57,913 nt of DNA from Clostridiales bacterium. GTDB taxonomy: Bacteria > Bacillota > Clostridia > Caldicoprobacterales > DTU083. This document shows positions 1 through 57,913 of the stretch, one piece after another (positions within the stretch are counted from its first letter, which is position 1; each line of letters opens with the position of its first letter). The translations under genes were made by a program, and so were the position numbers. Location of the stretch: positions 1 to 57,913 of the forward strand of contig DUOI01000115.1 in the NCBI GenBank assembly GCA_012838915.1, in the 5' to 3' direction. The notes below the pieces were generated by a model that had not been told where the DNA came from, made no database searches, and worked only from the letters and a program-made list of their open reading frames with translations.

Positions 1-210
1 TCACTATTTTGAACATTGGTAAAAGAACTTGGGCAACCGAATTTCTTAAATCGATTAGGGATGCCTGAGTTGTACATAAACAGAGGAGTACTATTTTTAT
101 TAAAACCCATAGTATCTTGACGCTATCGGATAAACAAATTTGCTTTACATTTTAATCCTGCTGTAATACAATTGTTGTAAGATATTAACCGACTGTATCT
201 GCATTGATGT

Positions 211-226
211 TATAATGTGTTATAAT
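211..226 (+). promoter_or_regulatory. possible -10 boxes before the PBP1A gene
   Basis: Two TATAAT hexamers lie at 211-216 and 221-226, 36-51 nt before the PBP1A start. I see no convincing -35 box at 16-18 nt upstream of either, so this is only a likely promoter region. Positions 1-210 hold no gene that I can recognise. Confidence 0.35.
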
Positions 227-261
227 AGCAGGAATACAATTGCGCATGTAACGGAGGTTAT

Positions 262-3198
262 ATGGATACAAAACATTCCAAAAACGAGAATGCAAAAGAG
301 AAAAAGAGCACTTCCAGGAATCGCCTGGCAAAATACTTCACCAAGAGAAGAAAAGAGCCTAATTTTCTGCTGTCTGTATTCGTTACCAGCATCAAGCTCA
401 TGGTTATTGCCCTTCTTGTCATGGGTTTTGCCGGGTTTGGAGCTGTTCTCGGTGTGGCAAAAGCATACGTGGATGGGACTCCGGAAATGGATGTAGGCCG
501 TATCGAGGAACAAAGCCTGACCTCATTCATATATGATAAGAATGGCGATCTGATTACCGAGTACAAGGGATTGGAACACCGGATATGGGCACCTTTGGAA
601 GAAATTCCCCAAATGCTGCAAAATGCTCTGATTGCCACTGAAGATGTTCGGTTTTATGTACACAAGGGATTGGACTATAAACGTCTGGCAGGTGCCTTTA
701 TCAATAACTTGAGAAGTGAATCCGTACAAGGTGGCAGCACTATTACACAGCAATTGATAAAAAACACTCTTCTCAGCCCCGAACAAACCTATAAGCGTAA
801 AATTCAGGAAGCATATCTGGCAATTCAACTGGAAAATGAATATGAAAAGGAAGAAATCCTGGAAGCATATCTGAATACAATTTACCTGGGAAGCGGTAAT
901 TACGGGGTAAAAGCAGCCGCATTGAACTATTTCGGTAAGGAATTGAAGGATCTGACTCTGCGGGAATGCGCAACCATCATAGGAATTACTAAGAATCCCT
1001 ACCGATATGATCCCAGGCTTAATTTTTACAGCAGGAAAAAGCCGGAAGTTACTTATGAAAGAACAAATCTGGTGCTTCGGCTGATGTATGAAAATGGCTT
1101 TATTTCGAAGGCAGAATATGAAAAAGCCAAATTTGATGCTGATAATCCGGACAGCTATAAAAATGCAGGTTTTGTTGTGCTGGAAGAATCCAGTAATCAA
1201 AAATTGTATGACCATCCTTATTTTGTTGAATACGCTATCAACGATCTGATTGATCAGTTGATGAAGCTGAATAACTGGGAAGGGTCGGAAGGCCGGAAGA
1301 AGGCTATCAACCTTATTCAAACCGGAGGGCTGCACATATATACCACACTGGATCCGGAAATTCAGCACATTGTGGAAGAAACCATATACAATTATGACAG
1401 ATATCCGAGAACAAGGAACTCCAAGGACAGTGTCAAGCGCGAAAAAGTAGGCAGCAGAGTGCTGGATGTTCCTCAACCGCAGGCTGCAGCTGTCGTACTG
1501 GATCACAACACTGGAGAATTAAGGGCAATTGTAGGCGGAAGAATGGATCCTCAGGAGCGTTTCTGGAACAATCGTGCAGATCAGCCCTGGGCACCCGGCT
1601 CTTCTATAAAGCCATTGGCAGTATATGCCCCATTTATTGAAGCCGGCTATCCCGGCGGGATCATTATTGAAGATATTCCGGTGCCAATAGAAGGTTGGAA
1701 GGGCGGAAAGGGATATCCATCAAACTATACCAGTTCCAAGTTTAACGGTCCAATCACAGCCAGGAAGGCTATCCAGCATTCCTATAATGTATCTTCTGCA
1801 AGAACATTGTTGGAGCGGGTTGGTACTGAATATTCCATGAACAAGCTTAAGGAACTGGGTATAACTGAGCCTCGTTATGTGGAAGAAGCCCTGCCCTCCA
1901 ATTTGTCCCTGGGCAGTGATCCCATAAACATGATAGAAATAACTGCTGCTTATGGAGCGCTGGCTAATAAAGGAGTATACAGAGAACCTACTTCTATCGT
2001 CAAGGTATTGGACAGAGACGGCAAGGTTCTGCTGGATAACCAATCCCAGCTTACCCTGACGGTTTTTAAGGAGAGTACCGCTTTCATCATAACCGACTGG
2101 CTGGTGAATGCTGTCAATAACGGTACAGGTACCTCTGCGATATTCAAAAACATGCCTATTGCAGGAAAAACCGGTACCAACGACAATTTCCGCGGTGTAT
2201 TTTTTGCCGGCTATACGCCTTATTATACTGCTACCGTAATGATCGGCCATGATACCCATAGCATTTCCCTCCAGGACGGTGCCACAGGCGGAAAGTTTGC
2301 AGCTCCGCTGTGGAGGGCTTTTATGAAAAAAATCCATGAAGACTTGGAGTATAAACGTTTTTATGACAAAGTACCTAAAGGTGTGAAATCAGTTACGGTT
2401 TGCGCTATTTCAGGCAAATTGCCCAATGAGGAATGTGATGAAACCGTAAAAGAGTATTTCCCCTCAAATGCAGTACCCAAAGATCATTGCGATATGCACC
2501 TGAAAATTACAGTCTGTGGTTATTCCGGCAAATTACCATCGCCTTATTGTCCTAAGGAGCATCTGGTAACCAAATCCGTCATCATACTTCCCGAGGATTC
2601 CATATACCAGAAACTTACAGATGAGCAGTTGGAAAAAATAATACCCGGTGCCTTCCGAAGCTTGGAGGGTGTTGGAGAATACGACTATAACAATCCGGAG
2701 CATGCAGAAAAATTCTGCCCCATTCATACTGAGGCATGGCTGGAAGGTGAGGGGTTGTGGGAGAGTCTGTCGCAGCAGGCCAACCAATTAATTGATCAAG
2801 TTAACGAAAATGTCTCCAGGTACGCCGATTACCTGAAAAAGGCTCAGGTGGATAAATTGGACAAGGCAATTAAGAGCCTGAAAGATGCATTGATAAAAGA
2901 AGTCTTGGAGCTGCCGGGGGAAGACGAACCTTATTACACGGAAATCCCACCCTTCAACCCTGATAAGATTCTGGCCGAAATGGATAAGCTTAAAAAAACC
3001 TATGACTCCATCTTTGATGCTGCCTTCTGGGAATCCGTTAACCAGGGCTCGGACAACGGGGGCAATAACGGTAACGGCAGCGGCAACGGCAACAATAACG
3101 GCAACAATAACGGCAATAATAACGGCAGCAATAACGGCAATAGTAACGGCAGCAATAACGGTAACGGCGGCAGTCAGAACAACAACGGAGATAATTAA
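262..3198 (+). CDS. bifunctional penicillin-binding protein 1A (transglycosylase/transpeptidase)
   Basis: Class A PBP that polymerises lipid II glycan strands and cross-links the stem peptides outside the membrane. 978 aa. The start is preceded by ACGGAGG. A basic cytoplasmic N-terminus is followed by one membrane anchor at about residues 37-60. The GT51 transglycosylase domain has its catalytic Glu at E127 in EDVRF and the GGSTITQQ motif. The transpeptidase domain has S447-S-I-K450 (SxxK), S507-Y-N509 (SxN) and K636-T-G-T. A Cys-containing C-terminal extension follows, then a helical stretch, and the last ~45 residues (from about 933) are almost only Gly and Asn, encoded by repeated AAC/AAT/GGC codons. 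Such tails occur in some Firmicute PBPs; this one is probably a flexible extracellular spacer. Monocistronic, ending at a strong terminator. It converges with the spoIIA/spoVA genes. Confidence 0.95.
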   Translation: MDTKHSKNENAKEKKSTSRNRLAKYFTKRRKEPNFLLSVFVTSIKLMVIALLVMGFAGFGAVLGVAKAYVDGTPEMDVGRIEEQSLTSFIYDKNGDLITEYKGLEHRIWAPLEEIPQMLQNALIATEDVRFYVHKGLDYKRLAGAFINNLRSESVQGGSTITQQLIKNTLLSPEQTYKRKIQEAYLAIQLENEYEKEEILEAYLNTIYLGSGNYGVKAAALNYFGKELKDLTLRECATIIGITKNPYRYDPRLNFYSRKKPEVTYERTNLVLRLMYENGFISKAEYEKAKFDADNPDSYKNAGFVVLEESSNQKLYDHPYFVEYAINDLIDQLMKLNNWEGSEGRKKAINLIQTGGLHIYTTLDPEIQHIVEETIYNYDRYPRTRNSKDSVKREKVGSRVLDVPQPQAAAVVLDHNTGELRAIVGGRMDPQERFWNNRADQPWAPGSSIKPLAVYAPFIEAGYPGGIIIEDIPVPIEGWKGGKGYPSNYTSSKFNGPITARKAIQHSYNVSSARTLLERVGTEYSMNKLKELGITEPRYVEEALPSNLSLGSDPINMIEITAAYGALANKGVYREPTSIVKVLDRDGKVLLDNQSQLTLTVFKESTAFIITDWLVNAVNNGTGTSAIFKNMPIAGKTGTNDNFRGVFFAGYTPYYTATVMIGHDTHSISLQDGATGGKFAAPLWRAFMKKIHEDLEYKRFYDKVPKGVKSVTVCAISGKLPNEECDETVKEYFPSNAVPKDHCDMHLKITVCGYSGKLPSPYCPKEHLVTKSVIILPEDSIYQKLTDEQLEKIIPGAFRSLEGVGEYDYNNPEHAEKFCPIHTEAWLEGEGLWESLSQQANQLIDQVNENVSRYADYLKKAQVDKLDKAIKSLKDALIKEVLELPGEDEPYYTEIPPFNPDKILAEMDKLKKTYDSIFDAAFWESVNQGSDNGGNNGNGSGNGNNNGNNNGNNNGSNNGNSNGSNNGNGGSQNNNGDN

Positions 3199-3283
3199 AA
3201 TTACGACTCAAAAAAGGCTCTCTGTCAATTGATGGGATAAACTCGAGAACGGAGAGTAAATAAACCAATTAAATTCTAAAAAA

Positions 3284-3309
3284 GAAGACCTGATAATGGT
3301 CTTCTTTTT
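3284..3309 (+). terminator. rho-independent terminator of the PBP1A gene
   Basis: Seven-base-pair stem GAAGACC / GGTCTTC with a 7-nt loop, followed by TTTTT on the plus strand. Preceding A residues make it potentially active for the convergent spoVA transcript as well. Confidence 0.8.
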
Positions 3310-3437
3310 CATATTATGACAACCTATTTTGTTTAGGTTTTTCTCAGTACACCTGTACCGACAAGTATCAGCAGCCTCATCATACGATTAATTGTATCCT
3401 TTGTCAGCGTAAAAGCAAGGTCTGCAGTATACATCCC

Positions 3438-3596
3438 CTATTCAACTGGATATCCTTCCTCCTTTTGCATAGTTTGCCGTCTCTCGTCCTTTTTGGAAAC
3501 CAGGCTGGGCACTTCCGGATGCCGGACTTCGTTCTCACGGGGATTTTTTCCCTGCGGAACAACTTCATTTAATTGATGATAGCCTTTTCTGCTCAA
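3438..3596 (-). CDS. putative 52-aa protein downstream of spoVAB
   Basis: Short charged ORF with TTG start, 16 nt after the spoVAB stop. It is preceded by GAGGTGA at a normal distance (GAGGTGAGATA then TTG). The product is hydrophilic, rich in Lys, Glu, Arg and Pro, with no membrane segment or cysteine. I do not recognise a family. In Bacillus subtilis spoVAC follows spoVAB; this ORF does not resemble SpoVAC. It could be a small spore protein, a remnant of a lost spoVA gene, or chance. The ribosome binding site and operon position are the only support. Confidence 0.4.
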   Translation of the reverse strand: MSRKGYHQLNEVVPQGKNPRENEVRHPEVPSLVSKKDERRQTMQKEEGYPVE

Positions 3597-3612
3597 TATC
3601 TCACCTCAAATT

Positions 3613-4032
3613 CTAGAAAAAACCGGGTATCAGAAAAAATAATAATGAGCCAAACACTTTACCCAAAAGAACTACTATAACGATAAGATATACCCACCTG
3701 GTAGCATTCAGTTTTTTGGCTGCCACTGATATAATATCCAGCGTTTCAGTAAGCGCAGCCACTATAGTCCCCACAAAAACACCCATAAGAAATCCCAATG
3801 GAACGGAGATGAACTTCAGATGCTTTATAGAAAAATCAAAGAAATATACAAAGCAGGAGAGCATTGCACCAAGAATCATACTGATTTGAAAAAATAACAA
3901 ATACTCTTCCCTTTTAGTCCATTGAATTATACGGGCGGTTACACCCAATACCACAAAGAATGCAGTGATGCTTGCGCCGATGGCAAGGCCCCCTGCTAAT
4001 CCAACTAAGATTGTCAGTATGACTTTTGTCAA
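3613..4032 (-). CDS. spoVAB: stage V sporulation protein AB
   Basis: 139-aa integral membrane protein with about four hydrophobic segments (near residues 5-30, 43-66, 72-95, 110-135). Length and pattern match SpoVAB (about 141 aa). SpoVA proteins sit in the inner spore membrane and are needed for dipicolinic acid movement during sporulation and germination; the separate role of AB is not settled. TTG start overlaps the spoVAA stop as TTGA, with GGAGGGG 11 nt upstream, so the two are translationally coupled. In B. subtilis the operon is transcribed in the forespore by sigma-G. Confidence 0.85.
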   Translation of the reverse strand: MTKVILTILVGLAGGLAIGASITAFFVVLGVTARIIQWTKREEYLLFFQISMILGAMLSCFVYFFDFSIKHLKFISVPLGFLMGVFVGTIVAALTETLDIISVAAKKLNATRWVYLIVIVVLLGKVFGSLLFFLIPGFF

Positions 4033-4637
4033 GCCTGTTTTTTCCCCTCCTGATCCCTTAAATAATCTCTTAACTCTTTTTCTGATTGGTGCATTTCCAA
4101 TTCCAACGGACCTGGATTGTCTTTATTCTTTATCTTGTTGTAAACTTCAAAGAAGATGAAAATACCTGCACCGATTCCCACGGAATATGAAAGAGAAAAT
4201 AAGACAGGCCTGCTTACTTTCTCGCCGCTGATTAAGTAATAGATCATCTTATGGGCTTCGTTCATGTTGACATCTGAATGAAAATACATAATAGCTAAAG
4301 CGGAACCAAAAAAGAGAAGCAGCATGGAAAAGGCTACACGCAGAAATACCAACAGCGGATTCTCCTTTTTTCGCTTAGCCGGTTTATACAGCGCTGAAGA
4401 TTCGCCGATTGGAGTAACGGAAATATTATTGATTTCCTGTTTAATCAAACCAATAATTTGAACTGATGTAAGCCGTACCGGCCGGCTGATGCCATAAGGG
4501 AAAACAGGAATATTTTCAATTCTCTTTTTGATATCTTCTGCCGCAGACAACTCAATGAAATCTCCCAGGTTAGCTTTTTGTCCGGACTGTTTTTGATAAT
4601 AGGGTTTGAACTGAAAATAAACCTCATTTGATCCCAT
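4029..4637 (-). CDS. spoVAA: stage V sporulation protein AA
   Basis: 202 aa from the ATG at 4637, chosen because GGAGG lies 8 nt upstream and the length then fits SpoVAA (about 206 aa). A longer frame back to 4715 is open but would overlap the upstream ORF heavily. A soluble N-terminal part (about 110 residues) is followed by two membrane segments enclosing the FHSDVNM and ISGEKV blocks; the equivalent positions in B. subtilis SpoVAA have FHEDVSM and ITGERN. The C-terminus carries the family-like PLELEMHQ stretch. Component of the SpoVA system of the spore inner membrane. Overlaps the 65-aa ORF by 14 nt and spoVAB by 4 nt. Confidence 0.87.
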   Translation of the reverse strand: MGSNEVYFQFKPYYQKQSGQKANLGDFIELSAAEDIKKRIENIPVFPYGISRPVRLTSVQIIGLIKQEINNISVTPIGESSALYKPAKRKKENPLLVFLRVAFSMLLLFFGSALAIMYFHSDVNMNEAHKMIYYLISGEKVSRPVLFSLSYSVGIGAGIFIFFEVYNKIKNKDNPGPLELEMHQSEKELRDYLRDQEGKKQA

Positions 4638-4821
4638 CTGTCCAGCCTCCGGTCTTATCTCCTGCCTTATATTGAATAAATTTGGCACCTGAATAAGCTT
4701 TGTCCTGATTGGCATGACGGCTGAGAATCATCCAAACGGAAACTAAACCAATCAGAGTAAGGGCTATTGCTACCATTGTCCAATTAATTTTTTTCTTGCT
4801 TCCCTTATTCAAATTCATCAT
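4624..4821 (-). CDS. 65-aa single-pass membrane protein upstream of spoVAA
   Basis: Small ORF starting with two ATG codons. The ribosome binding site is weak (only AGGG close by). It has a Lys-rich N-terminus, one hydrophobic segment at about residues 14-33, and a short hydrophilic tail. It overlaps spoVAA by 14 nt, and the spoVAA ribosome binding site (GGAGG) lies inside its 3' end, which suggests coupled translation. I do not recognise a family, and nothing equivalent lies between sigF and spoVAA in B. subtilis. Its position suggests a forespore role, which is inference. Confidence 0.5.
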   Translation of the reverse strand: MMNLNKGSKKKINWTMVAIALTLIGLVSVWMILSRHANQDKAYSGAKFIQYKAGDKTGGWTDGIK

Positions 4822-4837
4822 CCCTACTCATGCAGTT

Positions 4838-4844
4838 TACAATG
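4838..4844 (-). promoter_or_regulatory. possible sigma-F/sigma-G type -10 box before the spoVA genes
   Basis: CATTGTA on the minus strand matches the sigma-G -10 pattern CATNNTA. It lies 17 nt before the 65-aa ORF start. The expected -35 (GNATR) at 17-18 nt is weak (GTACA), so this is tentative. Known sigma-G control of spoVA in Bacillus makes it plausible. Confidence 0.3.
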
Positions 4845-5260
4845 CCCGTCAGGCTATCTTATTGTACTCATTATATGAATTCATTATTCAAAGTATAAAT
4901 AAGGGATAAGCGGGCAGTGGGGAGGGCAGTGGGGACAGTTCTCAATTATTGGGCCAATGGGGACAGTTCTCAATTATTAAATTATTGCTTAGCTATTATG
5001 AGTTTTGGAGGTGATTTAAGGACGCATTTGGTAAAACGGTTTTCCGGTTTCCCGGAATACGAGCAAATTGTACGAAAGAGTTGAAGTCTGTAATCTGAAT
5101 CCTGATAACCTGATAAAAAAAACGAATCCAGGTTTTGGATGAGTCAAGAAAATAATTGGGAAATGCAATCATGTACTTCAGCGGATTTGAAAAAATGAAG
5201 GCGGAGATCGGTATAAATACCTGATTTGAATGAAACATCTCATGATTAGCTGCGTCACCA
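4845..5260. other. sigF-spoVA intergenic region, repeats and possible gene debris
   Basis: This gap between the spoVA genes and the sigF stop is unusually long for this operon. It holds two RAYT-type repeats (4931-4978). On the plus strand a GGAGGTGAT-like sequence near 5009 precedes an 18-codon frame, and other short frames follow up to 5240. None is long enough to call; it could be decayed coding DNA. No clear terminator follows sigF. Confidence 0.4.
4931..4978 (+). repeat. pair of RAYT-associated-type repeats (GGGGACAGTTCTCAA)
   Basis: Two direct copies of a 20-nt sequence, core GGGGACAGTTCTCAA followed by TTATT, at 4931-4950 and 4959-4978 (28-nt period). The sequence before the first copy (4912-4930) carries a local duplication of GGGCAGTGGGGA. 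Same family as the copies at 14.3-14.5, 18.2, 19.8, 22.3-22.4 and 24.8 kb. Confidence 0.85.
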
Positions 5261-6022
5261 TCACAACATCTCCCGCATTTTAAGGAGAACCTTTTTCTCA
5301 ATGCGGGAAACCTGCACCTGTGAGATGTTTAGCATTTCCGCTATTTCGCTCTGGGTTTTGTCTCGAAAGTATCGCATGATAATGATGGCTCGTTCCCGTT
5401 TATCCAGCTTGGACAACAAGTCATTCAGCGTAATGCGTTCCATGGCTTCGTCAACTTCGGTATTATCTTCCGAGATTTTATCAATGAGCAGTATGGGGTT
5501 ATCCTCATCTTCATAGATGACATCATATATGGATGCAGGAACCCGGACAGCATCCATTGCATAGACAATTTCTTCAGGCGTGCAGTCAACAGCATCTGCG
5601 ATTTCCTGAATGCTGGGATCTCTGCCCAGCTGCCCCTTCAGTTGCTCTCTGGCAGCTGCAGATTTATTCACCAATTCCTTAAGAGAACGACTGACCTTTA
5701 TCATACCGTCGTCTCTTAGAAATCGTTTGATTTCACCCATAATCATGGGCACGGCATAGGTCGAAAACCGCACATTATATTTGGGATCATAATTCTGAAT
5801 CGCCTTCAACAGCCCTATGGAGCCTAATTGAAACAAATCCTCGTAATCATGACCTCTGTTTAAAAATTTTTTAACCAGGCTTTTTACCAGCGCAATGTTC
5901 TTCCGAACCAATATTTCCTTGGCCTCATCGTCACCATTTTGGGCTTTTTCTATCAAAGCCATGGTCTCTTCGTGAGAAAGCAGCTGCCGGTCCTCTTCCT
6001 GATATTCGGGAATGGTACTCAT
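5261..6022 (-). CDS. sigF: forespore sigma factor F
   Basis: 253 aa, RNA polymerase sigma-70 family. It directs the first forespore-specific transcription after asymmetric division and is held inactive by SpoIIAB. Region 2 contains the conserved RFSTYAVPMIMGEIKRF-type core-binding and -10 recognition segment; region 4 ends with the helix-turn-helix SEIAEMLNISQVQVSRIEK. The GTGAGA-rich 3' end encodes the usual KMREML C-terminus. Start ATG at 6022 overlaps the spoIIAB stop by one base, with GGAGAG upstream. Third gene of the spoIIA operon (also called spoIIAC). Confidence 0.97.
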   Translation of the reverse strand: MSTIPEYQEEDRQLLSHEETMALIEKAQNGDDEAKEILVRKNIALVKSLVKKFLNRGHDYEDLFQLGSIGLLKAIQNYDPKYNVRFSTYAVPMIMGEIKRFLRDDGMIKVSRSLKELVNKSAAAREQLKGQLGRDPSIQEIADAVDCTPEEIVYAMDAVRVPASIYDVIYEDEDNPILLIDKISEDNTEVDEAMERITLNDLLSKLDKRERAIIIMRYFRDKTQSEIAEMLNISQVQVSRIEKKVLLKMREML

Positions 6023-6471
6023 CAGTCTCTCTCCGTTTCCTGAGTATCATTACTGATATTCTTTACCATCCTGACCTTTGTACCCTGGCCCGGAGCAGAG
6101 CTCACCTCCAATTCGTCCATAAAGGTTTCCATAACTGTAAAACCCATACCGGATCGCTCCAGCTCGGGTTTGGAGGTATAGAGAGGCTGCCTTGCAAGGT
6201 CGATATCTTCAATTCCCCTGCCTTGATCAATTACTTCGATTTCCACATAATTGTCATAAATTCTTGTTATAATTTGCACCGTCTCGTTGGGATTGTCATA
6301 ACCGTGAATGATGGCATTGGTAACAGCTTCCGAAACAGCTGTTTTGATATCAGCAATTTCTTCCAGGGTGGGATCCAGCTGGGCGGCAAAAGCTGCAACT
6401 GCTACCCTGGCAAATGCTTCATTTTGTGACCTGCTTAAAAACTCCAGCTTCATCTCGTTTTTGACATTCAT
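6022..6471 (-). CDS. spoIIAB: anti-sigma F factor SpoIIAB (serine kinase)
   Basis: 149 aa, GHKL-fold kinase that binds and blocks sigma-F and phosphorylates SpoIIAA. The ATP-binding motifs are visible: N-box [10 protein letters not shown] (about residues 48-57), G1 box DQGRGIED (about 95-102) and G2 box [13 protein letters not shown] overlaps the spoIIAA stop as ATGA, giving the tight coupling expected for stoichiometric production of the partner-switching module. Confidence 0.97.
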
Positions 6472-6818
6472 TTTGATACCCCCCGGATACTGTCAACAGC
6501 ATGCTTAACAGTATCATACTCTTTCAATATTCGCCGAAGCCCGGATACTTCCAGAATTCTGTCCAATTGCGGATTGATATTGGTTATACAGACCCGGCCG
6601 CCTCGTTTAGTTATGGTTTTATATCTGCCAATGAAAACACCAATGCCGGAGCTGTCCATAAAATGTAGGTTTTTCAGGTCCAGAATCAAATACCGGATGG
6701 AATTATCCTCCAGTTGTTTATCCAGAGAATCCCTGATTTTTTCTGCATGATGGTGATCCAACTCCCCATTCATGCTGACTATCAGGATATCTCCTTTCCT
6801 TTTGCAATCCATTTGCAA
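6468..6818 (-). CDS. spoIIAA: anti-sigma F factor antagonist SpoIIAA
   Basis: 116 aa, STAS-domain protein. Unphosphorylated SpoIIAA displaces sigma-F from SpoIIAB. The phosphorylated serine is in FMDSSGIG (S57 by analogy with S58 of B. subtilis). TTG start at 6818 chosen because GGAGG lies 7 nt upstream; the in-frame ATG at 6812 is 13 nt from it. First gene of the operon, preceded by a sigma-H promoter. Confidence 0.96.
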
Positions 6819-6896
6819 ATCTACTGCCTCCTTCGCCTTTCAACAATATATTCCTATGACCGTTAGCTCCAATTTTCGCTGATTACACTCAATTCA

Positions 6897-6925
6897 TTAT
6901 TCTTCGTCGTATGATAATTTCCTTC
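6897..6925 (-). promoter_or_regulatory. sigma-H promoter of the spoIIA operon
   Basis: Minus-strand GAAGGAAAT, 11-nt spacer, GAAGAATAA. Every defined position fits the sigma-H consensus RNAGGAWWW-N11-12-RNNGAATWW. It lies about 80 nt before the spoIIAA start. The spoIIA operon is sigma-H and Spo0A~P controlled in Bacillus; I did not identify 0A boxes with confidence. Confidence 0.85.
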
Positions 6926-6968
6926 ATCGAAAAATAAATGGTTTTAGCAATATATGCCGTTAAAAATA

Positions 6969-7004
6969 AAAAGCCCCGCGACTTTTGTCGTAAGGGCTTT
7001 TATT
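6969..7004 (-). terminator. bidirectional-looking terminator after the 73-aa gene
   Basis: Stem AAAAGCCC / GGGCTTTT with an inner CGAC/GTCG pairing. A/T runs flank both sides. On the minus strand it closes the transcript of the gene at 7040-7261 just before the spoIIA promoter. Confidence 0.75.
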
Positions 7005-7039
7005 CTTCATCTGCATCCTCGTCCTCTATTTGACAGCTG

Positions 7040-7261
7040 CTACACTTCTACTTCTTGAACTTCTACTCGAATAGCCTGACGCTTGTTTAAATCCTCCAAT
7101 ACCTTGTTTTCATCTTTCCAGCTTGCGTATTTCTTCCGTTCTTCTTTTGTCAGAATCAGCTTGTCCAAAATTTCTCTGCCGGTTAATTGTTTACTGCTGA
7201 CCAGCGTTTGCATAATCGGCTTGTTTTCTAAAACGGTCAGTACTGCATATACATATTTCAT
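7040..7261 (-). CDS. conserved-looking 73-aa protein of unknown function
   Basis: Small soluble protein with no membrane segment or cysteine. The N-terminus (about residues 1-25) reads like a beta strand and helix with a LVSSKQLTG stretch; the rest is highly charged, with a TKEERKKYASWKDE helix and a Val/Glu-rich end. ATG start with GGGAG 9 nt upstream. It has its own terminator and lies downstream of the ctc gene. I do not recognise the family. Confidence 0.7.
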   Translation of the reverse strand: MKYVYAVLTVLENKPIMQTLVSSKQLTGREILDKLILTKEERKKYASWKDENKVLEDLNKRQAIRVEVQEVEV

Positions 7262-7376
7262 AGTTCCAAACTCCCTTAAGCAATAATCAAGTAAGTAATA
7301 TCAAGTAAATATAAGTTTACACTAAAATCCATCAGGATTCAATGCGATGCCCCTTAAGAACATCAAACAATTGTTT

Positions 7377-8003
7377 TCACCCCTCCTGACTCTCAGGCTG
7401 TTCATCGCTGCTTTCAGCAATATCCTGTTTTATTTCAGCCTGAATATCAGTTTTCAGAGTGGGTTTTAGGGCTGAAGCAATCAACTCATTTGGTGAATCA
7501 ATAACACTGAGTTCAGCAGCTATTTCCAGGTCCTGTACCCGAATGCTGCTGTTTCTACTGCTTTGCAGAATATGAAGCGGTACCCGGATAAAGGAAGGAA
7601 TGTCCTTCGCGAAGCCTTCCACTTCAACGAAATCTTTCTGATGCTGCAGAATCAAGCCGTGCTTTTCCATCACCTGCCTTCCTTCAAATAGAAGCGGCAC
7701 TTTGGCTTGAATCCTTTGGTTCATTTCCACATTCATCAAATCAATATGAATAATCTCCCGGGTGACCGGATCTCTTTGTACTTCCTTAATTTTCACCTGC
7801 TGCTTTAAACCGTTCAATGATACTTCAATAACAGCCGCGGTTCCCATCCGGTGAACAAACCTCTCCACATGTTTTTTATCAAAAAGAACCGGAGCAGCAT
7901 GATTTTTCCCATAAAGCACTCCGGGTACATATCCCTGTCGCCTAAGCTGCTTTGCCTTTGCATGAGAAATCCTCGGCGAAACCTGCAATAACTCACCGTT
8001 CAC
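7377..8003 (-). CDS. ctc: 50S ribosomal protein L25 / general stress protein Ctc
   Basis: 208 aa, the long (TL5/CTC) form of L25 that binds 5S rRNA. The N-terminal L25 domain (about residues 1-95) contains the GYVPGVLYG and VQRDPVTREIIHIDLM motifs of the family. The second beta domain runs to about 180, and an acidic Glu/Gln/Ser tail ends the protein. GTG start at 8003 with AAAGGA 7 nt upstream. In Bacillus ctc is under sigma-B control; I see no sigma-B promoter here. Confidence 0.92.
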   Translation of the reverse strand: MNGELLQVSPRISHAKAKQLRRQGYVPGVLYGKNHAAPVLFDKKHVERFVHRMGTAAVIEVSLNGLKQQVKIKEVQRDPVTREIIHIDLMNVEMNQRIQAKVPLLFEGRQVMEKHGLILQHQKDFVEVEGFAKDIPSFIRVPLHILQSSRNSSIRVQDLEIAAELSVIDSPNELIASALKPTLKTDIQAEIKQDIAESSDEQPESQEG

Positions 8004-8739
8004 AGAATCATCCTTTCAATTTGCTAAAACTACAGTCAATATTGTGTCCACAACTGTTAGTTTTAAACATCTCAGGATGATCCTGTCTGTTTATTCAAGA
8101 GCTCGGCCCATTTCTTTTTTAGGGCAACCATCGCCTATGTAGTAATCGAGAAGATGCTTCAGCCTTTCCCGGGCTGAAGCCAAGGCTGACATGGTTATTG
8201 GCAACTGGGAAATCTAATGTTTTTCCATAATTTATACTGAACTACTTTACTGAACTGCTGCTCCTCTTATACAACCTTTTTGATTCCTGTCCACTGTACC
8301 ATTCCTCCTCTAATGCTTAAAATGTGTTTACTATACTTTATTATATTATATAATGAATTTACCCGTACATACCAGGGTCGAGTCCGTATTAGTGGTTCAA
8401 AAATAGGTTTAGTCAAAGCTCATACCCCGATTAATATATAGATTCGTCATATTCCAAACCGGAAAGGATGAAACATGGCTCAGTATAATAATTCAATAAG
8501 ACACAAAAGTACATAAAGAAAGCAGCAGTTCCCTGCTGCACAAGAAATCTATTTAAGATGCGTATTGTTACGTCCTGCTTTTCGTATATCGTGAATGCGA
8601 TACGAACTGTGCAAAAATTTGTTTTATTCAGACCTGCTTATCTGCTTATTTATTATATCTGCCAATCAATTGCATCAAAGTAGCTATAAATACGGTCGTC
8701 AAAAAGGTTGTCTTTATGCTCTAAGGTTAACTTTATTCT
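8004..8739. other. 736-nt region with no clear gene
   Basis: AT-rich intergenic DNA. It contains an 8-bp inverted repeat CTTCAGCC/GGCTGAAG near 8156-8178, a 33-codon minus-strand frame (8091-8192) without a ribosome binding site, and the terminator of the coat-like gene near 8522-8541. Nothing else is supported. Confidence 0.5.
8522..8541 (-). terminator. terminator of the coat-like protein gene
   Basis: Stem GCAGCAG / CTGCTGC with a 4-nt loop, followed on the minus strand by TTTCTTTAT. It lies about 200 nt after the stop of the gene at 8740. Confidence 0.6.
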
Positions 8740-9312
8740 TTAAGGAGTATAGCCGGCACCATAAGCTGTACCATAGCCGGCACCTAACCCATAACCGGCA
8801 TCCGGTCCATAGCCGATTCCAGGTCCATATCCGGCACCAGCGCCAGGGTCATAAACTGCCCCCGGATTGTATCCTGCACCAAAAAAATCAAAGCGACGTA
8901 TTCTTCTCCTTCTTCTGAAAAGCTCACTGATCAGAATAATGGCAATCAAATCCCTCAGCAGCGGTCTCCTTCTAAACTGTTTTGCATCAACTTTTTCGGT
9001 TTCGTTAGTTTTTAGATCAGCATATTGTATCAAATCCGGCATTCCCTTGACACAAGCATCATAGCAATCATCCACCATGCTCTCAACCTGAGCCTCTGAA
9101 GGGTAATGCATATAAGGATTATCCATGCGATCACAGGTTCGGTGAACATAGGGGTAAATCCTATAATAAATATCAGGATACATTATAGGTTGAACCATAT
9201 TGTGATCGATGCAGGGTTCCAGGGACGGATACATATAGCCGTATCTGTTGTGGTACTCGATCGGATACATGAACTCCTGTGCAGGTGTCATTCCCCAACC
9301 TTCATAATTCAT
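8740..9312 (-). CDS. Tyr/Gly-rich spore-coat-like protein
   Basis: 190 aa from ATG 9312, chosen because GGAGG lies 7 nt upstream; an earlier in-frame start at 9348 has no such signal. The N-terminal ~70 residues are rich in Tyr, Met and Pro. The middle has a conserved-looking helix with two Cys (DDCYDACVKG). A basic run of Arg (RRRR) separates a hydrophobic LIAIILIS segment from a C-terminal Gly-Tyr-Pro-Ala tail built of degenerate GYGxGAG units. This composition resembles clostridial spore coat proteins. A sigma-E-like promoter upstream supports mother-cell expression. The coat assignment is inference, not family recognition. Confidence 0.6.
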   Translation of the reverse strand: MNYEGWGMTPAQEFMYPIEYHNRYGYMYPSLEPCIDHNMVQPIMYPDIYYRIYPYVHRTCDRMDNPYMHYPSEAQVESMVDDCYDACVKGMPDLIQYADLKTNETEKVDAKQFRRRPLLRDLIAIILISELFRRRRRIRRFDFFGAGYNPGAVYDPGAGAGYGPGIGYGPDAGYGLGAGYGTAYGAGYTP

Positions 9313-9346
9313 AGAAGCGCCTCCTCTTATTCTATGAGCAACCTCC

Positions 9347-9375
9347 ATTATATGGGTATATCTTATAGTGTATCC
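9347..9375 (-). promoter_or_regulatory. possible sigma-E promoter of the coat-like gene
   Basis: Minus strand: GGATACA, 14-nt spacer, CATATAAT. The -10 matches the sigma-E consensus CATACAMT at 7 of 8 positions, spacing is canonical, and the -35 keeps the ATA core. A sigma-K-like -10 (CATAGAATA) also lies just downstream at about 9325-9333 but without an AC at the right distance. Confidence 0.4.
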
Positions 9376-9496
9376 TTAGGTATATCCTGTTAACAAGCCG
9401 CTCATATTTATATTTTTATTCTTGCTTTGATATTGCTGTTACAGTATCAGTATAGATATCTACACCAATATCATATGAAGAAGGCGGTTCATTCGT

Positions 9497-11269
9497 TCAT
9501 CCTGCTTTAGCGAATGCTTGAATGATTAAATCCAAATCCTTTTCTTCTAAGGTTTCATGAGTCAACAGACTTTCGGCTATCGCTCCCAGGACCCTTCTGT
9601 TCTTTTGGAGCAGCTCCTTTACTTCCTGGTATAACTCATCCATATGGGTTCGACATTCCTCAATAATATCATCCTGTACCTGCCGGAATCCATTGTTATA
9701 AAGCACATCATAGTTCAGCAGACCGGATCTGGAATTCATACCAAATCGCCTGATCATATTAAGAAGCGTATCGGTTGCTTTTTCCAAATCATTGGCTGCC
9801 CCGGTGGTGACATTTGCTTCTCCGAAAACCAGTTCTTCTGAAGCGCGACCTGCCAAGGCTATTCTAATGCTGTTTTCCATGTCCTTTTTCTTATGGTACA
9901 TTCGGTCGGGAGGAATATTCATGCTGAACCCGCCGGCACCCTTTGTGCTGGGTATAATGGTAATGCGAGATACCCTGTTTTCAGGAGCAGTCAGCTTGGT
10001 TATCAGGGCGTGTCCTGCTTCATGATATGCCGTAACCCTGCGATCCTGTTCAGAAATAGTACTCCTGTCCTTCTTTTCTGCACCGGCTATTACCGTATAA
10101 AAGGCTTTATCAATGTCCTGAGCCTGAATGCTGCCGCTGCTTCGTTTAGCGGCAAGAATGGCCGCTTCATTCAGCAGATTCTCCAATTTTGCACCGCTAA
10201 AATACACGGTTTGCTGTGCCACCTTCTCAAGATTCACACCTTTATCCAAGGGTTTGTTTCTGGAATGCAGCTCTAATATTTTCAAACGGCTCTTAATGTC
10301 AGGCAGCTGAATTTCGATGTGGCGATCAAACCTGCCCGGCCTCAACAATGCCTCATCCAGGGTGTCCAGCCGGTTGGTTGCAGCTATCACAACAATGCCT
10401 TCGTTGTCCTGAAAACCGGACATCTCGGACAGCAGAGCATTCAAGGTCTGATCCCGCTCGTCATTCCCTCCGCCGTCTACTCCTCCGTCTCTTTTCTTGC
10501 CCAAGGCATCTATTTCATCGATAAAAATGACGCATTTTCCATAGCTTCTGGCTTTCTTAAAAAGTTCACGTATCCGGCTGGCACCTACACCTACATATAC
10601 CTGCACAAAATCCGATCCGGATACAGCAATAAAGGGAACGCCGGACTCTCCCGCCACCGCTTTAGCCATCAGCGTTTTTCCGGTTCCGGGAGAACCGTAT
10701 AAAATAACGCCTCTTGGTAAACGGGCACCATATTTGGCATACTTCTCCGGATTCTTTATGAAATCCACCAGTTCCTGTATACTTTCCTTTGCTTCTTCAT
10801 TACCCGCAATATTGCTGAAATTTACATTTACATTTTCAGGCAAAATCGCGTTAAAAATAGACTTTCCGGCTTTACCCTGCTTTTGTTTGGATACATTTCT
10901 ATTAACTGCAAAAATCAAAACACCAAAAATGCTCAGGGTAACTATCGTGCTGAAAATCTGCTCCCCCTGGATTTTCTCCTTCACTTCATCAACTATAATA
11001 CCCTGCACCAACAGGAATTCCTTAAAGTTTTCCGTACGGGGATTGTCGGTTATAAAGGTCTCTCCGCTCTTGTACTCTCCCAGTATCTGTTCCGAATTAT
11101 CCAGATAGACCTTTTCAATTCTTCCTTCTTCTACAGCCTGAATAAATTGATTGTAGGTTATTCTTTCATGCTCAGGCCGGCGACTGAACAGTATTCCTGC
11201 CAAAATGGCACTGAAAATCAATATTGCAGCAATGATATGGGACTTTTTAATTTTCTTGATTCTTTCCAC
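9497..11269 (-). CDS. ftsH: ATP-dependent zinc metalloprotease, FtsH family
   Basis: 590 aa, membrane-bound AAA+ protease that extracts and degrades membrane and unstable cytosolic proteins. Transmembrane segments at about residues 11-29 and 106-122 flank the extracellular domain. Walker A GSPGTGKT (192-199), Walker B FIDEID (249-254), the second region of homology [20 protein letters not shown], and zinc site HEAGH (416-420) with the downstream ANDLEKATD acidic ligand are all present. GTG start at 11269, GGAGG 8 nt upstream. It is not in the usual tilS-hpt-ftsH context and ends soon after the protease domain, so it may be a paralogue of the housekeeping FtsH. Confidence 0.93.
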
Positions 11270-11799
11270 CGCAATCCCTCCTTTCTGCCCTTCTATCTAG
11301 CATCTATTCTAAAGCCTGTCATAGCCTTTCAAGTATATTGACTATGTCTCTTTGTGGTTTACATAATATTTCAACATATATGTATTATACATGAAAATAA
11401 ATGAGAAGTCATCCGGCTGCCTCCTGGTATTTTTTGTACTGCCCCTTATACATTGCCCGGCTTATACCCGGAACAACCAATGCGGAATAATACGCCTGCC
11501 GGTATTCGGTCGTTTGAACTTGTTTAGCAATGTCCTCATTGGATAAAATATAAGGTATAATAATAGTTATGTATTTAGCTCTTTTAGTATTAGCTGCAAA
11601 ATGCTAATACAAGCAATTGTACCGGGCAAAAGACAATTACATTGAAAGAGGTATTTAAAGGCATTAAATAGAACCTGGCCGGGAGGTAACAGGCAGATAA
11701 TGTTATATTCAAAATTCCATAGAGATACCAGGTAACAGCAGAGATAAGATGCTGGTGCCATGTATGCCGACAAAGCGACACTGCCAAGGAAGTGATAAA
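11270..11799. other. 530-nt divergent region between ftsH and the second PBP
   Basis: Contains an open minus-strand frame from about 11605 down to a stop at 11409 with protein-like composition (ending in a Lys/Tyr/Gln-rich helix) but no ATG, GTG or TTG near its beginning, so it may be a gene remnant. An 8-bp inverted repeat GTATTAGC/GCTAATAC lies at 11587-11610. TATAAT at 11556-11561 on the plus strand is a possible -10 for the PBP gene, without a good -35. AGGTAACAG occurs twice between 11683 and 11745. Confidence 0.35.
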
Positions 11800-14331
11800 A
11801 TGACTGAATCCACTCAAAATAAAAGAGTGAATAGAAAGCGTGGGAAAAGCTCCGATAAAAGGAGAAAGAAACGTTCTATATGGAAAAAAGTATTTGCAAT
11901 CATAGGCATCATTGGTGCTATGGCTGTGATGGCTGTCATGATTTATTTGGTTACCATAATAGGAACGCTGGAAGATTTGGATCCTGACAGTCTGGTTAAC
12001 TATGAGCAGACTTCTATGGTTTTTGACAATCAGGACAACTTGATTTCCAGTATCCATGGAGTTGAAAACAGGATTTATGTTCCCCTTAATCAAATTCCGG
12101 AACATGTTCAGAATGCCTTCATTGCAGTAGAGGATGTTCGTTTTCGTACACATCCGGGTTTTGACGTTCGAAGAATGTTTGGGTCCCTTTGGCAGAATAT
12201 AAAAGCCAGGGATATTGTAGCCGGTGCGGGAACCATTACACAGCAGGTGATTCGCAATACCGTTCTTTCGCAAGAGCAAACCATAGATCGTAAGGTAAAG
12301 GAAATTCTTCTGGCATGGCAGCTGGAGCAAAAATATTCCAAGGATCAGATTTTAGAATTGTATCTAAATATTGTCTACTTTGCAAAGGGTGCATACGGCA
12401 TTGAAGCTGCCTCCAAAACCTACTTTGGCAAGACAGTCAGCGAATTGACTGTTGCGGAAGGGGCATTGCTGGCCGGGATTCTTAAAAATCCTCATCGGAA
12501 TTCGCCCTTTATTGATAAGGAGCGCTCCCTGGAAAGAAAGGATTTGGCCATCGATCTGATGGTAAAGAATGAGTACTTGACTCCTGAGGAGGGAGAGGAA
12601 GCAAAAAAAGAAAAGATCCAGTTTGCCGAGGACATCAAACCGGCATATGTACACGGATATTTTATGGATTTGGCATTGGAAGAAGCTGCATCCCTGCTGA
12701 ATATAAAGCAAGAAGAGCTGTTTACAGGCGGCTACCGTATTTACACCACTATGGACAACGAGCTGCAGGAATACGTTGAGCATTTGTACTCACAGGAAGA
12801 CCTGTTCCCCAAAAGCCCGGCTTCCGGCAAAACCTGCGAATCCGCTCTGGTAATCATGGATACCGGTACAGGAGAGCTGCAGGCAGTCATGGGCGGAAGG
12901 ACTTACCCGGAAGGGCAAAGATATGTGCTTAATCGGGCAGATGCCAGACGCTCGCCGGGATCGGCTGTCAAACCACTGGTTGTATATGCACCGGCAGTGG
13001 AGATTTTTGACTATACTCCTGTCAGCTTTATTGAAGACGCACCGGTAACCTTTGAGGATTATGATGATTATTCCCCTCGCAACGCCGGCGGGAATTTTCG
13101 AGGAATTGTAACAGTGCGAACTGCCTTGGCTAAATCAATAAATGTTCCCGCTGTAAAAATACTGCACGAGATAGGCATAGGTGCCGGTTTGTCGGTGGCA
13201 GAAAAACTTGGAATTACCTTTGCTGAGAGTGATTGGAATAACTTGGCTGTTGCTTTGGGGGGAATGGAGAAAGGGGTAACACCTCTGGAACTTGCCAGGG
13301 CTTATGCAACTCTGGGAGACAGAGGCAGCTATAAGAACTATACCACTATTCGGAGAATTGACGATTCAATGGGAAAAACCCTTTATCAGTCCCAGCCTGT
13401 CAAGGAGCAGGTGATTTCTGAAGAAACCGCCTTTATCGTAAACAATATTCTTCAGTCGGCTGCTGACACGGGAGGCACTGCTCATCGGCTGAAAGGATTA
13501 AATGTGGCTGCCAAGACCGGAACCGTGCAGTTGCCTAAAACAGCTGAGTATGCAAATATCGATGGCACAAATGATACCTGGGTGGCTGCCTACAACCCGG
13601 AATATACTGTTACAGTCTGGATGGGCTTTGATAAAAGGACAACTGAAGACTATTTGCCGCCGGATGCCTCCGGCAGTACCTATACAACTATAATCGCAAA
13701 GCATGTGTTCGAACATTTGTATGAGGGAAAAGATAAGCCAAATTTTCAAAAGCCTGTGGGCGTAACAGAAGTGAAGCTGGACGGGAAAGCTTTATGGGAA
13801 CAAAACCGCGTGCTGTTGGCTTCTGCACTGACACCTGCTGAGTACGTTGTAAAGGAGTATTTTGTAAGAGGAACCGAACCTACCGAGCAGTCTGATTATT
13901 GGGTTGTGCCTAATGCTCCCTATAATTTCAATGTAACATTAAATGATGATGAAAAACCGGTTATCTCCTTTGTGCCCCGGGACACTTTTGCAGTTTACAT
14001 TATCATGAAGTCTGTGGAGGGACAAGCAGCCTCAGCAGTACATCAGATTCAGACCGGCGGCCTGGACCTGGTAGAATGGACAGATACAGAGGTAACTCCG
14101 GGCGAAACTTATCAATACTTCATTATTCCTGTACATCCAGAGATGAAGCTGGACGGAGAGCCGGTAAGAGGGCCTCGGACCGACATAGTTTCCGTTGATA
14201 TTCCCGGTCAATCGCTAATCGATGATAACATCTGGGACGATATACTGGATTGGTTCCGCCCTGGAGATAATCAAGGCGATGAAGAAATACCTGATGATCA
14301 AGATGGTCAAGACTATGAAATCAGCCCTTAA
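11800..14331 (+). CDS. bifunctional class A penicillin-binding protein (second copy)
   Basis: 843 aa from ATG 11800, chosen for AAGGAAG upstream; an earlier in-frame ATG at 11749 has no ribosome binding site. Very basic cytoplasmic N-terminus, membrane anchor at about residues 29-52. GT51 domain with catalytic E111 in EDVRF and the GTITQQ motif. Transpeptidase with S388-A-V-K391 (SxxK), S446-I-N448 and K572-T-G-T. The C-terminal ~150 residues look like a fibronectin type III-like domain followed by an acidic tail. It differs from the PBP at 262-3198 by lacking the Gly/Asn tail. Monocistronic; the stop codon is followed by RAYT-type repeats. Confidence 0.94.
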   Translation: MTESTQNKRVNRKRGKSSDKRRKKRSIWKKVFAIIGIIGAMAVMAVMIYLVTIIGTLEDLDPDSLVNYEQTSMVFDNQDNLISSIHGVENRIYVPLNQIPEHVQNAFIAVEDVRFRTHPGFDVRRMFGSLWQNIKARDIVAGAGTITQQVIRNTVLSQEQTIDRKVKEILLAWQLEQKYSKDQILELYLNIVYFAKGAYGIEAASKTYFGKTVSELTVAEGALLAGILKNPHRNSPFIDKERSLERKDLAIDLMVKNEYLTPEEGEEAKKEKIQFAEDIKPAYVHGYFMDLALEEAASLLNIKQEELFTGGYRIYTTMDNELQEYVEHLYSQEDLFPKSPASGKTCESALVIMDTGTGELQAVMGGRTYPEGQRYVLNRADARRSPGSAVKPLVVYAPAVEIFDYTPVSFIEDAPVTFEDYDDYSPRNAGGNFRGIVTVRTALAKSINVPAVKILHEIGIGAGLSVAEKLGITFAESDWNNLAVALGGMEKGVTPLELARAYATLGDRGSYKNYTTIRRIDDSMGKTLYQSQPVKEQVISEETAFIVNNILQSAADTGGTAHRLKGLNVAAKTGTVQLPKTAEYANIDGTNDTWVAAYNPEYTVTVWMGFDKRTTEDYLPPDASGSTYTTIIAKHVFEHLYEGKDKPNFQKPVGVTEVKLDGKALWEQNRVLLASALTPAEYVVKEYFVRGTEPTEQSDYWVVPNAPYNFNVTLNDDEKPVISFVPRDTFAVYIIMKSVEGQAASAVHQIQTGGLDLVEWTDTEVTPGETYQYFIIPVHPEMKLDGEPVRGPRTDIVSVDIPGQSLIDDNIWDDILDWFRPGDNQGDEEIPDDQDGQDYEISP

Positions 14332-14348
14332 CGGGCAATAGGGACAAG

Positions 14349-14462
14349 GGGGACAGTTCTCAACTTTCGGGACTACGGGGACAGTTCTCAACTTTTTCAG
14401 CTTTTAGCTATTCAACCCTTGCTCATCTTTACAAATCCGTTAAGAAATTGAGAACTGTCCCC
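14349..14462. repeat. three RAYT-type repeats, two direct and one inverted
   Basis: Core GGGGACAGTTCTCAA on the plus strand at 14349-14363 and 14377-14391 (28-nt period, each followed by CTTT), and its reverse complement at 14448-14462. The second and third copies can form a 15-bp stem with a 56-nt loop, which may serve as the terminator between the convergent PBP and mrfB genes. The inverted copy lies inside the mrfB coding sequence. Confidence 0.85.
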
Positions 14463-15879
14463 CTTCAAATCCTTCAACCCCATTTCTTAAGCTTCTCTCC
14501 AGTTTCCTGATCAAACGCCTCCTTCTGGCAAACAATTCCTCCCTCAGCTTGGAGGAGTTTCCGCTTCTCGCATCTGCCAGCAGAATAGCCCTATCTGTAC
14601 ATTTTAGGGCTTTCTGAAAATCTTTTTTCCCGTGTTCCAGGTATTTCGCCATTTCAATTAATGGGAATATCAACAAATTTCCTTCTTCTTTAATCAGATC
14701 AATCCATATATCCATTGCCTCTTCGGGGCCCTCATACCTCTTCTTAAGGTAGGCTAACCTTTTTTTAGCCTCTACTGTAAGGGAATGTTTTTGGGAGATC
14801 TGAATACAGCGTTGATAGCAGGCTGCTGCTTCCTGAATCTTGTAATTTCTCTCCAATTCTTTTGCTGCACCAAGCAATTCATAGGCATCCCCCCTGCCCA
14901 TCGGATCTTGGTATAAGCTGTTTACATGCAGCAGCAATGCTGCCATTGCCGCAATATCCCATTCATTATGTTGTATTACCCGTTTCATCATATCCGGATT
15001 TCGATTTTCAAGATAATCAAAATATATCCCGGGAATTTGAGAGCCCGGAATATCGTCTTCACGAACGTGGCTGAGAATACTTTTCTCAATAGATGAAAGA
15101 GAACAGCTTTCCAAACGCTGTCCCCACAGCCGTCTTGAAGTATGCAGCAAGTCCAGGTGTGCATCCTCCCAGGTGATTGTTCCAAGTCTCGAATAAACCA
15201 GCCGGCTCTCCAGCAAGGGCCAGTCAAAGGATTTTCCGTTAAAGGTAATCAGCACCCGAAACTTCTTAAGGGTTTTCATAACCGACTGCAGCATTGGATA
15301 TTCCTCATCAAAATCCCTCATCAGGTACTGTTCAATGACCAAGCCCTGATCTGTGACATAGCCTAAACCGATCAGAAATGCATAGGTACCTGTCCCCCCT
15401 GCCAAACCGGTTGTTTCGGTATCAAGGAACACTATGTCACGTGAGTGCAGATTTTGATTTAGTCTGGTCCACCATCTGGAATTCGGAAATTCTGAAGTCA
15501 TCAATCCGGATAAATTGATTTTCCCATAGCTTGTGTTAATTTCATATATGGTGCGTTTTCGTACAAAGAATCCATCCGCTTCTTCGACTATCTGACCTCC
15601 AAAATCTCCTCTTGCTTTGATATGATTCTCTAAGGAAGTATGAATTTTATTGTCTGCAGTATGTGCTTTTACATGGTGCTTATTATCGCTATCGTCAGTG
15701 TTGTTCTTTTCCCTGCTGCGGTTCACTTCTACATAATCAAAAGCTCCGTTAATTCTAATTCCATCTTCCAAGCTCGAACCGGGTTCATTTGGGGGTGAGG
15801 CAGCAGAGCCTTGACCATGATTAAGCGAAGGGGAGCTTGATGACATTGCTTTGAGCTTGCTCTTCAAATTGCGTATCAC
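14440..15879 (-). CDS. mrfB: MrfB-type 3'-5' exonuclease (YprB family)
   Basis: 479 aa. The RNase H-like exonuclease domain has D153 and E155 in FLDTETTG, an FNGKSFD motif II and a later NEWDIAAM motif, as in DnaQ-like DEDD nucleases. A TPR-like helical region follows. In B. subtilis MrfA and MrfB (formerly YprA/YprB) act together in repair of mitomycin C lesions. GTG start at 15879 with GGGAGG 8 nt upstream, overlapping mrfA by 59 nt. The N-terminal ~90 residues are low-complexity and poorly conserved-looking. The last residues (GGQFSIS) and the stop are encoded by a RAYT-type repeat, so the native C-terminus was probably replaced. Confidence 0.88.
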   Translation of the reverse strand: MIRNLKSKLKAMSSSSPSLNHGQGSAASPPNEPGSSLEDGIRINGAFDYVEVNRSREKNNTDDSDNKHHVKAHTADNKIHTSLENHIKARGDFGGQIVEEADGFFVRKRTIYEINTSYGKINLSGLMTSEFPNSRWWTRLNQNLHSRDIVFLDTETTGLAGGTGTYAFLIGLGYVTDQGLVIEQYLMRDFDEEYPMLQSVMKTLKKFRVLITFNGKSFDWPLLESRLVYSRLGTITWEDAHLDLLHTSRRLWGQRLESCSLSSIEKSILSHVREDDIPGSQIPGIYFDYLENRNPDMMKRVIQHNEWDIAAMAALLLHVNSLYQDPMGRGDAYELLGAAKELERNYKIQEAAACYQRCIQISQKHSLTVEAKKRLAYLKKRYEGPEEAMDIWIDLIKEEGNLLIFPLIEMAKYLEHGKKDFQKALKCTDRAILLADARSGNSSKLREELFARRRRLIRKLERSLRNGVEGFEGGQFSIS

Positions 15880-18136
15880 CTAGTATTCCTCCCAGTATAT
15901 TCATTGCCAATTGCTTGCCGTTCTCCGTAACTTCCGCACTGGGTCCGACACATGCAGGACAGCCGTTCTCACAAGCACATTCGGATATTATTTCGCATGC
16001 TTTCTGAAACAATTCCAGATGCAACTCATACAAGCGCTCGCTGAAACCAATGCCTCCGGGGCAGCTGTCATAGATATATATTGTGGGCTTTTGAGTAAAG
16101 GGGGATTTTACATGATAAACTACATGAATATCACGGGGATCGCACATCAGGTACAAGGGCGCGATCTGGCCCAGCACATTGGCAATTCCCATCAAGCCAT
16201 TCTGCAGATCATCCTGGCTGTGGATGGTTTCCGGAATTTCATTCAAGGTCAGCCAATAGGCAGTTGTCTGAAGTTCCAGTTCAGGCAGATGAACCTGCCC
16301 CCAGCCCAGATTTTCATGGGTATCAAATTTGATTTTCTTAAACATGGTAACCAGGGAGGTTACCATAACATCTCCCCAGTTTCTGCTTGTTCTATTTTCA
16401 TCTGCTGATTGAAAAACATCCAGCACCTTCAATGTAACAGCAAGGCTGGCATCAGTATAGTAGTCCACGTCCACTTTTCTTACATAAGCCTTCTTTTCCT
16501 CAAAATCAAGCTTTTCAACCTGATACTGGATTCCCTCATGAATGTATATGGCTTCCTCATGAACAAGCTGCGGTGCGCTAAGACGATCGGTTTCCCCTAT
16601 TACCCTGTGCCTGGGTTCGGATATGTCAATAATGATAAAATTCTCATTGGCAGCAGTACGGAGACTTACAGCATCGGCTGGAAAGTTCTCGGCAGTCCAA
16701 TACCAGCGGTTGCCAACATGACGCAGCACCTTTTCTTCTTCAAGGAATTCCAGTATCTGCTCCAGCGTATCCACGCCGAAGGTCTCACCGTCTTCAAAGG
16801 GAAGCTCGAAGGCAGCACACTTGATATGAGACATCAGAATATATAAATTGTTTGGATTAATCAGGCCGTGTTCCGGACTGGATTCCAGGAAAAACTCAGG
16901 GTGTTGAATAATATATTGATCCAAAGTATTGCTGCTGGCTATCATAATGGCAATAGAAGTGTCATTTCTCCTGCCTGCCCGGCCCGCCTGCTGCCATGTG
17001 CTGGCGATGGTTCCCGGGTAGCCGCACATAATGCATACCTGAAGCCTTCCAATGTCAATACCCAGTTCCAAAGCGTTGGTACTGACTACACTTAAAATAT
17101 TTCCGGAGCGAAGACCTTGTTCGATTTCGCGCCTTTGGTTGGGAAGGTAGCCGCCCCGGTATCCCCTGACAGTTCCGGAGTTGCCTAATTTATCCTGAAC
17201 CAGCTGCTTCAGGTAGGTGACCAGCACTTCGACGGTGAGCCGGCTTTTAGTGAACAATATGGTCTGTATTTTGTTGAGAATAAAGTCAGAGGCAAGCTTT
17301 TTTGCCTCTAGAATGGAGCTTCTTCGGATGCCCAATTGCTTGTTTACCACGGGAGGATTATAAAATACCAGGTGTTTTTTGCCGGATGGTGCACCGTTTT
17401 CATCAATAAGTTCCGCTTCCCTGCTTATGATACGCTCTGTAAGCTCCTTCGGATTGGCTATGGTAGCGGAACAGCAAATGAATTGTGGGTTGGAACCATA
17501 GAATTTGCATATACGGTGAAGCCGGTGCAGTACATTTGCAAGATGGCTCCCAAATACTCCGCGGTAAGTGTGAATTTCGTCTATAACTACATATTTTAAA
17601 TTCTCAAATAATTTTACCCATTTTGTATGATGGGGCATAATACCGGAATGAAGCATGTCTGGATTTGTAACAACAATATGGCCGGCCTGACGAATAGCCT
17701 TTCTTGCACTGACCGGTGTGTCGCCATCATATGTGTAAGTTTTAATTGGCTGTCCCAGAATGTCCATAAGTTCATGGAGTTCGCTTACCTGATCCTGTGA
17801 CAGTGCTTTTGTAGGGAAAAGATATAATGCCCGGGCATCATTATTGTTCAATATTTCATTGATTACAGGTAGATTGTAGCATAAGGTTTTCCCGGAGGCA
17901 GTGGGTGTAACAACTACTACATTTTTGCCTTGGAAAATTATATTTATTGACTTGGATTGATGGGAGTAGAGCTGATGAATCCCTTTCTTTTTCAGGGCTT
18001 CCCGCAATTCCGGTCGCAGATTCTTGGGAAATGGACCATACTGTGCACTTTTGGACTCGATTTCCTTCCAATGTGTAACATTTCTCATTATTTTAGGGTT
18101 ATTGCGTATATAATCTACCAATTGATCGATGTTCAT
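15821..18136 (-). CDS. mrfA: MrfA-type DEAD/DEAH helicase with C-terminal Cys cluster
   Basis: 771 aa, superfamily 2 helicase of the YprA/MrfA family (3'-5' DNA helicase in mitomycin C repair). Walker A TPTASGKT (77-84), DEIH (186-189), CSATIANP motif III, and QQAGRAGR motif VI are present. The C-terminal DUF1998-type region holds the metal-binding CACENGCPACVG cluster at about 720-730. Start uncertain: ATG 18136 has AAGGGG about 10 nt upstream; ATG 18145 is too close to it. The open frame continues upstream to 18247 through RAYT-type repeats, but that part is not coding. Followed by mrfB with a 59-nt overlap. Confidence 0.9.
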   Translation of the reverse strand: MNIDQLVDYIRNNPKIMRNVTHWKEIESKSAQYGPFPKNLRPELREALKKKGIHQLYSHQSKSINIIFQGKNVVVVTPTASGKTLCYNLPVINEILNNNDARALYLFPTKALSQDQVSELHELMDILGQPIKTYTYDGDTPVSARKAIRQAGHIVVTNPDMLHSGIMPHHTKWVKLFENLKYVVIDEIHTYRGVFGSHLANVLHRLHRICKFYGSNPQFICCSATIANPKELTERIISREAELIDENGAPSGKKHLVFYNPPVVNKQLGIRRSSILEAKKLASDFILNKIQTILFTKSRLTVEVLVTYLKQLVQDKLGNSGTVRGYRGGYLPNQRREIEQGLRSGNILSVVSTNALELGIDIGRLQVCIMCGYPGTIASTWQQAGRAGRRNDTSIAIMIASSNTLDQYIIQHPEFFLESSPEHGLINPNNLYILMSHIKCAAFELPFEDGETFGVDTLEQILEFLEEEKVLRHVGNRWYWTAENFPADAVSLRTAANENFIIIDISEPRHRVIGETDRLSAPQLVHEEAIYIHEGIQYQVEKLDFEEKKAYVRKVDVDYYTDASLAVTLKVLDVFQSADENRTSRNWGDVMVTSLVTMFKKIKFDTHENLGWGQVHLPELELQTTAYWLTLNEIPETIHSQDDLQNGLMGIANVLGQIAPLYLMCDPRDIHVVYHVKSPFTQKPTIYIYDSCPGGIGFSERLYELHLELFQKACEIISECACENGCPACVGPSAEVTENGKQLAMNILGGILGDTQFEEQAQSNVIKLPFA

Positions 18137-18202
18137 CCGAACCATACCCCTTTTCAAATCTCTTCTATCAATTATATATATTTTGCTGTGGAATGTCCAT
18201 GT

Positions 18203-18258
18203 GGGGACACTTCTCAACTTTTTCTCAACTTTTTTACTTGGGGACATTTCTCAATTTT
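18203..18258 (+). repeat. pair of variant RAYT-type repeats
   Basis: GGGGACACTTCTCAA at 18203-18217 and GGGGACATTTCTCAA at 18240-18254, direct, 37 nt apart. Each differs from the core by one base at position 8. Between them is an extra partial unit, TTTCTCAACTTTTTT. They lie on the 3' side of the RAYT gene. Confidence 0.8.
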
Positions 18259-18483
18259 CCTCTCAATCTCCCTCAGCTTTCTGTTCCAACCGCTACAACC
18301 TGAAGTTTGTCTCAATGTTTGCTTCTTAACGCTAATTAAAACTGTAAAGCTTATTGCTACACTAAGCTAATTGCATACCTACAATTTTTACCTACCAATT
18401 AAACACAATTAGATAATTAACACAGTCAAATAATAAACGATAACGATGCATACATTATGAGATTTATCGAGCAAAATAAAGAA

Positions 18484-18519
18484 GCCAATACAAACCTAAG
18501 GTTATGTTTGGCTTCTGCA
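18484..18519 (-). terminator. terminator of the RAYT gene
   Basis: On the minus strand GAAGCCAA pairs with TTGGCTTC, with partial inner pairing, followed by TTTATTTTG. It lies about 75 nt after the RAYT stop. Confidence 0.7.
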
Positions 18520-18594
18520 ATCATATAAAATAGGCCACATATATACACACATACTTTAAACTAAGCATTTTCAGGTTAGTATATGCTGATTAAT

Positions 18595-19530
18595 TTACGC
18601 TGCTTTTACTGCCTCATCTATGAGCTCATCAAACAAATCAGAATATATTGTTTCGCCTTTAATAAGCAGTTTGTAGCCTTTCTCACATAGCTGAGAGCAG
18701 CAGGATATCGTTATACCGGTTATACTATGACATATTTCTCGGTAGCTCAAACCGCATAATACCCTAAGAACATATGCACAAAAGGAACGATAATTCATCG
18801 TTTTGTGTTTCCCTTTCCAGGCTATATGAAAATTTGGTGAATAGTTCAATCGCCTGGAGATAAATGATAGTACCTCTTCAGGTGAAACATTTCTAAGAAT
18901 AACATTCCGACCGCTTATGTATTCATTCTCAACTTCAATTAATGCTTGCTTTTTGAATTCATCTATATTATCTGCCTGCCTTTGATGTGTTACCAATTCA
19001 CTATATTTATATTCAAAGTTTTCACTCTTTGCATGGAGAAGCTCCATGATAAATCTCTTATCTATAAGGTTATACTCGTCTTTCCTTATACCTAAATAAA
19101 TACCATAGGATGAATAGGGGTATTCCTCTTCTCTGCCACAATATTCGGGAATATCTTTAGGGTTGTTATGTATATAGGCTGATACTGCCAGGTTATACCG
19201 ATCAGAGTCCAGTATTCTGCTTTGAAACCTGCCTTGGAATAAGTGACCATGCCTCTCATATTTCATGTTGTAGTATCTTACGTATGCAGTGTTTAGACTA
19301 TGCATAAATCTAGACACATCAAAACCCTTTGGATCCAAATGAATATGAACATGATTGTCCATCAGGCAATATGCATACACACTGGATTTATACTTCTCTT
19401 TATACCTTTTAAGCAGTAATAAATAGTATTCCTTATCAGCCTCTTCCCTGAACAGGAGTACTTCTGAACAACTTCTGCTAATAATATGATAAATGGCCAA
19501 CTCATGCTTTTCGCGTGCTTTCCTGGGCAT
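18595..19530 (-). CDS. REP-associated tyrosine transposase (RAYT, IS200-like HUH protein)
   Basis: 311 aa from ATG 19530 (AGGTGG 8 nt upstream). The Y1 transposase fold is clear: HUH motif H60-V-H62 in MDNHVHIHL, the GHLFQGRF block, and the YIHNNP motif with the likely catalytic Y119. The C-terminal ~100 residues carry a helix-turn-helix-like region with YVLRVLCGLSYREI, similar in layout to the DnaA C-terminal domain often found in RAYTs. RAYTs are single-copy domesticated relatives of IS200 transposases that mobilise REP sequences. Here the gene is flanked by GGGGACAGTTCTCAA-type repeats in opposite orientation on its two sides. No IS ends are seen, so it is not a normal insertion sequence. 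Confidence 0.88.
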   Translation of the reverse strand: MPRKAREKHELAIYHIISRSCSEVLLFREEADKEYYLLLLKRYKEKYKSSVYAYCLMDNHVHIHLDPKGFDVSRFMHSLNTAYVRYYNMKYERHGHLFQGRFQSRILDSDRYNLAVSAYIHNNPKDIPEYCGREEEYPYSSYGIYLGIRKDEYNLIDKRFIMELLHAKSENFEYKYSELVTHQRQADNIDEFKKQALIEVENEYISGRNVILRNVSPEEVLSFISRRLNYSPNFHIAWKGKHKTMNYRSFCAYVLRVLCGLSYREICHSITGITISCCSQLCEKGYKLLIKGETIYSDLFDELIDEAVKAA

Positions 19531-19853
19531 GTTTGCCACCACCTATAATAATTATGAGATTGGGCAGAAGAATTATTTGTTTTAATGATTCCAGTATAGC
19601 ACAGAACATCTGTTCGGTAAAGGTTCTTTTAGATATTTTTTCAAGTATATGTTAAAATTTTTTAATTAGTTAATGAGTGTTCCCGATACCTAGATAGTCG
19701 GGTTTTATAAAAGAACAAGCCTTTTAGCTTAACACTTTGTGCAAAGTTTCAGGCTTGTTCCGTTATTGCCTTTTTGAATTTTTCCGATAGTTTTTGAGGA
19801 GTGTCCCCATACGCAATTATTGAGAACTGTCCCCTATATGCCCTATATGTGCC
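19531..19853. other. region between the RAYT gene and lpd
   Basis: 323 nt. Contains an inverted repeat GAACAAGCC / GGCTTGTTC (about 19714-19761) that can form a stem-loop, one RAYT-type repeat (19820-19834), a partial repeat GTGTCCCC at 19801-19808, and three tandem CCCTATATG units at 19832-19860 that run into the lpd stop codon. No gene. Confidence 0.6.
19820..19834 (-). repeat. RAYT-type repeat downstream of lpd
   Basis: TTGAGAACTGTCCCC on the plus strand, that is a perfect core on the minus strand. Its orientation is opposite to the copies on the other side of the RAYT gene. Confidence 0.85.
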
Positions 19854-21251
19854 CTATATGTGAATTGCCCAGCCTTCTATAGCTCGCATAGACTCCATCA
19901 CGGCTTCTGAAAGTGTAGGATGGGCATGAATCATGGTAGCAATGTCTTCAGGCAGAAGTTCCGCTGTTTTTGCAAGAAGAATTTCATGAATCAGTTCTGT
20001 TGCATTGGCACCGATGACATGAGCTCCCAGTATTTCCTTAGTAATGGGATCATATAATACTTTTACCATTCCATCCGGTTGTTCCACTGCTACTGACTTT
20101 CCAGCGCCTCTGAAGGGAAAGCTCGCCTTCTTATATTTTACAGATTCCTGTTTTGCACGCCATTCTGTATACCCGAAGCTGGCAATCTGAGGTTCGCAAT
20201 ATATTGCACTGGGAACGGTCATCAGATCCACCTTTCTTGGCGGGTTTAATCCTGCTATATATTCCACTGCTATTTCACCTTCTTTTGAGGCTACATGAGC
20301 CAATAATGGTGTATTTATCACATCTCCAATGGCATAAATGCCCGGAATCTCTGTCTCATAGTAGTCTCCAACCTGGATAAAGCCGTTTTCTGTTTTTACA
20401 CCCAATTCCTCCAATCCAATTTCTGAAGAATTAGGAACACGTCCCACCGCAACAAGAATCTGATCAACAATAATTGTTTTCTGTACTTCATTTTTATCTT
20501 CCAAGGCAACCGAAACCTTATTATCTTTTACTTCCATAGACAATGCCTTTGTGCCGGTCATTACTTCTATACCCTTTTTCTTAAAGGACCTTGTCAATAA
20601 GGTGGAAATCTCCTGGTCTTCAAGGGGCAGAATCCGGTCCATTACCTCCACTAAAACCACTTCTACTCCGAAAGATATCATAATATAAGCAAATTCAACA
20701 CCAATTGCTCCTCCACCAATGATTAATATTTTATTTGGCAGCTTTTCCTGCATCAAAATTCCTGTTGAAGAAAGTACAAACCTTTCATCAAATACAAAGC
20801 CAGGAATTTCTTTGGGTTTGGAACCTGTAGCTATTATAATGTTTCTACCAGTGATTTTCTTGCCATTTGCCAAGCTTACTTCATTTTTTCCTGTAATAGT
20901 TCCTGTGGATTCAATTAAATCCACTTTGTTTTTCTTCAACAGGAAGTTGACTCCTTTAGACAGGGTTTCTGCTGCCTCTCTTGATTTATTGAATATCTTC
21001 CTATAATCAAAGCCCCTGCGATCAATTGTGATCCCCCACTCTTCAATTCCATCCAGGCTCTGATATCGCTCTGCCTGGTGTATGAGTGCTTTAGACGGAA
21101 TGCAACCCACGTTCAGACATACACCGCCTACTTTTTCCTTCTCTATTACAGCGACTTTCAAACCCAATTGGGATGCGCGAATAGCTGCAACATATCCACC
21201 GGGGCCGCCGCCAATTATCACAATATCATAATCAAACTTATTATATTCCAT
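19854..21251 (-). CDS. lpdA: dihydrolipoyl dehydrogenase (E3)
   Basis: 465 aa. FAD-dependent disulfide oxidoreductase that reoxidises the lipoyl group of E2 with NAD+. FAD-binding GGGPGGYVAA near residue 14, redox disulfide in GGVCLNVGCIPSK (Cys about 45 and 50), NAD-binding GGGAIGVEFA near 180, and the catalytic His-Glu dyad in HAHPTLSEA near the C-terminus. There is no N-terminal lipoyl domain. ATG with GGAGG 7 nt upstream. Last gene of the pdhABC-lpd operon, 117 nt after pdhC. Its stop (ATA TAG) is the first of three CATATAGGG units. Confidence 0.96.
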   Translation of the reverse strand: MEYNKFDYDIVIIGGGPGGYVAAIRASQLGLKVAVIEKEKVGGVCLNVGCIPSKALIHQAERYQSLDGIEEWGITIDRRGFDYRKIFNKSREAAETLSKGVNFLLKKNKVDLIESTGTITGKNEVSLANGKKITGRNIIIATGSKPKEIPGFVFDERFVLSSTGILMQEKLPNKILIIGGGAIGVEFAYIMISFGVEVVLVEVMDRILPLEDQEISTLLTRSFKKKGIEVMTGTKALSMEVKDNKVSVALEDKNEVQKTIIVDQILVAVGRVPNSSEIGLEELGVKTENGFIQVGDYYETEIPGIYAIGDVINTPLLAHVASKEGEIAVEYIAGLNPPRKVDLMTVPSAIYCEPQIASFGYTEWRAKQESVKYKKASFPFRGAGKSVAVEQPDGMVKVLYDPITKEILGAHVIGANATELIHEILLAKTAELLPEDIATMIHAHPTLSEAVMESMRAIEGWAIHI

Positions 21252-21367
21252 AGGATTTCCTCCGAACGTGCTAATAAACCTGCATTAGAAAAATTACGCT
21301 TATTTAACTTACATACTAGTGAATAAATTGTTTAGCCTTTGACCATAGCTTTTTTCTGCCGGTTCTT

Positions 21368-22687
21368 TTATAAAAATGCATAAAAGGGATCCTCAATAAT
21401 GTCTTTTAAGTTCTTCAGAAAGGCCGCTCCGACTGCGCCGTCAATCACCCTGTGATCACAGGAAAGAGTCATTTTCATTTGAGTCTGTACCTTAATACTG
21501 TCTTCCTCACCTACCACCGGCATTTTCTTCATTTGTCCGACAGCCAATATGGCAGAACCAGGAGGATTGATAATTGCAGTGAATTCTTCAATTCCAAGGG
21601 AACCCAGGTTGCTGATTGTAAAACCCGGGTTTTGGTATTCTTCAGGCATTAATTTGTTGTTCCTGGCTTTCTCTATTAATTCATGCAGCTCATTTTCAAT
21701 TGCAATAAGGCCTTTGTTTCCGCAATCACGAACCACTGGCGTAATCAAACCGTCTGATAATGCAACAGCCAGACCTATATCAACCTGTTTTCTCTTGAGA
21801 ATAGTATCGCCGAGCCAGCTTGCATTCACCATTTGGTGCTTCTTTAATGCTTCAGCTGCGTACTTTATCAAAAACGCATTAATAGATAGCTTTTCCGACA
21901 GTGATTCATTTAGTTTATTTCTGGTATTAATCAGATTATCAACGGTTACAGTCACCGTCAGGTAGTAGTGAGGTGCACTATATTTGGATTCCGACAAGCG
22001 CTGCGCTATTACCTTCCTCCTGGGAGAAACAGGAATTATTTCCTCCTCTGATGCTGCTTGCACAGTATACGCAGCAGATGGTTTTGCTGACAATGGCCCT
22101 TTTACAGCCCATTCTTCCTTGACTGGTTCTTGTTTGGCAACTCTCTCTTTAATGAGTTTCTCTACATCTGCCTTTATTATGCGGCCGTCTGGTCCGGTTC
22201 CACTTATATCATTCAATGAAAGTTCATTCATCTCCGCTAACTTACGAGCTAATGGCGATGCCTTGATGCGAGAATCTGCCATAATATTGGTTGCGGTTCT
22301 ACGCCCGCCTTTCATTGCAGTGCTCACTCCTGAGTGAATTTCTTGAGAACCGTCCCCACCACTTACTGAGTAGAGTTCTTGAGAACTGTCCCCGTCACTC
22401 AACTTTTGAGAACTGTCCCCGTTGCTTGGCAGGGCATTAATTTTTTCGCCTGCCTCGCCGATAATTGCAATAGTGTCCCCAATAGCAGCGCCCTCGCCCT
22501 CCCGTACAAGAATTTTCAGCAGTGTTCCTTCACTGGTGGACTCATAATCCATGGTGGCCTTGTCGGTTTCCACTTCGCACAATATATCACCAACATCGAC
22601 CCAGTCGCCTTCCTGCTTATGCCACCTGACCAGGACTCCTGCTTCCATGGTAGGTGACAGGGCAGTCATCAATACTTGTTCAGCCAT
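21368..22687 (-). CDS. pdhC: dihydrolipoamide acetyltransferase (E2) of pyruvate dehydrogenase
   Basis: 439 aa from ATG 22687; an upstream TTG frame start at 22762 lacks a ribosome binding site. Domains in order: one lipoyl domain (1-80) with the modified K43 in ETDKA; linker (81-133); peripheral subunit-binding domain with SPLARKLA (about 144-180); second linker; catalytic acyltransferase domain (about 215-439) with the CDHRVIDGA active-site His/Asp. The first linker contains three copies of the RAYT-type repeat in frame, read as GDSSQ, GDSSQ and GDGSQ (residues 90-94, 99-103, 111-115). They add a hydrophilic Ser/Gly/Gln-rich stretch where E2 tolerates length change. Confidence 0.95.
   Translation of the reverse strand: MAEQVLMTALSPTMEAGVLVRWHKQEGDWVDVGDILCEVETDKATMDYESTSEGTLLKILVREGEGAAIGDTIAIIGEAGEKINALPSNGDSSQKLSDGDSSQELYSVSGGDGSQEIHSGVSTAMKGGRRTATNIMADSRIKASPLARKLAEMNELSLNDISGTGPDGRIIKADVEKLIKERVAKQEPVKEEWAVKGPLSAKPSAAYTVQAASEEEIIPVSPRRKVIAQRLSESKYSAPHYYLTVTVTVDNLINTRNKLNESLSEKLSINAFLIKYAAEALKKHQMVNASWLGDTILKRKQVDIGLAVALSDGLITPVVRDCGNKGLIAIENELHELIEKARNNKLMPEEYQNPGFTISNLGSLGIEEFTAIINPPGSAILAVGQMKKMPVVGEEDSIKVQTQMKMTLSCDHRVIDGAVGAAFLKNLKDIIEDPFYAFL
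22343..22420 (-). repeat. three RAYT-type repeats inside the pdhC linker
   Basis: Minus-strand copies at 22406-22420 and 22379-22393 (perfect GGGGACAGTTCTCAA) and 22343-22357 (GGGGACGGTTCTCAA, one change). Start-to-start spacing 27 and 36 nt, both multiples of three, so the reading frame is the same in all. Confidence 0.92.
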
Positions 22688-22774
22688 AAGCTTATCGCCC
22701 CTTGTCTTTACTTTTAATAACGATACTGCCGCTTCCTCATACATGTTGGAAATATTCGCCAAATCATGCCAGCG

Positions 22775-23752
22775 TCACATATACAACACCTTTTTTGCTG
22801 CATCAACAATCTTTTTCACAGTAGGCTGCACTTCCAGCTCTAATGTATGGTTGTACGGCATGGGAACATCTTCGGATGTCACCAGCTCTGCCGGAGCATC
22901 CAGGTAATCAAAGCAATTTTTGGAGACCAGCCATCCAATATGGGAGGCAACGCTGGCAAAAGGCCAGGTTTGATCCACTATCACACATCGATTGGTCTTC
23001 CGAACTGATTGATAAATAGCTTCTTCGTCCAAAGGCTTCACAGTACGCAAATCGATTATCTCTGCTTCAACTCCCAGCTCTGCAAGATGCTGTGCAGCCT
23101 GCTCCACCAACCGCAGAGGCTTGGAGCAGGTTATCAAGGTAATATCGCTTCCCACCCGCTTTACATCCGCCTTACCAATGGGTATGAGATAATCCTCCTC
23201 CGGAACCTCGCCCTTCCAGTTGTACATCAGTTCTGCTTCCAGAAACAAGACCGGGTTATCGTTGCGGATGCTGGATTTTAACAAGCCCTTTGCATCATAG
23301 GGTGTGGCCGGTGCAACGACAATCAGTCCTGGTACATGGGCATAAACAGATTGCAATGCCTGAGAATGCTGTGAGCTTAAGTATTCCGCAGGCCCATTGG
23401 GCCCCCTGAAAACAATGGGAACGCTTATCTGACCACCGGACATATGGCGCATTTTCGCCGCATTGTTTACTACCTGATCATAAGCCAGCAGGGAGAAATT
23501 AAATGTCATCCATTCCACGATAGGCCTCAGACCCACCATGGCTGCGCCTATACCTATACCGGAAAAACCCGCTTCTGTAATGGGCGTATCAATCACTCGT
23601 TTATCGCCGTATTTATCAAGCAAACCCTGGCTGACCTTATATGCCCCATCATATTCGGCTACTTCCTCCCCCATCAGAATTACCCGTTCATCCCGAGCCA
23701 TTTCTTCATCCATTGCCTGCCTGATCGCTTCTCGAAAAGTTATCAAGGCCAT
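22775..23752 (-). CDS. pdhB: pyruvate dehydrogenase E1 component, beta subunit
   Basis: 325 aa. Transketolase-like pyrimidine-binding domain followed by the transketolase C-terminal domain. GEEVAEYDGAYKVSQGL and the ITEAGFSGIGIGAAMVGL blocks are typical of E1-beta. Pairs with the alpha subunit to decarboxylate pyruvate with thiamine diphosphate. ATG with GGAGG upstream, 15 nt after pdhA. No gene for acetoin metabolism is nearby. Confidence 0.95.
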   Translation of the reverse strand: MALITFREAIRQAMDEEMARDERVILMGEEVAEYDGAYKVSQGLLDKYGDKRVIDTPITEAGFSGIGIGAAMVGLRPIVEWMTFNFSLLAYDQVVNNAAKMRHMSGGQISVPIVFRGPNGPAEYLSSQHSQALQSVYAHVPGLIVVAPATPYDAKGLLKSSIRNDNPVLFLEAELMYNWKGEVPEEDYLIPIGKADVKRVGSDITLITCSKPLRLVEQAAQHLAELGVEAEIIDLRTVKPLDEEAIYQSVRKTNRCVIVDQTWPFASVASHIGWLVSKNCFDYLDAPAELVTSEDVPMPYNHTLELEVQPTVKKIVDAAKKVLYM

Positions 23753-23767
23753 TTCTTACACCTCCGA

Positions 23768-24739
23768 TTAAGCATAAATATCTTCATACATTGCCTCAAG
23801 GGGAGGCTCTTCACTTTCTTCCGCAAACCGCACCGATTCATTTATAATTTCTTTGCATTTATTGTCCAATTCCTTGTATTCCTCTAGTGTCAGTGCTCCC
23901 TCTTCTAACATTTTTGATTGCAGAATTGCAATGGGATCCTGACTTCTATATTCCTCCAACTCTTCCTTTGTTCGATATCTGGCCGGGTCACTCATGGAAT
24001 GCCCTCGATACCGATAGGTTTGAATCTCCAATAAGACCGGTGTGTTTTTATCTTTTATCAATTTAATTGCCTTTTGAGTTTCTTCGTAAACTGTCAGAAC
24101 ATCCATACCATTTACCTGCCATGCCGGTATATCATAGGAAGCGCCCATAATCGAATAATCATGAACGGAAGAAACCCGCTTATAATTGGTTCCCATTCCA
24201 TATTGATTGTTTTCGCAGATAAAGATTATGGGCAGGCTCCATATTTTTGCCATATTAAGCGTTTCATGAAACACGCCCTGGTGAATAGCACCATCTCCAA
24301 AATAGCAAAGCACTACACCATCTTCTTCATAGTATTTCACCTTAAAGGCAACACCTGCTGCTATGGGAATATGGGCGCCCACAATCCCGTTTCCACCATA
24401 CATATTGTTCTCAACATCGAAAAAGTGCATGGAGCCGCCTTTTCCCTTGGAACAACCTGTTACCTTGCCAAGCAACTCAGCCATGGCAGCATTAGGGTGC
24501 ATGCCGCAAGCCAGCGCATGACCGTGATCACGATAGCCGGTTAACACATAATCTTTTTTCATATCCAATGCGGCTATGGAACCAACAGCCACAGCTTCCT
24601 GACCAATATATAAATGTAAAAATCCACCGATTTTCCGCAAACCATACATTTGGGCGGATTTTTCTTCAAACCTTCTTATCAATAGCATTTGTTCCAGCAA
24701 ATTCATTAAGAATGCTTTTTCATATTTACCCAAACTCAT
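23768..24739 (-). CDS. pdhA: pyruvate dehydrogenase E1 component, alpha subunit
   Basis: 323 aa. Thiamine diphosphate-binding motif GDGAIHQGVFHE...ENN, the GGSMHFF segment, and the phosphorylation-loop-like RGHSMSDPARYR, which is the pyruvate dehydrogenase form rather than branched-chain E1. Acetoin dehydrogenase alpha subunits are close relatives, so the substrate is inferred. ATG with GGGAG upstream. First gene of pdhABC-lpd; a RAYT-type pair lies just upstream (24837-24876). Confidence 0.92.
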   Translation of the reverse strand: MSLGKYEKAFLMNLLEQMLLIRRFEEKSAQMYGLRKIGGFLHLYIGQEAVAVGSIAALDMKKDYVLTGYRDHGHALACGMHPNAAMAELLGKVTGCSKGKGGSMHFFDVENNMYGGNGIVGAHIPIAAGVAFKVKYYEEDGVVLCYFGDGAIHQGVFHETLNMAKIWSLPIIFICENNQYGMGTNYKRVSSVHDYSIMGASYDIPAWQVNGMDVLTVYEETQKAIKLIKDKNTPVLLEIQTYRYRGHSMSDPARYRTKEELEEYRSQDPIAILQSKMLEEGALTLEEYKELDNKCKEIINESVRFAEESEEPPLEAMYEDIYA

Positions 24740-24836
24740 ACTATCACTCCCTAGAGTTTCTTATTATAAACTGCCTACCCTTTATCTTCCTGCATCAATT
24801 CGAAAATTGAGTAAAAGTTGAGAAAGTGAGGAGAAG

Positions 24837-24876
24837 TTGAGAACTGTCCCCCCTCCAAAAGTTGAGAACTGTCCCC
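24837..24876 (-). repeat. pair of RAYT-type repeats between pdhA and the PPOX gene
   Basis: TTGAGAACTGTCCCC at 24837-24851 and 24862-24876 on the plus strand (core on the minus strand), 25 nt apart. A degenerate GTTGAGAAAGTGAGG unit precedes them at about 24817-24831. Confidence 0.88.
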
Positions 24877-24883
24877 CTGAAGT

Positions 24884-25324
24884 TTAGGAAAAATGAACAG
24901 TATTGAATACTCCCTTCATAGGCACAAAATAGGCAGCTTTCTCAATCACAGTTTCTAAAACCACAAATTCATTCAAGTCTTCATTTATCCGCCAGAACAT
25001 TGTAAGCTTGTTTCCTACTGTTTCCAACAATTCAGATTTAATGGAAGGGTTTTCAAGCACATTAGTTTTTCCGTGTATCGTAATAACTTGATCCAACGAG
25101 CTGGTTTGAATCATCCAAGTGACATCAGAATTCTGCAAAATCTGATCTACTTTCCTGGAATTTTGTGAAGTTACTGAATAAATAACGCCCTTTCTGCCTC
25201 TGATTAGAATCGGTGTCATCCACCTTACATGAGTTTTTCCATTTTTGTCCGATGTACAAAGGATTCCTGCATTAGAATCGTCTATGATCTCTGCCAGTTT
25301 ACTTATCAATTTTTGCTGTTCCAT
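24884..25324 (-). CDS. pyridoxamine 5'-phosphate oxidase-like flavin-binding protein
   Basis: 146 aa from ATG 25324 (GGAGGG 7 nt upstream; the frame is open further back without signal). The split-barrel PPOX fold is indicated by GILCTSDKNGKTHVRWM, the IYSVTSQNSRKVDQI block and the later VTWMIQ strand, as in general stress protein 26-like proteins. Members bind FMN or related flavins; the substrate cannot be told. The stop codon lies 8 nt after a RAYT-type repeat on the genome map. Confidence 0.75.
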   Translation of the reverse strand: MEQQKLISKLAEIIDDSNAGILCTSDKNGKTHVRWMTPILIRGRKGVIYSVTSQNSRKVDQILQNSDVTWMIQTSSLDQVITIHGKTNVLENPSIKSELLETVGNKLTMFWRINEDLNEFVVLETVIEKAAYFVPMKGVFNTVHFS

Positions 25325-25512
25325 ACTTCCACCCTCCATTGACGGATTGTTATTGTATATATAACCGTTCAAGTAAGTACTAAACACCCGCTATATCCGG
25401 GCACCAGCACCGTAATTGAATTAAACCTTCAACTGAACTGCCCAACCAATTTATACATATGGGTACTAAATTATATACTTATGGGTATAAGATTATATGC
25501 CCAAAAAGCAAA

Positions 25513-25545
25513 AAACACTATCCAACCCTTAAATGGACAGCGTTT
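25513..25545 (-). terminator. terminator after the 176-aa membrane protein gene
   Basis: Minus strand AAACGCTGTCC pairs with GGATAGTGTTT (two G-U pairs), followed by a run of T. It lies about 90 nt after the stop at 25637. Confidence 0.65.
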
Positions 25546-25636
25546 AAATTATTAGATTAAATCCGCACGGAAAGGTACAAAGCCAAAAGATATGGTGTGG
25601 ACTGTATTTTAAATTGTTCAATAAAACATGTCTTGT

Positions 25637-26167
25637 TCAGTAAAATAACTTTGTCGGCAAAAGGAAGGTCCATGGCAGGGTGGTGACTGCAATAAAGGCA
25701 GCCACTTTCCACCGTGCCAACTCGTCTTCAATTGTTGACTTGAATGTATAATTATAATTAAAAAGCAGAATGAATAAACCGGAGATCAACATGGTTATCA
25801 TGATCAGGGTAAAAGCGAGGAAATTGCTGAATGGATCAAAGCTAATGCTGTTGACAACATCGTTGGAAAGTCCAAGAAAATCCTGAAAGCCGACGCAGGC
25901 AAACAGAATAGCTGCACCAATGATATCTGCCAATAAGCCAAGCAACCATACTTTTACAATGTTTTTCTTATAAAATAACAGCCAGTTCCATTCCTTATGA
26001 GGCTTGAATATAAAATAACAGGCAATTAAAACCAGCGAATCAATTAGCCAATTTCCAATCAGTGTTACCAGGATAACAGGAGGAAAAAAGAGTATCAGCC
26101 AAACGGGAAAAATAACATTGTATAGCTTTATTTGACGGGTTTGTTTTGTTTGCTTCGTTAATTCCAT
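25637..26167 (-). CDS. 176-aa multi-pass membrane protein, unknown function
   Basis: Start ATG with GGGGAG 9 nt upstream. A short basic N-terminus with KQTKQTRQ is followed by about five hydrophobic segments (near residues 17-38, 40-56, 70-92, 113-136 and 153-172). There are no conserved motifs that I recognise. It has its own terminator, so it is probably monocistronic. Confidence 0.65.
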   Translation of the reverse strand: MELTKQTKQTRQIKLYNVIFPVWLILFFPPVILVTLIGNWLIDSLVLIACYFIFKPHKEWNWLLFYKKNIVKVWLLGLLADIIGAAILFACVGFQDFLGLSNDVVNSISFDPFSNFLAFTLIMITMLISGLFILLFNYNYTFKSTIEDELARWKVAAFIAVTTLPWTFLLPTKLFY

Positions 26168-26287
26168 GATTCTTAACTCCCCTTAAGAATATTAATTCAT
26201 GCAGATATTTTTTTCCATAACTGTGTACAGAAGCAAAATGCTTATCATTATCAGCTTGTGAAAAATGTAACTATGCTGATAACTACT

Positions 26288-26315
26288 AAAAGCACCGACC
26301 ATTCCGATCAGTGCT
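26288..26315 (-). terminator. terminator of the Wzz-like gene
   Basis: Minus strand AGCACTGATC pairs with GGTCGGTGCT (G-U pairs included) around a 5-nt loop, followed by TTTAGTAGTT. About 90 nt after the stop. Confidence 0.65.
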
Positions 26316-26404
26316 CTTAATACTTTATCTATTAATGGGTTCTCATGCAATTGTTAAGTATAAGCATTATCGTATCGCTTAATCAGCCCAGGTTAATTTC
26401 AGTA

Positions 26405-27448
26405 TCATTTTTCTTTCTTAAACCAAAATCCCTTGACATAGGCCGCAAATAGACCCAACATAAGGCCTATGATCAAGCCAATGGCAACATTTCTGACGAT
26501 GTTGGGGCCGGTTTTACTGCTGGGAGCGACAGGCTGAGAAGGAAGATAGATGCTGCTCCTTACAACTCCAATGAGACTGGGTGTATCCTGTTCGCCATTA
26601 TCCCCTGTATCATAATAACGCTCTATCAGCTGCTTTTCTTCTTCCAGTTGCTCCAAATACTCTTCATTCTGTCTGATGGTATCCTCTATGACGAAAATTT
26701 CCTGCTGCAGCATAATAATATTCTTTTCAATTTCAACATAATTGGGATTAATTATGTTTTCCAATACAATATAATCTATTGAACCGACCAGGTTTTCCTG
26801 TGCCTCCTGCATAGCTTCCTTTTGGTTAATAATCCTTGGTGTTTCCGCCAGCAGCTCTTTATTTAGTTTAAGGAGTTCCTGTTTACTCTTCAGGGAGTTT
26901 TCAGATATTAAAAGGTCAGTGCTAAACTGATTATAGTAATACTCAACAGCCCTGTCCCTGACCATGATGTCAACAAATTCAATATAATTGTCAAACAAGT
27001 TTTGTGCAATAAGCAGGGATTCCTGAGGATTATTTGCTGAGACCAATACTGCAAAGGTGTTTTGCTTGCTTGGATCAGAGCCCTTCTTTATGGAAATTCG
27101 ATTCCGTAAGCCTTCCACCGAAATGGATTTCCCATTGGCACCCAGATTCTTTATTGTGTTAAGCAAAACGCGATTACTGGTAATTAAATCGATGTATTGC
27201 TCATTTGAAGTAATTGGCAATTTGTAATCGCCGTAACGGGTGCGGTACTGTTCCGGCATATTAACAACAATGTCCAGCCTGGTTTGGTACACAGGCGGTA
27301 ACATAAACATACTGTATAAGCCGGTCAATATAGCTGCAATAAGGGCTATACTCAGGATAATATACTTGCCTCGCCACAAAGTCATGATCAGCTCACGCAG
27401 ATCAATTTCATCTTCATATGTATTCACATTGTTATTTACTTCGCTCAT
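26405..27448 (-). CDS. Wzz-type polysaccharide chain-length/co-polymerase protein
   Basis: 347 aa. The Wzz domain begins with DEIDLRELIMTLWRGK and a first membrane segment (about 29-50), then an extracytoplasmic region with a long coiled coil rich in Glu/Gln/Leu (about 190-290). The proline-rich LPSQPVAPSSKTGP motif directly precedes the second membrane segment (about 315-335), the classical layout. No tyrosine kinase domain is fused, and no glycosyltransferases are nearby, so this gene is isolated from its export pathway. ATG with GGGAGG upstream. Confidence 0.85.
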   Translation of the reverse strand: MSEVNNNVNTYEDEIDLRELIMTLWRGKYIILSIALIAAILTGLYSMFMLPPVYQTRLDIVVNMPEQYRTRYGDYKLPITSNEQYIDLITSNRVLLNTIKNLGANGKSISVEGLRNRISIKKGSDPSKQNTFAVLVSANNPQESLLIAQNLFDNYIEFVDIMVRDRAVEYYYNQFSTDLLISENSLKSKQELLKLNKELLAETPRIINQKEAMQEAQENLVGSIDYIVLENIINPNYVEIEKNIIMLQQEIFVIEDTIRQNEEYLEQLEEEKQLIERYYDTGDNGEQDTPSLIGVVRSSIYLPSQPVAPSSKTGPNIVRNVAIGLIIGLMLGLFAAYVKGFWFKKEK

Positions 27449-27512
27449 ACTTCCTCCCGTGCATCCAAATCGAGTTGGGCTCTATGACACTCCCCGGTCC
27501 AAGATTATACCC

Positions 27513-27541
27513 ATTATAGCATTTAAATTCAGCCCACACAA
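27513..27541 (-). promoter_or_regulatory. possible sigma-A promoter of the Wzz-like gene
   Basis: TTGTGT, 17-nt spacer, perfect TATAAT on the minus strand, 65 nt before the start codon. A second TATAAT lies at 27504-27509. Confidence 0.5.
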
Positions 27542-27610
27542 TCAATATTGTAAAGTCAGGCAGACTGCCCCGAAGAGTTGCACAGACAATTGACTTATTC
27601 ATAAAATTCT

Positions 27611-28384
27611 TTATTCAAAAGGCAAAATTCCCAGCGCTTCATAGGTAGCCCAATCCACATAATGATTAATGGGTAAATTGTTTTCCTGTTTGAACTTTAT
27701 CAATGCTGCTTTCATCCCTTCTCCATAAATCCCATCTATAGCACCGTCATAGAAGCCCAGCATTTGCAATCTTTTCTGGACCTCCACCACCTGTGACTTC
27801 CTATCCCCGGGCGCGAGCCTGTCAAAGGAGCTTCCCATGCTCCCGTAAGGCCCGCCGTAAACCACTACCCGCGTCTTATAGGGTACAATGCTGTACAATT
27901 CCTCCACATCTCTGTTTCTCATCCGGAAACAGCCTGCAGAAGCGCGGTGTCCGATAGAACCCGGTCTGTTTGTTCCATGTATCCCGTATACACCCCAGGG
28001 AACATTAAGTCCCATCCAACGGGTGCCAAATCCGCTGCCCCAATTTCTGGCCTTATTGGTAATATACCAGACACCTACCGGGGACGGTGTTCCCGTTTTA
28101 CCCTGAGCAACCGGGTATTTTTTTATGAGTTTATTGTTTTCAAACAAATAGAGCATGGATTCAGTCAGGTCAATCAGTATATCGTATTTATTCTCCTGAT
28201 TATCCTGCTGTAGATTCTCATCACTTGAACCCGGATTATCTGAAAACACTGATTTTCCTGCTTCAGTGCCGGGAAAGGTATAATTCAATTGTATGGTGTA
28301 CCCATCCAATACAGCATATACAATAACAATCAATATGATATAAGTGACAGCTTGTATTCTCCTGGTCCATGAATTTGAAAACAT
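27611..28384 (-). CDS. L,D-transpeptidase with C-terminal peptidoglycan-binding domain
   Basis: 257 aa from ATG 28384 (GGAGG 8 nt upstream). N-terminal membrane anchor (about 12-28), short linker, YkuD catalytic domain with H136 (GIHG), H146 and C152 in SAGCFRM, then a PG_binding_1 domain (about 190-250, LGFYDGAIDGIYG). Such enzymes form 3-3 cross-links in peptidoglycan or modify the cortex. Context suggests no specific pathway. Confidence 0.92.
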   Translation of the reverse strand: MFSNSWTRRIQAVTYIILIVIVYAVLDGYTIQLNYTFPGTEAGKSVFSDNPGSSDENLQQDNQENKYDILIDLTESMLYLFENNKLIKKYPVAQGKTGTPSPVGVWYITNKARNWGSGFGTRWMGLNVPWGVYGIHGTNRPGSIGHRASAGCFRMRNRDVEELYSIVPYKTRVVVYGGPYGSMGSSFDRLAPGDRKSQVVEVQKRLQMLGFYDGAIDGIYGEGMKAALIKFKQENNLPINHYVDWATYEALGILPFE

Positions 28385-28463
28385 GGCTAACACCTCCACT
28401 GTTATAAAAATATATTCTTATGCGTAGAGGTATTAGAACAAATTCATCACTGTCTCTTTATTT

Positions 28464-29408
28464 TCAGCTCAACGGGCTTTCTGTATCTTTTGCTTCGTAC
28501 AAACCTTCCCGGGTATACACTGCATAACTCAAATCGATTCTTTCCTGTACATCCTGTCCGGATATTAAAGACACAACCGTCTTAACAGCTTCATAACCCA
28601 TATCATAGAATTTCGGACTTACTGTGCCGTATATTTGTCCGTTATTAATGAGCTGCAGAGTCTCATACGTATGGTTAAAGCCTACAATCTGAACTTCCCC
28701 ATTCCATTCGCTTATTGCTTCAGCTGCTGCGGCGGCTGTTTCGGAGCAGGCAGCGAAGACTCCCTTGATATCGGGATGCGCCGCCAAAATGTCCCGGAGG
28801 GTTTTTTTAGTGTTTTCTCTTTGCCCATTGCAGTAAAACAAATTAACCATTTTAATTTCAGGGTACCCCTGAAGAGCTTCTTTAAGCCCCATCTCCAATT
28901 TTAGAGCTTTTGGATCTTCAGCTGAAGTGTTCAATATGACTGCTTCTCCTTTGTGCCCCATTGCCTCCGCCAGCATATTCCCGGCCTTTTTGGCAGCTTT
29001 TTCATTGTCGGAAATAATATATGTGCCGGGTATATCATAAGATTGAACTGTATCCAAATAAATCAGGTAAATTCCCTTCTTCCGCGCTTTCTCCAGCTGC
29101 TTGTACAGCTCATCGTTTTCAAATGGCATGATAATAATAGCCTTTGTGGAACGGCGGTTTGCTTTTTTAAATTCCTTAACAGCTTTATCCGGCTCGTCCA
29201 CCATATTGATTTCGTGAATCTCCAAATCAGCCTGCAAATCTTTTGCACCTGCTTTCAGCCCCTGTACCATCTGCTTAACATGCGGGGCGTCAGCATCATG
29301 TACAAAGGCATAAATCTCAGGCAATTCATTATTTGCAGACACTACTACATCACAACTCACAAAAACAAGCAGCAGCATCAATATGATGATGGCAGCCAGA
29401 ATTCTCAT
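28464..29408 (-). CDS. sugar-binding periplasmic-type protein (RbsB/LacI-like fold)
   Basis: 314 aa. An N-terminal signal sequence with a Cys at residue 19 (FVSCD) suggests a lipoprotein, although the -3 residue is not canonical. The rest fits the periplasmic binding protein 4 family: AIIIMPFENDEL, the DNEKAAKKAGNMLAEAM helix and IVGFNHTYETLQLI near the hinge. No ABC transporter permease or ATPase gene is nearby; it may act as a sensor or work with a distant transporter. GGGGGA upstream of ATG. Confidence 0.8.
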   Translation of the reverse strand: MRILAAIIILMLLLVFVSCDVVVSANNELPEIYAFVHDADAPHVKQMVQGLKAGAKDLQADLEIHEINMVDEPDKAVKEFKKANRRSTKAIIIMPFENDELYKQLEKARKKGIYLIYLDTVQSYDIPGTYIISDNEKAAKKAGNMLAEAMGHKGEAVILNTSAEDPKALKLEMGLKEALQGYPEIKMVNLFYCNGQRENTKKTLRDILAAHPDIKGVFAACSETAAAAAEAISEWNGEVQIVGFNHTYETLQLINNGQIYGTVSPKFYDMGYEAVKTVVSLISGQDVQERIDLSYAVYTREGLYEAKDTESPLS

Positions 29409-29473
29409 GAGGGATCCCCCTTTATATTACTTAATGCAATCATTTACATTTTCCTTAATGCAGTCATATACAA

Positions 29474-29851
29474 TCACTTCAGTGCAACCAATACGCAATC
29501 CTTTACATAGGACATACCCTTTTCTTCTATTTGCTGTATAATGTCCCCATTGTGTGTTCCCGGTTGAAGCCAAATATATCCTATGCCCAGCTGAGCTGCT
29601 TCTTCTATAATGTTGCGACCTATGCGGGGATTAACCACCATATCAATAACATCAGGCTTTTCCGGCAAATCAGACAAGCTGGGGTAACACTTGTCACCAT
29701 CTACCATATCATATCCAGGATTGACGGGATAGACCTTGTAACCGTGATTTTTCAGCTTCCTGTAAATCTTATATCCAAATTTCTCCGGGTGTATACTGGC
29801 ACCAACTACAGCCCAAACCTGCTTATTCAACATTTCCTGAGAAAGATCCAT
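29474..29851 (-). CDS. CoA-binding domain protein (YccU/YneT type)
   Basis: 125 aa from ATG 29851, chosen for AGGAGG upstream. Rossmann fold with VWAVVGASIHPEKFGYKIY and VYPVNPGYDMVDG, then VIDMVVNPRI and YIWLQPGTHN, all typical of small CoA-binding proteins. The function of this family is not established. Confidence 0.85.
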   Translation of the reverse strand: MDLSQEMLNKQVWAVVGASIHPEKFGYKIYRKLKNHGYKVYPVNPGYDMVDGDKCYPSLSDLPEKPDVIDMVVNPRIGRNIIEEAAQLGIGYIWLQPGTHNGDIIQQIEEKGMSYVKDCVLVALK

Positions 29852-29883
29852 GTAAATTTCCCTCCTTGTATACAATTTGTAGT

Positions 29884-31050
29884 TTATAATTCAACTAACT
29901 CAGTGTTATCCAATGCTTCCTGAATCAATTCATCCCCATTGATCAGCATTTCCGATTTCAGGATTTTATCCAATCGTGGATGTGTTACCGGGTGTCTTGG
30001 CGTGAACACGGTACAGCAATCTTCATAGGGTAAAATAGAAGTCTCATAAGTACCTATGGTTTGAGCAAGATTCATAATATCAATCTTGTCAAATCCAATT
30101 AAGGGACGAAACACCGGTATGGAAACGGCATGATTAGTGACAACCAGACCTTCAAGAGTCTGACTGGCTACCTGCCCGATACTTTCTCCGGTTATCAGGG
30201 CAGCTGCGCCTTCCCTGCGGGCAATTTCCTCTGCTATTTTCATCATGAATCGTCTCATCAGGATGGTCAGCTGCTCATCCGGGCAATTTTCATACAATTC
30301 CTGCTGTATTCGGGTAAAAGGCACTATATGCAGCCTCATGGAACCTGTATACCGGGTTAGAATTCCGGCCAGGTCAATCACCTTTTCCTTTGATCGATCG
30401 CTGGTGTATGGAAAACTGTGATAATGCACTGCCGTCAGCTCAACACCTCTCTTGGCAATCATCCAGCCTGCTACCGGGCTGTCGATCCCTCCGGAAAGCA
30501 GAAGCACTGCCTTTCCGTTTGTACCAACCGGCATACCCCCGGCACAGGGAATGGACTGATGATACAGATAACAAAATTCCCGTATTTCAACATTTAACAA
30601 AACCTCCGGTTTATGAACATCAACCTTTAACTGTGGAAATGCTTTTAGCAGCCTTGCCCCCAGTTCTCTGTTGATTTCCATGGAGTCCATGGGAAAACGC
30701 TTATCAGCCCGTCTGGATTCCACTTTAAAGGTTAGTTCCTCTTTCTGCAAGTCGAACAGCAAATGCTCTATACTTTTCTTCGAATATTCTGTCAGCAGCT
30801 CAAAATCCTTCTCAATTTTATAAGCCGGACTTATGGACACGATACCAAATACCCGGGTCAATGCCTGTATTACTGCTTTTTCATCAGCATAATTTTCTAC
30901 ATAGTAACGCCCCTGAGCACGGGTCACCTTTACATCGGGAATATCCTGCAGCGCTTTTTTTATATTATTCAGCAGCCTTTTTTCAAAAAACGGCCGGTTC
31001 CTGCCCTTCAGATGAATTTCACCATATCGGATCAATATTACCTTCTCCAT
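29884..31050 (-). CDS. thiI: tRNA 4-thiouridine synthetase ThiI
   Basis: 388 aa. N-terminal ferredoxin-like and THUMP domain (about 60-165), then the PP-loop adenylation site SGGIDS (186-191). The C-terminal rhodanese domain of the E. coli protein is absent, as is usual in Firmicutes, where a dedicated cysteine desulfurase supplies sulfur. A CC pair lies in PYEDCCTVFTPRHP. Makes s4U8 in tRNA, possibly also thiazole. Its AGGAGG ribosome binding site is formed by the last codons of iscS, three bases upstream. Confidence 0.95.
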   Translation of the reverse strand: MEKVILIRYGEIHLKGRNRPFFEKRLLNNIKKALQDIPDVKVTRAQGRYYVENYADEKAVIQALTRVFGIVSISPAYKIEKDFELLTEYSKKSIEHLLFDLQKEELTFKVESRRADKRFPMDSMEINRELGARLLKAFPQLKVDVHKPEVLLNVEIREFCYLYHQSIPCAGGMPVGTNGKAVLLLSGGIDSPVAGWMIAKRGVELTAVHYHSFPYTSDRSKEKVIDLAGILTRYTGSMRLHIVPFTRIQQELYENCPDEQLTILMRRFMMKIAEEIARREGAAALITGESIGQVASQTLEGLVVTNHAVSIPVFRPLIGFDKIDIMNLAQTIGTYETSILPYEDCCTVFTPRHPVTHPRLDKILKSEMLINGDELIQEALDNTELVEL

Positions 31051-31053
31051 CTT

Positions 31054-32211
31054 CTACCTCCTGGTAAACCTTTCAATGCGCTTAACTGTACGAACCAATC
31101 TTGGAGTAAATGCCTCTATTTCCTCCATGGTAGTCAGATAGGATGTGCTCAGTCGGATGGAGCCTTCCAGAACAAGCTCGTCTACGCCCATCGCCTTCAG
31201 TACATGGCTGAATCTTTTATCTCTGCTGGAGCAGGCTGACCCGGAGCTGACATAGACTCCTTCTTCTTCCAAAGCATGCAGCAAAATTTCACCCCTAAGG
31301 CCGGGGAAGCCAATATTCAATATATGGGGAGCGCTGTTTTCTGTACTTCCATTGATTACTATACCGGGAATAAACCTTCGGATATCTTCGATGAGCTTCT
31401 TCTTTAGTCCGGCCAGATAGTCGCTCTTCTCATCCAACAGCTGTCCAATCCATTTAGCAGCTACTCCAATGCCTACTATGCCGGGAAGGTTTTCTGTTCC
31501 GCTTCGCAAACCATCCTGCTGGTTCCCGCCAAACAGAATGGGCTGGAGTCTGACGCCTTTTCTTATGTATAGCGCACCTATACCCTTTGGTGCGTGGATT
31601 TTATGCCCGCTGACAGACAATAAATCAATTCCCCAGCTTGAAGGAAAAATAGGGAGTTTGCCTGCAGACTGAATTGCATCCACATGGAAAATCGGTTTGT
31701 TTACCTGTCCATTAAGTATTGCACCTACTTTGCTGATGGGCTGGACAGAACCGGTTTCATTGTTTACATGCATTATGCTTACTAAAACTGTGTCTTCCCT
31801 CAGATTTTTTTGCACATCATCCGGTGAGATCACACCATTTCTGTCAACGGGTAAATAGCTTATCTCATAACCTTGATTTTCCAGGTGCCTGAAAGCCTGT
31901 AATACCGAAGGATGTTCTATGGCTGTGGTAATGCAGTGCTTTCCGATTCGTCTCCTATTATAGGCGGTACCCAGTATTGCCAAATTATTGGCTTCAGTGC
32001 CGCCGGAAGTGAATACTATTTCCTCCGGTGCTGCCTTTAGAAGATTTGATACCCTGTTCTTTGCCTCTTTAACCCTTTTCTCAGCTCGAATGCCCAGCCG
32101 ATGCATGGAAGATGGATTCCCATAATCATTTTTCAGGCAATCAGTAATAGCTTCCACTACCGGGGGTACTACAGGCGTAGTTGCCGCGTTATCCAGATAT
32201 ATTTCCATCAT
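31054..32211 (-). CDS. cysteine desulfurase (IscS/NifS family, ThiI partner)
   Basis: 385 aa, PLP enzyme that releases sulfur from cysteine. PLP lysine K204 in SVSGHKIHAPKG; active-site Cys in the SGSACSSR loop near residue 325, with the class I long loop. Directly followed by thiI, the arrangement known in Bacillus as nifZ-thiI, so its main task is probably tRNA thiolation. ATG with AGGAG 7 nt upstream. Confidence 0.93.
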   Translation of the reverse strand: MMEIYLDNAATTPVVPPVVEAITDCLKNDYGNPSSMHRLGIRAEKRVKEAKNRVSNLLKAAPEEIVFTSGGTEANNLAILGTAYNRRRIGKHCITTAIEHPSVLQAFRHLENQGYEISYLPVDRNGVISPDDVQKNLREDTVLVSIMHVNNETGSVQPISKVGAILNGQVNKPIFHVDAIQSAGKLPIFPSSWGIDLLSVSGHKIHAPKGIGALYIRKGVRLQPILFGGNQQDGLRSGTENLPGIVGIGVAAKWIGQLLDEKSDYLAGLKKKLIEDIRRFIPGIVINGSTENSAPHILNIGFPGLRGEILLHALEEEGVYVSSGSACSSRDKRFSHVLKAMGVDELVLEGSIRLSTSYLTTMEEIEAFTPRLVRTVKRIERFTRR

Positions 32212-32569
32212 TAGTTAACTCCTGTCTGGTAAGTTGTCTATCGTCCTACTATTTTTTATGTAATATTTTTCTCGCTCCATTATTGTCCATGGGCATAGGT
32301 TAACCTTCCCCATGGCTTAGTAACCGGAAAATACCTAGGTCATTTTATCATGATTTTGCATATTATTGTACCCTTGTTTCCCAAAATCTCCAAATCACCT
32401 CACTTAGTTTGCCTAATAGGAAGGAAATTCTCATTTGATTGCGAATTATTAAATATATGGAAATTCAAATAACAATTAAAAAATGGAAACAGAATATTTA
32501 ACTTTTTCTCCTGCAGCTGGCAGCTTAAAATGATTTGACACTACAGTGTACGACGGAGGAGGTAGAAAT
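32212..32569. other. divergent region between iscS and the zinc-ribbon gene
   Basis: 358 nt, AT-rich. It holds the sigma-H-like promoter at 32420-32448 for the plus-strand gene. A TTGACA-like box at 32534-32539 has no matching -10 before the start. No promoter for iscS is obvious. Confidence 0.5.
32420..32448 (+). promoter_or_regulatory. sigma-H-like promoter of the zinc-ribbon repeat gene
   Basis: GAAGGAAAT, 11-nt spacer, TGCGAATTA. It matches RNAGGAWWW-N11-RNNGAATWW at all but the first base of the -10. The -35 is identical to that of the spoIIA promoter at 6917-6925. It lies about 120 nt before the start codon. Confidence 0.55.
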
Positions 32570-34408
32570 ATGATTTGTCCATCCTGCGGCACGAAAAACA
32601 ACTATTACCATCGGTATTGCTATTATTGCGGCAGTCGACTGGTCAATGAAGAGTATTCAGAAAAGGAGCAGCTCTTTCCTGAACATGAAAGCCTGACACC
32701 GGAAGATGAATCAGACTATTCATTTGAAGGGGAATCCAGGAAGCATCTCTTTTCTGATCATGAAAGCCTGATACCGGAAGATGAATCAGATTATTCATTT
32801 GAAGAGGAATCCAGGGAGCATCTCTTTTCTGATCATGAAAGCCTGATACCGGAAGAAGAATCAGATTATTCATTTGAAGGGGAATCCGGAAAGCATCCCT
32901 TTTCTGATCATGAAAGCCTGATACCGGAAGGAGGATTGTACTATTCACCTGAAGGGGAATCCTCTGATTCAGACAATTCTATGACTTCCATATCATATGA
33001 TGAGCTGTCTGCAGCCGATATCCCAAATATGACGGAATCAGAACCGCTATCACAGCCATATGCCGGCTTCTACGATGATTTCCTATCAGATTTCTCCGTC
33101 GGGCAAGACGCGGAATCGGGATTTGATATTCAAACCCAGCTTCCTCTGCGCCGTTATCGAAAGACGAGGAAGAGCACTAACAGCCTTCAACGAGCAATTA
33201 AAACCTTTGCTACCATTGTCCTGCTCGTACTGGTAGGTCTTTTGTTATATGTAGGTTATGTTGAATTCATTCAATGGTATGCAGATAACAAGTCTGCAGC
33301 CAGGAGCATTGATATGGGTTACCGGGTGGAAGAAACGGTTCTGGACGGCGAAACTGCCAGAAAAATCACCATTTTATCCTCCCTTGGAGAACAGATAAGA
33401 GTTAATGACAAAGTCATACCAATAATCGGTGGTGAGGCAGTAATCATCCTGCCTGACAGCGAATTTGATTTGAATGAATATGAGCAGGCAGACGGGTTTC
33501 TCCAGGTCTTTTTTCCCGTAACGGTTTTGGCGGACGGTTATCCGAGCTACACCGAGGAAATTTACTTTGAGCTGCCCATTCAAACTGCTCCATTGGAATT
33601 TCTTTCCCCGGCCAATAAAGAAGCCATTGTAGACGGTGACGTTTATCAGCTCATTCTTAAGGTACTGCCCGGATCGAATGTTTATATCGATGACAATAAT
33701 TACTCACATATGGTGGACGAACTGGGACATCTTTCAGTGCTGCTGGATATACCGGAACAGCCTGAAACCCGGTATGAAATACATGTTTCCGCAAAAGGAT
33801 ATGCAGACATATCTGAACAGGTAGTTTTTAAGAGGAGACAGATGGAATTTCCTTTGACCATTAACCAGGAAATTCCCATTCAAGCCTCAGAGGATGTATG
33901 GGTTGAGGTTACCGGCAACACCCACCCGGAAGCTGTACTATCCACTAATCTGGAAGTGCGTGACGGGATTACAGTGGATGCTGATACAGGTGATTTCAGG
34001 TTGTTTGTCAAAGCACCGGCTAAAGGTTATACCCCCTTTATCCTTACCGCTCAAATGGAAGGCAAGGAGGATATTACGCTGGAAATGGTTATTCAGCGGC
34101 CGGTCAACGAACAAGAGTATGCTCAATCCGCCTGGGCTATGAACTACGATGATCTGAAAGCTTATCCAGGCCTTCATAACGGTAATTCCTTTATGCTTAC
34201 AGGAAAGGTAACCGAGGTGCAATCAACAGGCACTACAACAACCTTACTGGTGAACATTGCAGCTGAGGGTCAGCCTGAACAAATAGTTTACGTAGATTAC
34301 TGGGGAACAATAAATACCCGCCCCGGCCAGCAGCTGCGAATCTTTGGAAATCGCTGGGGAAACAAAGAAAATTGTCCTTATATTATAGCCTCATATATAT
34401 ACAGGTAA
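32570..34408 (+). CDS. zinc-ribbon membrane protein with 25-residue tandem repeats
   Basis: 612 aa from ATG 32570 (GGAGGAGG 7 nt upstream). A zinc ribbon with C3-x2-C6 and C17-x2-C20 opens the protein. Then come four acidic 25-residue repeats (33-132), each with the HESLIPE and DYSFEGES blocks. A basic stretch and one membrane segment (about 212-232) follow, so the ribbon and repeats are cytoplasmic and the ~380-residue C-terminal part is outside. That part looks all-beta with several Ig-like or OB-like domains (TLEMVIQRPVN and later VTEVQSTGTTTT). This layout recalls zinc-ribbon membrane proteins of the TcaA/YvbJ type, but the repeat region is new to me. Confidence 0.75.
   Translation: MICPSCGTKNNYYHRYCYYCGSRLVNEEYSEKEQLFPEHESLTPEDESDYSFEGESRKHLFSDHESLIPEDESDYSFEEESREHLFSDHESLIPEEESDYSFEGESGKHPFSDHESLIPEGGLYYSPEGESSDSDNSMTSISYDELSAADIPNMTESEPLSQPYAGFYDDFLSDFSVGQDAESGFDIQTQLPLRRYRKTRKSTNSLQRAIKTFATIVLLVLVGLLLYVGYVEFIQWYADNKSAARSIDMGYRVEETVLDGETARKITILSSLGEQIRVNDKVIPIIGGEAVIILPDSEFDLNEYEQADGFLQVFFPVTVLADGYPSYTEEIYFELPIQTAPLEFLSPANKEAIVDGDVYQLILKVLPGSNVYIDDNNYSHMVDELGHLSVLLDIPEQPETRYEIHVSAKGYADISEQVVFKRRQMEFPLTINQEIPIQASEDVWVEVTGNTHPEAVLSTNLEVRDGITVDADTGDFRLFVKAPAKGYTPFILTAQMEGKEDITLEMVIQRPVNEQEYAQSAWAMNYDDLKAYPGLHNGNSFMLTGKVTEVQSTGTTTTLLVNIAAEGQPEQIVYVDYWGTINTRPGQQLRIFGNRWGNKENCPYIIASYIYR
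32666..32965 (+). repeat. four 75-bp tandem repeats inside the zinc-ribbon gene
   Basis: Units begin at 32666, 32741, 32816 and 32891. The middle units are nearly identical at DNA level, while the first and last are more diverged, which fits expansion by slippage or unequal crossover. Each encodes 25 residues. Confidence 0.95.
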
Positions 34409-34413
34409 CCGGG

Positions 34414-34449
34414 GAGAACCCAGATAATCAATTCTTTATCTGGGTTCTC
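34414..34449. terminator. strong bidirectional terminator
   Basis: Fourteen-base-pair stem GAGAACCCAGATAA / TTATCTGGGTTCTC with an 8-nt loop, between the convergent zinc-ribbon and htrA genes. Flanking T-rich sequence is modest on the plus side (ATTTC). Confidence 0.75.
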
Positions 34450-34515
34450 ATTTCACTGCCTACTGCTGTGTAATTCATCTATATTATGCATTGCTCTTGT
34501 ACATTTCCCTATTTT

Positions 34516-35736
34516 CTAATCATATACATCTATGCCGCCCAGCTTCACCTTTAATACAAACTCATTTTCTTCCCGCCATAATTCCATATCAACAATTCCG
34601 CCAACCTCGCTGTTGTCCAATATGCCGCGCAATTCCTTAATGGTTTTTATCTTCTGACCATTAAGCCCGATGATAACATCACCCGGCTTTAACCCGGATT
34701 CGGCTGCAGGGCTGTCGGATTGTACATCGGTAATCAGAACCCCTACAGGATAACCATATTCCCTGGACATGGCTTCTGTGATTTCAGTAATAACAATACC
34801 CAGCCAGGGTTTTTGCGGGTAGGTGACCTTACCGGTCTTTATTATCTCCTCAGCAATCGGCTTGAATATATTGGAGGGGATGGCAAATCCCAATCCTTCT
34901 ATCGTTCCTCCGCCAAACTTGATGGTATTCATCCCAATGACTTCACCGTTCATATTGACCAGTGCACCGCCGCTGTTACCCTGATTGATTGCTGCATCGG
35001 TTTGTATCAGCTCCATGGTTTTTTCAGGCAACTGCAATTTCCGGTTGGCAGCACTTATCACACCGAAATTTACCGTGCCTGCCAGTTCATGACCCAGGGG
35101 ATTGCCGATTGCAATAACAAAGTCACCTTTGCGAACCTTATCGGAATCCCCAATCTTGGCAACGGTTAAATCGTCATAGTCCACTTTCACCACCGCAATA
35201 TCGCTCTGAGGATCGGAGCCAATTAACTTGGCTTCTATCTTTTCTCCGTTGGATAGAATGACAAATAATTCTTTTGCCCCTTCAATTACGTGATGATTTG
35301 TGAGGATATGACCTTCCTTGCTGATGATGATTCCGGAGCCGTATCCTTCTACGGGCCTTACCGTAGAGCGATTAAAGAAGAAAAAATCCTGAACAACCAT
35401 TTCTGATCGATTGGTAATGCCAACCACTGCTTTTTCCACTTTCTCGGCAATATCCGCAACCGGATTATCCCGATTGATGTAAAGATCCTCCGTACTGCCT
35501 ATAACTGTATTTTTGGCTTCTTCCTCCTTCTCTACTGCCCCCCGTCCGTCTGCAAAATTGTCGTTTTCCCGAACAGCCGGCTGATTGTCTGCCGCCTTCT
35601 GCCCGAAAACATACGGCGATATAGAATACATGACAAGACCGCCGATTAATGTAAATATCAATGCTACCAAAATATAGCTTTTTATTCTGCTCTTTCTTTG
35701 GTATCGTTCCTCATCAAATTCATAGAATTCCTTCAT
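34516..35736 (-). CDS. HtrA/DegP-type serine protease with PDZ domain
   Basis: 406 aa from ATG 35736 (GGAGG 7 nt upstream). Cytoplasmic N-terminus, membrane anchor (about 20-40), trypsin-like domain with triad H149, D179 and S255 (GNSGG), and one C-terminal PDZ domain (about 305-395, GLKPGDVIIGLNGQKI). Surface quality-control protease. Lies downstream of a two-component system on the same strand, like the htrA genes linked to walKR or cssRS, which suggests envelope stress control. Confidence 0.93.
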   Translation of the reverse strand: MKEFYEFDEERYQRKSRIKSYILVALIFTLIGGLVMYSISPYVFGQKAADNQPAVRENDNFADGRGAVEKEEEAKNTVIGSTEDLYINRDNPVADIAEKVEKAVVGITNRSEMVVQDFFFFNRSTVRPVEGYGSGIIISKEGHILTNHHVIEGAKELFVILSNGEKIEAKLIGSDPQSDIAVVKVDYDDLTVAKIGDSDKVRKGDFVIAIGNPLGHELAGTVNFGVISAANRKLQLPEKTMELIQTDAAINQGNSGGALVNMNGEVIGMNTIKFGGGTIEGLGFAIPSNIFKPIAEEIIKTGKVTYPQKPWLGIVITEITEAMSREYGYPVGVLITDVQSDSPAAESGLKPGDVIIGLNGQKIKTIKELRGILDNSEVGGIVDMELWREENEFVLKVKLGGIDVYD

Positions 35737-35846
35737 TTTCACACCTCCGTTAATTTCAAGAAGCTGTTGCCCGTTTTTCCTGAATTTATTATACACTGAT
35801 TTTTTTAATAAAATATGAACGGGGTGTAAATAAACGTAGCATGAAG

Positions 35847-37274
35847 CTATGCTTTCTTCGCCGCCCTGAGAGAAAAGATAAAGGCGGAACCTTTCCCTTT
35901 CTCGCTGTTCAGCCAGATATTCTGTCCATGGCCTTCTATAATTTTTTTAACAATGGACAAGCCAAGACCGGTCCCGCCCTTTACCCGGCTCCTGGACTTG
36001 TCAATCTGATAGAATGGCTCCCAGATATGCGCTATCTCATCTTCAGGGATACCCGGCCCCTGATCTTCAACCTTCACAAATACCTTTTCCTTGTACTGCC
36101 AGGTTTTCAATTTGATAAGCCCGCCTTCCCGGGTAAATTTAATGGCGTTGTCCAACAAATTTATGATTACCTGCTGCAGCCGGTCGGGGTCTCCTTCAAC
36201 CAGGCGGGCCTCCTGGTCAAAGTCCACCTCTATGTCCATTCCCTTTTCATTGATCCGGTCTTCCCAGGCTATCAGTACTCTTCGTATGGTTTCATTGATA
36301 TCCAAAACTTTGATGTCCAATGAGAACTGTCCCGTTTGAATTTGGGACAAATCCAGCAAGTCATTAATCAAACGGTTCATTCTTTCGGTTTCTTCCAGGG
36401 CTATTGCCAGATACTTTTCCCGATCTTCATTGCTGATGGTATGATCCAATACCCCCTGAATATAGCCCCGCATGGAAGTGAGAGGGGATTTTAACTCATG
36501 GGAAACATTGGCCACAAAGCTTCTTCTCATCAATTCCAGCTTTTCCAGAGAATCAGCCATGGCATTGAAGTTCATGGCCAATTGTCCCACCTCGTCCCTG
36601 GTTTTGACCTTCACCCGCCTTTTAAAGTTTCCTGTGGCAATTTCCCTGGAAATCATATTCATTTCAATCAGGGGGTTGGTTATTCGCCGGGTAATGAAAT
36701 ATGAAATGAATATGGACAAGACAGTGGAAATAATGGCTGAACGCCAGATGCTCATATATGTATCCCGTAAGGTACGATTAATACCCTTTATGGGAGAATG
36801 CAAAAAAATCGTGCCTCCCACCTTGTCATTGATTTTAAGAGGCATTCCGACTGTCAGGACGGGTACCGGGAAGCTTTCACCAAAGCGGCCTACCCGTGTA
36901 ATGGTGTTGCCTTCCAGTACCTGGACGAATTCGTCTATCGTCAGCTTTTCATTTTCCCATTCCACCGCATCCAGTTGGGTTGAATTATGGCTGCTCCAAA
37001 TATAGCCCCGGGCGTCAGTTACCCAGATGGTTACCCCCAAAAAGCGGTCAATCACCTGGTATTGATAATGTAATGTCCTTGTGTCAATCAGACCGGACAG
37101 ATAATATCCAATATATTGGGATATGGCTTCGCCTTCCCGCACCAACTCTGCCGTCCGGGTTTCCATAATATAATTCTGAAAAAAGGAGGAAAGCAGTATT
37201 GCCAATATAGCAAGGGCTGTCAGTATGATTACAAGATACGTTACCATCTGCCTGACAAACAATGAACGGGACAT
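35847..37274 (-). CDS. sensor histidine kinase (PhoR/ResE-like)
   Basis: 475 aa. Membrane segments at about 10-32 and 178-196 enclose an extracellular sensor domain; HAMP (about 197-250); dimerisation domain with H259 in NVSHELKSP; ATPase domain with N-box NLLDNAIKF, G1 DQGPGIPE and G2 GTGLGLSI. Start ATG follows the response regulator stop directly, with GAGGTG formed by its last codons. Codons 315-319 contain GGGACAGTTCTCA, thirteen bases of the RAYT-type repeat, in the conserved helix after the H-box. Confidence 0.93.
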   Translation of the reverse strand: MSRSLFVRQMVTYLVIILTALAILAILLSSFFQNYIMETRTAELVREGEAISQYIGYYLSGLIDTRTLHYQYQVIDRFLGVTIWVTDARGYIWSSHNSTQLDAVEWENEKLTIDEFVQVLEGNTITRVGRFGESFPVPVLTVGMPLKINDKVGGTIFLHSPIKGINRTLRDTYMSIWRSAIISTVLSIFISYFITRRITNPLIEMNMISREIATGNFKRRVKVKTRDEVGQLAMNFNAMADSLEKLELMRRSFVANVSHELKSPLTSMRGYIQGVLDHTISNEDREKYLAIALEETERMNRLINDLLDLSQIQTGQFSLDIKVLDINETIRRVLIAWEDRINEKGMDIEVDFDQEARLVEGDPDRLQQVIINLLDNAIKFTREGGLIKLKTWQYKEKVFVKVEDQGPGIPEDEIAHIWEPFYQIDKSRSRVKGGTGLGLSIVKKIIEGHGQNIWLNSEKGKGSAFIFSLRAAKKA

Positions 37275-37958
37275 CTACTTCACCTCGAATTTATAGCCCA
37301 CACCCCAGACGGTTTTAATCTGCCAATTGTTGGTTTCCTTATTGAGTTTTTCACGAATTCGCTTTATATGCACATCGACTGTTCTTGAATCGCCATAGAA
37401 ATCAAAGCCCCAAACCTGTTCCAGCAGCTGTTCCCGGGTAAATACCTTGTTGGGATTGGAGGCCAGGAAATACAAAAGCTCCAGTTCTTTGGGCGGAAAC
37501 TCAATCTGATTGCCGTGGAAAGTCACCGTGTAATCCGACAGATTCACTGTTAAATTAGGATAGGATACCTCCCTGATATTATCCCGGGCAGGTCTGTTCC
37601 TTCTCAGTACCGCCTTTATCCGGGCTATCAGCTCCTTTGGATCAAAGGGCTTTACAATATAATCATCGGCGCCCAGCTCCAGCCCCAGCACCTTGTCGAA
37701 GGTTTCCCCTTTTGCGGTCAGCATGATAATGGGAATATCGCTTGTTTTACGAATTTCCCTGCAGATTTCCCAGCCGTCTATGCCGGGCAGCATCAAATCC
37801 AATACCACTAAATCCGGAGGGTATTCCCTAAAGGCCTTCAAGGCCTGCAGCCCGTCCTGGAAGGGTTCCACCCGAAACCCTTCCTTTTCCAGGTACAGTT
37901 TTATCAATTGATTAATATTGAAGTCATCGTCCACTACCATAATACGATAATCATTCAT
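37275..37958 (-). CDS. OmpR-family response regulator
   Basis: 227 aa. Receiver domain with acidic pocket D10-D11, phosphorylated D54 (VVLDLMLPG) and K103-type lysine in IVKPFDPKEL; C-terminal winged-helix DNA-binding domain with the SRTVDVHIKRIREKL recognition segment. Paired with the following kinase. The target genes are unknown; the neighbouring htrA is a candidate. Confidence 0.95.
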   Translation of the reverse strand: MNDYRIMVVDDDFNINQLIKLYLEKEGFRVEPFQDGLQALKAFREYPPDLVVLDLMLPGIDGWEICREIRKTSDIPIIMLTAKGETFDKVLGLELGADDYIVKPFDPKELIARIKAVLRRNRPARDNIREVSYPNLTVNLSDYTVTFHGNQIEFPPKELELLYFLASNPNKVFTREQLLEQVWGFDFYGDSRTVDVHIKRIREKLNKETNNWQIKTVWGVGYKFEVK

Positions 37959-38103
37959 TTTCCCGCTCCCCCGTCGGCATTATCTTTATCCTGCAAAGAA
38001 TTTTTTACCAGTGACTTTAATCAAACTTCGTTATTGCCCAGAGTATTGTATTCCCGGCTATGCTTTGCTGCACTTCAACCCGCTTTTTGACACCGGGCTT
38101 AGA

Positions 38104-39636
38104 TTACTGGCTGCTGATATCCAGTAATTTCCGATAACTGCCCTTCAAGGCAGGATACAGATCTGTATAAACCTCATAATATTTTTCATAAACAGGAATA
38201 TTTTCTTCAATGGGATTTTGTACCTTGACAACCTGAATGGCCTTCTCACAGGCTTCATTAACATCCCTGTACACTCCTGCACCTACGCCTGCCAGCAAAG
38301 CTGCACCTAATGCAGGCCCTTCCTTGGAGTTGGTGATTGCAATGGGTGTTTGGAAAACATCGGCTTGCATCTGCCTCCACAATGGGCTCTTGCCTCCTCC
38401 GCCTGAAGCCCGAACTTCTCTGATAGGTACCTGCATGTCCCGTATAATCTCCAGGCAGTCTCGCAGGCTGTAGGCTACGCCTTCCATAACGGAACGAATC
38501 ATCTCACATCGGCCGTGCCTTGCCGTTAAACCAAAGAAGACGCCCCGGGCGTAGGGATCCAAATGCGGCGCTCTCTCCCCCATCAGATAGGGCAGGTAAA
38601 TTAAACCGTCACATCCCGGATTAGCCCTCTCTGCTTCCTTATCCATCAATATATATGGATCCACCCCCATAAAATCAGCCAGTTCCCTTTCCATTCCGCC
38701 GAAATGGGTTCTCATCCATTGCAGGGAAAGCCCCGCTGCCTGGGTAACCCCCATTACATGCCAGGTATCAGGGATAGCATGACAGAAGGTCTGGGTTCTG
38801 CCTTTGGGATCCATCCTGACCTGATCCATGGATGCAAAAACCACACCGGAAGTTCCAATGGTAGAGGATATGACACCGGGCTGAATTATGCCGTTGCCCA
38901 CAGCACCCGCTGCCTGATCGCCGCCGCCGCCCGCAACGGGAGTGCCCTGTTTCAGGCCTGTCAGACGGGCAGCCTCTGCGGAGACGGTACCGCTGATTTC
39001 ATGGGATTCATAAACCTCCGGCATCCAATCCGGTGAAAAGCCAAGCTTTACCAGCACCTCTTCGCTCCACCTGCGCCCGGGAACATCCAGGAACTGGGTG
39101 CCGCTGGCATCCGATACCTCCGTGGCAAACACGCCGGTCAGCTTATAGCGGATATAATCCTTGGGCAGCAGCACTTTGTAGATATGTTTGAACAACTCGG
39201 GCTGATGGTTCTTTACCCACATCACCTTGGATGCGGTAAATCCAGTCAGCGCCGGATTTGCCGTAATTTCTACCAGGCGGTCCCTGCCGATTAACTCCGT
39301 TATTTGATCGCATTCAGCCTGGGTTCTCTGATCACACCAGATAATGGACGGACGAAGCACGCTGCCGGACTTGTCCAGTAAAACCATACCATGCATCTGA
39401 CCGGACAAGCCCACACCCTTGATTTCCGAAGGATTGACCCCGCTGGACCGGATAACACGGGAAATGGTCTCAGTGACTGCATTCCACCAGTCCTGTGGGT
39501 CCTGTTCTGCCCAGCCAATATGAGGCTGATACAAGGGATACTCCGACAATGCACTGGCTACGGTGTTACCTTCCGTATCGAAGAGAACGGTTTTTGTGCC
39601 TGATGTACCCACATCAATTCCCAGTAAATACTTCAT
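38104..39636 (-). CDS. xylB: xylulokinase
   Basis: 510 aa, FGGY family carbohydrate kinase. N-terminal phosphate motif LGIDVGTSGTK, QMHGMVLLD, and the C-terminal FGGY signature region AGGGGKSPLWRQMQADV. The GWAEQDPQDWW and SGQMHG motifs favour D-xylulose over glycerol. No isomerase or transporter is next to it, so the substrate assignment rests on sequence alone. GGGGGA upstream of ATG. Confidence 0.88.
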   Translation of the reverse strand: MKYLLGIDVGTSGTKTVLFDTEGNTVASALSEYPLYQPHIGWAEQDPQDWWNAVTETISRVIRSSGVNPSEIKGVGLSGQMHGMVLLDKSGSVLRPSIIWCDQRTQAECDQITELIGRDRLVEITANPALTGFTASKVMWVKNHQPELFKHIYKVLLPKDYIRYKLTGVFATEVSDASGTQFLDVPGRRWSEEVLVKLGFSPDWMPEVYESHEISGTVSAEAARLTGLKQGTPVAGGGGDQAAGAVGNGIIQPGVISSTIGTSGVVFASMDQVRMDPKGRTQTFCHAIPDTWHVMGVTQAAGLSLQWMRTHFGGMERELADFMGVDPYILMDKEAERANPGCDGLIYLPYLMGERAPHLDPYARGVFFGLTARHGRCEMIRSVMEGVAYSLRDCLEIIRDMQVPIREVRASGGGGKSPLWRQMQADVFQTPIAITNSKEGPALGAALLAGVGAGVYRDVNEACEKAIQVVKVQNPIEENIPVYEKYYEVYTDLYPALKGSYRKLLDISSQ

Positions 39637-39700
39637 ATTTTTCGATCCCCCTAGAATTAATTTGTAATATAATAATTTTTACTTTAAAGACCATACAGCT

Positions 39701-42067
39701 TTATTTGATTTCCACTACTGTGACACCGGATTCTCCTTCCCCGTACTTGCCCAGTCGGAAGGATGCCACATGTGGATGCTTTCGAAGCAGTTGATGGATG
39801 GAGCTTCTCAGTATGCCGGTTCCCTTTCCGTGGATAATGGTTACTTCATTGAGCCCTGCGATAAAAGCATTGTCGAGATAAAGATCGGTTTCGACCATGG
39901 CTTCTTCCGCATTTTGACCTCTCAAATCAAGTTCGGAGGAAATGGAAACAGCTCTGGGACTGATCTTTTTCCCGGAACGAATTTCTGTGTGCGTTTGCTC
40001 CTCTGCATGACGCAAATCCGACAGATTAGCATTCACCTTCATAATACCCACCTGGACCAGTACATTTCCATCCTGGCCGGGAATACTGAGCACCTGCCCC
40101 TTTTGATCCAAGGTGGTAATATAAACGGTCTGACCCAATTGCAGATCTTTGAGCGGTTTTTTTAAAGAATGAGTGGTTTTTTCCCGCCCGTCCTCTTCCA
40201 GCTTGCTCAAGGCAGCTCTTAATTTTTTCCGGGATTCTTCAATCGATCGGTTTCGTTCCTTTGCCTCGGATACATGAGCCAGCTGCTGAAGCTCTCTGAT
40301 TATTTGTTCCGCTTCAGCTTTGGCATCCCGCAGCATCCTTCGCGCTTCATCCTTTGCCTTGGCAAGATACCTGGCTTTTTGCTGCTCCAATTCAGACAAT
40401 TGCTGCTCATACATTGCTTTCAGGCTTTCAGCTTCTGCCAGCTCCGCCTTGGTTTGACTGCGCTCCTGCTCTGCTGCAATCCGATTTCTTTCAATATTGC
40501 CTATTACATCCTCGAATTTTACACTTTCCCGGCTCAGGTATTTGCCGGCTCCCTGAATCAATTGCCGGCTCAATCCCAGCCGTCTGGAGATTTCAAAGGC
40601 ATTGCTCTTTCCCGGCACACCTATCAGCAGGCGGTAAGTTGGACGAAGGGTCTCCACATCAAATTCCACCGAAGCATTTTCCACGCCTTCCCGGCTGATG
40701 GCATACAATTTCAACTCACTGTAATGGGTGGTTGCCATGGTACGAATCCTTGCGGAATGAAGATGATCAAGGATGGACATGGCCAGGGCAGCCCCTTCCG
40801 CAGGGTCTGTTCCGGCACCCAATTCATCAAAAAGGACAAGGTCCTCCGGACCTACCCGATTAAGAATCTGAACGATATTGGTCATATGGGAGGAAAAAGT
40901 GCTCAGGCTTTGTTCAATGCTTTGTTCATCGCCGATATCCGCAAAAACATTTTGAAAGATGCCCATTTCCGTACCATAATCGGCAGGCAGGTGCAGTCCG
41001 GATTGATTCATCAGGACAAAAAGGCCGGCAGTTTTCAGAGTCACGGTCTTGCCCCCTGTATTGGGCCCGGTAATGACCAGGGTGGTAAATTCCCGGCCCA
41101 GCTCCAGGGTAATGGGTACCACCTGCTTGGGGTCTATTAATGGATGCCGTCCGTTTCTAATCCGTATGGAGGGTGTATTCGTTATACGCGGCCTTACACC
41201 GGAAATAGACAGGCTGAAAGCGCCCTTGGCGAATATAAAGTCCAATTGTATCAGAATTGCAAGTGAGGACAGAATCTCTCCGCTCACCTCGTTAACCTGG
41301 CCGGTCAGCTCCGCCAGAATTCTCTCAATCTCCTCCTGCTCTTTGATCATTAGCTGTCTGATCTCATTGTTGGTCTCTACCACTGATATAGGCTCGATAA
41401 AGAGAGTTGCACCACTGGAAGACTGGTCGTGAACAATACCCGGAACCTGGGAACGGTTTTCCTGTTTAACCGGCAGAACATGCCTGCCGTTGCGCATGGT
41501 TACTATGGGTTCCTGCAAATATTTTTGCATTTGAGGTGAATGCAGAAATCCATTAAGCTTCTCCCGCACCCTGTCATTAGCTCTGTTGATCTGCCTTCTG
41601 ATATTGGCCAGCTGCGGGCTGGCATGATCGTACAATGATTCTTCAGTCTCTATGCACCCGCGTATCCTGTCCAGCAAAACGCGTTGGGTTTTCATGCTCT
41701 CTATCAAAACAGGAATCAATCGAAGCTCAGCCTTGTCCTTGTATTCGTTCATTCTGCTTTTGACTGAGCTGATCAAGGCTAACACCTGGGCAATCTGAAG
41801 CAGCTCCCTGGGGATCAAAATCGATCCAATCTCCGCCTTCCTGACCGGGTGCCTGACATCGGGAAAGGGAGCCAGAAACCCGCTTCCCTCCGCAGCAAGA
41901 ATTGATTCCGCCTCGGATGTCTCCTCCTGCCATTGTTCTATCTGATTCCGGTCTGAAACCGGTTTTAGTCGGAGAGCCATTTCCCTGCCGGAATCCGATA
42001 CGCAAAAGTCTGCCAGCCTTTCAATGATTTTATTGTATTCCAATACCTTCAGTGTTCTTTCGTCCAT
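39701..42067 (-). CDS. mutS2: MutS2 ATPase/endonuclease with Smr domain
   Basis: 788 aa from ATG 42067 (GAGGAGACGGA upstream). MutS core and ABC ATPase with Walker A GPNTGGKT, the DELGAGTDPAEG signature, a long coiled coil (about 505-620) and the C-terminal Smr domain with LDLRG and HGKGTG. MutS2 suppresses recombination and, in Bacillus (RqcU), senses collided ribosomes. Downstream of the U32 peptidase gene, the usual Clostridia order. Confidence 0.96.
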   Translation of the reverse strand: MDERTLKVLEYNKIIERLADFCVSDSGREMALRLKPVSDRNQIEQWQEETSEAESILAAEGSGFLAPFPDVRHPVRKAEIGSILIPRELLQIAQVLALISSVKSRMNEYKDKAELRLIPVLIESMKTQRVLLDRIRGCIETEESLYDHASPQLANIRRQINRANDRVREKLNGFLHSPQMQKYLQEPIVTMRNGRHVLPVKQENRSQVPGIVHDQSSSGATLFIEPISVVETNNEIRQLMIKEQEEIERILAELTGQVNEVSGEILSSLAILIQLDFIFAKGAFSLSISGVRPRITNTPSIRIRNGRHPLIDPKQVVPITLELGREFTTLVITGPNTGGKTVTLKTAGLFVLMNQSGLHLPADYGTEMGIFQNVFADIGDEQSIEQSLSTFSSHMTNIVQILNRVGPEDLVLFDELGAGTDPAEGAALAMSILDHLHSARIRTMATTHYSELKLYAISREGVENASVEFDVETLRPTYRLLIGVPGKSNAFEISRRLGLSRQLIQGAGKYLSRESVKFEDVIGNIERNRIAAEQERSQTKAELAEAESLKAMYEQQLSELEQQKARYLAKAKDEARRMLRDAKAEAEQIIRELQQLAHVSEAKERNRSIEESRKKLRAALSKLEEDGREKTTHSLKKPLKDLQLGQTVYITTLDQKGQVLSIPGQDGNVLVQVGIMKVNANLSDLRHAEEQTHTEIRSGKKISPRAVSISSELDLRGQNAEEAMVETDLYLDNAFIAGLNEVTIIHGKGTGILRSSIHQLLRKHPHVASFRLGKYGEGESGVTVVEIK

Positions 42068-42191
42068 TCCGTCTCCTCGTTCTGTACAGGCGATTTCTGC
42101 CATGCAATGTACCAATCCTGGTTATCGCTTAGCCTTAGGGACTGTTTTTCCCGGTTGTCAGTTTGCCCAATAAATGTTTTATCAACCGGCC

Positions 42192-44696
42192 CTATTCTAC
42201 TCCGCGAAAGTAATGCCCTTTGGTAAACCCACTATCCCTGACAGACTGCGCATAAACCGCCAGCTCCCGGGGCAGGCTCTTGCCCGGATTATTCAGTGCA
42301 TATCGGTAACATTGGATTACTCTTTTACATTCTCCGCCGGACAGACCTTCCAATACTAAACCCCAGTAGGATGCGGATAACCTGAGAAACGGTTCCATAT
42401 TATCTGCCAGGAAAATAGGCTGACTGTTCAAAAGCTCGCTGTAGCAATGAAATATCCGTTTCTTCCTAACAGGAAAGGTATAGCCTTTCCGGTCGGTCAG
42501 AGTGTGAGTTCCCATATATCTGCAGTTATGACAGTTGTTTTTTTCATTTGCCTTTGGACAGTATTCCAGGGTCATAAGAACAATGCGGCCGTAGACTAGG
42601 ATTTCCCATGGCAGAAAAGTTTGATTTATTATATCACGGATTTCCGCTATTGTTAACTCCGGTGAAAGGGTGACACCCTTTATGCCCAGATCAGCAAGCT
42701 GGGCCATGGCCAGGGTGTTTGTTACATTCAGGGTATGACTGCCAAAGCAATTGTTAATTCCTCTATCCTGCAAGAGTTTAAGCTGGCCCAGATTCCCAAT
42801 CTGATAATCATCAAAAAGGCTCCAAAATTCATCCGGCAGATTGCGCAGCAAATTCATGTCATGATACCTGGTTATTGTGGGCAGCACCAGACGAACTGCA
42901 ATACCGGATTGCTGTATGATCTTAACCTGCCTCGTCAAAGACTCAAAACGGAAGCAGAAGGATGCCGGTGCATAGGACAGGATATCCAGCCCCTCCAAAT
43001 CCCCCGGCTGAAAATCCAGGTGATCCACATAGCCGTTCAATAAAGGCAATGACGGGGTTTTGCGCTCAGTAAAGTATTCAGAAAGGCGCGGTTCCACTTG
43101 CGCGGAGTGATTATCCGGGGAGTTGTTGATCCTGCCCTTTGAAACCGCTCTGTTGTCATAGAATTCGATTCTCTTCTGTATCAGGTCATTTACTGCATCC
43201 CGGCGAAGCTTATTTAAAACCGATACCGGAACAAAAACATGGTCATCCAATTCCAACTCAAGGGATGATAAGTCAAAAGGAGTGTCACCCAGTCTGCAGA
43301 GCTGTTCCTGGATTGTTTTTTTATCCAGGGCCCTTTTTGCCGCCCTCTGAACCTGGTATTCTCCGACAACCTTTGCCTTAATGCCCTTGTCGTCCAGAAA
43401 CACCAATACGGGATTGCTTCCCAGCCGTATGGTTGCATGAACTGTAATCCCTATCTTACGATTAAACTTGTTATTATATGAAGCTTCCGCTTCTTTCAGC
43501 TGGGCAGCCCTTGATGTCCGATAAACCGGACTGCCCGGCGCAGGCCTGATGAAAGAAGGTATTCCGGCCAACTGCCCTTTACTGCCATGTTCAGTATACT
43601 TTCCATTAATAAACAGACTGTCTGTAACCTGCCCTTTGTTCCCCGGCTTTTCAGTCCGGAATTCAATGGCATCGCCGGATTGAATATCCGCCTCCAATGC
43701 CACCCACACCATGCCCTTATCCGATTTCGTCACCTTACCCAAATAGACTCCCCAGTGGTTGGGCTTTTCAGTAGAATACAGATCGCTGTGATCAGTGCCA
43801 TAGTAGTATCCGCCGGTAAAACCACCCCGGTTGAATATTTGCTCCAATTCCTGTTTCTCTGATTTGCCCGGCTTATAACTGCCGGTTTCCAGAATGCTGT
43901 CCAAGGCCTTACGATACACTCTCGTCACTACGGCAACATATTGGGCCCGTTTCATTCTGCCCTCTATCTTAAGACCGGTAACCCCTGCAGCCAGGATTTC
44001 ACCCAGGAAATCCAAGGTGGAAAGGTCCTTCATGCTGATATGATAAGCTTTGTGTCCGCCCTGCTTATTATGCTTGTCCAAAGTATAGGCCAGGCGGCAT
44101 GGTTGTGCACACATTCCCCGATTGCCGCTTCGTCCGCCCAGCATACTGCTCATCAGGCATTGGCCTGAATAGGAAACGCACAGAGCCCCGTGAATAAAGG
44201 TTTCCAGCTCCAGTCTGCTGTTATCGGACAGGTATTTGAGTTCCTCCAGGGTTAATTCCCGTGCAGGGACAATCCGGTCAAACCCGATTTCCTCCAATAC
44301 CAGCACACCCTCCAATTGATGTATGGTCATTTGTGTACTGGCATGAAGAGAGAGGCCGGGATGGTGCTGTGCTATATACCGGGCGGCACCAATATCCTGT
44401 ACGATTACGCCGTCTGCCTTGTACTCCTCAAGTTCCTTACAAAAAGCCTTAAACTCTTCCAGTTCTCTTTCCTTGATCAGAATATTCACCGTAATATATA
44501 TTCGAACACCGTACAGGTGTGCATATTCAATAGCTTTTCTCAGGGCTTGACTGTCAAAGTTGTCTGCCAGCCTGCGGGCACTGAATTTTGTGCCTCCCAT
44601 ATATACCGCATCTGCTCCGTTCTGAACAGCTGCCACCAGTGCTTCCCAATTGCCTGCAGGAGCCAGCAGTTCCGGCAAGTTTCTTCGCAATAGCAT
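42192..44696 (-). CDS. U32 family peptidase with DUF3656 (RlhA-like)
   Basis: 834 aa. N-terminal U32 domain with LLAPAGNWEALVAAVQNGAD, the conserved Cys region SGQCLMSSMLGGRSGNRG followed by MCAQPCRL, DUF3656 in the middle and a second U32-like half ending with Cys motif CPKANEKNNCHNCRYMG. Related E. coli RlhA hydroxylates 23S rRNA C2501; the long form here is common in Clostridia and its substrate is not known. ATG 44696 is preceded by AAGGAAG; a GTG one codon earlier is possible. Confidence 0.9.
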   Translation of the reverse strand: MLLRRNLPELLAPAGNWEALVAAVQNGADAVYMGGTKFSARRLADNFDSQALRKAIEYAHLYGVRIYITVNILIKERELEEFKAFCKELEEYKADGVIVQDIGAARYIAQHHPGLSLHASTQMTIHQLEGVLVLEEIGFDRIVPARELTLEELKYLSDNSRLELETFIHGALCVSYSGQCLMSSMLGGRSGNRGMCAQPCRLAYTLDKHNKQGGHKAYHISMKDLSTLDFLGEILAAGVTGLKIEGRMKRAQYVAVVTRVYRKALDSILETGSYKPGKSEKQELEQIFNRGGFTGGYYYGTDHSDLYSTEKPNHWGVYLGKVTKSDKGMVWVALEADIQSGDAIEFRTEKPGNKGQVTDSLFINGKYTEHGSKGQLAGIPSFIRPAPGSPVYRTSRAAQLKEAEASYNNKFNRKIGITVHATIRLGSNPVLVFLDDKGIKAKVVGEYQVQRAAKRALDKKTIQEQLCRLGDTPFDLSSLELELDDHVFVPVSVLNKLRRDAVNDLIQKRIEFYDNRAVSKGRINNSPDNHSAQVEPRLSEYFTERKTPSLPLLNGYVDHLDFQPGDLEGLDILSYAPASFCFRFESLTRQVKIIQQSGIAVRLVLPTITRYHDMNLLRNLPDEFWSLFDDYQIGNLGQLKLLQDRGINNCFGSHTLNVTNTLAMAQLADLGIKGVTLSPELTIAEIRDIINQTFLPWEILVYGRIVLMTLEYCPKANEKNNCHNCRYMGTHTLTDRKGYTFPVRKKRIFHCYSELLNSQPIFLADNMEPFLRLSASYWGLVLEGLSGGECKRVIQCYRYALNNPGKSLPRELAVYAQSVRDSGFTKGHYFRGVE

Positions 44697-44765
44697 CACT
44701 TCCTTACCCTCTTATTATACTATTTGTAATAAAAAAAGAAATGATTTCCCTGACAACACAAAAAA

Positions 44766-44794
44766 GCAGCTGCTGCCATATTGGCAGCAACTGC
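44766..44794 (-). terminator. terminator after zapA
   Basis: Stem of 13 base pairs (GCAGTTGCTGCCA / TGGCAGCAGCTGC on the minus strand, one G-U) followed by TTTTTT. It lies between zapA and the U32 gene, so the latter needs read-through or its own promoter. Confidence 0.8.
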
Positions 44795-44841
44795 CTGTTT
44801 GTTGATCTGAAATATTCGAAATTACTGGAGGGATTCACCGG

Positions 44842-45177
44842 CTATCGCTTTCTTGAAAGGTCATAGACGGCAGGGGGATTGGATTCAGGTTCGGATTGCT
44901 CATCAGCTGCTTTGCTGACTTCTTCCTCCAATTCATTGATGCGGGTTTGAAGAGATTGTATTTCATCCTTCAGCTTCAAAACTTCGTCGCCCAGATTAAG
45001 GGCTGTCAGAACCGCAGCCATGGCTGTACTCAGCCCGGGCTGCGCATTGATGACTTCTTCCATTTTGCGGTTTACATGAATCGCTACCCGGTGGATGTAT
45101 TCCTCAGACTCCGTACCCCGAATTGTATAATCTCTGCCGGCTATTCTTACAGTGGCTCTTACCTTCTTTTGTTCCAT
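44842..45177 (-). CDS. zapA: cell division protein ZapA
   Basis: 111 aa from ATG 45177; a longer frame to 45231 has no better signal (AGGGG about 10 nt upstream of the chosen start). The ZapA domain begins with VRIAGRDYTIRGTESEEYI and includes a coiled coil (about 60-95). It bundles FtsZ filaments at the division site. Follows pheT, as in many Clostridia. Confidence 0.9.
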   Translation of the reverse strand: MEQKKVRATVRIAGRDYTIRGTESEEYIHRVAIHVNRKMEEVINAQPGLSTAMAAVLTALNLGDEVLKLKDEIQSLQTRINELEEEVSKAADEQSEPESNPPAVYDLSRKR

Positions 45178-45374
45178 CAATGAACAACCCCTATATCCAA
45201 TAATCTGATATAATTTTCTTTTATTATACACTGCCTTCCAATTTTATACAACATTTTATGTCGAAATTATCATTTTCTTCCGTATTTTTTCGCTTGCTAA
45301 CCAACTTTTTTTGTCAATATGCATTCCTACGTCCAATATCTATTTATAAAATGCTTTTCCGGGATGCACTGCTC

Positions 45375-47765
45375 TTACCTGAGCTTGGCACCTAATTCCT
45401 TTTCCAGCAAGTCAATAATTCTTTGATGAGCTTTATTGACTTCCTCATCCTTCAGGGTACGATCATCGGCTCTATATGACAGGGAATAAGCCATGCTTTT
45501 GTGACCCTCAGGAATTTGACTGCCTTCGTAAATATCAAACAGGGTCACTTTCTCCAGAATGCTTCCGCCGCCCTTTTTTATCAGCTCTGCAATTTCAGCA
45601 GCCTGTACATTCTTCTCCACGATGAAAGCCAGATCTCTGGTCACAGCAGGGTATCGGGGCAAAGCCTGATATTGCCTGTCGGTATTCGCCTGGTCCAGCA
45701 TGGCTTGCAAATTTAATTCGCCCAGAACCGTCCCGGCATCTGTTTCATAGTTTTCCGCTGTTTTAGGATGTATCTGGCCTATCAGGCCTATGGCTTTACC
45801 GTCCATCAGCAGCTCTGCTGTTCTTCCGGGATGGAGAGCCGGATGCCTGGCAGGCTGGAAAGTGAGCTTGTCCTCCAACCCCAAAAGTGAAGCCAATACT
45901 TCCACCTTGCCCTTCAAAGTGTAGAAGTCCACATTTTCTCCGTACTCTCCCATGGCCAGAGTCAGCATTTCGTCAGGAAGATCGGTCAGCGGCAAAGCCT
46001 TGGGGATAAATATGGGATTGATCTCAAAAATACTGCAATTTTCTATCCGGCGGTTATAATTATGGGACAGAACCTCCAGCATAGAAGGCAGCATGGTGGT
46101 TCGCATGATGCTTTGATCTTCTCCCAGGGGATTGGCTATCCTGACAACAGGGGGATAATCAGCAGCACCAATCCCAATTTTTTGATAGATATGGGGACTG
46201 GTAAAAGAATAGGTAATGGCTTCATGCATGCCCATGCCGGTTAAAGCCGTCTTGATCGAAAATATCAGCTTTTGTTTTCTGGTCCGGGCTCCTTTAGAAG
46301 CCGAGCCTTCCATCAATGTCAGTGGGATTCGGTCATACCCATAGATACGAGCCACTTCCTCAGCCAAATCCGCCATACCCTCTATATCATTGCGATATGT
46401 AGGAATAATGGCTGTCATGTATTCACCGTCAACTGAGATTTCCAGACCCAAAGCGGTAAGTATCCCGGAAATCTGTTCTGCCGTTAGATTCAAGGCAAGC
46501 AATTTATTGATCTGCTCCCACTGAATCGTCAGCTTTCTCTTTTCAGTAGAAGCTCCCAGCACATCAAGCCGGCCTTCCACCAGGGTGCCGGCACCCAGCT
46601 CCTGAACCAATTGAGCGGCACGATCAACAGCAGTAAGAGCCATATTTATATCCAGACCCTTTTCAAAACGGCTGGAAGATTCACTCCTCAAGCCCAGCTT
46701 TTTGGAGGTCATGCGCACACTGGCACCGTCGAACAGGGCACTTTCAAACACAATCTGCTTGGTTTCCCCGGTTATTTCCGAATTGGCACCGCCCATTATA
46801 CCTGCCAGGGCAATTGGCCTACCGGTATCTGCTATTACCAGCATGTCAGGTGTCAGATTTCTTTGCTTGTCATCCAAAGTAACCAGGGTCTCACCCGGCC
46901 GGGCATTTCGCACTATGATTTTTCTGCCCTCCACCCTGTCCAGGTCAAAGGCATGCATGGGCTGCCCCAGTTCCAGCATGACATAGTTGGTAATATCCAC
47001 AATATTGTTAATGGGACGCACTCCGGCTGCGGCCAGATGGCGGCGCATCCAGCGAGGCGATGGCTGGATTTTGATGTCCTTTACCACTCTTGCCAAATAT
47101 CTGGGGCAAAGGTCCGGGTTTTCCACTTCTACCTGCAATTCATTCTCTATGCTGCCTACACCCGGTGATAAAACAATCTCCGGCATGGACCATGATTTCC
47201 CGGTTGCCGCTGCAATCTCCCTGGCCATACCCACTACACTGAGGCAGTCCGGACGATTTGAGGTGATTTCAAAATCAATGACCTCTCCCCCCAAATCAAG
47301 AGCTTCCTTTATATCCATGCCAGGGGGATAGTACTCCTGCAGAATCAGAATTCCGTCTGTTTCCGCCCCGGGATAATCGCTGTCCTTCAGCTCCAGCTCT
47401 TCCCCGGAGCACAACATCCCCTGGGACTCCACGCCCCGGAGCTTTCCCCGCTTTATAGTTATACCTCCCGGCAATTTGGAGCCGTGCAGGGCAACGGGCA
47501 CAAGCTGACCTGCAGCAACATTGCCGGCACCTGTAACAACCTGGATGGTTTCCGTTCCCACATCCACTTTGCATACCAGCAGCTTGTCCGCATTGGAGTG
47601 AGGCTCCACCGAGAGAATTTTACCGACAACCACATTGGAGATACCCTCCCGAAGAGTGATCACTTCCTCTGCATTTGAACCTGTCATGGTTAACTTATCA
47701 GCCAGTTCTTTGCTGCTCATATCTACTTCAACGTATTTCTTAACCCAATTTATCGGCAGTAACAT
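45375..47765 (-). CDS. pheT: phenylalanyl-tRNA synthetase beta subunit
   Basis: 796 aa. Domains in order: B1/EMAP-like tRNA-binding domain (about 40-150), B3/B4 editing domain, B5 DNA-binding-like domain, catalytic-like core with GEDQSIMRTTMLPSML, and the C-terminal ferredoxin-fold anticodon-binding domain. Forms the alpha2-beta2 enzyme with PheS. 12 nt after pheS. Confidence 0.97.
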   Translation of the reverse strand: MLLPINWVKKYVEVDMSSKELADKLTMTGSNAEEVITLREGISNVVVGKILSVEPHSNADKLLVCKVDVGTETIQVVTGAGNVAAGQLVPVALHGSKLPGGITIKRGKLRGVESQGMLCSGEELELKDSDYPGAETDGILILQEYYPPGMDIKEALDLGGEVIDFEITSNRPDCLSVVGMAREIAAATGKSWSMPEIVLSPGVGSIENELQVEVENPDLCPRYLARVVKDIKIQPSPRWMRRHLAAAGVRPINNIVDITNYVMLELGQPMHAFDLDRVEGRKIIVRNARPGETLVTLDDKQRNLTPDMLVIADTGRPIALAGIMGGANSEITGETKQIVFESALFDGASVRMTSKKLGLRSESSSRFEKGLDINMALTAVDRAAQLVQELGAGTLVEGRLDVLGASTEKRKLTIQWEQINKLLALNLTAEQISGILTALGLEISVDGEYMTAIIPTYRNDIEGMADLAEEVARIYGYDRIPLTLMEGSASKGARTRKQKLIFSIKTALTGMGMHEAITYSFTSPHIYQKIGIGAADYPPVVRIANPLGEDQSIMRTTMLPSMLEVLSHNYNRRIENCSIFEINPIFIPKALPLTDLPDEMLTLAMGEYGENVDFYTLKGKVEVLASLLGLEDKLTFQPARHPALHPGRTAELLMDGKAIGLIGQIHPKTAENYETDAGTVLGELNLQAMLDQANTDRQYQALPRYPAVTRDLAFIVEKNVQAAEIAELIKKGGGSILEKVTLFDIYEGSQIPEGHKSMAYSLSYRADDRTLKDEEVNKAHQRIIDLLEKELGAKLR

Positions 47766-47777
47766 CTTAATTTCCTC

Positions 47778-48821
47778 CTAAAACTGTTTAAGGAACCGGA
47801 TATCGTTCTCAAACAACAGGCGGATATCGTCAATTCCATATTTCAGATTGGTGATTCGATCAAGGCCCATGCCAAAGGCGAAGCCGCTGTATACTTTCGG
47901 GTCAATACCACAGTACTCAAGGACTTTGGGATGCACCATGCCCGCCCCCAGTATTTCTATCCAGCCGGTATGGGAACATACCCGGCAGCCTTCGCCGCGG
48001 CAGATGGCGCAGGATACGTCCACTTCAGCGCTGGGCTCAGTAAAGGGGAAATGATGAGGCCTGAACTTGGTTTTTGTTTCCTGCCCGAAAACCTGCTTGG
48101 CAAAGACATCCAGTACCCCTTTCAAATCACCCATGGTAATATTTTTATCCACCACCAGACCTTCAATCTGATGAAATATCGGCGAATGGGTTGCGTCCAC
48201 CGCATCCGAGCGGTATACCCTTCCGGGACAGATGATTTTAATCGGAGGCTTTTGCTTCAGCATAGTTCTGATTTGGACCGGAGAGGTATGGGTACGCAGC
48301 AGGATATTATCATTTATGTAAAAGGTATCCTGTACATCCCGGGCGGGATGGTTCTGAGGAATATTCAGGGCTTCAAAGTTGTAACTGTCCCATTCGATTT
48401 CCGGACCTTCCGCTATATCAAAGCCCATCCCCAGAAAGATCTCCTCCAGTTCATTCAACATCTTGGTTAAGGGGTGCAACTTGCCCAAATCAGGCTGTTT
48501 ACCGGGTATGGTTACATCAATGGTTTCCTCTTCCAGACGTTTTTCCAAAGCCGCCTCTTTCAACTCGACTGTTTTCTTACCTAATGCCTTTTCCAAGGCG
48601 GTGCGAATTTCGTTGGCCAATTGGCCGATTACCGGCCTTTCCTGCGGCGGAAGGCTGCCCATTCCCCGCAGAACCAGGGTCAACTCTCCCTTCTTGCCTA
48701 ATGTTTTCACGCGGAATTCTTCCAGCTGGTCAAGGTCATGCAGGGCCTCCATGGCTTCCATGGCCTTTTTCTTTATTTGCTCCAACTTTTCCCTCACTGC
48801 TTTTAACATCTCCTTTCGCAT
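47778..48821 (-). CDS. pheS: phenylalanyl-tRNA synthetase alpha subunit
   Basis: 347 aa. N-terminal coiled coil then class II core with [34 protein letters not shown] and [10 protein letters not shown] motif 3. The start is uncertain: ATG 48821 has no clear ribosome binding site, while AAAGGAG at about 48810 points to the GTG at 48797, where homologues usually begin. A T-box leader lies upstream. Confidence 0.96.
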
Positions 48822-48857
48822 CTCAGCGCTTCATCATATGTAGGATACCTTATCATA

Positions 48858-49100
48858 TAAAAAGCCTCCACCCCAGTGAACATATGGGACGAAGGCTGTT
48901 AACCACGTGGTACCACCCAATTTCATTTCCAATGAAACCTTGTTAGTTTTAACGAACAAATGCCCGGCAGAACCTACTCTATTTCAGAACTGCGGCTCGG
49001 GAGCGAACCATCGATTCCTGATTCAGCGGAATGCTTGCAGCCTATGGCATTCCTTCTCTGGCAAAATCCCGGGGAATCCACTTTTCTCCGTCCTAGCCTT
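48858..49100 (-). promoter_or_regulatory. T-box riboswitch of pheST
   Basis: Stem I begins near GGACGGAG (49085-49094) with AG-bulge sequence AGAGAAGGAATGCC. The specifier codon is UUC (49989 excluded; it lies at 48989-48987 on the minus strand), in GCAGTTCTGAAA, matching phenylalanine. The T-box motif GGTGGTACCACG is at 48906-48917. The terminator stem AGCCTTCGTCCC / GGGGTGGAGGCT with a T run is at 48858-48898. Uncharged tRNA-Phe favours the antiterminator and turns pheST on. Confidence 0.93.
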
Positions 49101-49235
49101 TACCTCTGTTTATTTTAACATAATCAATTGCCTGTACATAATATACGCTGTTACGGAACCTGTGGTTTCAAAGATCCTCCAAAAAAATTCGGACACCATG
49201 GGGACCAGACTCCTTTACAGTGTATTTTCACATTG

Positions 49236-49264
49236 ATTATAGCATAGGTAAAATACCTGTTCAA
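49236..49264 (-). promoter_or_regulatory. sigma-A promoter of the pheST transcript
   Basis: TTGAAC, 17-nt spacer, perfect TATAAT on the minus strand. It lies just after the trmH stop and before the T-box, so pheST has its own promoter. Confidence 0.8.
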
Positions 49265-49268
49265 GGCA

Positions 49269-50099
49269 CTACCTGTCCATTTTCCAACGTTTACGGGAGA
49301 TTTCATAAATCAGAATTCCGGCCGCTACCGAGGCATTCAAAGATTCTGCCCCGCCCATCATGGGGATCCTAATCAGGCTGTGAGCACTGACCCTTGCTTC
49401 TTCGCTGACTCCATGGGACTCGCTTCCGATAACCAAGGCCGTTTTGTCATAGCCGCCCCGCCATGTAAATACATCGGCGCCGCCAAGATCACTTACGGCG
49501 ATATGGTAGCCTGCCCGGTTGATGATTTCCAGTAAATTTTCTGCCTTGGTTTCCCGGTAGATGGGAACCCGCAGGATCGAACCCATGGTGGAGCGAACCG
49601 CTTTTGGATTATAAGGATCTACACAATCGTTTATTAAGACGACGCCGTCTCCGCCTGCAGCATCTACGGTTCGGATGATGGTACCCAAATTGCCAGGATC
49701 CTTTATTGCATCCAATATTACCAGAAAGCATATATTTTGTCCAACAGCCTGCTGTAAATCATACTTTTTTTGCCTGACTACCGCTAACACTCCCTGAGGA
49801 GATTGGGTATCGGATAATTGTTTAAAAATTTGCTCCTTTACCCTGAAACATTGGATGCCCGGATTCACAGCCTGTAATACAGGATAATGGTTATAAGTTT
49901 CGGAAAACACAATCATGTCCAAAGTGGAATCGGATACCAGCGCCTCCAAAACTGTTTTCTCGCCCTCTACTATATATTGGCCATGCACTTCCCTATATTT
50001 TTTATAAAGCAGACTCTTAATATTTTTGATTGTGCTGTTGGAGGGACTGGTAATCACCTCCGGCATTCTTATTTCTTTATTTCCTCTTCGATCTTGCAT
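49269..50099 (-). CDS. SpoU/TrmH family RNA 2'-O-methyltransferase
   Basis: 276 aa. N-terminal substrate-binding domain (GQYIVEGEKTVLEAL) then the SPOUT domain with LDAIKDPGNLGTIIRT, GSILRVPIYR and SLNASVAAGILIYE motifs. Acts on rRNA or tRNA; the site is unknown. Start at 50099 has AGGAGA 7 nt upstream and overlaps trkA by 23 nt; homology suggests 50066 (MPEVI) is also possible, but it has no good ribosome binding site. Confidence 0.92.
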   Translation of the reverse strand: MQDRRGNKEIRMPEVITSPSNSTIKNIKSLLYKKYREVHGQYIVEGEKTVLEALVSDSTLDMIVFSETYNHYPVLQAVNPGIQCFRVKEQIFKQLSDTQSPQGVLAVVRQKKYDLQQAVGQNICFLVILDAIKDPGNLGTIIRTVDAAGGDGVVLINDCVDPYNPKAVRSTMGSILRVPIYRETKAENLLEIINRAGYHIAVSDLGGADVFTWRGGYDKTALVIGSESHGVSEEARVSAHSLIRIPMMGGAESLNASVAAGILIYEISRKRWKMDR

Positions 50100-50748
50100 T
50101 GGATTTCTCCTGGAATCTTTCTATGTCCTGAGTACTGCCCAAAACCACTAGTATATCCCCTCGTCGAATAACATCACCACCCGAAGGCGAAATATTGATC
50201 TTATCTCCCTGCTTGATAGCCAGTACGCTGACCCCATATTTCGCTCGGATGTCCAGATCCTTCAAGGACCGGTTTTCCCAAGCGTCTATGGCTGCCAGCT
50301 CTATCAACTGGTAACCAGGAGTCAGCTGAATGTAGTCCAGTATATTGGTGGATACAAGACTATATGCCACTCGCATGCCCATATCCCGTTCCGGGAAGAC
50401 CACCTTGTCCGCTCCGATTTTGTAAAGCAGTTTGGAGTGGAGTTCATTCTGTGCCTTGGCCAGGACATACTTAACTCCGGCTTCCTTGCATAAAAGCGTA
50501 ATCAAGATACTGGACTGAATGTCCTGCCCGATGGCCACCACTGCTACATCAAAATTGCGAACACCGATAGCCTTCAAGGTGTTTTCATCTGCTGCATCAA
50601 TCTGAACGGCGTGGGTGACCTTGTCGGATATATCTTGTACCCTTTCCTGGTCTTTATCAACTGCCAACACTTCATGACCCATATTGTACAAAGAGGTGGC
50701 TATGCTTTCTCCAAATTTCCCCATACCAAATATTACGAATTGCTTCAT
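50077..50748 (-). CDS. trkA: potassium channel regulatory subunit (KtrA/TrkA)
   Basis: 223 aa. Nucleotide-binding RCK_N domain with GMGKFGES (8-15) and acidic D36 after the second strand, then the RCK_C (TrkA_C) domain (about 135-215). Gates the TrkH/KtrB channel in response to ATP/ADP or cyclic di-AMP in Firmicutes. Directly after trkH (20-nt gap) and overlapping the trmH gene. Confidence 0.95.
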   Translation of the reverse strand: MKQFVIFGMGKFGESIATSLYNMGHEVLAVDKDQERVQDISDKVTHAVQIDAADENTLKAIGVRNFDVAVVAIGQDIQSSILITLLCKEAGVKYVLAKAQNELHSKLLYKIGADKVVFPERDMGMRVAYSLVSTNILDYIQLTPGYQLIELAAIDAWENRSLKDLDIRAKYGVSVLAIKQGDKINISPSGGDVIRRGDILVVLGSTQDIERFQEKSNARSKRK

Positions 50749-50768
50749 AGTATTTTTTTCTCCTTCTT

Positions 50769-52121
50769 CTATCCTACCAAAATGCGTTCCTCAGGATACC
50801 GGATATCATTGACTGAACGGGACTGCCTTCTGGCAAAGGCCAGTGTCAGGGAAAGGGGACCGACCCGACCCATGAACATAGTCAATGAAAGTATTATTTT
50901 ACTGATATCCTGCATTCCTCCTGTGTCCATGGAAGCCAATCCTACCGTACCCAATGCTGAAGCCGTCTGGAACAATATATCAATAAAGGGCACAAATTCC
51001 ATCAGGGAAAGTGCCATGGTTACGACAATCAACGCCAGTAAGGAGAATAATGCAATGGCTAATGCCCGCAGGGCTACAGAATGAGGTATACATTTTCTGA
51101 ATACAACTATGTCTCTCCGTCCCTTTACCACACTCCAAGCCATCAACAGTATCAAACTAAAGGTTGTGGTTTTGATGCCTCCTCCTGTTGAAGCAGGTGA
51201 TGCACCTATAAACATGAGCAGAATGGTCATAAATTTTGAGGCACTGGTCAGCCCTGCAAGATTAATTGTATTCATTCCGGCTGTACGAGAGCTTACTGAT
51301 TGAAAAAACGCTGCCAATACCTTTTGATCAAAGGAAAGCCGAGCCATGGTATCCGAGTTATTGCATTCCACCAGGAGAAAAAAAAGAGCACCGCCAAAAA
51401 TCAGTACAAGGGACATTATGATAACAATCCTTGTATGTAATGACCATTTTCTGGGGTGAAAGCCATAACTGTTCAGATCCAGTATCACTGTAAAACCAAG
51501 TCCGCCCAAGGTAATCAGCCCCATTATTACAAGATTTATTATATAATCCCCCGTAAACTCTGTCAGGCCGGAATAATAGCCCATTAAATCAAAACCGGCA
51601 TTACAAAAGGCAGATATGGAATGGAAGACACTGTAGTAAATACCTGTGCCCCAGCCAAACAAGGGGATAAAACGAACAGCGAGCAGCAGGGCTCCTGCAC
51701 CTTCTATCAAGAAGGTTACCACTAAAATATATTTGGTCAGGCGGACTACGCCTTCCAGCTTGTATTGGTTAAGGGCTTCCTGCATAATCAGTCGTTCTCT
51801 CAGAGTGATCTTTTTCCCCAACAAAAAAAAGATCAGCGTACTCATGGTCATCAAGCCCAGTGCTCCTATCTGAATCAGGCATATAAGCGTAACCTGGCCA
51901 AACAAAGTTAATTGAGTTCCCGTATCAACTACCACCAGGCCGGTAACACAAACTGCCGATGTGGCTGTAAACAAGGCATCAGTAAGGCCCATGCTGCGCC
52001 CGTCTGCAGATGCAGCCGGTAAAGACAGAAGAACTGTCCCCACTAGAATAATCAGCAGGAAACTTAATGCCAGCACTCTTACTGGTGATATATAAATTGC
52101 GCTTCTTTTATACATTTTCAA
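50769..52121 (-). CDS. trkH: potassium uptake channel subunit (KtrB/TrkH)
   Basis: 450 aa from the TTG at 52121, where GAGG lies at a normal distance; ATG 52115 is an alternative. Four repeated membrane-pore-membrane units with the selectivity-filter Gly residues in AVCVTGLVV, FCNAGFDLM, RTAGMNT and ALGTVGLASMD. Forms the K+ pore with TrkA. The VGTVLL codons in the first helix contain GGGGACAGTTCT, part of the RAYT-type repeat, but this helix is naturally conserved. Confidence 0.94.
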   Translation of the reverse strand: MKMYKRSAIYISPVRVLALSFLLIILVGTVLLSLPAASADGRSMGLTDALFTATSAVCVTGLVVVDTGTQLTLFGQVTLICLIQIGALGLMTMSTLIFFLLGKKITLRERLIMQEALNQYKLEGVVRLTKYILVVTFLIEGAGALLLAVRFIPLFGWGTGIYYSVFHSISAFCNAGFDLMGYYSGLTEFTGDYIINLVIMGLITLGGLGFTVILDLNSYGFHPRKWSLHTRIVIIMSLVLIFGGALFFLLVECNNSDTMARLSFDQKVLAAFFQSVSSRTAGMNTINLAGLTSASKFMTILLMFIGASPASTGGGIKTTTFSLILLMAWSVVKGRRDIVVFRKCIPHSVALRALAIALFSLLALIVVTMALSLMEFVPFIDILFQTASALGTVGLASMDTGGMQDISKIILSLTMFMGRVGPLSLTLAFARRQSRSVNDIRYPEERILVG

Positions 52122-52235
52122 AAGGAGGACCTCGCTTACATCAGGTATAGTATGGCATGCTCTACATTCTAATATAACAAATAACAAGGAAATAAAAAGT
52201 GTATTTGCGAATAGTTCTTTTTAAGCAGACGTCAA

Positions 52236-52266
52236 AACGGCATAGCTCCGTCTCAACTATGCCGTT
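52236..52266 (-). terminator. terminator of the bacterioferritin gene
   Basis: Ten-base-pair stem AACGGCATAG / CTATGCCGTT with an 11-nt loop, followed by TTTTG on the minus strand. Separates bfr from trkH. Confidence 0.8.
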
Positions 52267-52343
52267 ATTAAAGAATACCTTGCTTCTCCTATGTACTCTG
52301 TATGCGTAAGCATTATTCGGTTGGCTTATTCCTTGGAGTATTT

Positions 52344-52808
52344 TTAAACTTGTGTGGTCAGGAACATAGGCAGAGTCATTTGCTCGATCTGATCCTGTAA
52401 TTCCTCAATGCTGTCCATATGCTCGTCTTCATCATTCAGGATTTCCTGTAAAAAGTCGCGGGTGGCATGGTCCTTAAGTTCCCCTGCCAGGGCAATTGCC
52501 TCATTGTATGCTTTAATAGCACCTTCTTCAGCCTGTCGATCATATTCAAGCTGCTTGGCAACATCGCTTCCTATATGGATTTTGTTAAGAGTGTCCACTT
52601 TCGGGATTCCTTCCAGAAAGAGTATCCGTTCAATCAGTTTTTCAGCATGCTTCATTTCCTGTATAGACCGCTTCTCAAAATGCTCATGCAGTTTTTTATA
52701 ACCCCAGTCGGAGCACATCTCTGCATGGACAATATACTGGTTGATAGCGGTTAATTCGTCAGCAAGCAGCGCATTCAGTGCATCAATAAGTTTAACATTT
52801 CCCTTCAT
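52344..52808 (-). CDS. bfr: bacterioferritin
   Basis: 154 aa, ferritin-like four-helix protein. Iron-site residues E18, E51, H54, E94, E127 and H130 and the haem ligand M52 are all at their E. coli Bfr positions. Stores iron and detoxifies Fe2+/peroxide. The gene stands alone between two terminators, inserted in the translation-gene block between rplT and trkHA. ATG with AAAGGAGC upstream. Confidence 0.95.
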   Translation of the reverse strand: MKGNVKLIDALNALLADELTAINQYIVHAEMCSDWGYKKLHEHFEKRSIQEMKHAEKLIERILFLEGIPKVDTLNKIHIGSDVAKQLEYDRQAEEGAIKAYNEAIALAGELKDHATRDFLQEILNDEDEHMDSIEELQDQIEQMTLPMFLTTQV

Positions 52809-52957
52809 TATAAATTGCTCCTTTCCACTTAATATATTGTCTTTAGTTTAACATTAATTTAGAGCATTTTCAAGAAAATGGACATATATTTTAATATTGG
52901 AATCCATAAATACAAAAATTGCAGGAATATATGAAGTGTATATAGGCCAAAAACCGT

Positions 52958-52980
52958 GAAAGCCTGCAAAGCAGGCTTTC
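52958..52980 (-). terminator. terminator after rplT
   Basis: Ten-base-pair stem GAAAGCCTGC / GCAGGCTTTC with a 3-nt loop; TTTTT follows after a few bases on the minus strand. Ends the infC-rpmI-rplT transcript. Confidence 0.8.
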
Positions 52981-52985
52981 ATGTA

Positions 52986-53345
52986 TTAAGCATTTAGTTT
53001 TTCCTTGGCAATGCCTACCAGCTGCGCAAAACCGGCTGCATCGTTTACCGCCATGTCGGCCAGGATCTTTCTGTCTACCTGTATATCAGCTTTCTTAAGA
53101 CCGTTGATGAATCTGCTGTAGCTCAACCCGTTTTGGCGCGCTGCAGCATTGATTCTTGCAATCCACAGCTTTCTGAAATCTCTCTTTCTCAGCTTTCTTC
53201 CTGTATATGCATATGCCAGGGCTCTGATAACAGCCTGGTTGGCTGGACGGAAATGTTTACCGCTTGCGCCGTAATAGCCCTTGGCAAGCTTTAATATCTT
53301 CTTATGCTTCTTCCTGGCATTGACTGCCTTTTTTACTCTTGCCAC
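52986..53345 (-). CDS. rplT: 50S ribosomal protein L20
   Basis: 119 aa, full length. Typical [26 protein letters not shown]-terminal arm (read here in parts) and [19 protein letters not shown] start with GGAGGT 8 nt upstream. Assembly protein of the large subunit and, in Bacillus, repressor of this operon through its leader. Confidence 0.97.
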
Positions 53346-53366
53346 TTCCGATAACCTCCTCCTGAA

Positions 53367-53564
53367 TTATTTATAGGGAATCAAATTCCTGATATTCTTT
53401 TCTTCCTGAGCTGCAATATATGTGCCTTTTCGAAGATTTCTCTTTCTCTTTGAAGATTTTTTGGTCAGGATATGACTCTTATAGGCTTTTGCCCTTTTTA
53501 CCTTTCCGGATTTGGTCAAACGGAATCGCTTGGCCGCCCCGCGGTGGGTTTTCATTTTAGGCAT
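53367..53564 (-). CDS. rpmI: 50S ribosomal protein L35
   Basis: 65 aa, full length, with the [14 protein letters not shown] start and basic body typical of L35. ATG with GGGAGG upstream. Second gene of infC-rpmI-rplT. Confidence 0.97.
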
Positions 53565-53583
53565 GGTTGTTTCCTCCCTTCAG

Positions 53584-54096
53584 CTACTCTTTTGGTGCTA
53601 ATATCATAATCATACTTCTGCCTTCGAGTCTGGGTTTGCGCTCTATAACCATATCCGAAGTCAGAAATGTAATGAATTTCTCCATGACCTGAAAGCCAAT
53701 TTCCCGGTGGGCCATTTCCCGCCCCCGAAAACGTATGGTCACCTTTACCTTGTCGCCGGAACGCAGAAACTTATCTGCATGCTTTGCCTTCACACCCATA
53801 TCGTGCTCTTCAATGGACGCAGACAGTCGAACTTCCTTCACATCAATGGTACGTTGTTTCTTGCGCGCTTCCTTCTCTCTTTTGGCAATCTCAAACCTAT
53901 ATTTCCCGTAATCCATGATTTTGCATACGGGAGGATTGCCCTTCGGGGCGATTAACACAAGATCCAGTTGCTTTTGATCAGCAAGCTCCTGAGCCCTTTG
54001 GATGGGCAGGATGCCTAGTTGCTCTCCTCCACTGTCGATGACTCTGACTTCCCTGGCCCTGATTTGTTCATTAATGGAGAATTCCTTATTACTAAT
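53584..54096 (-). CDS. infC: translation initiation factor IF-3 (AUU start)
   Basis: 170 aa when read from an ATT codon at 54096, preceded by GGAGGTG about 8 nt upstream. The N-terminal domain then reads ISNKEFSINEQIRAREV, the expected IF-3 start; the first in-frame usual start codon is a GTG at 53958, which would remove 46 residues of the N-domain. C-terminal domain with KPRLEGRSMIMILAP. An AUU start is the known basis of IF-3 autoregulation, because IF-3 rejects non-canonical starts. Confidence 0.93.
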   Translation of the reverse strand: MSNKEFSINEQIRAREVRVIDSGGEQLGILPIQRAQELADQKQLDLVLIAPKGNPPVCKIMDYGKYRFEIAKREKEARKKQRTIDVKEVRLSASIEEHDMGVKAKHADKFLRSGDKVKVTIRFRGREMAHREIGFQVMEKFITFLTSDMVIERKPRLEGRSMIMILAPKE

Positions 54097-54129
54097 ATTT
54101 GTTCACCTCCGGTATATTTGGCAGCCGGC

Positions 54130-54297
54130 TGCCCGGCTGATATAACTGTCCCCACTGATTTGCCTACTATTCTCATATAAAGAGAAAGGAGTGGGGAAAA
54201 TCTACCCACTCCAAAATATGCAACACAACATATCATTTGCTTAACCTTGCCTGGCCTTGGCCGGAAGGTGAGAAGTGGATAGCTTCTACTTGTTTCC
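54130..54297 (-). promoter_or_regulatory. L20-type autoregulatory leader of infC-rpmI-rplT
   Basis: About 200-nt leader between the promoter and infC. It contains the GAAGCTATCCACTTCTCACC stretch (plus 54264-54288) and a GGCCAAGGCC pairing, features I recall from Firmicute L20 leaders, then a terminator-like stem GGAGTGGG/CCCACTCC (54188-54212) with TTTCTCTTT. This fits L20-mediated premature termination as in B. subtilis. AACTGTCCCC at 54144-54153, a partial RAYT-type repeat, lies after the terminator stem. Confidence 0.75.
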
Positions 54298-54303
54298 GCA
54301 AAT

Positions 54304-54333
54304 AGGATAACACACAATGTTTCCATATGTCAA
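54304..54333 (-). promoter_or_regulatory. sigma-A promoter of infC-rpmI-rplT
   Basis: Perfect TTGACA, 18-nt spacer, TATCCT on the minus strand, about 200 nt before infC and 85 nt after the thrS stop. Confidence 0.7.
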
Positions 54334-54418
54334 CAAATTTTCTCATCTTGGGTCATCTTGGGGAGGATTCCGATGCTTTATTGTGCCCCAATCGCCTTTA
54401 TCAAGCAAAAATGAGTTT

Positions 54419-56323
54419 TCAGAGGGCTTTTTCCCGGATTTCCTTAAGCAGCAGCCCTTTAAACTCTTCTGCCTTGATAACGCCCATATCGCCTTCCTTC
54501 CTGGAGCGAACCGCTACGCTGCCGTTTTCCACTTCCTTGTCGCCGATAACAAGCATATAGTTGATCTTTTCTAATTGAGCCTCCCGTATTTTGTATCCGA
54601 TTTTCTCATTCCTCAGATCGCACTCCGCCCGTATGCCGCTTTTAGTAAATTCGTCCATGAGTTTATGAATATACTCATTGGATCGATCGGTAATGGACAA
54701 CAGTTTTACCTGGACCGGTGCCAGCCAGGCCGGAAAAGCTCCTGCAAAGTGCTCGGTCAGAATGGCAATAAACCGTTCAATACTGCCGAATATCACCCGG
54801 TGGATCATAACCGGCCGGTGCTTTTCTCCGTCGGAGCCCACATAGGTTAAATCAAACCGCTCCGGCATCTGGAAATCCAGCTGAATGGTGCCGCATTGCC
54901 AGGTACGGCCCAGGCAATCCTCTAAATGGAAATCAATTTTAGGCCCGTAAAATGCGCCGTCCCCTTCATTTATTTTGTAGGACAAACCCTTGTGCTCCAG
55001 GGCTTCCTGCAGGGCTTTTGTGGCTTTATCCCAATCTTCCTCGCTTCCCATGGAATCTTCAGGCCTGGTGGATAATTCCACATGATACCTGAAGCCGAAT
55101 AAATTGTAAAAATCATCTACCATATTGATGACTCCGATAATTTCACCCTTAATCTGCTCGGGCAGCATAAAAATATGGGCATCGTCCTGGGTAAAACAAC
55201 GCACCCGCATCAATCCGTGAAGAGCTCCGGACAATTCGTGCCGGTGTACCAGTCCCAGCTCGCATATCCGCAGGGGAAGATCCCGATAGCTATGGATTTT
55301 TCTATTGTATACAAGCATACTTCCCGGACAGTTCATGGGCTTGACGGCATAATCCATATCGTCAATTTTGGTAAAGTACATGTTTTCCTTATAATGTTCC
55401 CAATGACCGGAACGAATCCAGAGATCCCGATTCAGAATAATAGGGCTTTTGATTTCCTGATATCCATGCCTTACATGCTCTTTCCGCCAATAATCCTCCA
55501 GTTGGTTGCGAAGTATCATGCCCTTGGGATGGAAAAAGGGAAAGCCCGGACCTTCCTCCTGAATGCTGAACAAATCCAAATCCTTGCCCAACTTTCTATG
55601 GTCCCGCTTTTTTGCTTCCTCCAGGCGGTTCAGGTATTCTGTCAGCTGACTTTTTTTGGGGAATGAAACACCGTATATACGCTGAAGCATTTTGTTTTTT
55701 TCACTGCCCCTCCAATATGCTCCGGCTACATTGAGCAGCTTAATTGCCTTAACTGCCCCGGTGGACATAATATGCGGCCCGGCGCACAGATCAACAAAAT
55801 CGCCCTGACGGTAAAAGGAAATCACTTCATCCTCCGGCAAATCGCTGATTAATTCCATTTTATAACTCTCGCCCTTTTCCTGCATCAGCTTAAGTGCTTC
55901 CTCCCGGGGCAGCTCAAAACGGCTTAGTTCCAGGTTTTGCTTTACAATTCGGGTCATTTCCTTTTCAATGGCTTCCAGGTCCTCAGTACTGAAGGGCTTG
56001 TCTACTTCGAAATCATAGTAGAATCCGTTGTCAATTGCCGGGCCGATGGCAAGCTTTGCTTCCGGAAACAGATTCTTTACCGCCTGGGCCAGGATATGAG
56101 AGGAGGTATGCCAAAACGCCTTTTTGCCCTCCTGATCCTCAAAGGTTAATATTTTCAAATCCGAGTCTTCATAGATTTTCTTCCTGATATCAGCGGTGCG
56201 GCCGTTCACCTCCCCCGCCATGGCGGTCCGGGCCAGACCCGGGCTGATGTCTCTGGCAATATCCAGCACTGACATACCTTCCGGATATTCCTTAACCTTA
56301 TTGTCCTTCAATCTAATCTTCAT
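54419..56323 (-). CDS. thrS: threonyl-tRNA synthetase
   Basis: 634 aa. TGS domain (about 1-62), editing-type second additional domain with HTSSH (about 73-77) and CAGPH, class II catalytic core with the zinc-binding MNCPG motif, and the C-terminal anticodon-binding domain. ATG with AAAGGAG upstream; T-box leader in front. Confidence 0.97.
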   Translation of the reverse strand: MKIRLKDNKVKEYPEGMSVLDIARDISPGLARTAMAGEVNGRTADIRKKIYEDSDLKILTFEDQEGKKAFWHTSSHILAQAVKNLFPEAKLAIGPAIDNGFYYDFEVDKPFSTEDLEAIEKEMTRIVKQNLELSRFELPREEALKLMQEKGESYKMELISDLPEDEVISFYRQGDFVDLCAGPHIMSTGAVKAIKLLNVAGAYWRGSEKNKMLQRIYGVSFPKKSQLTEYLNRLEEAKKRDHRKLGKDLDLFSIQEEGPGFPFFHPKGMILRNQLEDYWRKEHVRHGYQEIKSPIILNRDLWIRSGHWEHYKENMYFTKIDDMDYAVKPMNCPGSMLVYNRKIHSYRDLPLRICELGLVHRHELSGALHGLMRVRCFTQDDAHIFMLPEQIKGEIIGVINMVDDFYNLFGFRYHVELSTRPEDSMGSEEDWDKATKALQEALEHKGLSYKINEGDGAFYGPKIDFHLEDCLGRTWQCGTIQLDFQMPERFDLTYVGSDGEKHRPVMIHRVIFGSIERFIAILTEHFAGAFPAWLAPVQVKLLSITDRSNEYIHKLMDEFTKSGIRAECDLRNEKIGYKIREAQLEKINYMLVIGDKEVENGSVAVRSRKEGDMGVIKAEEFKGLLLKEIREKAL

Positions 56324-56382
56324 TTGATTCCACTCCTTTCACTGTTAATCAATGAACTAAAATACATTTATCAAAAATCAAA

Positions 56383-56580
56383 AAAGCCCTCATCCCGTAA
56401 AGGGACGAGAGCTCTGCTCGCGGTTCCACCCTTGTTGGCAAAAAATGCCCAACTCGTGCGGATTATAACGGCATCCCGCCGAAATGCTCCAAGGCTGGTT
56501 TTCAACCAAATCCTGTCCGGGAATGCTTCCAGCCTGCGGCATTCCCTCTCTGATGACGGTGCTTTGGTTTACTCGTCCTT
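56383..56580 (-). promoter_or_regulatory. T-box riboswitch of thrS
   Basis: GGACGAG at the Stem I base (56573-56579), AGAGAGGGAATGCC AG-bulge region, specifier ACC (threonine) at 56499-56497 in GAAAACCAGCC, T-box AAGGGTGGAACCGCG at 56419-56433, and terminator AGCTCTCGTCCC / GGGATGAGGGCT followed by a T run near 56383-56412. Confidence 0.96.
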
Positions 56581-56620
56581 TTCAACGCATTTACTTATAG
56601 TTTACTGTTTATTAGCAATC

Positions 56621-56650
56621 ATTATAGTCCGACTGCGCCCGGAATGTCAA
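56621..56650 (-). promoter_or_regulatory. sigma-A promoter of the thrS T-box transcript
   Basis: Perfect TTGACA, 18-nt spacer, perfect TATAAT on the minus strand. The -35 box overlaps the stop codon of the DUF445 gene. Confidence 0.88.
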
Positions 56651-57255
56651 GAAATATTTCTCAGCAAAAGCAGCAGGAGTCCCTGTATCAACCCAATCAC
56701 GGCCCCCAGTACACCCCCCAGGTATTCAATGTACTTCAGCTCCTTACTGGCAATCTCCAATGTCAGCAGCTCTACTTCCTCCAGTTCCAAATTTTTAATG
56801 CGCTGCTCCACCATATTGCTTATGTTAATTTTTTGTACAGATTGCTCTATTAAATCTCCCATGGAGTTATCCACAAAGTTCCCTATTTCCTGAGTCACTG
56901 TATCACGAACACGGGACAATATAGCTTGTTTAATCCCTCTGGGGATGAAGGAAGGGATGCGCTCTTCAATCACAGCCAGAATTCTGGCTCTTATGCTTCG
57001 AATCAGCTCCAGTCTGTTTTCGCCTTCAATAAGCCTGCTGACCAAATCCTTAACGGAAATCAGCTCCTTTTCAACGGTTGCCCCGATAGTGACGGCAATT
57101 TCCTCTCTCCGCCTGGGAATCAGTCCCTGTAATTCAATTTTTATCAACGGCACACGCCGGGGCCGGATAGGCCGAAACAGCATTTTCACTGCCAAGTAAT
57201 TGGTAAACCAACCGATTAAGGCTCCCACTACCGTCATTATCAACAATTCAATCAA
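56647..57255 (-). CDS. DUF445 family membrane protein
   Basis: 202 aa. N-terminal membrane segment with GALIGWFTNYLAVKMLFRP, the DUF445 signature, then an amphipathic helical region and a C-terminal hydrophobic helix (about 178-198). Function unknown. TTG start with GGGGGTGA upstream. Shorter than the two-copy DUF445 proteins such as YheB, but of a common length. Confidence 0.85.
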   Translation of the reverse strand: MIELLIMTVVGALIGWFTNYLAVKMLFRPIRPRRVPLIKIELQGLIPRRREEIAVTIGATVEKELISVKDLVSRLIEGENRLELIRSIRARILAVIEERIPSFIPRGIKQAILSRVRDTVTQEIGNFVDNSMGDLIEQSVQKINISNMVEQRIKNLELEEVELLTLEIASKELKYIEYLGGVLGAVIGLIQGLLLLLLRNIS

Positions 57256-57351
57256 ATTTCTTCACCCCCGGTTTAACCCGTCCTGATACAATCCCCATTT
57301 TAACCCATAGTCGGGTAGAAGAAAAGGCTCAATTTTTGTCAAAAAAAATAA

Positions 57352-57379
57352 GCACCGGAACAACAATTCATTCCGATGC
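57352..57379 (-). terminator. terminator of the ytxC-like gene
   Basis: Minus strand GCATCGGAA pairs with TTCCGGTGC (one G-U), followed by TTATTTTTTTT. Confidence 0.85.
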
Positions 57380-57447
57380 CTGATTACAATCATTTAATTA
57401 TAATTACAAGGTGCGTAAGCAATTTCATTTAATACCCGTTCTGCATC

Positions 57448-57913
57448 TCATTGCTGCCGGGGCAGGATCCCTTCCTCGGACAAGGTAACCTTTCCGATGA
57501 ATACATTGTTAATGGTATTCAACAGCTCCTTATTTTGAATCCGGTCGTACTCATGGATGGTAATTTTTCTTGGTGCAATTGTAATCAGGGAGCTGATTAA
57601 TAAATCATCATGACTGATTTCCTTGTGGCTGATCTCCTTAGCCAGGTCCTCCAATAAATCATTGTTTATTATGCGAAGGCCGGCATCCAACAGAATATAT
57701 TTCTTATCCTCTCCCATCACTACATGTACCTCTTCCACCTTGGGTTCCTGGATTTCTACGAAATAACGAAGCAGCTTGATGAATTCACCGTACTCCTTTT
57801 CTATCAACAGATCATCCACTGCCCGATCCACTGCTTCTTCCAGTTCATGCTTGAAATCCTTCAAGCGGAAGCGAATGAAGCCTTCCAATACCATTTCATC
57901 ATTGTTTTCCAAA
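57448..57913 (-). CDS. ytxC: YtxC-like sporulation protein, 5' end outside the window
   Basis: At least 154 residues; the frame is open to the window edge, so the true start lies beyond 57913. VLEGFIRFRLKDF and the DLLISSLITIAPRKITIHE block are typical of the YtxC family, found in spore formers upstream of thrS. The biochemical role is unknown. Confidence 0.8.
   Translation of the reverse strand, partial: LENNDEMVLEGFIRFRLKDFKHELEEAVDRAVDDLLIEKEYGEFIKLLRYFVEIQEPKVEEVHVVMGEDKKYILLDAGLRIINNDLLEDLAKEISHKEISHDDLLISSLITIAPRKITIHEYDRIQNKELLNTINNVFIGKVTLSEEGILPRQQ

Follow-up and report, generated by a model that had tools for sequence, protein, structure and literature searches.

The tnp locus

The window (the whole stretch of DNA analysed: 57,913 nucleotides of a Clostridiales bacterium, contig DUOI01000115.1) carries on its reverse strand a gene, tnp, for a Y1/HUH single-strand transposase. 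The gene is bracketed by two inward-facing repeat units of GGGGACRNTTCTCAA type per side (here called end units), and mrfA/mrfB-like genes adjoin it. The features referred to below are as follows:

4931–4973, + strand: tandem pair of end units
14349–14462, no single strand: small inverted group of end units, two + and one −; candidate non-autonomous element
15824–18136, − strand: mrfA-like helicase gene (MZB domain), just past the 3′ end units
18203–18217, + strand: outer end unit on the 3′ side of tnp, GGGGACACTTCTCAA; adjoins the apparent mrfA promoter
18240–18254, + strand: inner end unit on the 3′ side, GGGGACATTTCTCAA
18595–19542, − strand: open reading frame containing tnp (from the list of reading frames)
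18598–19527, − strand: tnp, Y1/HUH single-strand transposase with a DnaA domain IV-like tail, 310 amino acids
18601–18897, − strand: DnaA domain IV-like C-terminal domain, residues 211–309 (profiles, predicted structure)
18661–18744, − strand: helix-turn-helix, residues 262–289, with predicted recognition helix 274–289 (AlphaFold2 model)
19033–19527, − strand: HUH/Y1 catalytic part, residues 1–165 (alignment, 4er8_A match)
19593–19621, − strand: predicted promoter, TTTACC-17-TATACT (hexamers by eye)
19604–19615, − strand: predicted LexA (SOS) box GAACAGATGTTC, within the promoter spacer
19794–19808, − strand: inner end unit on the 5′ side of tnp, GGGGACACTCCTCAA
19820–19834, − strand: outer end unit on the 5′ side, GGGGACAGTTCTCAA
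19835–19860, − strand: short tandem duplication of CACATATAGGG type, whose end lies within the opening bases of the outer 5′ unit
22343–22420, − strand: three in-frame end units in the gene for E2 (2-oxoacid dehydrogenase acyltransferase), read as GDSSQ, GDSSQ and GDGSQ
24837–24876, − strand: tandem pair of end units

The best start of tnp is an ATG at 19527, preceded by AGGTGG eight bases upstream; an earlier reading of this DNA from the sequence only had set the end of the frame at 19530, one codon or less from this ATG. The mrfA-like reading frame (15821–18247) is too long at its 5′ end: because about its first 37 codons cross the end units and an apparent promoter, its start is placed near 18136 rather than at 18247. 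Units of the forms GGGGACAG and GGGGACAC match the motif GGGGWSAS, whereas the inner 3′ unit, GGGGACAT, does not.

Y1_Tnp (PF01797; residues 11–122, E = 1e-13) is the only significant Pfam match of the window protein, and an AAA+ ATPase domain is absent. Across an alignment of 58 rows (the window protein and 57 long relatives), H59 and H61 of the HUH motif and Y118 are invariant, the last of which we take to be the catalytic tyrosine from the YIHxNP motif. In the AlphaFold2 model built from this alignment (full length: mean pLDDT 90.2, pTM 0.89), E. coli TnpA_REP (4er8_A) aligns with residues 1–189 at Z 15.8. The profile for classical REP-associated transposases (NF047646) scores 39.6 bits, below its cut-off of 80, in agreement with the sequence-only reading, which had suggested that the C-terminal domain may distinguish this group from the classical enterobacterial TnpA-REP. 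A second Y1_Tnp fragment in the same genome (L002; G000:C136:107-241) is broken, with one internal TGA.

A predicted DnaA domain IV fold in the tail

Beyond the catalytic core, the model is confident over most of the tail, with block means of pLDDT of 89–96 at residues 241–300, 66 at 231–240 and 48–67 at 191–210. The predicted tail helices span residues 216–226, 241–258, 262–268, 274–289 and 293–309; the segment LCGLSYREI (residues 257–265), from which a DnaA-like helix-turn-helix had been proposed on sequence alone, takes in the last part of the long helix together with the first helix of the helix-turn-helix. DnaA chains rank directly after 4er8 among the structural matches (1j1v, 3pvp, 8btg, 3r8f and 1l8q, with 2hcb at rank 8). 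The chain 1j1v_A, DnaA domain IV bound to a DnaA box, superimposes on the tail over 93 of 94 residues (model residues 214–308; Z 12.5, r.m.s.d. 2.0 Å), and in Foldseek the whole model matches 1j1v with a target TM-score of 0.79 (probability 1.00, E = 0.069). Modelled alone, the tail has a pLDDT of 81.9, below that of the full-length model; its top ten Foldseek chains in the PDB (six entries) are all DnaA, at E values of 0.04–0.65, and no match reaches E ≤0.001.

Since the Foldseek E values for DnaA are weak, the assignment of the fold draws on the TM-score, the Z score and the profile match. In the latter, hhalign aligns the 58-member tail profile with a DnaA domain IV profile (21 members, picked from 28 extracted out of 30 loci) over 75 columns, with a probability of 89.7 and an E value of 1.9e-6 for this single comparison. 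At E ≤0.1, Bac_DnaA_C is matched by 30 of the 58 members, the strongest at 1.4e-8. The window protein is absent from this set: alone it has no Bac_DnaA_C match in Pfam and no PDB match by sequence search, and its DnaA likeness becomes visible through relatives, profiles and structure. Sigma70_r4_2 is weakly matched by 14 of the 58 (best E = 0.0026). In a genome scan with PF08299, the tail of one relative (G039:C95) scores 33 bits against a Pfam cut-off of 31.5, and a broken copy (G049:C45) scores 25.2 bits, under the cut-off. Tail residues 211–309 are thus predicted to have the DnaA domain IV fold, and the suggestion of a DnaA-like C-terminal domain is borne out at the level of the model; the unrelated fold that would have told against it did not emerge. 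The turn GGRDHTT of DnaA reads TGITISC in the tnp tail, with ITISC in place of RDHTT, the residues that presumably contact the DnaA box in DnaA.

Long-tailed and short-tailed relatives

Twenty more distant complete relatives are shorter (245–287 amino acids) and carry a helix-turn-helix of the type LSxRQIxRxTGISRGIV. A profile of these proteins at full length has a weak match to the long tail (E = 3.6e-4, probability 37) and scarcely any to DnaA domain IV (E = 0.05, probability 1). On a tree of the core domain of 78 proteins (three near-copies or fragments excluded), in which L020, L021, L022 and L103 have long branches, 19 of the 20 short proteins cluster and the distribution of long and short types takes two changes. 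A single clade for the long type did not emerge from this tree, one change being possible and two being found.

Ends of the element

Of the members with 400 bp or more of flank on both sides, 35 of 53 long ones and 11 of 18 short ones have an inward-facing pair of GGGAC and GTCCC within 400 bp; 13 long and 4 short members have a single inward side, 5 long and 3 short have neither, and the outward arrangement of GGGAC occurs in one member of each group. Copies within one genome also place the ends. In all five sets compared (L050/51/52, L075/76/81, L045/49/60/63, L047/57 and L070/85), the match ends at, or a few bases from, (G)GGGAC on the 5′ side, and in four sets it ends at or near GTCCC(C) on the 3′ side, the Anaerobacterium set being aligned on its 5′ side only. 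The tips on the 5′ side are degenerate in L050 and L052. Among the seven groups compared for ends, L065/L067/L092, L038/L040/L043 and L058/L059/L061 were left unused, sharp ends being absent there (common flanks or low identity). A gene-less, shortened element with both ends (L051:227-613, in UBA12179) lies beside a full copy on the same contig.

Over 43 loci, the bases that follow GGGAC agree at 7.8 of 9 positions between the ends of one locus and at 5.5 of 9 between loci, a contrast that is inflated by the choice of the best-matching pair per locus and the demand for at least 12 of 17 matches. Under the same selection of loci, the long group has TT at positions 8–9 of the end motif (1.63 and 1.69 bits), where the short group reaches 0.45 and 0.52 bits, and GGGAC[AG].TT fits 81 of 88 ends in the long group and 10 of 24 in the short one; as the short sample blends several lineages, this difference is only suggestive. 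Apart from a preference for G at −1, no target motif beyond GGGAC was found. Folding of 60-nt ends, measured against mononucleotide shuffles, gave mean z values of −0.91 (88 long ends), −0.52 (24 short ends) and −0.43 (56 controls); recognition of the ends as hairpins seems less likely, the folding being barely above that of controls. Helical phasing of the tandem units (spacings of 25–28 and 36–37 in the window) was dropped, because unit spacings differ widely among relatives.

In partial Mantel tests, the distance between end motifs correlates with that of the core after control for the tail (r = 0.22, p = 0.003) and, less strongly, with that of the tail after control for the core (r = 0.12, p = 0.036), so the test does not single out the tail as the reader of the end motif; the core tracks the ends at least equally.

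Short tandem duplications abut the tips of the units, and comprise flank together with the first G's of the unit. Tandem duplications of at least 7 bases that reach the tip, counted after excluding ends with a further GGGAC in the 40-base flank, were found at 17 of 106 tnp-locus ends and at 7 of 19 units in the genome of the window. Control sites have them less often, with 31 of 1517 when anchored on GGG and 46 of 1666 when chosen at random (Fisher tests against the GGG-anchored controls: 1.6e-9 and 1.3e-7, respectively); some of these duplications are of low complexity, and one end of the window is counted in both sets. They may stem from nicking and slippage that recurred at the tip.

Repeats follow the gene across genomes

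A survey of 21 genomes (13 of the family and 8 of the order) found exact copies of GGGGACRNTTCTCAA in six: 29 in the window's own genome (G000), 16 in G002, 26 in G003, 27 in G005, 26 in G012 and 12 in G009. None was found in the remaining 15, and the reversed pattern, searched as a control, was absent from 20 genomes and matched once in G013. The long tnp is present in five of the 21 (G000, G002, G003, G005 and G012); the genomes are related and do not amount to 21 independent cases. In G009 no tnp was found and a lone 3′ unit lies beside mrfA; loss of tnp is likely there rather than certain, given an assembly that is 71% complete. G001, from the window's own genus, has neither tnp nor GGGGACRNTTCTCAA repeats.

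Many units share a contig with tnp (13 of 29 in G000, 13 of 16 in G002, 8 of 26 in G003, 14 of 27 in G005 and 9 of 26 in G012). With units of up to one mismatch, clusters near tnp number 6 of 21 (p = 1.3e-5), or 4 of 19 when the element's own ends are excluded (p = 0.0014). Local hopping was not concluded from this clustering, which may reflect inherited positions, since the E2 array is common to the genomes. That array lies in an E2 gene of the pyruvate dehydrogenase type, within the linker that follows the lipoyl domain. Exact units are present there in G002 (4), G005 (2), G012 (3) and G003 (3), all in the same frame as in the window, so that every tnp-bearing genome of the family set, five in total, has in-frame E2 units; the E2 gene of the tnp-less G001 has no end units.

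A fixed locus under selection

In the window and in G002, G003, G005 and G012, which represent five genera, tnp has the same place between genes for a lipoamide dehydrogenase and the mrfA-like helicase. Fitting a codon model to the five syntenic orthologs gave an omega of 0.059 for the whole gene (0.034 for the core and 0.085 for the tail), values that are rough because synonymous sites are saturated. From the common locus in five genomes and the omega of 0.059, tnp is inherited in place and maintained by purifying selection here, while the element is multicopy in other lineages.

A predicted LexA box in the tnp promoter

The promoter of tnp reads TTTACC-GAACAGATGTTCTGTGC-TATACT, its hexamers being recognised by eye, and its spacer contains an operator of the type GAACN4GTTC. 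This corresponds to the LexA operator consensus as given in PMC4234289. In the region from 160 bases upstream to 20 bases downstream of the start, strict GAACN4GTTC was found in 14 of 65 long members, where 0.065 were expected from mononucleotide shuffles, and in none of 20 short members; the 65 include seven truncated or incomplete proteins, and rows with fewer than 150 bases available were excluded. Half of these 14 come from two genomes as multiple copies. Those placed on the tree, nine in number, all fall within the window's 22-row clade, and four Anaerobacterium loci have the box a short way inside the element end.

The window's genome has a similar box before recA (34–40 bases ahead of the start) and two before lexA. 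Genome-wide, the pattern alone is weak (24 sites, against 19 for the reversed pattern), and the weight is therefore borne by position and by the match to recA and lexA. An assignment of the box to mrfA was rejected, because the 400 bases ahead of the helicase match contain no LexA-like box in any of seven tnp-less genomes (L149–L155). From its promoter sequence, tnp is predicted to be under SOS control.

In the tnp-less G001, a promoter with a LexA box stands directly ahead of the mrfA-like helicase gene (L148, about 3831–4001). From the sequence, we infer that mrfA probably captured the tnp promoter there after tnp was lost.

Comparison with known systems

The type of protein, the DnaA-like tail and the GGGGWSAS ends are already published (PMC6006769, PMC3733652); the LexA-type box, the in-frame E2 units, the tip duplications, the co-occurrence of repeats and gene, and the fixed locus are added here from sequence comparison. 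Like tnp, members of TnpA_REP/TnpA_Y1 subclass 2.1 (2.1.2) join a HUH/Y1 core to a C-terminal Bac_DnaA_C or helix-turn-helix-like domain, and, according to the passages of Quentin et al. 2018 (PMC6006769) that deal with them, were already set apart there from classical REP transposases, their genes having flanking GGGG[AT][CG]A[CG] repeats and no adjacent REP-like sequence. Those passages name neither an SOS box nor in-gene units nor tip duplications, all present at tnp, and do not settle whether the terminal repeats or some other target is what the DnaA-like tail reads. TIRYTs and TIRtrons, in the relevant parts of Di Nocera et al. 2013 (PMC3733652), likewise have a Y1 transposase between inverted GGGGWSAS repeats, which are also dispersed, dimeric or clustered; within genes, those parts report REPs and not GGGGWSAS repeats. 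The locus described here differs in its longer motif, GGGGACRNTTCTCAA, in its in-frame copies in E2 and in the LexA-type box of its promoter.

E. coli TnpA_REP/RAYT (4ER8) shares the fold of the HUH/Y1 core, its solved chain having 165 residues against the 310 of tnp; as summarized in PMC8266576, it reads GTAG-tagged REP hairpins as single strands. A link to DNA damage like that predicted for tnp is known for transposases that are not described, in the portions of the sources drawn on, as TIRYT or RAYT: control by LexA was shown by experiment for ISCR transposases (PMC13393415), irradiation triggers transposition of ISDra2, a Y1 single-strand element of the IS200/IS605 family (PMC2806898), and a LexA operator is predicted at an unnamed ‘Transposase’ of C. 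difficile (PMC4234289). Compared with the experimental case of ISCR, that of tnp is a sequence prediction. In literature searched by titles and abstract openings, no report of LexA control of a RAYT or TIRYT was found; rayT appears in one promoter table, which in the part available lists it without LexA, and another paper containing both kinds of term matched through an author's name alone.

Interpretation

Along its full length, the tail is predicted to share both its fold and the order of its helices with the DnaA domain IV structures (1J1V, 3PVP); tnp differs from DnaA in the fusion of this domain to a HUH nuclease, in the absence of an AAA+ domain and in having ITISC for RDHTT. By its features (Y1 core, DnaA-like tail and GGGGWSAS inverted ends), tnp probably belongs to the TIRYT type, TnpA_REP subclass 2.1. 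The best explanation, which we consider probable, is that tnp is such a transposase, that its tail is a DnaA domain IV-like DNA-binding module and that its synthesis is induced by the SOS response. DNA damage would inactivate LexA and raise the synthesis of the transposase; the tail would grip end units as double-stranded DNA and thereby position the HUH active site, which would nick and join one strand once exposed by replication or repair; and the same protein would act in trans to multiply both the end units and their small inverted groups.

That the tail reads the end repeat is plausible. We counted in favour the inverted, conserved ends, the additional TT that accompanies the DnaA-like tail, the slight folding and the way in which the repeats track the gene, and against it the GGGAC ends of relatives with a short helix-turn-helix (11 of 18) and the Mantel result, which leans to the core. 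Also counted against the explanation are the weak Foldseek E values, the replacement of RDHTT, the confinement of the LexA box to one clade (with half of its carriers from two genomes and a pattern that is weak genome-wide), the unmoved state of tnp itself in the window's family and the saturation that makes omega rough. The more specific proposal, in which a damage-induced HUH transposase finds its ends as duplex through a DnaA-type domain and its units spread, including into the E2 linker, where they persist as GDSSQ across genera, is put forward only tentatively.

Alternatively, the tail might direct the protein to replication (DnaA boxes, the origin or the fork), with the HUH core alone reading the ends, as in E. 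coli TnpA_REP. This we regard as rather unlikely: although GGGAC ends are found with the shorter tail too and the core tracks the end motif no less closely than the tail does, the presumed DnaA-box contact residues RDHTT are replaced, the conserved TT at positions 8–9 was gained in the group with the DnaA-like tail, and ends that barely fold are unlike the substrate of a hairpin-reading core. Targeting of the fork was proposed by Quentin et al. 2018 (PMC6006769).

The constancy of the locus in five genera, the omega of about 0.06, the SOS-type promoter and the mrfA/mrfB-like neighbours would all suit a host-domesticated factor, acting for instance in DNA repair near these genes, whose repeats are by-products or regulatory sites. 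Yet members of the same clade are elsewhere multicopy with sharp ends, G001 of the same genus does without tnp, and no LexA-like box precedes the helicase match within 400 bases in the seven tnp-less relatives, which makes domestication somewhat less likely still. An ordinary insertion sequence whose DnaA likeness is that of any helix-turn-helix is very improbable; helix-turn-helix folds are common, the Foldseek E values for DnaA are weak and Sigma70_r4_2 is weakly matched by some members, but the match covers the whole domain (93 of 94 residues), the top ten chains are all DnaA, and the profile alignment to DnaA domain IV runs nearly end to end.

This locus, with a confident domain model and a defined 15-bp unit, could serve as a compact system to decide whether the DnaA-like tail reads terminal repeats, and the matched genomes with and without tnp, together with the TT of the long group that the tail may read, add to its value for such a test. 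A genuine SOS box would mean that the transposase processes DNA in connection with DNA damage, a tie established by experiment for ISCR transposases.
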